The notes below the pieces were generated by a model, which was not told the DNA's origin, ran no database searches, and saw only the letters and a list, made by a program, of their open reading frames with translations. DNA of 22,847 bases from a virus: positions 1-22,847 of IMG/VR virus record IMGVR_UViG_3300033146_001971; one strand, given 5' to 3'. Shown one piece after another: positions 1 to 22,847 of the stretch; position 1 is the first letter of the stretch; each line of letters begins with the position of its first letter. The translations under genes were made by a program, and so were the position numbers.

Positions 1-1
1 T

Positions 2-139
2 ATCAAAAGAATATCATCAAGAATAGTGCTAGAAGCAATAGAGGCCAATTCAGTAACTGGAATCATCAATACTATTATGATTGAAGAAATAGAAAAGCAC
101 CAGCTACCGTTCGACTGGTTTCCAGAATTGAAATCTTAA
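2..139 (+). CDS. C-terminal end of an unknown protein (partial)
   Basis: An open frame enters from the left edge and ends at a TAA at 137-139, giving the last 45 residues of a protein whose start lies outside the window. The peptide is mostly helical in character (IVLEAIEANSVTG, then IMIEEIEKHQLPFDWFPELKS), and I do not recognise a family. It is followed 13 nt later by a GC-rich hairpin that could terminate its transcript. Because only the tail is visible no function can be given. Support comes from an uninterrupted frame with sensible composition and from the hairpin placed just after the stop. Confidence 0.5.
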   Translation: MKRISSRIVLEAIEANSVTGIINTIMIEEIEKHQLPFDWFPELKS

Positions 140-152
140 CAACTACTCATAC

Positions 153-200
153 GGGGGCTGGGCACTGTTTCATCGCTACTACCATTCCACGGCCCCCTTT
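153..200 (+). terminator. GC-rich hairpin after the first gene, candidate rho-independent terminator
   Basis: GGGGGCTG at 153-160 can pair with CGGCCCCC ending at 197 (one G-T wobble), with a loop of roughly 28 nt, and is followed by TTTCT. It lies 13 nt after the stop codon at 139. The long loop and short T run make it weaker than a textbook terminator. Confidence 0.4.
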
Positions 201-225
201 CTAATATAATCTCAAATCTCAAACC

Positions 226-390
226 ATGCTATACTTCTCATCACAACTATATTATACTGTCAAATACAAAGGAACTATCCTAGAGATAAATCTACTACCT
301 GATCAAACACTTAACGAAGTACTACCTATAATACTTAAAACCATATTACTTCATATCAAAAATAACAACATCACTCCTACACTCAACTAA
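226..390 (+). CDS. small hypothetical protein, 54 aa
   Basis: ATG at 226 opens a 54-codon frame ending in TAA at 388-390. The product begins MLYFSSQLYYTVKYKGTI and contains an amphipathic stretch LNEVLPIILKTILLHIK (about residues 29-45) that could be a helix. No known domain is recognised. The coding strand is unusually rich in C and poor in G, unlike the other genes in the window, which favour G over C or are balanced. It sits between a candidate terminator and a long region without genes. It may be a real small phage protein, or a chance frame in a C-rich tract; the clean start and A-rich leader argue mildly for the first. Confidence 0.4.
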   Translation: MLYFSSQLYYTVKYKGTILEINLLPDQTLNEVLPIILKTILLHIKNNNITPTLN

Positions 391-660
391 GCTCACCATA
401 TAGAAACACCCTCACCACCCCCTTAGATAACATTTATCAAAATCATCAACCTCATACTCAATAACTATACACTCTATTATATACTAATCAATATACATAT
501 AATAATATATGGTCAAGTAAATAACACTAAATACTTATTCACATTACATCAGAACTAACTGGGTAAGAATCTACATACCAAGATCGAGACGCACGCTACT
601 AGCTCACTCACACGTTCATTCGCTCAGAGTCTATCAGCTCCCACGCTAAGTACAATCGAT

Positions 661-770
661 CTCTCGTTGTTTAATCTCGTAGTAACACTCATCTAGAATA
701 TCAGCTCTCGTCGTTCAAAACATAGGGACTGCTGCTAACACTCACTTCTCTCAAAACCATCTCTCGTTGT
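661..770 (+). repeat. three spaced copies of CTCTCGTYGT
   Basis: CTCTCGTTGT occurs at 661-670 and 761-770 and CTCTCGTCGT at 705-714, spaced 44 and 56 bp. The first and last are also preceded by AT (ATCTCTCGTTGT). Related fragments such as ATCAGCTCCC and ATCAGCTCTC occur nearby. They lie just left of the point where the C/G bias reverses. Function is unknown; protein-binding sites or RNA stem halves are possible. Confidence 0.45.
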
Positions 771-937
771 AGTTGAGAACAAGTTGGAAAGACTTTTTAG
801 CATACAGGTGGCATGAACCATTGGGATCAGAACCTAACAGCGTTGGACTCGATTGTTTCGATTTGATTGTTCAGAGGGGAAATTCTAGAGTACTATCGAT
901 AACTAGGTGTTTCACGTTAGGTGTATTAATAGTATAT

Positions 938-1005
938 TATAAGACTCTCAGATATTAGGGTCTGCGACAAGGCGGACGTGATCGATTGAGGGGTGAGATT
1001 CCATA
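938..1005 (+). repeat. copy 1 of a three-copy degenerate motif
   Basis: Begins with TATAAGACTCTCAGATAT (938-955), identical over 18 nt to 1360-1377. It continues with GTCTGC-GACAAG-GCGGAC, which can form a 6-bp stem with a 6-nt loop, then a G-rich tail containing TTGAGGGGTGAGA. The same order (AAGtCT, ACAAGGC, G-rich tail) appears in two further copies downstream. Confidence 0.45.
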
Positions 1006-1128
1006 CATCAAAGAGATTTGTATTTGAGAAAATTGATCGTTCCTAAATGTGATGGTAAGTGAGTTCCTTAATGAATTATACAATGAAGAGATTACTAGGT
1101 TGAACTAGTATAGGTATTGGATTCTGAT

Positions 1129-1155
1129 AAAGCCTGGGATTTAGTCCTGGGCTTT
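1129..1155 (+). terminator. strong hairpin, candidate terminator or RNA 3' end
   Basis: AAAGCCTGGGA (1129-1139) pairs with TCCTGGGCTTT (1145-1155) around a 5-nt loop TTTAG: 11 pairs, two of them G-T wobbles. It is followed by GTTGTGT rather than a pure T run. With no gene upstream, it may end a non-coding transcript. The next motif copy begins immediately after it. Confidence 0.5.
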
Positions 1156-1159
1156 GTTG

Positions 1160-1215
1160 TGTATAAAGTCTGCTACAAGGCTGGTGTTAGTTGCTTGAGG
1201 TTGTAGAATTTAGTT
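1160..1215 (+). repeat. copy 2 of the three-copy degenerate motif
   Basis: GTATAAAGTCTGCTACAAGGCTGGTG followed by a G-rich tail with TTGAGGTTGTAGA. It shares TATAA-AGnCT and the core CTACAAGGCnGG with copies 1 and 3 but is the most diverged. It directly follows the 1129-1155 hairpin. Confidence 0.35.
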
Positions 1216-1359
1216 TTACAAATTGTTATACTTGGAGTGGTGGTATAAGAAATCCTAGAGGTTGTAAAATAAGTCCTCCAGTAGAAGGTTGGAGTGGTCT
1301 GTAATTTTAATTTAGTTTATATCAGAACGAGCAGTAGATGGATTGATAGTATAGTAATA

Positions 1360-1427
1360 TATAAGACTCTCAGATATATTGCCATACGCTACAAGGCCGG
1401 AGATGAGTTCGTGGGGCGGAGAAATAA
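1360..1427 (+). repeat. copy 3 of the three-copy degenerate motif
   Basis: Starts with the same 18 nt as copy 1 (TATAAGACTCTCAGATAT, 1360-1377), then CGCTACAAGGCCGGAGATGA and a G-rich tail GTGGGGCGGAGAAA. It ends just before the T-tract repeat array. Spacing of about 200 bp between successive copies suggests duplication of a unit. Confidence 0.45.
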
Positions 1428-1430
1428 AAA

Positions 1431-1678
1431 GACAATTTTTTTAGATCAATTTTTTAGACTAATTTTTTAGACAATTTTTTTAGATCAATTTTTTAGATCA
1501 ATTTTTTAGATCAATTTTTTAGATCAATTTTTTAGACAATTTTTTTAGATCAATTTTTTAGATCAATTTTTTAGATCAATTTTTTTAGATCAATTTTTTA
1601 GATCAATTTTTTAGACAATTTTTTAGACAATTTTTTTAGACAATTTTTTAGACAATTTTTTAGACAATTTTTTTAGAC
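1431..1678 (+). repeat. tandem array of about 19 T-tract units (13 bp each)
   Basis: About 19 consecutive units of 12-14 bp. There are two main unit types, ATCAATTTTTTAG and ACAATTTTTTTAG, and one ACTAATTTTTTAG variant. Blocks of one type alternate with blocks of the other, and T-run length varies between 6 and 7. There are no coding features. Such phased A/T tracts are expected to bend DNA or melt easily. The position directly upstream of 10-bp iterons and an AT-rich gene cluster fits a replication origin, partition site or packaging site, but the sequence cannot decide between these. Confidence 0.85.
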
Positions 1679-1705
1679 CGATATTAAATACATATTGAAA
1701 AAAAA

Positions 1706-1735
1706 TATTTTAACATATTTTAACATATTTTAACA
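1706..1735 (+). repeat. three perfect 10-bp iterons TATTTTAACA
   Basis: TATTTTAACA is repeated exactly three times head to tail (1706-1715, 1716-1725, 1726-1735). The 10-bp period places each copy on the same face of the helix, as expected for a cooperative protein-binding site. It lies between the T-tract array and the first AT-rich gene. Confidence 0.75.
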
Positions 1736-1763
1736 TTTTAAATTATTTTAATCAAGAAAAAGA

Positions 1764-1776
1764 TATAATATTTGCA
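1764..1776 (+). promoter_or_regulatory. weak candidate -7 box for the 1833-2920 genes
   Basis: TATAATATTTGCA resembles the TATTATTGCA box of the leftward promoters and the Bacteroidota TAnnTTTG consensus. No TTG is found at the expected distance of about 20 nt upstream, so support is limited to one box and to position about 60 nt ahead of the first gene. Confidence 0.3.
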
Positions 1777-1832
1777 TTGTTCGATTGAGGAATATATACG
1801 AATTTTTAAAACATGTTATAAAACATAAAACT

Positions 1833-2000
1833 ATGAATACAAAATTTAATCAGATAACAAATGAAATTATTGATATTAATAATGAAAATATTAATAACAT
1901 CATTAAAGATAAAGTATATAATAATATAATTTACTATATCAATTTAATCTTAGTATCAATTTTATTAATAGGCTGGATCTATTTACTAATTCAATATTAA
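1833..2000 (+). CDS. small membrane protein, 55 aa
   Basis: ATG at 1833 opens a 55-codon frame; a TTG at 1785 would add 16 residues, but the ATG is the simpler start. The first 30 residues are polar and Asn/Ile-rich (FNQITNEIIDINNENINN). The rest is one hydrophobic segment (YYINLILVSILLIGWIYLL, about residues 34-52), consistent with a single-pass tail-anchored membrane protein. No family is recognised. It is the first of three very AT-rich plus-strand genes downstream of the repeat array and iterons. Composition is extreme, with nearly all codons ending in A or T. Confidence 0.5.
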   Translation: MNTKFNQITNEIIDINNENINNIIKDKVYNNIIYYINLILVSILLIGWIYLLIQY

Positions 2001-2045
2001 ATAAATAAATAAATAATTAAATAAATAAATAAATAAATAAATAAT
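1998..2045 (+). repeat. ATAA tetranucleotide microsatellite
   Basis: Roughly eleven copies of AAAT/ATAA, interrupted twice by ATTA, fill the space between the stop codon of the small membrane protein and the leader of the next gene. Such tracts change length by slippage and could alter spacing to the next start. Confidence 0.8.
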
Positions 2046-2067
2046 TAAACAATTAAATTTTAAAGTT

Positions 2068-2520
2068 ATGACAAACAAAACAGAAGTAAAAACAATTAAA
2101 ACAGAATCAAAAAAAGACTTACTATTTTTAGACGATTTAGATTTTAGCGAATTACAGAATTTAGTAAATAATAAGAAAAAAGTATATGCTAAAAAAGGTA
2201 GTACATATAGCAAACTATATGAATTATTAAATTTGGATTCTAAAGAGGATAAAAAAGAAATACGTAAATATGTGCAAAATTTTTTATCATCTTATAGTAT
2301 AGATATTAGTAATACTATAATGAGTAATGCTAAAAATGTTAAAAGTTTAAATAAAGAATTAGAATCTTTATTTAAAAATATTAAATTAAATTTTAATAAA
2401 GATTCTAAATATAAAAATGTTGAATTTAATCAAGTCTTTGAACATACTAATAATATGCAGGATTTAGTAAATAATTTCAATATACAAGACTTCAAAGCTA
2501 TACGTAAATTTTTAAAATAA
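2068..2520 (+). CDS. hypothetical Lys/Asn-rich protein, 150 aa
   Basis: ATG at 2068 follows the A/T-rich leader TTTTAAAGTT with no Shine-Dalgarno sequence, as is usual in Bacteroidota. The protein is soluble and mainly helical, rich in Lys, Asn, Leu and Ser. It has an acidic patch (LLFLDDLDFSEL, residues 18-29) followed by a basic one (NNKKKVYAKKGS, residues 34-45), then helices through the C terminus (NIQDFKAIRKFLK). No catalytic motif or known domain is recognised. Codon choice is extremely A/T-biased compared with the late genes. It is followed by a 14-bp hairpin and then another unknown gene of similar composition, so these may form one early unit. Confidence 0.7.
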   Translation: MTNKTEVKTIKTESKKDLLFLDDLDFSELQNLVNNKKKVYAKKGSTYSKLYELLNLDSKEDKKEIRKYVQNFLSSYSIDISNTIMSNAKNVKSLNKELESLFKNIKLNFNKDSKYKNVEFNQVFEHTNNMQDLVNNFNIQDFKAIRKFLK

Positions 2521-2529
2521 TAATCACTT

Positions 2530-2563
2530 TAATAGCTATCTAATTAATTTTAGATAGCTATTA
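2530..2563 (+). terminator. perfect 14-bp inverted repeat between two genes
   Basis: TAATAGCTATCTAA (2530-2543) is the exact reverse complement of TTAGATAGCTATTA (2550-2563), with a 6-nt loop TTAATT. It lies between the stop at 2520 and the ATG at 2579. The AT-rich stem and lack of a strong T run make it a partial terminator or an RNA-processing/stability hairpin rather than a certain terminator. Confidence 0.5.
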
Positions 2564-2578
2564 TTAAAAATCTAAAAA

Positions 2579-2920
2579 ATGTTATATAAAGTAGTATTAA
2601 AAGATAAATACAATAGTATTCATATACTTAATGATAAAGCAATAGAGCGTAAAAAAGAAATAGCACAAACTTTTTTAATAGATATTAAACAAGGTAACTA
2701 TGATAAATATCTAACAAAACAAAAATTAGATAATTTACTATATACTAAAAAGGGTTTAATAAAAGATTTTTCTTTTTTAAAATATTCAACTGTAAAAGAT
2801 TTCAAGAATTTAAAAAAATTAATTTCTTTTATTAGATTAGTTTATAAAGCTAATCAAACAAAAAACAATTTTACTCAAAAAGGTATTGAATATATAAATG
2901 ATAAGGTATTGAATATATAA
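2579..2920 (+). CDS. hypothetical Lys-rich protein, 113 aa
   Basis: ATG at 2579 follows an A-rich leader (AAAAATCTAAAAA). The product is basic and predicted helical (KAIERKKEIAQTFLIDIKQGNYDKYL, then KDFKNLKKLISFIRLVYKAN). It has no recognisable catalytic or binding motif. Its 3' end contains a direct DNA repeat: AAGGTATTGAATATATAA occurs at 2880-2897 and again at 2903-2920, the second copy including the stop codon. That suggests the C terminus grew by a local duplication. A perfect 30-bp inverted repeat follows 9 nt after the stop. The extremely AT-rich composition matches the two preceding genes. Confidence 0.65.
   Translation: MLYKVVLKDKYNSIHILNDKAIERKKEIAQTFLIDIKQGNYDKYLTKQKLDNLLYTKKGLIKDFSFLKYSTVKDFKNLKKLISFIRLVYKANQTKNNFTQKGIEYINDKVLNI
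2880..2920 (+). repeat. 18-bp direct repeat at the gene's 3' end
   Basis: AAGGTATTGAATATATAA appears at 2880-2897 and 2903-2920, separated by 5 nt. In the first copy the TAA is out of frame; in the second it is the stop codon of the upstream gene. Confidence 0.8.
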
Positions 2921-2929
2921 AAGTAATAA

Positions 2930-2998
2930 TATATATAATAAACAATAGATAATAAATAAATTAACCCCTTATTTATTATCTATTGTTTATTATATATA
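2930..2998. terminator. perfect 30-bp inverted repeat, probable bidirectional terminator
   Basis: Positions 2930-2959 are exactly the reverse complement of 2969-2998, with a 9-nt loop ATTAACCCC. All 30 pairs match. It lies between the end of the rightward genes (2920) and the end of the leftward operon (3357), where a two-way terminator would be expected. The arms are almost pure A/T, so a cruciform or an RNase III-type substrate is also possible. Confidence 0.65.
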
Positions 2999-3356
2999 AG
3001 ATACTAAGCGCCCCTCCGACTGCGCCAGGTTTTATCTCTCGCCCACAGAAATGTTCACTCTCTGAAATAATTAAACTCCGAATTCCGAATCTCAAGAACG
3101 ACCCCCCTCTGATCTCACCCGCTAAGACCCATTACAAAAGAGCCCCTAAAAAATAATATACCACAACATTTTTCATACCCCCTATCTTAAGCGTTATCAG
3201 TTCACACAACAAGGGCAGAGGAAATGTCGAAACCCCTGCCCATCTAGCCTGAAAAATGTTTAATTAAAAACTGATGTGGAGATAATGTTAACCTTATATA
3301 AAATTACCCCTTGCATGAAAAGAACTACTATCAGAACTAGATCGTCGTTGTAATAT
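2999..3356. other. convergent intergenic region, no gene seen
   Basis: No frame of useful length exists on either strand. The plus strand is C-rich (several CCCC runs), so the minus strand, which is the continuation of the leftward operon's transcript, is G-rich. It contains one clear hairpin (3213-3241). It may be a long 3' untranslated region or a non-coding RNA. Confidence 0.5.
3213..3241 (-). terminator. hairpin downstream of the leftward operon
   Basis: GGGCAGAGG (3213-3221) pairs with CCCCTGCCC ending at 3241, eight pairs with one internal mismatch. Read leftward it is followed by TTGTTGT. It lies about 115 nt after the last leftward stop codon at 3357 and is the best terminator candidate for that operon. 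Confidence 0.45.
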
Positions 3357-3584
3357 TTAGGTAATAATATAAATTATACAATTATACAGTACCAGATAAT
3401 TCATCCCCAGAAGTAATAATGTAGTAAGTAAATATACTGCTGAGTATTTGATTTGACCTAGTGTAGTGTCTCCCTTTAGATCTCCTTTTAAATCCTTAAG
3501 GTAGTATAGCAATAGTAGACCTCCCCCTAGTGAGATTGCTGCCCCCACTAGGATTCCCAATAATAAATCCTTTAATCCTTCCAT
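3357..3584 (-). CDS. small membrane protein with two predicted helices, 75 aa
   Basis: Residues 7-28 (LLLGILVGAAISLGGGLLLLYY) and about 48-72 (AVYLLTTLLLLGMNYLVLY and following) are strongly hydrophobic. Between them is a short charged loop with a duplicated KDLKGD motif (LKDLKGDLKGD). This predicts a two-pass inner-membrane protein. The glycine-rich first helix resembles small pore-like or assembly-promoting helices, but no holin or other family is recognised, so no function is assigned. It is the last gene of a leftward operon and starts 5 nt after the stop of another two-helix protein, suggesting the pair is co-translated. Confidence 0.6.
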   Translation of the reverse strand: MEGLKDLLLGILVGAAISLGGGLLLLYYLKDLKGDLKGDTTLGQIKYSAVYLLTTLLLLGMNYLVLYNCIIYIIT

Positions 3585-3589
3585 AATTT

Positions 3590-3796
3590 TTATTTTAATA
3601 AGTAGTATAACGTTGTGATTACTAGGATGTTTATTATTAGTGCCACCACCATCACGTAATAATAAAGCAATCTATACATATCATCTTCGGGGTTATCCTC
3701 TAATTCGCTTAGGTTCTTGAGATTTAAAATTAAGATTATTCCCCCAAATAGAAATAATCTTATGATGTACCAGATGTTCTTTAAAAATTCTATCAT
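3590..3796 (-). CDS. small membrane protein with two predicted helices, 68 aa
   Basis: Two hydrophobic segments, about residues 9-25 (WYIIRLFLFGGIILILN) and 45-67 (YYYVMVVALIINILVITTLYY), flank an acidic loop (SELEDNPEDDMY). This fits a small two-pass membrane protein with the loop on one side. No family is recognised. It lies between a soluble hypothetical gene (1 nt away) and a second two-helix protein (5 nt away), so all three are surely on one transcript. Possible roles include superinfection exclusion or lysis support, but nothing in the sequence proves either. Confidence 0.6.
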   Translation of the reverse strand: MIEFLKNIWYIIRLFLFGGIILILNLKNLSELEDNPEDDMYRLLYYYVMVVALIINILVITTLYYLLK

Positions 3797-3797
3797 T

Positions 3798-4169
3798 TTA
3801 TTTTATATTAAATTGTTCGATTTCTATTGTTTGACTGTGGCCCCAGATGTAGAGGATCCTATCTCTTATCTTATTGATCTCTTCCATAGAATCTATGTAT
3901 CGGTCGTGTTCCTTGAATTTAGTTAACCCATCGGGGTCATTCTCTAATTCGGCAACCTTTTTGTTGATATCACCCCATTCATAGATGATCATTTTCCCCA
4001 TGTGAGGTAGCCAAGTAGATAATAGTTCTTTTCTTACCCGTATTAACTTGTCGTTGAAGGATTCTATAGAGAAACTAAGGCATAAAAAACCATCCCCAAT
4101 TAACTCTATATCAGATATCTTATAGATGTTGTCTGTCTCTATGATATCTCCATTTATTGCTATCTTCAT
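3798..4169 (-). CDS. hypothetical protein, 123 aa
   Basis: Starts MKIAINGDIIETDNIYKISDIELIG, a run of short beta strands resembling the N-terminal sheet of small phage proteins. From about residue 65 it becomes helical and charged (DINKKVAELENDPDGLTKFKEHDRYI and a helix ending DRILYIWGHSQTIEIEQFNIK). No catalytic motif, signal peptide or membrane segment is seen. It starts 6 nt after the zinc-ribbon gene's stop and ends 1 nt before the next start, typical of a compact operon. Function unknown. Confidence 0.65.
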   Translation of the reverse strand: MKIAINGDIIETDNIYKISDIELIGDGFLCLSFSIESFNDKLIRVRKELLSTWLPHMGKMIIYEWGDINKKVAELENDPDGLTKFKEHDRYIDSMEEINKIRDRILYIWGHSQTIEIEQFNIK

Positions 4170-4175
4170 TTTTCT

Positions 4176-4367
4176 TTAACATTTATATTGTCCGTTAACT
4201 ACATTGTGTATTATTGCTTCGAATTCCCTTTTACATTCAGTGCATTGGAACCTAGCTCTGCGTTGTTGATATACTCCATTTATCCTTAGGGCGATACGGG
4301 GTACTTCCTCTACTATATAGAATTTACCAATAGTATCGCCAGCGTTGTATTTCTGTTTCCTTGGCAT
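4176..4367 (-). CDS. small zinc-ribbon-like protein, 63 aa
   Basis: The N terminus GDTIGKFYIVEEV (residues 10-22) and the later CTEC (42-45) plus a terminal C63 follow the layout of small phage zinc-ribbon proteins of the form GxxFGRLTVIE...CxC...SCGC, often found with HNH endonucleases. Here only three cysteines remain, so the fourth ligand would have to be His54, another residue, or a partner chain. Likely role: a nucleic-acid-binding accessory protein. Its ATG overlaps the upstream gene's stop by one base (TAATG), implying translational coupling to the secreted-protein gene before it. Confidence 0.55.
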   Translation of the reverse strand: MPRKQKYNAGDTIGKFYIVEEVPRIALRINGVYQQRRARFQCTECKREFEAIIHNVVNGQYKC

Positions 4368-4798
4368 TATAATTGACCTTTAGTGATTGAATAGCTTAAT
4401 ACATATTCTCCTTTGATGAATGATGCTTCTACATACCATCTTTCTCCCCAGTGGTTGAATACCCATAGGTTACCCTGATCCAACTTTACCCAATGATATT
4501 GTAGATCTTTAAATAGTGGGTTGTAGAGCCTTTCATTTCTCTCTTCGATTGATATTATGGATGCGATGATGACCGCTTTCTCTTGGAAGATATATAAGGC
4601 TTTGAAGCCTGCCGACTTGTTACTTACACTTATACCCCATTTACCATCTACTTGGATCATCTTAGAGATTGTTGTCCCAGCAGTACCTTCATACCTCTTT
4701 ATTAGGTCCACCTTAGTACCACCCATAAAGTGATCCAATTTCTGTGCAGTTAATATCCCTGATATCAGAACTGCGGTTATTAAAATTAATTTTTTCAT
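4367..4798 (-). CDS. secreted or periplasmic hypothetical protein with signal peptide, 143 aa
   Basis: The first 19 residues (MKKLILITAVLISGILTAQ) form a classic signal peptide: two lysines, a hydrophobic core, and a likely signal peptidase I site after LTA, as in many Bacteroidota exported proteins ending LTAQ or LSAQ. There is no lipobox cysteine. The mature part (about 125 aa) is beta-rich with many aromatics (WGISVSNKSAG, YHWVKLDQGNLWVFNHWGERWYVEASF). No family is recognised. It is the first gene after a well-matched promoter at 4823-4853 and is coupled to the zinc-ribbon gene. An exported protein made early by a phage could modify the host envelope. Confidence 0.6.
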   Translation of the reverse strand: MKKLILITAVLISGILTAQKLDHFMGGTKVDLIKRYEGTAGTTISKMIQVDGKWGISVSNKSAGFKALYIFQEKAVIIASIISIEERNERLYNPLFKDLQYHWVKLDQGNLWVFNHWGERWYVEASFIKGEYVLSYSITKGQL

Positions 4799-4822
4799 CT
4801 ATATTTATTTAATTTGATATTG

Positions 4823-4853
4823 CAATAATAATATATTTAATTCTTCGGTGCAA
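4823..4853 (-). promoter_or_regulatory. promoter, TTGCAC ... TATTATTGCA
   Basis: Read on the minus strand: TTGCAC, then TATTATTGCA, with exactly 20 nt between TTG (4851-4853) and TA (box 4823-4830). This matches the Bacteroidota -33/-7 layout and is repeated with the same spacing at 6041, 7481 and 8287. Transcription would begin near 4816, about 18 nt ahead of the ATG at 4798. The -33 box lies beside the end of the upstream gene. Confidence 0.75.
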
Positions 4854-5205
4854 CATTTGAGGATCTAAGTAGTTCTATTGTAATATTGCCATTAAAGGGG
4901 AAAATAAATACACCAGCTCTACTCCGCTCGTATGGTAGGCTTAATAAAGTTCTTATCCTTCTAAGCATTACTCCCCACTGATGTGTATGATTGGGGAATG
5001 AGTTGATTAGCATATAACTTTTACCATTATTCCGTTCACATTTGAGAATCTCATGATTGATGCCTTCAAAGATTTTGGATTCGGTGATCCAATTATTCAC
5101 TAGGGAGTATACTGTTTCGTACTGAGGTATACTCCCTACTGTTTCTTGAGCGTTCTCTAACTTAATTTGGTATTGGTTTACTAACCATTTAGCTTTTTCG
5201 CCCAT
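4837..5205 (-). CDS. hypothetical protein, 122 aa
   Basis: A soluble protein starting MGEKAKWLVNQYQIKLENAQ (helical), with a middle part containing CERNNGKSYMLINSFPNHTHQWG. A basic helix (MLRRIRTLLSLPYERSR, residues 80-96) and a beta-rich end follow. The phrase YMLINSFPNHTHQWGVMLRRI hints at a folded core, but I recognise no family. Its ATG overlaps the stop of the upstream membrane-protein gene by one base (TAATG), so the two are probably translated together. Its stop lies within the upstream edge of the promoter for the next operon. Confidence 0.6.
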   Translation of the reverse strand: MGEKAKWLVNQYQIKLENAQETVGSIPQYETVYSLVNNWITESKIFEGINHEILKCERNNGKSYMLINSFPNHTHQWGVMLRRIRTLLSLPYERSRAGVFIFPFNGNITIELLRSSNVAPKN

Positions 5206-5579
5206 TATTTTATAATTTTTCCCACTTTAACGTTTGCATTGAAATGGTAGCTTATCTCTAAGATGGAGTCTGATAGTTCTTCCAATAATTTAGTATCAGG
5301 GCAATCCTGTAATTCAGATTGATTCCTATCGAACTGTACTTTAGTGGTACTAACCCCATCGATTAGTACCCAGATGGTAGAATCCTTCTCATTATAGTAC
5401 CATATGGCATTCTGGGTTGATTTAATTATTCCCCGGTAATGGGTGTCGTAACGCTTTAATTTAAGCTTAGGTTTCTCTACTATTAGGTTTATACTACCTA
5501 TAATAATGATTAAACCTAATAGTATACCTCCTAGTAGTAAATATATAGTACTAGGCTTTATTTCCTTGTCTGGGTGCAT
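5205..5579 (-). CDS. membrane-anchored hypothetical protein, 124 aa
   Basis: I place the start at the ATG at 5579 (MHPDKEIKPSTIYLLLGG). An ATG at 5636 is in frame but would deepen the overlap with the preceding gene to 86 nt. Residues about 11-31 (TIYLLLGGILLGLIIIIGSIN) form one transmembrane helix preceded by a short charged N terminus. The remaining 90 residues are soluble and mixed alpha/beta (YRGIIKSTQNAIWYYNEKDS, VLIDGVSTTKVQF). This predicts a single-pass protein with its soluble domain in the periplasm. No family is recognised. It is coupled to the next gene by TAATG. Confidence 0.55.
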   Translation of the reverse strand: MHPDKEIKPSTIYLLLGGILLGLIIIIGSINLIVEKPKLKLKRYDTHYRGIIKSTQNAIWYYNEKDSTIWVLIDGVSTTKVQFDRNQSELQDCPDTKLLEELSDSILEISYHFNANVKVGKIIK

Positions 5580-5829
5580 AATATTTTGGTGTATAGTTAT
5601 AATCTTTAGTAACGTTGTTAACAGTATTTGATACATCCTTTAGGTCAATGACCTGTAGAATGATGTGTTTCCAAGGTAATTTACCTAGCTCTGAGTAAAC
5701 TGCTTTGGCAACCTTTTTACCTCTTTTAAGTTTATCCGATACACGTACGTCTTGGAATACTTCTACAGCACCCAGTACTTTAAGATCTTTATCGAATTTC
5801 TTGACCTTTAATTTAGCTCTAATTATCAT
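5551..5829 (-). CDS. hypothetical basic protein, 92 aa
   Basis: Starts MIIRAKLKVKKFDKDLKVLGAVEV, a lysine-rich beta segment, then helices (SDKLKRGKKVAKAVYSELGKL) and a Tyr/Asn-rich tail (DYNYTPKYYAPRQGNK). It is strongly basic, compatible with nucleic-acid or membrane-surface contact, but no motif is recognised. It overlaps the previous gene's end by 11 nt and the next gene's start by 29 nt, as in tightly packed phage operons. Confidence 0.55.
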   Translation of the reverse strand: MIIRAKLKVKKFDKDLKVLGAVEVFQDVRVSDKLKRGKKVAKAVYSELGKLPWKHIILQVIDLKDVSNTVNNVTKDYNYTPKYYAPRQGNKA

Positions 5830-6013
5830 GTTTTAAATTATTTATTATTGAATAAATTGAATGAACAGCAGATGTAATTACTAATAGTGATAAAGTAACC
5901 ATGAATTTGTCAGACATCATTGGGGGTTCTGAACTAGAAATTAATAATAATTTAACTGATATTATTATTGTCATGAGCAATATCGCTATTGGTAATGTAT
6001 TATTATTTTTCAT
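5819..6013 (-). CDS. small membrane protein with two predicted helices, 64 aa
   Basis: Two hydrophobic segments (LPIAILLMTIIISVKLLLI, residues 7-25, and FMVTLSLLVITSAVHSIYSII, residues 37-57) are separated by a short polar loop (SSSEPPMMSDK). It is the first gene after the promoter at 6041-6071, about 20 nt downstream of the expected start of transcription. No family is recognised. It is one of at least four small membrane proteins in this leftward arm. Confidence 0.6.
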   Translation of the reverse strand: MKNNNTLPIAILLMTIIISVKLLLISSSEPPMMSDKFMVTLSLLVITSAVHSIYSIINNLKHDN

Positions 6014-6040
6014 ATTTTATTTATATTTATTTATTTAATG

Positions 6041-6071
6041 CAATAATAAAAATAAAATTTCTAGTGTGCAA
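6041..6071 (-). promoter_or_regulatory. promoter, TTGCAC ... TATTATTGCA
   Basis: On the minus strand TTGCAC (6066-6071) and TATTATTG (6041-6048) are separated so that 20 nt lie between TTG and TA, identical to the promoter at 4823. Transcription would start near 6034 and drive the 6013-4837 genes. The -33 box abuts the dUTPase stop codon at 6072. Confidence 0.75.
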
Positions 6072-6575
6072 CTATTTGTTACCCGTGTGGCCGAATCCCC
6101 CCTCTCCTCTTTGAGACTCTTCTAATGATTGTACGCCAATGAATCTAGGGGTTATTACCCTTGCAATGACCATTTGAGCAATACGATCTCCATGATTGAT
6201 ACAGAAATCATGCTTACCATGGTTAATTAAGATAACCCCAATATCGCCTCTATAATCCGCATCGATGGTACCGGGTGTGTTTAATACTGTAATCCCATAT
6301 TTTAATGCGATACCCGATCGGGGTCTAATTTGCATTTCATATCCCGCGGGGAGTTCTACTTTCATACCTGTTGGGATTAATACTCTACCCCCTGGCTTTA
6401 GATATAGATCACTACCTGAGATATAAAACATCTTGCCTTTTAGTTTATCCAATTCAGTGATATCATTATAACCCTCACTTTGTACAAAATGAGCTCTGAT
6501 ATCTAATCCTGCTGCATTAATTGTTGATTTCTCGGGAGCCTCAACACCTGGCTCTAATTTGATTTTTACATCCAT
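6072..6575 (-). CDS. dut: dUTP diphosphatase (dUTPase)
   Basis: Hydrolyses dUTP to dUMP and pyrophosphate, keeping uracil out of phage DNA and feeding thymidylate synthesis in the cytoplasm. All five motifs of the trimeric dUTPase family are visible in order: AGLDIRA (22-28), PRSGIA (85-90), [13 protein letters not shown] (102-114, with the catalytic Asp and the uracil-contacting Tyr region), GDRIAQMVI (129-137) and the C-terminal flexible P-loop-like [10 protein letters not shown] (156-165). Length is 167 aa against about 145-150 for typical bacterial enzymes. The extra residues lie between motifs 1 and 2 (about 33-58). The start at 6575 overlaps the upstream gene by 10 nt. Confidence 0.95.
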
Positions 6576-6832
6576 TTTCCTATAATTTTAATAGTTTCAC
6601 TTTCTGTATCTGAGTAAGTTAGGTCAGTATCTAATAAGGTTGCTAGCTGGGTTAATGATTCAGCCCATGCTTCTTCCCTAATATTTTGAGTGTAAAACCT
6701 TGGTTGGCCACTCCTTTTTAACCACTCCTTGAGAAATATTATCTCTTTAGATTTAACTCCTCCAGTACCCGATTTTAATAGGGCCTCGACTATGTAAGTC
6801 TTATTCTTGTAGTACCTTGTTTTGCTATTCAT
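6566..6832 (-). CDS. hypothetical protein, 88 aa
   Basis: Begins [22 protein letters not shown]; the next part ([19 protein letters not shown]) and [20 protein letters not shown] are helical, and the end is polar ([17 protein letters not shown]). The pattern of a short basic start plus two or three helices could be a small helix-turn-helix fold, but no match is recognised. Its 3' end overlaps the dUTPase start by 10 nt, so they share a transcript. Just upstream are a strong leftward terminator and, overlapping it, a weaker promoter-like sequence. Confidence 0.6.
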
Positions 6833-6850
6833 AATTTTTTTATGTACTAA

Positions 6851-6878
6851 AAAGCCTGAGCATAAATACCCAGGCTTT
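6851..6878 (-). terminator. rho-independent terminator of the H1-like gene
   Basis: AAAGCCTG (6851-6858) pairs perfectly with CAGGCTTT (6871-6878) around a 12-nt loop. Read leftward, the hairpin ends in GGCTTTTTAGT, giving the T run. It lies 30 nt after the stop of the H1-like gene (6909). Confidence 0.75.
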
Positions 6879-6891
6879 CATTGATTCCCAA
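6861..6891 (-). promoter_or_regulatory. degenerate promoter overlapping the terminator hairpin
   Basis: On the minus strand TTG (6889-6891) and TATTTATG (6861-6868) stand 20 nt apart, the same geometry as the four strong promoters, but the -7 box matches only 6 of 8 positions. The -7 box lies in the terminator loop. It could restart transcription for the 6566-6832 gene and dUTPase. Confidence 0.35.
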
Positions 6892-6908
6892 CTTCCCAAA
6901 GTTCTCGA

Positions 6909-7262
6909 TTAGTCAGCCTTCTTAGCTGATTTCTTTTTTGTTACTTTCTTAGTAGAAGTTTTACCTTCTTTCTTAGTAGAAGTTTTACCTTCTTTCTTAG
7001 TAGAAGTTTTACCTTCTTTCTTAGCAACTTTCTCAGCTCTTTTCTCAGAACGAGTTTTGTTGCCTTTTTTCTTGTCAATTGCATCATCATGAGCAAGTGA
7101 AGCAGCTTTATAATTTTTAGTTAATTTCTTTAGCACTGTAACAGCTTTTCTAGCTTGTTTTCCACCTTTCTTGCTTCCATCCATAGATTTGTAGTGAGCA
7201 ATTTTAAATTCTTGTACTAATCCTTCGATTGCATCGAATTCTTTCTGTAATCCCTTTGACAT
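6909..7262 (-). CDS. histone H1/Hc1-like DNA-binding protein
   Basis: A 117-residue basic protein. The N-terminal half (to about residue 56) is helical and contains GSKKGGKQARKAVTVLKKL (29-47), which resembles the GNKAAGTRARKA signature of Hc1-family histone H1-like proteins of Bacteroidota and Chlamydiae. The C-terminal half is a Lys/Ala/Thr tail with three exact copies of EGKTSTKK (83-106) followed by VTKKKSAKKAD, like the disordered DNA-compacting tails of H1 proteins. It probably coats or condenses phage or host DNA. It has its own promoter (7481-7511), a long leader of about 210 nt and its own terminator. The family call rests on pattern only. Confidence 0.7.
   Translation of the reverse strand: MSKGLQKEFDAIEGLVQEFKIAHYKSMDGSKKGGKQARKAVTVLKKLTKNYKAASLAHDDAIDKKKGNKTRSEKRAEKVAKKEGKTSTKKEGKTSTKKEGKTSTKKVTKKKSAKKAD
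6945..7016 (-). repeat. three 24-bp in-frame repeats encoding EGKTSTKK
   Basis: Three consecutive 24-bp units, essentially identical at DNA level, encode the tail repeat of the H1-like protein. Identity at nucleotide level indicates recent expansion; copy number may vary between relatives. Confidence 0.85.
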
Positions 7263-7349
7263 GGTTTCTGTCTTTAAATGATTAATAATAATGTTTAATT
7301 CTTATGTAATATGTAATAGTAAATTCTCTAGTCTTGCAATTTAAAGAAA

Positions 7350-7390
7350 TCCAGGGAAATTATCACTTGGGATTGTGTTAATCCCCTGGA
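7350..7390 (-). promoter_or_regulatory. nested hairpin in the H1-like gene's leader
   Basis: GGGATT (7369-7374) pairs with AATCCC (7380-7385) around a 5-nt loop, and outside it TCCAG (7350-7354) pairs with CTGGA (7386-7390), leaving an asymmetric internal loop of about 14 nt on one side. It lies in the roughly 210-nt leader between the 7481 promoter and the ATG at 7262. A regulatory leader or RNA-stabilising element is possible. The rest of the 7263-7589 gap holds that promoter and otherwise AT-rich sequence without a gene. Confidence 0.4.
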
Positions 7391-7480
7391 AATCAGATAA
7401 ATATAAATAAAAAATAAAAATTTTGATACTCTGTGTTTTACTCTGTTTTTTGCATATAATAATATTTTAATTTGATAATG

Positions 7481-7511
7481 CAATAATAATATATTTAATT
7501 CTACCGGGCAA
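7481..7511 (-). promoter_or_regulatory. promoter, TTGCCC ... TATTATTGCA
   Basis: On the minus strand TTG (7509-7511) and TATTATTG (7481-7488) are 20 nt apart, with TATTATTGCAT fully conserved. The stretch GAATTAAATATATTATTATTGCA is shared almost exactly with the promoter at 4823. Transcription would start near 7474 and reach the H1-like gene after a long leader. Confidence 0.7.
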
Positions 7512-7589
7512 GTTTATTTATTCTTATTAACATATTTCTTTTGATAATGTCCCATCTACCACGTGTATTCAAAATATATACGTTTAATT

Positions 7590-8264
7590 TTAATCATATT
7601 TTTTATCTTTATCTTTAAACCAATGATACTCATCAAAATTATCATTATCTTCACTGATTATGGTTTTTCCCATGGTTATACGTTCCATATGTTCTTCTAT
7701 TACAACTAATATATGTTGAGCATTCTTATACCTAAGTTTTAGTAATTTCTTTACAACATCATTAAAAGTATAATATATTAAATGGTGGGGGTATAAATGT
7801 GTGCCCAAATGTACATACAGTGGGTTAAGTATAAATATTTCAGAAGTTGTATCAGGAGTCATTATTTTTATTGTCCTGAATAAATCTAATTCGATTACAC
7901 CCTTTCTGAAACTAGCCATAGTTTTAGTACCCTTTAAACCCAGGTAATTCATTAAATCATTCCAACCAGAAAATCTATGGTTGTTATCTTTTGTCATTAC
8001 TAAATTGTTAGAAGCTATCTGAGTACATCTGAGTAAAGCTAATTTTACTGATGGTAAGATATCCATATTATGTATATTTTTTAACTTTCTACTATAAACC
8101 TTCGATTTTAATTTGGGTAATTTTATCCATAAACTATATGGGTATCTAGAGTTAACCCTCCTGTATAGTTCTAGGATATCCTCATCGGGTAATTTTCTGA
8201 TATAATTAGTACCATTTAGCTTTATTAGTTTTTTTAATTCTTCTACAGTTGTTACCATTACCAT
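7590..8264 (-). CDS. winged-helix-like protein, possible replication initiator or regulator, 224 aa
   Basis: Residues about 98-150 look like a winged helix: two helices (WNDLMNYLGLK, then TKTMASFRKGVIELDLFRTI as recognition helix), a beta wing (KIMTPDTTSEIFILN) and NPLYVHLG. The wing-plus-INP/LNP pattern is reminiscent of RepL-type plasmid replication proteins. The N-terminal 70 residues are basic and helical, and the C terminus is charged (SEDNDNFDEYHWFKDKDKKYD). It is transcribed from its own promoter (8287-8317) with a very short leader, next to a 500-bp region with three direct GCCAYTTRRCYAA repeats that it might bind. Function as initiator or repressor is inference. Confidence 0.5.
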   Translation of the reverse strand: MVMVTTVEELKKLIKLNGTNYIRKLPDEDILELYRRVNSRYPYSLWIKLPKLKSKVYSRKLKNIHNMDILPSVKLALLRCTQIASNNLVMTKDNNHRFSGWNDLMNYLGLKGTKTMASFRKGVIELDLFRTIKIMTPDTTSEIFILNPLYVHLGTHLYPHHLIYYTFNDVVKKLLKLRYKNAQHILVVIEEHMERITMGKTIISEDNDNFDEYHWFKDKDKKYD

Positions 8265-8286
8265 ATATATTTATTTATTAATATTG

Positions 8287-8317
8287 CAATAATATATAAT
8301 AGTTTTCTACTATGCAA
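8287..8317 (-). promoter_or_regulatory. promoter, TTGCAT ... TATTATTGCA
   Basis: On the minus strand TTG (8315-8317) and TATTATTG (8287-8294) are 20 nt apart. Transcription would start near 8280, about 15 nt before the ATG at 8264 of the winged-helix-like gene. Confidence 0.75.
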
Positions 8318-8400
8318 ATCTTTAAAGTACTAGTTAGTAAAACTACTAATTATTAACATTTCTGATACTATACACAGTTATTTAACAGTTAATCAAGTTG

Positions 8401-8505
8401 GCCATTTGGCTAATATAGTATAGCCATTTGACCAATCTGTATTAAAAAAATATAAAATTTATGATAATCATTCAAAAGCTTAGTCAAATTGGGCCACTTA
8501 ACCAA
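8401..8505 (+). repeat. three direct repeats GCCAYTTRRCYAA (operator or iterons)
   Basis: GCCATTTGGCTAA (8401-8413), GCCATTTGACCAA (8423-8435) and GCCACTTAACCAA (8493-8505). The first two start 22 bp apart, about two helical turns; the third is 70 bp further. The first two also form an imperfect inverted repeat, TTGGCCATTTGGCTA against TAGCCATTTGACCAA (12 of 15 positions). Confidence 0.6.
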
Positions 8506-8611
8506 CAGCTTTTAAAATGTAATACATTCATTTTTAAGTATGTTTATACTATGTTCTTAGAAGTAAAATTATTTTGTGCCCTATTTATAAGAATATAATA
8601 ATAGAGTATTG

Positions 8612-8668
8612 ACCTTTTTAAATTTAAAGGTTTTGGTACCGGTTAAGTTTTACAAGTAAACTTGTAAA
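8612..8668. repeat. two adjacent palindromes
   Basis: ACCTTT...AAAGGT (8612-8617 with 8626-8631) surrounds an A/T core, and TTTACAAG-TAAA-CTTGTAAA (8649-8668) is a perfect 8-bp stem with a 4-nt loop. Neither is followed by a T run, so they look more like protein-binding sites than terminators. Confidence 0.4.
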
Positions 8669-8777
8669 CCACTTCGTTACTTAGCCCGACTCGCTAACGC
8701 TCGTAGATTTTTAATTGTTGTTTTTTATATGTTAAAATATTAGATTATAAATAGTGTTAGTGTTATATGGAGCAATA

Positions 8778-9275
8778 TCACAAATATTCTGACGAGAATT
8801 TAGTGGACCATAATTTTAATAACTTCTTATTATGTTCAGGAATATAAATATTGGATAGTAATAAATCTATATTGGTATCAGCCATAAATTTATTATCTGG
8901 TTCAGTATATAACCTTTTAATAATTATTCTCATGGCTAGTTTTATATATTTCCTCCTGACCTTGTAAGAATTAAACCTTTCTTCAGGCAATTGATTAGGC
9001 GGAAGGATATCTAATATCTCAATGATATAATCATCAAGGAAGTCATCACCAAATAGTTCGAGTAGTTCAAACCTTTGTTGTGGATTCGATAGGTAAAGTG
9101 GTATATTATTACCAGAATAATTCTTTTTAATATATGAAACAAATGAGGTGTAGAAATGTCTTTGTAGGGATCTTACAAATACTCTCACATTATTATAATC
9201 AGAGAAGTGTATACCTATATCTGATTTACCTCTTGATGCTAGTGAAGCATAGTATTTCATTGGTCTTAGATCCAT
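8778..9275 (-). CDS. hypothetical protein, 165 aa
   Basis: A soluble, mostly helical, basic protein. Its N terminus MDLRPMKYYASLASRGKSDIG is followed by FVRSLQRHFYTSFVSYIKKN. An acidic middle (LELFGDDFLDDYIIEILDILPP, residues 72-93) and a basic helix (SYKVRRKYIKLAMRIIIKRLY) come next. No recognised domain, signal peptide or membrane segment. It starts divergently from the methyltransferase gene with only 42 nt between the two ATGs, so the pair may be co-regulated through the inverted repeat in that gap. Function unknown. Confidence 0.65.
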   Translation of the reverse strand: MDLRPMKYYASLASRGKSDIGIHFSDYNNVRVFVRSLQRHFYTSFVSYIKKNYSGNNIPLYLSNPQQRFELLELFGDDFLDDYIIEILDILPPNQLPEERFNSYKVRRKYIKLAMRIIIKRLYTEPDNKFMADTNIDLLLSNIYIPEHNKKLLKLWSTKFSSEYL

Positions 9276-9279
9276 AAAG

Positions 9280-9312
9280 ATTAATAGTATCTACGGCAAG
9301 ACTACTATTAAT
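9280..9312. promoter_or_regulatory. 9-bp inverted repeat between divergent starts
   Basis: ATTAATAGT (9280-9288) is the exact reverse complement of ACTATTAAT (9304-9312), with a 15-nt spacer. It occupies nearly the whole gap between the ATGs at 9275 and 9318, covering the ribosome-binding region of both mRNAs. It could be a dimeric operator or an RNA hairpin that limits translation. Confidence 0.45.
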
Positions 9313-9317
9313 ACCAT

Positions 9318-10367
9318 ATGGCTAAAAAATTAAAGGTATTAGGTATATCAGCGGGAAATGGGGTTTCATTGTACCCCTTTGAAAAAGATCCAAGATATGA
9401 AGTAATAGGGAACATAGAAGGTCGTTCTAAATTCTTTGTTGATAAGGTTAAAACCGCCCAGTGGGACTTAAACTTCAAATCAACCATGTATACCACGTTC
9501 AAACCAAAGTTCTCAAGATTTAAACCAGACATTATCGTGGGTAACCCAAATTGCGGGGCATCATCTGTACTTGCATTATCGAGGGCTAAGAAATTTTCTG
9601 ATCCCAGGGACGACGAATCTGTTAATGCTTTTTTAAAGAAGACTAAACAGTATGAGCCTAAGATCTTCATAATGGAGAACCTACCTAAATTCTTAGATAT
9701 AATAGATTATGAGTATCTAACTGAGTACTTTGATAAATATAAATTAGAGTTCATCATTGATTCAGTAGCTATCTTTGGTAACTCACAAAAAACACGTAAA
9801 AGATTAGTATTGGTAGGAGTATTAAAAACTATTAAATTGGTAAATTCTATTAGTGGTGTATTATACTCTCTAGAATTGGATAAAACCATACTAAATTATA
9901 AAGAATTGTTTGAACATAACCTACCAAATTATAAGGGGGGAGGTCATATGGACTTCCATGAGGGCCCACATACTGAAATAGCTATACATGGGGGTAGAAA
10001 GATGTCACTAGAAGATATACAACAAGAGTGGGTAAGTAAAAGAGTAAATGACCGTAGATGGTTAACCCCCGAATATAACTTCTCTACCGCACCGGGGGTT
10101 TGGAGAGTAATGCTAGAAGATTATCCACCAACAGTAAGAGCAACTACCAGACAGTTTTCTCCTGCGGGATTCCCACTAAGCCCAAGATCATTAGCAATAA
10201 TACAGGGAGTGCCCGAAGATTTTAAATTATATTCAGGAGAACAACACAATATTGGTTATTATATTAACAAGGCAAGAGTAACTGTAACTAAGACTCCACC
10301 TTATGACATTAGTTATGTATTAAAAGAAATAATAGAAGAAGTATGGGAAGGAATACAAAGAAAATAG
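9318..10367 (+). CDS. C5-cytosine DNA methyltransferase, divergent
   Basis: Transfers a methyl group from S-adenosylmethionine to carbon 5 of cytosine in DNA. Order of motifs: GISAGNGVSLYPFE (9-22, motif I), DIIVGNPNCGASS (71-83, motif IV with the likely catalytic Cys79), FIMENLPKFL (117-126, motif VI ENL), NSQKTRKRLVLVG (155-167, motif VIII QxRxR), then a recognition region, and PLSPRSLAIIQGVPEDF plus IGYYINKARV (motifs IX/X). Motif IV reads NPNC instead of the usual PPC, so the residue before the nucleophile is Asn. The gene opens the rightward late block and overlaps the terminase by 25 nt; no restriction endonuclease lies beside it. A likely role is protecting phage DNA or marking it near packaging. 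Confidence 0.8.
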   Translation: MAKKLKVLGISAGNGVSLYPFEKDPRYEVIGNIEGRSKFFVDKVKTAQWDLNFKSTMYTTFKPKFSRFKPDIIVGNPNCGASSVLALSRAKKFSDPRDDESVNAFLKKTKQYEPKIFIMENLPKFLDIIDYEYLTEYFDKYKLEFIIDSVAIFGNSQKTRKRLVLVGVLKTIKLVNSISGVLYSLELDKTILNYKELFEHNLPNYKGGGHMDFHEGPHTEIAIHGGRKMSLEDIQQEWVSKRVNDRRWLTPEYNFSTAPGVWRVMLEDYPPTVRATTRQFSPAGFPLSPRSLAIIQGVPEDFKLYSGEQHNIGYYINKARVTVTKTPPYDISYVLKEIIEEVWEGIQRK

Positions 10368-12799
10368 AACCATTTGATTTATCACCTAAACAAGTAAAAG
10401 AATTGGCTAAAGTAGCAAGAAGCCCTTTCTTCTTCAGTTTGTTTATATACGTAGTCAATCCAATCCTGGGTAAAGTGCCATTTAAACTATACCCATATCA
10501 AGTCTCTGTACTAAGGGAATTTGTAAGGAATCAATTTAATATTGTACTAAAAGGTAGGCAGATGGGTCTTACTGAATTAATAGCCATGTATTCCTTATGG
10601 CTTGCAATGTACCATCCAAATAAGAACGTACAGATAATCTCACTGAAAGATAAGGTTGCTAAACGTTTAATGCGTAGGATTAAATATATGTATAGGAATC
10701 TACCTGATCATCTACAGGTTCCCATTATTAATGGTAGAAGGGGAGAATATGGTTGCGTAACTGAGGATACTAAATTGGTAGGCCTGAATGGGGATTTTAA
10801 CATTGGTGATATAACACCTAAAACCAGGGGGATAAATGATATATCACATCTTAACGTAAGAGTACTTACACATGACGGAACATTTGAGAAAGTATTAACT
10901 ACAATAAACAAGGGTATTTTAGAAACATATGAAATAGTCAATAATCGGGGTAATACCATTAGGTGTACTCCCAATCATCGCATGTATACTGTAGAAGGTT
11001 GGAAAGAAGTATCTGAAATATTAGAAAGGGACCTAACAACTATATTCTGGAATACCGATTATCTCAATGGAGTAGAACCGCCAACTACTGAATCTAATAA
11101 AGAGGAGATAATAAGAGAAACCAAATTCAAAAATTACTATGTATCCAACACTGGTTTTGTATATACCAAGAAATGGCTAAAAAGGAGATCACCAGGTAAG
11201 TTAATAAAGATGACATTGAGGGACCAGGGACACCTTAGGGCTAGATTTAAAATTGGTGGCAAAGGAGTATTCTACACTGTACATAGATTAGTATGGGAAA
11301 CTTTCATGGGACCCATACCAGATGGTTATGTAATAGATCATATCGATTGTAATATGCACAATAACGATATAAACAATCTGCAATGTGTAACATACGGTAG
11401 GAATACCTCTAGAGCACATCAATATAATAGATCAATGAAAAACACCAATTATAGGTTAGAAGCTATAGAACTTCAAGATCTTGGTATAATAAAGGATATT
11501 GACAATCCAACTGGATATGGTTCGGGCCCTAAAATACTAAACAGACTCAATGGTGAAATCACAACTAAGGAGGTAAGCCAATATAGGAGGGGTACTAGAG
11601 CTTCACACATATACACATCTAAAGTAGAATTAGTAAACATATCTCAGGAAATGATAGTTGATATGGAGGTAGAAAATAGCCATTCATATATAACTAAATC
11701 TGATTACATAAATCATAACACCGCCCAAGAGATGGAGTTCTCAAATGGTTCTACTATAATAAGTATACCAACTACAGAAGATGCGGGTCGTTCTGAAGCT
11801 GTAACCCTCTTAATATTAGATGAAGCTGCTATGCTCCGATTTGCTGATGAAATTTGGGCAGCAGCATTACCAACATTATCAACTGGGGGATCTGCTATTA
11901 TGAACAGTACGCCATATGGTATCGGTAATTTATACCATAAAACATGGGTAAATGCAATAGCGGGAAGATCTAACGGGTTTATGCCTATTAGATTACACTG
12001 GAACATGCACCCAGACAGGGGCTTAGATTGGTACCGTAAAATGGCCCAAGCACTTGGACCAAGAAGAACTGCCCAGGAAATAGACGGTGACTTCTTATCA
12101 TCGGGATTTAACGTATTTGACCTAACAGAGATAAAAGTAATCGAAGAAATGCTATCAGAGGTTAGAGTACTTAAAACAAGATTCAACAGTAAACTACGTA
12201 TTACGGCATTACCACGTAAAGATAGAAGATATACAATTGGAGCGGATATTGCATCGGGTAGGGCTAGTGACTATTCTGCATTCTCAATCATGGATCAATA
12301 TGGGAATGAAGTTGCATACTTTAAGGGCCGGCTACCAGTAGATAGGTTTGCTGATTTACTTATGGAATATGGTAAAATGTATAATATGGCACTTTTAGCA
12401 CCAGAGGCTAATGATATTGGTATGGCGGTTGTATCTAAAATACAAGAATCGGGTTATACTAATCTATATTATACTGAGGATATGTTAAGGGAGAAAGGCA
12501 AACGTAAAAAGAAGAAACTATCCGTACCTGGTTGGTTAACCACTAAAAAGAATAGGCCAGTAATCATCGATGTTCTTTCAGAAGATATAAGAAATGATGA
12601 GGTTGATATAATTAACCCATTCTTCTGTGAGGAAGCATATACATTTATCTATGACTCTTCTAATAGGCCGACAGCACTTGGTAAAGGATCTACTTCTGAG
12701 GGTGAAGATACATATACTGATGATAGTATAATGGCTACAGCAATAACCAATTACGTCCGTAAGATTAATAAAGTTAACATAATTACAGCTCCAGTATAG
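10343..12799 (+). CDS. terL: terminase large subunit with in-frame intein
   Basis: ATPase and nuclease that cuts concatemers and drives DNA into the prohead. Of 818 codons, 138-459 are an intein, leaving a mature protein of 496 aa, normal for the family. ATPase signals: deviant Walker A KGRQMGLTE (70-78), Walker B LLILDEA (489-495) and coupling motif NSTPYGIG (521-528). The C-terminal RNase H-like nuclease has GADIASGRASDYSAF (633-647, Asp635), LAPEAND (685-691, Glu688) and TDDSIMATA (792-800, Asp793/794). The start lies inside the methyltransferase gene and the portal follows 39 nt later. No small terminase subunit is recognised in the window. Confidence 0.93.
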   Translation: MGRNTKKIEPFDLSPKQVKELAKVARSPFFFSLFIYVVNPILGKVPFKLYPYQVSVLREFVRNQFNIVLKGRQMGLTELIAMYSLWLAMYHPNKNVQIISLKDKVAKRLMRRIKYMYRNLPDHLQVPIINGRRGEYGCVTEDTKLVGLNGDFNIGDITPKTRGINDISHLNVRVLTHDGTFEKVLTTINKGILETYEIVNNRGNTIRCTPNHRMYTVEGWKEVSEILERDLTTIFWNTDYLNGVEPPTTESNKEEIIRETKFKNYYVSNTGFVYTKKWLKRRSPGKLIKMTLRDQGHLRARFKIGGKGVFYTVHRLVWETFMGPIPDGYVIDHIDCNMHNNDINNLQCVTYGRNTSRAHQYNRSMKNTNYRLEAIELQDLGIIKDIDNPTGYGSGPKILNRLNGEITTKEVSQYRRGTRASHIYTSKVELVNISQEMIVDMEVENSHSYITKSDYINHNTAQEMEFSNGSTIISIPTTEDAGRSEAVTLLILDEAAMLRFADEIWAAALPTLSTGGSAIMNSTPYGIGNLYHKTWVNAIAGRSNGFMPIRLHWNMHPDRGLDWYRKMAQALGPRRTAQEIDGDFLSSGFNVFDLTEIKVIEEMLSEVRVLKTRFNSKLRITALPRKDRRYTIGADIASGRASDYSAFSIMDQYGNEVAYFKGRLPVDRFADLLMEYGKMYNMALLAPEANDIGMAVVSKIQESGYTNLYYTEDMLREKGKRKKKKLSVPGWLTTKKNRPVIIDVLSEDIRNDEVDIINPFFCEEAYTFIYDSSNRPTALGKGSTSEGEDTYTDDSIMATAITNYVRKINKVNIITAPV
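10754..11719 (+). mobile_element. HNH-endonuclease intein inside terminase
   Basis: Codons 138-459 (322 aa) have every mark of a self-splicing intein. It starts with Cys (CVTEDTKLVG, block A), has block B GNTIRCTPNHRMYT with the TxxH motif, block F MIVDMEVENSHSYI, and ends YINHN followed by Thr (block G, His-Asn then a Thr +1). The middle carries a homing endonuclease of the HNH type, not LAGLIDADG. A NUMOD4-like YYVSNTGFVYT (266-276) precedes VHRLVWETF and IDHIDCNMHNNDINNLQCVT (331-350). Insertion lies between Walker A and Walker B of the ATPase, a conserved site where inteins persist. Confidence 0.9.
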
Positions 12800-12838
12800 T
12801 CAAGACTAAAATTACAAATATTTATAAAAATAAGCGAA

Positions 12839-14311
12839 ATGAGAATATTGGATATATTTAACAGAGGTAACAGAAAGCCTCAAACTGTCATTAAGAAAAA
12901 GAAAACTACTGCAACCATACAGAGGGGTAGACAAACACAACCCGATATACAAACACAAGATCCCCTGATAGGGGATTCGATGTCGGGTATGGTAAGTGAT
13001 GAATACATTAGAGAGATAATACCACATATTAGAAAGATCTCTAAAATAACACCCGATCTTAAACTGGCACTAAAGGATTCAGTAGAGTTAATTAACACCT
13101 CACACAAGATATCATTTGACGGTAAGGTTGATGCTAAACAAGCTGATAAAATGAGAACTCATTTAGCTGATGTCTCTAAGCGTTGGTTATTGGGTACAGC
13201 AGGTATCAATGGTATAGTAGATAGACTTATTAGACAGATAAAAATAGGCGGTGCATTATCTATAGAGGTTATTCCAAACAGAGATTTAACAGCTGTACAT
13301 GGGGTAGCAATAGTAGACCCCGAAAACATCTACTTCAGATATAACAAAGCTTTACAAAAATATGAGGCTCACCAATTGATTAGATATAATACAACTGGTA
13401 AGAATCTAACTAGAACTTATAAAAGGTTAAACCCCAATACATATTTATATATAGGAGTTGGTTCTGACGTAGAGTTACCCACTGGGGAACCTGAATTCAT
13501 GGCTGCGTTGAATTCGTTAACAACACAAAAGACTATGACCGATAATATAAACTTTGTGGTTTCACAAGTCGGTCTTATGGGTTTCTTCGAGGCTTTACTT
13601 GATAAGCCTGATCAAAGAGCAGATGAAAATGAGTCTACATATAAGGCAAGGTTAGAATCTTTACTTACTGAAACTAAAACTGCATTATCAGATTCGATGA
13701 GAGATGGTATCACAGTTGGTTATAAAGATGATCATGAATTTAACTTCCACTCCACTACAAAAGATATAAGGGGATTGGCTGATATATTTAACCAGAATGA
13801 AGTACAGGTAGCTAATGGTATTGGTACTGCACCTTTATTCCTGGGAGTAGACTCTAAATCAGACACTGGTACAAATATTTTGTTTACCAAATTAGTATCA
13901 CAGTTAAATTCAACACATGACATTCTAGCAAGGGCATTAGAGTTTATGTATTCACTTGAATTAAGGCTAGCGGGGTTCTCTTTTAATAATATATTGATTG
14001 AGTTTGATATGAGTACCGTAGCTGACTCTTTAAAACAAGAACAAGCTAATGAGTATAAAATTAGAAACAATCACCAATTGTATGCGGACGGTATCATAAG
14101 CTTAGAAACATATGCACATAGAATGGGAGAAGGTTCACCCGACCAAAAGGAACCCAGGTTACCATTAGAATCAGTTAGTAAAGGGGGTTTAGACACTGGC
14201 TCTTCACCTAAAGATCGTAAGGATGAGAAGAAAAAGAAAACCGATGCCCAAAAGAAAACTGATGACAAACGTAAAACGGGTACACCTAAAGACAACGTTA
14301 AAAATAAATAA
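12839..14311 (+). CDS. portal protein
   Basis: Forms the dodecameric ring at one capsid vertex through which DNA passes and to which terminase docks. It is 490 aa, within the range of phage portals. Seen: a basic N-terminal tail, a core with RQIKIGGALSIEVIPN (132-147) and VDPENIYF (159-166), the latter typical of portals. A long central helical part includes NDV-like portal stem sequence (FNQNEVQVANGIGTAPLFLG). The C terminus is a lysine-rich tail (DEKKKKTDAQKKTDDKRK, about 463-480) expected to be disordered. It follows terminase and precedes the capsid protease, the canonical order. The call rests on motif, size and position. Confidence 0.85.
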   Translation: MRILDIFNRGNRKPQTVIKKKKTTATIQRGRQTQPDIQTQDPLIGDSMSGMVSDEYIREIIPHIRKISKITPDLKLALKDSVELINTSHKISFDGKVDAKQADKMRTHLADVSKRWLLGTAGINGIVDRLIRQIKIGGALSIEVIPNRDLTAVHGVAIVDPENIYFRYNKALQKYEAHQLIRYNTTGKNLTRTYKRLNPNTYLYIGVGSDVELPTGEPEFMAALNSLTTQKTMTDNINFVVSQVGLMGFFEALLDKPDQRADENESTYKARLESLLTETKTALSDSMRDGITVGYKDDHEFNFHSTTKDIRGLADIFNQNEVQVANGIGTAPLFLGVDSKSDTGTNILFTKLVSQLNSTHDILARALEFMYSLELRLAGFSFNNILIEFDMSTVADSLKQEQANEYKIRNNHQLYADGIISLETYAHRMGEGSPDQKEPRLPLESVSKGGLDTGSSPKDRKDEKKKKTDAQKKTDDKRKTGTPKDNVKNK

Positions 14312-14326
14312 TTAAAATTATATAAC

Positions 14327-15781
14327 ATGGAAGATGATAATATTTTAACGATGTCCATCGGTGGGGGTCATTCCCTGATCCTTGGACACACTCCTGATAA
14401 GGTATTCCCTTTAATACAGGAGAAGACATTGAAAGACGTACAATGTCCTGATGGTAAATGTTCAACTGGTAAATTTGGGTTGTTTGATAGCTCATCACCT
14501 AATTATACAACATTCTACCCTGATGTTAAGCCAGAGGACTTCAAGCCAAAGGATGAGGACTTTATCCACCCTACATTCAGATTATTAAGTGCTGTTACAG
14601 TACATAGAAATTATTCCCCAGTATATCTACTAAAAGCATCAATGGCGTTATTGATAGGTCAAACTGTTAACGTGGACCACGAAACTGCAATAGGAAACGC
14701 AATCGGTACAATAGAATCAGTAGAATGGCAAGAATCATACAAAGATAAATCTGGTGTAGTAGTTCCAGCGGGTATAAACGGTAAGCTTAAAATTGATGCC
14801 AAATCAAATCCTAGAATAGCCAGAGGTATAATGATGGACCCACCATCAATACACAGTAACTCAGTCACAATCAGTTTCGGTTGGGAGAAATCACATACAG
14901 AGATGGATGATAATGAGTTCTGGAATAAACTAGGTACATATGACAAAGATGGTAAACTTATTCAGCGAGTTGCTAACAAAATACATCTCTACCATGAAAC
15001 CAGTCTAGTATCACATGGTGCAGACCCATTTGCTCAACGTATAGATGGTAATAAGATTAATAACCCAACTCATGCGGGCATCAAGGATGATCAGTTATCA
15101 TTCTCTTATTATGATTATAAGAATGATAACCGAAAGGAGGGCTCGAGACTGGAATTAAAATTAACCAAAGATAATAATAATCAAAGTCAAATTAAGAAAA
15201 TGGAACAATTTTTTGAATTAGTGCAAAGGGCTTTCAATTTGAAAGCTGCACCTACTAAAGAGAATTTCGCTGAAGTGATAGAAAGTATTGGGGCAACTCA
15301 AACTGAAAACACAGACAAGTTAACTTCTCTTCAGGCTGACCTTGATAAATTTAACGCTAAATTCTCAGGAATTGAATTAACCGAAGATGGTTTACTCAAA
15401 GAGGGAGATGCTGCTAAATTTATTAGTGGTTACACTGAATTAAGTTCGTTCGCAGAAATTGGAAAAGCCTCATTAGCCGCTGATAAAAAGGAAGCTATTA
15501 GACTTTATGAATTAACTGCTGGAGAATCTAAACAGGAGGCTATCATTGATACCATCAATAATGGCGATACTAAAACTACAACTGCTTTCCTTAAGCAATA
15601 TAAGGAATTGGCAGATAAAGACTTCCCGTTAACATGTGCATCATGTGGATCCGAAGAAGTAACTCGTAGAACAACAGAATCTAATGGAGACTCTGGAGAA
15701 GGTAAGGCTGTTGACTTAAGTAGTCAAGAGAATGCAATGGCTGCTTTTAAAGCTAAACGTTTTAAAGAAAGTCAAAAATAA
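14327..15781 (+). CDS. prohead maturation protease fused to scaffold
   Basis: Residues about 80-240 resemble phage prohead proteases: NVDHETAIGNAIGTIESVEW (115-134, with His118) and KIHLYHETSLVSHGADPFAQ (218-237), the ETSLVSxGAxP signature near the end of the domain. From about 292 the protein becomes helical and Glu/Lys-rich, as in scaffolds that fill the prohead (ESIGATQTENTDKLTSLQADL and later coiled-coil-like segments). It ends in a short Cys pair (CASCGSEEV). A good internal ATG at 15200 could make the scaffold alone. It lies between portal and decoration protein, as expected. The catalytic serine was not located with certainty. Confidence 0.75.
   Translation: MEDDNILTMSIGGGHSLILGHTPDKVFPLIQEKTLKDVQCPDGKCSTGKFGLFDSSSPNYTTFYPDVKPEDFKPKDEDFIHPTFRLLSAVTVHRNYSPVYLLKASMALLIGQTVNVDHETAIGNAIGTIESVEWQESYKDKSGVVVPAGINGKLKIDAKSNPRIARGIMMDPPSIHSNSVTISFGWEKSHTEMDDNEFWNKLGTYDKDGKLIQRVANKIHLYHETSLVSHGADPFAQRIDGNKINNPTHAGIKDDQLSFSYYDYKNDNRKEGSRLELKLTKDNNNQSQIKKMEQFFELVQRAFNLKAAPTKENFAEVIESIGATQTENTDKLTSLQADLDKFNAKFSGIELTEDGLLKEGDAAKFISGYTELSSFAEIGKASLAADKKEAIRLYELTAGESKQEAIIDTINNGDTKTTTAFLKQYKELADKDFPLTCASCGSEEVTRRTTESNGDSGEGKAVDLSSQENAMAAFKAKRFKESQK
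15200..15781 (+). other. candidate internal start for a free scaffold protein, 193 aa
   Basis: ATG at 15200 (codon 292, MEQFFELVQRAFNLK) is in frame with the protease gene and sits exactly at the protease/scaffold boundary. It is preceded by the A-rich leader AAATTAAGAAA, like other starts in this operon. Nested protease/scaffold genes are known from lambda C/Nu3. Confidence 0.4.
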
Positions 15782-15808
15782 ATCGTAAACATATAAAATT
15801 TAGAAATT

Positions 15809-16252
15809 ATGCCTACAGGATTTGGTGATAAAACACTTTCGAAAGTATATAAAAAAGAAGTTCACAAACTTCATAATGCTTTCATGGTAAAATCTGGTGA
15901 AGAGGTCTACAAAGGACAGCCAGTAAAGTTAAATACAGATGGAACTATCTCTCCATTAGCTTCAGGAGATGCCCCTTACGTATGTATTGGGTATGTAATT
16001 GATGACCCAAAGGGATTCAATGCTCCAGTATCAGTAGCTGATGAGAGAACCGTTGCTATGAAAGCTTTTGCAGTAGTTAACGCAAAAGTAAAAGAAGATG
16101 GTCAAGTACCGGGACCAGTAAAATTTGACTCATTCGATGCAACTGATAAGTTAACAATTGTAGATGATGCCTCAGTTGATGCAACCAACGTTTTAGGTTG
16201 GGCTCTACAGGCTGGTGATGCAGATGACATCATTAGAGTAGCTTTATTTTAA
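15809..16252 (+). CDS. head decoration (capsid cement) protein
   Basis: A 147-aa beta-rich protein with the usual features of capsid-stabilising proteins. HNAFMVKSGEEVYKGQPVKL (22-41) and GDAPYVCIGYVIDD (53-66) are followed by TVAMKAFAVVNAKV and a C terminus ending LGWALQAGDADDIIRVALF. The phrase GxxVYKGQPVKL...DG and the terminal GDxxxVxL are typical of small phage structural proteins placed just before the major capsid protein. They would bind between capsomers after expansion. Start context AAATTTAGAAATTATG is A/T-rich. The gene lies between protease/scaffold and the major capsid protein. Confidence 0.75.
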   Translation: MPTGFGDKTLSKVYKKEVHKLHNAFMVKSGEEVYKGQPVKLNTDGTISPLASGDAPYVCIGYVIDDPKGFNAPVSVADERTVAMKAFAVVNAKVKEDGQVPGPVKFDSFDATDKLTIVDDASVDATNVLGWALQAGDADDIIRVALF

Positions 16253-16280
16253 TATTAATATAAGAAAAATTCCTATATAT

Positions 16281-17390
16281 ATGGACACATCAAAATTAGA
16301 ACAAAGTAAGTTCAAAGGTAAAATTAAAGATATGGTCAACTTGGCCGACTCTTTAAGAACAGATGGTAACACTCCAATGGATGTTACATTTGCTGAAATT
16401 GTAGAGCAACAGTTAAACACTACTGTTCCCGAGTTATTCACAGACATGGGTATTAACCCAATGTTTGACACAATCCACAATATCTCGACCGTATCGGATT
16501 TGGATGTTCGTTGGATCATCCCGGAATTCATCCGTAATGCAATTAGATTGGGTTACCGTCAGGCACCAATCTGGCCAAACATTATTGCTGCTGAGGAGCA
16601 AATGAAAGGCTTAACTCAAGTAATGCCCCATATTAACATGAGTGATGCTACTCCCGCAGTAGTAAATGAGGGGGAAACAATTCCATTGGGAGATGTTTCT
16701 TATGGATCTAAGAAATTCAACGTATTTAAAATTGGTAAAGGTATTCAATTAACCGATGAGGTAATTCACTACTCTTCTTTAAATGTAGTTTCTTTATTCA
16801 TGCAAGATTTTGGGATCCAAATGGGTCAGGCAACTGATACATTGGCTATCGACACTCTTATTAATGGAGAGCAATTAGATGGTTCTCAAGCTGCCCCAAT
16901 TATTGGAGTTGCTGCTGCTGGAACTAAAACTTACAAAGATCTATTAAAGATCTGGATTCGATTAAGTAGAATGGGCCGTACTGCTAACACTATCGTGGGT
17001 GGTGAGGATGCTGCTTTAGAGACTATGTTTTTGGACGAATTCCGTAAGAGAAATTGTGGTACTACTGACAGAAACATGAACTTCCGTAATATGGTTGAAC
17101 CTAACAATGTTGGGTACTACGTTCATGGCAATGTTCCTACAAACCATGAGATCTTACTGGATCCTAAGAAAGCTATGCTTAAATTCAATGCTCGTCCATT
17201 GATGATTGAAGCTGAAAAGATTGTATCTAATCAGACTCAGGCTTTCTATGCTACTACTACTCTGGGTTTTGCTAAATTATTCCAGGATGCTTCTTTAATC
17301 TTAGATAAATCAGTTGCCTTTGCTTCAAATGGCTTCCCTACTTACATGGATGTTGATGCTCAACAGAACCTTAACTTTGAAGGTAAGTAA
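16281..17390 (+). CDS. major capsid protein, HK97 fold
   Basis: A 369-aa protein in the position and size range of HK97-fold capsid proteins. The N-terminal arm is helical and charged, with no obvious protease-removed scaffold domain, which agrees with a separate scaffold. Typical features: WNPI-like IWPNIIAAEEQMKGLTQVMP (98-117), PAVVNEGETIPLGDVSYG (125-142), and GKGIQLTDEVIHYSSL (E-loop/spine region) then a long helix. The A-domain part is FRNMVEPNNVGYYVHGNVPTN, and the end is FAKLFQDASLILDKSVAFA. It is preceded by the decoration gene and followed directly by a strong terminator, consistent with high expression from a transcript ending there. Confidence 0.88.
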   Translation: MDTSKLEQSKFKGKIKDMVNLADSLRTDGNTPMDVTFAEIVEQQLNTTVPELFTDMGINPMFDTIHNISTVSDLDVRWIIPEFIRNAIRLGYRQAPIWPNIIAAEEQMKGLTQVMPHINMSDATPAVVNEGETIPLGDVSYGSKKFNVFKIGKGIQLTDEVIHYSSLNVVSLFMQDFGIQMGQATDTLAIDTLINGEQLDGSQAAPIIGVAAAGTKTYKDLLKIWIRLSRMGRTANTIVGGEDAALETMFLDEFRKRNCGTTDRNMNFRNMVEPNNVGYYVHGNVPTNHEILLDPKKAMLKFNARPLMIEAEKIVSNQTQAFYATTTLGFAKLFQDASLILDKSVAFASNGFPTYMDVDAQQNLNFEGK

Positions 17391-17410
17391 TATCTATTAA
17401 AATATATTAC

Positions 17411-17440
17411 AAAGGGCTATCTTCTTGGGTAGCCCTTTTT
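17411..17440 (+). terminator. rho-independent terminator after the capsid gene
   Basis: AAAGGGCTA (17411-17419) pairs exactly with TAGCCCTTT (17430-17438) around a 10-nt loop, followed by TT. Lies 20 nt after the capsid stop codon. It would reduce transcription into downstream connector genes, giving excess capsid protein. Confidence 0.85.
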
Positions 17441-17471
17441 ACACTTTTATTAAAAACTAAAGAATACAATA

Positions 17472-17993
17472 ATGGCAAAGAAGACCGTAAAATATTTTAA
17501 ACTTGGTAGAAACTCACATACGTTTGTTGATACTACAACACATTTCCAATTATCTAACAAGATGATTGCAGCAGCTTCTGCAATGCAACGGGGATCCCGC
17601 TCATTCATTAGGGCATTAAGTAATGGGCATATTATGGATGCCTCTGAGCAGGAATATGAAGATTACTTAGCTGCTAACAAAGTTATCATTGGAAGTGATA
17701 CTTCTATTAAGGAGTTAAGGGCTATCAATGCTCAGTTAACTAAGGACGTAGCTGCTCGTGAAGAGGAGGTTGAATCTAAAAATGAGGAAATCACTAAATT
17801 AAAAGCTAAGCTTACAGAGTTAGAAAACGCTGAGACAGCAGAGACAGTAGATTTCGAGGGTTTAACTAAAAAAGAATTATCAGAGTACTACGAAGAGAAC
17901 TATGAAGTATCTCCGGAGGACATTGTAGCATTCAATAAGAAGAACCATCCAGATATGGTTTCTCACTTAACTAAATTAGAAAACGAAGACTAA
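17472..17993 (+). CDS. coiled-coil virion-associated hypothetical protein, 173 aa
   Basis: Three parts. Residues 1-70 are mixed (VKYFKLGRNSHTFVDTTTHFQL, then FIRALSNGHIMDASEQEYEDYL). Residues about 77-120 form a coiled coil rich in Glu and Lys (AINAQLTKDVAAREEEVESKN and on). The last 45 residues look like a small helix-extended-helix or LEM/SAP-type fold (LTKKELSEYYEENYEVSPEDI). Position right after the major capsid protein suggests a head-associated or minor structural protein, but it is not recognised as a defined family. The start follows the terminator by 34 nt, so its transcription depends on read-through or on a promoter not seen. Confidence 0.65.
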   Translation: MAKKTVKYFKLGRNSHTFVDTTTHFQLSNKMIAAASAMQRGSRSFIRALSNGHIMDASEQEYEDYLAANKVIIGSDTSIKELRAINAQLTKDVAAREEEVESKNEEITKLKAKLTELENAETAETVDFEGLTKKELSEYYEENYEVSPEDIVAFNKKNHPDMVSHLTKLENED

Positions 17994-18003
17994 ATAAACA
18001 ACT

Positions 18004-18798
18004 ATGATACCAGTAGCACGATTTAATTATTCGGCTGTTGGTTTAGCTGTTACTTTTACAGACTCATCTACTAATGGGCCAACCTCTTGGGCTTGGGACT
18101 TCGGTGATGGATCCGTAGATACTACAAAAAACCCCACTCATACTTATAATGGGCGGGGTTTTTTTGTAGTAAGCTTAACAGCAACCAATTCAGACGGAAC
18201 ATCAGAAGCTTATCAAATATCGATAGGTATAACCGATTTAGACTATCAACCACTACCAATGAGTATAATGGATTTGATAGATGCCTATGTACCGGAGGGG
18301 CTTTTAACTGTCGGGGAGAAATCTACAATAATAAGAAAATGGCAAATATACCTACAACCCTTATTAGATCCTGAGATTGATACAACTCACATGTTTGATG
18401 AGTTCTATTGGCCACCTTTAGCTAATGAATTAATTGCCGAACTATCTGCACTTGATTTAATAATACAAGCAGTAAATAACCTTATTATTACATCTGCATC
18501 AGAATCATCTGGTAGCGGTAGCGGAACAGAACCTGATCCGGGTACTATAAAAAAGGTAAAGACTGGGCCAGCTGAGGTAGAATTTATGCCTTCAACTGAA
18601 GCCCATGAAGCTAGTTCTAAGACTGTAAGTAACCTGGCTAAACCCGGTGGAGCCTTAGATATGTTAAAGGGACAGATCTGTATGATCTCTAAACGCCTTA
18701 GAGTATTCTTACCTATCTGCTCAGAGATAAATAGAACTAAATCCCCAATCAACCACAAACCCAATAGGGGAACCACGGATATAATCGTTGATAGATAA
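18004..18798 (+). CDS. PKD-domain head-tail connector (adaptor) protein
   Basis: Residues 3-76 form a PKD (polycystic kidney disease, Ig-like) domain: the core WAWDFGDGS (29-37), NPTHTYNGRG, then VVSLTATNSDGTS. PKD domains on phage virions are thought to bind host surface polysaccharide weakly. After it, residues 78-160 are helical. A Ser/Gly linker (SESSGSGSGTEP, 167-176) leads to KTGPAEVEFMPSTEAHE and a helix with LKGQICMISKRLRVFLPIC, which resembles the head-tail adaptor family that seats on the portal. So the protein probably joins portal to tail while displaying an Ig-like domain. A long hairpin lies within the coding sequence (18121-18170). It is coupled to the next gene (TAATG). Confidence 0.7.
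   Translation: MIPVARFNYSAVGLAVTFTDSSTNGPTSWAWDFGDGSVDTTKNPTHTYNGRGFFVVSLTATNSDGTSEAYQISIGITDLDYQPLPMSIMDLIDAYVPEGLLTVGEKSTIIRKWQIYLQPLLDPEIDTTHMFDEFYWPPLANELIAELSALDLIIQAVNNLIITSASESSGSGSGTEPDPGTIKKVKTGPAEVEFMPSTEAHEASSKTVSNLAKPGGALDMLKGQICMISKRLRVFLPICSEINRTKSPINHKPNRGTTDIIVDR
18121..18170 (+). other. terminator-like hairpin inside the PKD coding sequence
   Basis: ACTACAAAAAACCCC (18121-18135) pairs with GGGGTTTTTTTGTAGT (18155-18170), a 15-bp stem with one bulged T and a 19-nt loop. G/C pairs sit at the inner end, and the A-run and T-run form the lower stem. It could terminate or slow transcription, or block ribosomes, within the gene. Confidence 0.55.
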
Positions 18799-19262
18799 TG
18801 GATCTAATCGGAGCAGCAGGCTGGGCAGCCTATAAAACTATAATAAACTATGCCGGTGATACCTTTAATAAAGAGATCATCACATGGAAGCGTTCTACTA
18901 GAACAATGCAAAGACATGGAGAAGATCAATCTACAACCTACGAGGATGTAATATTGGAAGGCCTAATGGATTACAATGAATTTAAGTCATGGCCAGATGC
19001 TTCTTCATACCGAGTTACTGGTTTCGAGGATAGAACCTCTGCATTGCTAATACTAAACAACAAATGGCTTCAGGATAATGGTCACACTAATTCAGAAGGT
19101 TATTTTAGTTATAATCCCGCTATGGATAAATTTATTATAAATGGCATAGAATACATTGCTCCCGGAGATACACATACTGCACAAGCTAATAATGAACCAT
19201 TATTAACTTATATAATTGTCTACAGAGCAGAAATTCAAACCGGTGAGGATTACCATAAGTAA
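18798..19262 (+). CDS. head-tail connector / head-closure candidate, 154 aa
   Basis: Starts MDLIGAAGWAAYKTIINYAGDTF (helical). A beta-rich body follows (EIITWKRSTRTMQRHGEDQSTTYEDVILEGL, read as short strands) and a C terminus KFIINGIEYIAPGDTHTAQANN with YIIVYRAEI. This pattern of a short helix then a small beta barrel with WKR...Y.V.G is what head-closure/stopper proteins look like, and the place between adaptor and gp10-like protein is right. No decisive motif. One-base overlap with both neighbours (TAATG at each end) suggests fixed stoichiometry through translational coupling. Confidence 0.5.
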   Translation: MDLIGAAGWAAYKTIINYAGDTFNKEIITWKRSTRTMQRHGEDQSTTYEDVILEGLMDYNEFKSWPDASSYRVTGFEDRTSALLILNNKWLQDNGHTNSEGYFSYNPAMDKFIINGIEYIAPGDTHTAQANNEPLLTYIIVYRAEIQTGEDYHK

Positions 19263-19843
19263 TGAGGTACAGACAACAATCATTAAGGGGCCAATCCTTT
19301 TCGGTTGGCTCTAAATTATCGGGGGAATGGGATAAGCTAGCTGCTTTAACTTACGCTCAACAGACCCAAGCTAAAGTGTATGTTGGAGAGGGTATGCGTA
19401 GAGTAGCTGTACGTTATTTAACTAAACTGAAACAGAATCTGAGAAGTGGTGGTGGTAAATTTTCCTACAAGGCACTATCTCAGGGTTATCAGGAAAAGAA
19501 AACATCCTCTGGGTTATCAGGGCAGATGTTCAAATTATCGGGCACACTAATTGATTCAGTGAAAATATATGATACCAAGCGGGGTAACATTTCTGTGGGT
19601 ATTGGTGATAAAGCAGCTAGAAGACCTAAGGTTGGTTCATTTGGAGCTCCAAAGAACCTAACAGTGGGCCAATATGCAAGAATACTTGAAAAAGGTAGGG
19701 AAGCATCGGGTAAAGGTGGGCCACAACCAGCTAGACCCATATTTAAAGATACATGGAAAGAGGTACAGGGAAAGAAATTAATAGCTAAGTATAGTTTAAT
19801 GTACCTAAGAAAGTTTTACAGGAAGTATGGAATAAAAGTATAA
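19262..19843 (+). CDS. HK97 gp10-like tail-connector protein
   Basis: A 193-aa basic protein. The C-terminal half has YARILEKGREASGKGGPQPARP followed by IFKDTW, close to the YAxxvEFGT...QPARPF signature of the HK97 gp10-like family, which joins the neck or tail completion complex. The N-terminal half (MRYRQQSLRGQSFSVGSKLSGEWDKLAAL) is helical and basic, consistent with contact with DNA or portal-adjacent proteins. It follows the connector gene by a TAATG overlap and precedes the tail-terminator-like gene by 4 nt. Confidence 0.65.
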   Translation: MRYRQQSLRGQSFSVGSKLSGEWDKLAALTYAQQTQAKVYVGEGMRRVAVRYLTKLKQNLRSGGGKFSYKALSQGYQEKKTSSGLSGQMFKLSGTLIDSVKIYDTKRGNISVGIGDKAARRPKVGSFGAPKNLTVGQYARILEKGREASGKGGPQPARPIFKDTWKEVQGKKLIAKYSLMYLRKFYRKYGIKV

Positions 19844-19847
19844 TAGT

Positions 19848-20537
19848 ATGAGACCATTATCAAACGTAGAAGAACTAATAGAAAGAACCCTTTTCCATTC
19901 AGTTCAGAGAGAATTAGTATTAAGGGGTTATCTCCCGGATATAGAGGACACTGCTACATACCCAGACTCACAAGTGGGTATAGATGCCTGGAAAGCGGCT
20001 GTTACAAACATAGTACAAACGAGGGGTTTCTGTGTAGAAGTATTTGGGCACAGCAGTAATTTAAACAAAGGAGTCCAGAAATCACCAAGGATAGTATTTG
20101 TACCTGAGGAATTCGAACCTGGAGCAATAGGTGGAGACCAAACCTACTTCTATGAAAGAGAGGGCAACTCGTATACTGCCCAGGTAAGACCTCCACAATC
20201 AGTGGATTACTTCATGTCTGTACATGTGATTGGGGAAACAGCTGAACAGGTAAGGCTAATGAATGCCATAATAGGTCTAACATTACCAAGAAGAGGCTAT
20301 CTACCTTTCTATGACGACCCTGAGAAGAAACCCAAGATGTTCATAGAAAACATGGCTTTTAGGAAATACACCGACAACTCAAAGGGTATTGTAGAGCACA
20401 TAAGGTCCTTTAAGATCCCCGATCTATATGATATCGAAACATACATAGCAGAGGAAAATATAGCACCAATTACAGAGATAAGGATGCTACCCGTTCTAAA
20501 CGATATAGAACAGGACGAAATAATAATAACAAACTAA
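19848..20537 (+). CDS. tail terminator candidate, 229 aa
   Basis: Mixed alpha/beta protein: helical start MRPLSNVEELIERTLFHSVQREL, a sheet-rich centre (SPRIVFVPEEFEPGAIGG), SVDYFMSVHVIGETAEQVRLMNAI (strand then long helix, the tail-terminator-like core), then GYLPFYDD and a C-terminal tail. Order after the gp10-like gene matches tail-completion/terminator proteins in siphoviruses and myoviruses, which cap the tail tube. The call is by position and by the strand-helix pattern, not by a diagnostic motif, and it is longer than many terminators (about 130-150 aa), so an alternative tail or neck role is possible. Confidence 0.45.
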   Translation: MRPLSNVEELIERTLFHSVQRELVLRGYLPDIEDTATYPDSQVGIDAWKAAVTNIVQTRGFCVEVFGHSSNLNKGVQKSPRIVFVPEEFEPGAIGGDQTYFYEREGNSYTAQVRPPQSVDYFMSVHVIGETAEQVRLMNAIIGLTLPRRGYLPFYDDPEKKPKMFIENMAFRKYTDNSKGIVEHIRSFKIPDLYDIETYIAEENIAPITEIRMLPVLNDIEQDEIIITN

Positions 20538-20547
20538 ATTTAGAATT

Positions 20548-20817
20548 ATGCCTAATAATTATGGAGGTGTACCAGTAGTATACCAAACAGCTGTAGATAT
20601 ATTGACAGCAGAGGATGTTAAAGATACAGACTTCGGCCCAAGGATGATCATGGTTGACCCTGAATTAGACGATCATGACATAATAGGTATCATACTACCA
20701 TCGGGTAAACCCGCTACACCATTTGTATGGGAATGTAGGAATGGTAACGTATTAGCAAAAGAGATCGTGTCAGCATCATCAACAGTGGACTTAACTAAAA
20801 TTAGACTACACTTATAA
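20548..20817 (+). CDS. hypothetical virion protein, 89 aa
   Basis: Starts MPNNYGGVPVVYQTAVDILTAED after the A/T-rich leader AAATTTAGAATTATG. The body is beta-rich with an acidic loop (MVDPELDDHDIIGI) and WECRNGNVLAKEIVSASS. No recognised domain. It overlaps the next gene's ATG by one base (TAATG), so the two are probably translated together. Position suggests a tail or neck component, but the sequence does not say which. Confidence 0.6.
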   Translation: MPNNYGGVPVVYQTAVDILTAEDVKDTDFGPRMIMVDPELDDHDIIGIILPSGKPATPFVWECRNGNVLAKEIVSASSTVDLTKIRLHL

Positions 20818-21383
20818 TGTTAAACATAAACGCTTTACATATTCACCCCGTCAGGTATCAACGGGGTGATACTCTCTGTTACTCTAAAGTAGACTTATTA
20901 CAGTTTAATAAGTATATTGAAAGTGGAGTATGGATTGATGAAATAGGTAAGCACGATGGAACGCCTAATGAGGGTGGAGTATATGTGTTTAATGGTAATG
21001 CTCTTTATATAGGAATTGCTAACGCAGGGGAAACTGTTAGTTATTTAAAACTAGGCGTTAGTGGCGTTCAGACAACAGTAGTTGACGCTAGTGGTTATAT
21101 TTTTGATGGTATAAGCATTACTATTTCTTGGTATTCCCATAATAGTAACGAATCTTATTGCGAGCAAACAAAGCTTTATGATGATGGTGTAGATACTAAT
21201 GTATTGCTTACTAATACAACGGGTGTTACACATAGGTTATTAGGTGATGATACTGATTTCTTTGATACTAGTCAAGATGTTATATCTAAGGCTAATGAGG
21301 TTGGGTGGGGGACAATCACAGCTCAGGCAGGTTTAATAGTTCCTTTGGATAGTGTAACTAATCAGCCACGTGTTAAGTCCTAA
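20817..21383 (+). CDS. tail-fibre-like gene, N-terminal part (split by frameshift)
   Basis: A 188-aa protein with short beta-rich segments (VYVFNGNALYIGIANAGETVSYL and onward) that ends QPRVKS at a TAA. The next frame (+1) continues at once as LSPNGVDNHID, and QPRV joined to LSPNG reads smoothly. So 20817-22758 looks like one gene of about 650 codons, broken near 21372. One simple explanation is loss of a GT unit from CGTGTGTTA. The product would be a tail-fibre or receptor-binding protein. Whether this is a mutation, an assembly error or programmed +1 shifting at TCC TAA is open. Confidence 0.6.
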   Translation: MLNINALHIHPVRYQRGDTLCYSKVDLLQFNKYIESGVWIDEIGKHDGTPNEGGVYVFNGNALYIGIANAGETVSYLKLGVSGVQTTVVDASGYIFDGISITISWYSHNSNESYCEQTKLYDDGVDTNVLLTNTTGVTHRLLGDDTDFFDTSQDVISKANEVGWGTITAQAGLIVPLDSVTNQPRVKS

Positions 21384-22758
21384 TGGTGTTGATAACCATA
21401 TTGACGCTACTACTTTAATGAAGCCACTCATTGAGAATGACACAGACGGGACTATTGAGTTTAATATATCATACACAACAACAGCCTTACAGTATATTTT
21501 TTCTGTAACTCAATCATCTTCACGACTTTTCGGCGTAAGAATACAAGGTGGTAAAATTAAGGTGTTAAACAGTATTAGCGGAACAAATAATATCATAGAG
21601 ACAGACAATACTTTTAACGATGGTTTATTCCATAAGGTTATTGTTGGAACAAATACAGGAGCTTATACTATATCTGTTGACGGTGTTAATCAACCTTTAA
21701 CCGCTTCCTTAGGAACAAATACAAGCGTATGGTTTAATGATATTATAATAAATTATATTAGAATTTTTAATGTATATACTACATCTGAGGCATTATTCTT
21801 CGGGGGGCTAATCAGCTCATTAATTGTAGATGGCGTTAATATACCGTTTCAACTAGGCTCAGGTAACAAAGTTTACAACGTTAACGCTCTATACCCTGCT
21901 AATAAATACACTATAGAGGGTACAGTTAATGCCTCAAGTTGGGCGAATGCCGATGTTGAGAAAGATTATAACTTAGATGAGGGGTTTAGTGATTATAGTG
22001 ATGTTGAGTTAGTGACTAATGGTGACTTTGATAGTAGTGATAATTGGACAACTTTAAGCCCATGGAGTATTAGCGGTGGAGAACTTTCTACTGATGCTAG
22101 TAGTTATAATAATACGTATCAAATTGGGGTATTTGAAATGGGGAAGCCTTATCGTATAATTATCAAATCAACAGGTGGTACGTGTAGGGTATATTTAGGG
22201 GGTTCTTCAACTACTGCCTATCTCTTTAATGCAGGCACTTCTGTGATAGAAGGTATTGCAGCGGCGACACAGTTGACATTCCGTAATTTAACAACTGCTG
22301 TGCAAATACAAAGTGTAGAAGTTTATAGTTTTGATAAACTACCTGCAAGCCAAGTAAACTCGGGACTAGACGTATTAGGTAACGCACTTACTAATCCTGC
22401 TGTATATGGTGGTGATAAACTAATAGGCAGAAATGGAGCATGTCTAATGCAACAGCAGAGTAATGATAAGGTTCTTAGAGATGCTGATACTGACAATGTA
22501 TGGTTTGAAGCTGATGGTACACGTAAACAACTTACTATTCAAGAGATGTTATTTAATACAGGTAATTATGATTATAACCATATCATAGACCCTGATAAGA
22601 ATGTTCAGAAGCATCTATTATATGGTGCTGCTCAAAGTTCTGAGAATCAAGAGAAGATAGTTAAGTGTCAAGCTAAGAATGTTGACAATCCTGCTCAATT
22701 TAATGATGGTAACATTGCTCAGTTTAATAATGGCGTTATTGCCCAATTTAATAATTAA
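21370..22758 (+). CDS. tail-fibre-like gene, C-terminal part with LamG- and carbohydrate-binding-like domains
   Basis: 462 codons if it starts at GTG 21370, though more likely this is the continuation of the previous gene. Residues about 20-160 look like a concanavalin/LamG sandwich (IEFNISYTTTALQYIF, then FHKVIVGTNTGAYTISVDGV). Residues about 213-320 look like a carbohydrate-binding module (LVTNGDFDSSDNWTTLSPW start, then strands). Then DGTRKQLTIQEMLFNTGNYD, and the end has three short repeats of AQFNnG (PAQFNDGNI, AQFNNGVI, AQFNN). These domains fit a protein that recognises host surface sugars at the tail tip. The receptor and any enzyme activity are not evident. Confidence 0.65.
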   Translation: MLSPNGVDNHIDATTLMKPLIENDTDGTIEFNISYTTTALQYIFSVTQSSSRLFGVRIQGGKIKVLNSISGTNNIIETDNTFNDGLFHKVIVGTNTGAYTISVDGVNQPLTASLGTNTSVWFNDIIINYIRIFNVYTTSEALFFGGLISSLIVDGVNIPFQLGSGNKVYNVNALYPANKYTIEGTVNASSWANADVEKDYNLDEGFSDYSDVELVTNGDFDSSDNWTTLSPWSISGGELSTDASSYNNTYQIGVFEMGKPYRIIIKSTGGTCRVYLGGSSTTAYLFNAGTSVIEGIAAATQLTFRNLTTAVQIQSVEVYSFDKLPASQVNSGLDVLGNALTNPAVYGGDKLIGRNGACLMQQQSNDKVLRDADTDNVWFEADGTRKQLTIQEMLFNTGNYDYNHIIDPDKNVQKHLLYGAAQSSENQEKIVKCQAKNVDNPAQFNDGNIAQFNNGVIAQFNN

Positions 22759-22770
22759 AATATAAGTATT

Positions 22771-22847
22771 ATGAAATTTGAAGATAAAGATAATATAGCA
22801 GTCGATACGTTATCCTTAACCGATACGCTAATCAAGGCTAACGGAGA
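22771..22847 (+). CDS. start of an unknown protein (partial)
   Basis: ATG at 22771, 12 nt after the fibre gene's stop and after an A/T-rich leader, opens a frame (MKFEDKDNIAVDTLSLTDTLIKANG) that runs off the window. Twenty-five residues are too few to assign a family. The spacing indicates that it belongs to the same rightward operon. Confidence 0.55.
   Translation, partial: MKFEDKDNIAVDTLSLTDTLIKANG

Follow-up and report, generated by a model that had tools for sequence, protein, structure and literature searches.

What do two adjoining arrays of short repeats do directly before a block of AT-rich genes in a virus genome, and does one answer serve for both? The initial annotation proposed a phage replication origin, partition site or packaging site. 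The window (that is, the whole stretch of DNA analysed here) is a complete virus record of 22,847 bases and is itself a genome fragment. Protein domain searches identify its right part as a tailed-phage head block, in which the gene for a C5 cytosine methyltransferase (9318) is followed by that for a large terminase (10343), which contains an intein/HNH insertion; the genes for portal (12839), the head protease (14327) and the major capsid protein (16281) come next. The block to the left of the head block consists of small minus-strand genes, including one for a dUTPase. The far left holds a non-coding region (391–1832) that ends in the repeats and is followed by three AT-rich genes. The first part of this region (391–1429) has approximately 34% GC and lacks any ATG-initiated ORF of at least 50 aa; a structured RNA in 540–1440 was considered and rejected, as a folding signal was absent on both strands and no Rfam match was found. 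That the repeats directly precede AT-rich genes was borne out, given a first ATG at 1833 and 16–17% GC over 1501–3000 against 34% for the contig. The plus-strand ORFs of this block are found at 1833–2000 (55 aa, with a hydrophobic C-terminal half and no match in a Pfam search), 2068–2520 (150 aa) and 2579–2920 (113 aa), and are followed by a perfect inverted repeat of 30 bp with a 9-nt loop (2930–2998) that is a probable terminator of the AT-rich operon.

The first tier of repeats is a plus-strand array of tandem T6–7 units of 12–14 bp (consensus AGATCAATTTTTT / AGACAATTTTTTT) spanning 1430–1674, for which the earlier estimate of about 19 units proves to be exactly 19 when each T-tract is read. 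Tandem Repeats Finder calls a 13-bp period with 18.5 copies over 1437–1673 (score 375), together with the adjoining 10-bp array. The units comprise nine AGATCAATTTTTT, one with T7 (14 bp), one AGACTAATTTTTT, five AGACAATTTTTTT and three AGACAATTTTTT (12 bp); described initially as two alternating types, they do not alternate, and the AGAC type fills the 3′ end of the array. This run of T-tracts is far beyond chance, with the array length being that of a metagenome assembly. The second tier consists of three perfect copies of TATTTTAACA on the plus strand (1706–1715, 1716–1725 and 1726–1735) at exact 10-bp steps, just as first described. Helical phasing, previously attributed to the region, holds for these 10-bp repeats and fails for the 13-bp units, the tract centres of which give a vector of 0.04 at 10.5 bp and 0.92 at 13 bp. 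As the tract centres cancel at 10.5 bp (a 13-bp step being far off a whole helical turn), the array should give no net curvature, and DNA bending by the 13-bp array was rejected on this basis.

Relatives gathered through capsid and portal searches (approximately 42 viral contigs, plus the human-gut records MT121964 and MT835790) place the repeats in a wider context. The locus is covered in twelve of these, always with the same order of features at the same place: a long non-coding stretch (usually GC-richer), a sudden A/T-tract leader, a TAnnTTTG box in nearly all and then small AT-rich genes, with a protein of around 110–170 residues, often a small hydrophobic protein, opposed genes and the methyltransferase further downstream, such that the locus lies 3–8 kb upstream of the methyltransferase/TerL genes. 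The counterparts of the 391–1429 stretch are gaps with the same synteny, in which position is kept and sequence is not. The small proteins at the locus form one family (a profile built without the G027 member recovered it at E=4e-18), for which Pfam, PHROGs, PDB sequence and fold searches gave no match and which two-member queries found in no record of the phage collection beyond this group; the G009 member is modelled as helical (pLDDT 72), and fold comparison gave no significant match for it. The window ORF at 2068–2520 is the positional counterpart of this family, agreeing in position and size only (hhalign probability 0.2%).

The 13-bp array itself is not part of this shared arrangement. 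None of 15 relatives carries it with up to three mismatches allowed, the outcome that the initial annotation had itself named as counting against its proposal, and no other IMG/VR contig contains even a three-unit stretch of it; the relatives covering the locus, which include no near relative of this phage, have different sequence at the array position. MT121964 and MT835790 are the two closest relatives of each other in which the locus is covered: their identity is 85% over the A/T leader and box but only 44% over the spacer next to it, where one of the two has 16-bp repeats. Given that the array is absent from the relatives and that the spacer is poorly conserved beside a conserved leader and box, the array appears to sit in a fast-changing spacer next to a conserved promoter. 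The best reading of these sequences is that it arose by tandem expansion within a variable spacer in this lineage; the array is probably dispensable, and may aid melting, extend the A/T-rich upstream region, carry protein sites or do none of these. The last option, in which the array is a neutral slippage satellite without function beside an ordinary promoter, is possible though doubtful, and is compatible with the explanation that we favour below for the 10-bp repeats. It would account for the absence of the array from relatives, for the different tandem repeats at counterpart positions (20-bp A/T units in G026, 16 bp in MT835790 and 27 bp in G028) and for the spacer differing more between MT121964 and MT835790 than any other part does. 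It sits less easily with a unit length kept at 12–14 bp with T6–7 throughout, with an A/T-tract density upstream of the box that is a property common to the phage family, and with a similar 13-bp T6 array in an unrelated phage.

The conserved box directs attention to transcription. In the parts of two studies drawn on here, sigma-A (sigma-ABfr) promoters of Bacteroidota are described as carrying TAnnTTTG at -7 (PMC7366714, PMC9723704), and a -33 TTTG is described as not identified in F. johnsoniae (PMC7366714), which makes it weakly defining. Of 11 relatives examined, 10 carry an exact TAnnTTTG ahead of the first AT-rich gene, boxes having been picked by position, and the counterpart of this motif in the window is a -7-like box on the plus strand (AATATTTG, 1767–1774; TAnnTTTG with A for the first T). 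The relatives thereby resemble the promoters described in those parts in box sequence, AT-rich upstream region and a gene immediately downstream, whereas the window departs from them in its own form of the box and in the absence of a clear match to a -33 TTTG upstream of 1767; the window also adds a 10-bp repeated upstream element, which those parts do not mention for sigma-A promoters (PMC7366714, PMC9723704).

The distance between element and box also agrees between the window and one relative. In the window, the last TTTTAACA ends at 1735, 31 nt before the box, and A/T tracts upstream of the putative core promoter lie at approximately 10-bp steps in register with it. The TATTTTAACA repeats alone are too short for a judgement on chance and are conserved in one relative: G014, the only other locus-covering genome with the exact 10-bp element, has two TTTTAACA at 10-bp spacing that end 31 nt before its box, matching the gap in the window. 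More generally, an A/T tract centred 28 nt upstream of the box is found at 9 of 10 loci against 2.8 expected (family-wise 0.004), and A/T tracts align to the box at 10-bp steps (p=0.006), with phasing confined to the proximal 62 nt; when all A/T tracts of the relatives were considered over 110 nt, no significant 10.5-bp phasing emerged.

The same association recurs beyond this phage group. In IMG/VR, 27 stretches were found to contain three phased copies; after removal of similar stretches, TAnnTTTG occurs within a narrow interval at 10 of 19 distinct loci, against 1.6 expected. In the Bacteroidales genome G031, a pair of copies lies upstream of TAnnTTTG at 14 places, mostly at one fixed gap (backward control, 0). 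Across 297 Bacteroidota genomes the element precedes TAnnTTTG at 23 places compared with 2 in the control, these matches being concentrated in one Bacteroidales genome with small absolute numbers outside it. The TGTTAAAA orientation does so at 8 places compared with 0 in the control (148 genomes), with a gap of 25–26 nt in 10 of 12 cases treated as independent. For the TTTTAACA orientation, gaps cluster near 11, 21, 31–32 and 42 nt in a tally of which the pattern allowed up to 42 nt and into which the window locus was entered as 30 rather than its true value of 31. That the 10-bp repeats recur at a fixed distance upstream of TAnnTTTG, in Bacteroidota and unrelated viruses alike, argues for a promoter element, and the pattern is the one expected of an upstream element in helical phase. 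An incomplete literature search found no published account of a phased TTTTAACA element in Bacteroidota.

Two further arrangements were seen during these scans. In G069 (contig 21, ~102245–102345) and G150 (contig 72, ~12583–12683), the 10-bp element is flanked on both sides by TAnnTTTG boxes that point away from each other, as though it served two promoters at once. Most triple-repeat matches in bacterial genome contigs come from two Mucilaginibacter genomes and were set aside as promoter evidence, as they are copies of one interspersed repeat family; in these genomes (L106–L185; Mucilaginibacter lappiensis and Mucilaginibacter sp. OK268), TTTTAACACTTTTTAACAAATTTTAACA occurs in dozens of interspersed repeats, each ~150 bp or longer, which constitute a possible mobile repeat family.

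We therefore consider it quite likely that the region comprises the promoter and upstream control region of an AT-rich operon conserved in position, with TATTTTAACA as a phased upstream element and the array as a lineage-specific expansion. Upstream of a core promoter, A/T tracts that recur once per helical turn strengthen the binding of polymerase, both by contact with its alpha subunit and by curving the DNA. By analogy, the three TATTTTAACA repeats would form a phased A/T-tract element in helical register with the box at 1767–1774 and, together with the tracts between repeats and box, a one-turn A/T-tract series; the element may help RNA polymerase to bind through alpha-CTD contact, DNA bending or both, and the 13-bp array would contribute 245 bp of T-tracts further upstream. 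The phage family is probably one of tailed phages infecting Bacteroidota, a host assignment that follows from promoter style only. The -7 box is the main known feature of Bacteroidota promoters. If our reading is correct, a tandem 10-bp TTTTAACA/TGTTAAAA element at fixed distance from the box would be a second sequence feature governing how strong a Bacteroidota promoter is, in hosts and their viruses alike, and the locus would mark a conserved control region of a phage group that is mostly known from metagenomes. Parallels exist in UP elements and phased A-tracts, including the T-tract/A-box of the Helicobacter pylori sabA promoter, in which T-tract length shifts the upstream register (PMC4081817): these share with the window one-turn A/T steps in register with a core promoter and, for sabA, a repeat tract prone to length change, whereas the window has tandem TTTTAACA at a fixed distance to a Bacteroidota box and also carries a 13-bp array of 19 units that does not keep helical phase (PMC4081817).

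Could the region instead start replication, with the 13-bp units serving as an unwinding element and the 10-bp repeats or DnaA-like boxes binding an initiator? The non-coding stretch of the window contains two exact matches to DnaA-box-like sequences, TTATTCACA at 535–543 (plus strand) and TTATACACA at 1158–1166 (minus strand), and the array sequence GATCAATTTTTTA is one that we take to resemble the oriC 13-mer. The AT-rich 13-mers of oriC and plasmid RK2 are unwinding elements and, like the window array, 13-bp AT-rich direct repeats; the window differs in having 19 units, compared with three in oriC, in lacking conserved initiator sites and in the absence of its array from relatives (PMC5043065). 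The DnaA-like boxes share this restriction, numbering two in the window and none in the counterpart regions of 11 relatives, and a DnaA-type origin common to the family was rejected because they are not conserved. Nucleotide composition speaks on both sides: MT121964 and G002 are almost unipolar, and in both the locus falls within the short interval over which GC skew turns, yet the skew minimum, at which the initial annotation had suggested the array might lie, coincides in three of four long relatives with the methyltransferase start, 3–7 kb from the locus, a position confounded with gene direction. A 13-bp T6 array near the terminase genes of an unrelated phage would also suit an origin, but the neighbouring ORFs of the contig, which is a fragment, gave no match, and none of them was recognised as an initiator gene. 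Overall, we regard a replication origin as unlikely.

The array in that unrelated phage merits description in its own right. Three contigs carry a 13-bp array of AGAAAAATTTTTT at contig ends (L228, 1–127; L235, 13812–13966; L231, 1–136), approximately 200 bp upstream of the ORF that opens a portal/TerL block, and have TTTTTTAGA in common with the window unit; one unrelated phage contig of 64.7 kb has a 13-bp T6 array at both of its ends, immediately ahead of the ORFs that include portal and TerL. Such a placement beside the portal/TerL block, and a long non-coding region towards the end of the genome that holds the terminase, would suit a packaging (pac) site, yet the terminase gene of the window is ~9 kb away, beyond an opposed gene block. 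For partition, ParA/ParB were absent among the window proteins scanned (a subset of the proteins encoded on this fragment), and the lack of conservation of the array argues against either function, leaving a packaging or partition site highly improbable. A broader proposal is that arrays of T6 tracts spaced at 13 bp recur among phages, having arisen independently in at least two groups, and that they open the duplex where replication or packaging starts, the 10-bp repeats being the part that binds protein; we hold this to be quite unlikely. An origin or packaging role is accordingly not favoured for the non-coding stretch or for such arrays, and what survives of the special phage locus first suggested is a regulatory region of conserved position, the array itself finding no support as an origin, partition or packaging site.

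Several features elsewhere in the window were recorded alongside this locus. The large terminase gene (10343–12799) contains an in-frame intein with an HNH endonuclease (PF14890, PF13392), and relatives vary in whether they carry an insertion at this place. The sequence TATTATTGCA occurs at 4830, 6048, 7488 and 8294, in each case intergenic and on the minus strand and in three of four cases shortly upstream of a minus-strand start codon; these repeats apparently represent a second promoter class of this phage. Within the minus-strand ORF at 6909–7262, which encodes a small basic protein with no match in a Pfam search, 24-bp coding repeats (6944–7058) yield a Lys-rich histone-like tail (GKTSTKKE). 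Finally, a hairpin followed by GGGCTTT(G/A)TTGTG is found in the window (1129–1165) and in L045 (~805–850) and L051 (~3150–3190), apparently as a recurrent terminator in this phage group.
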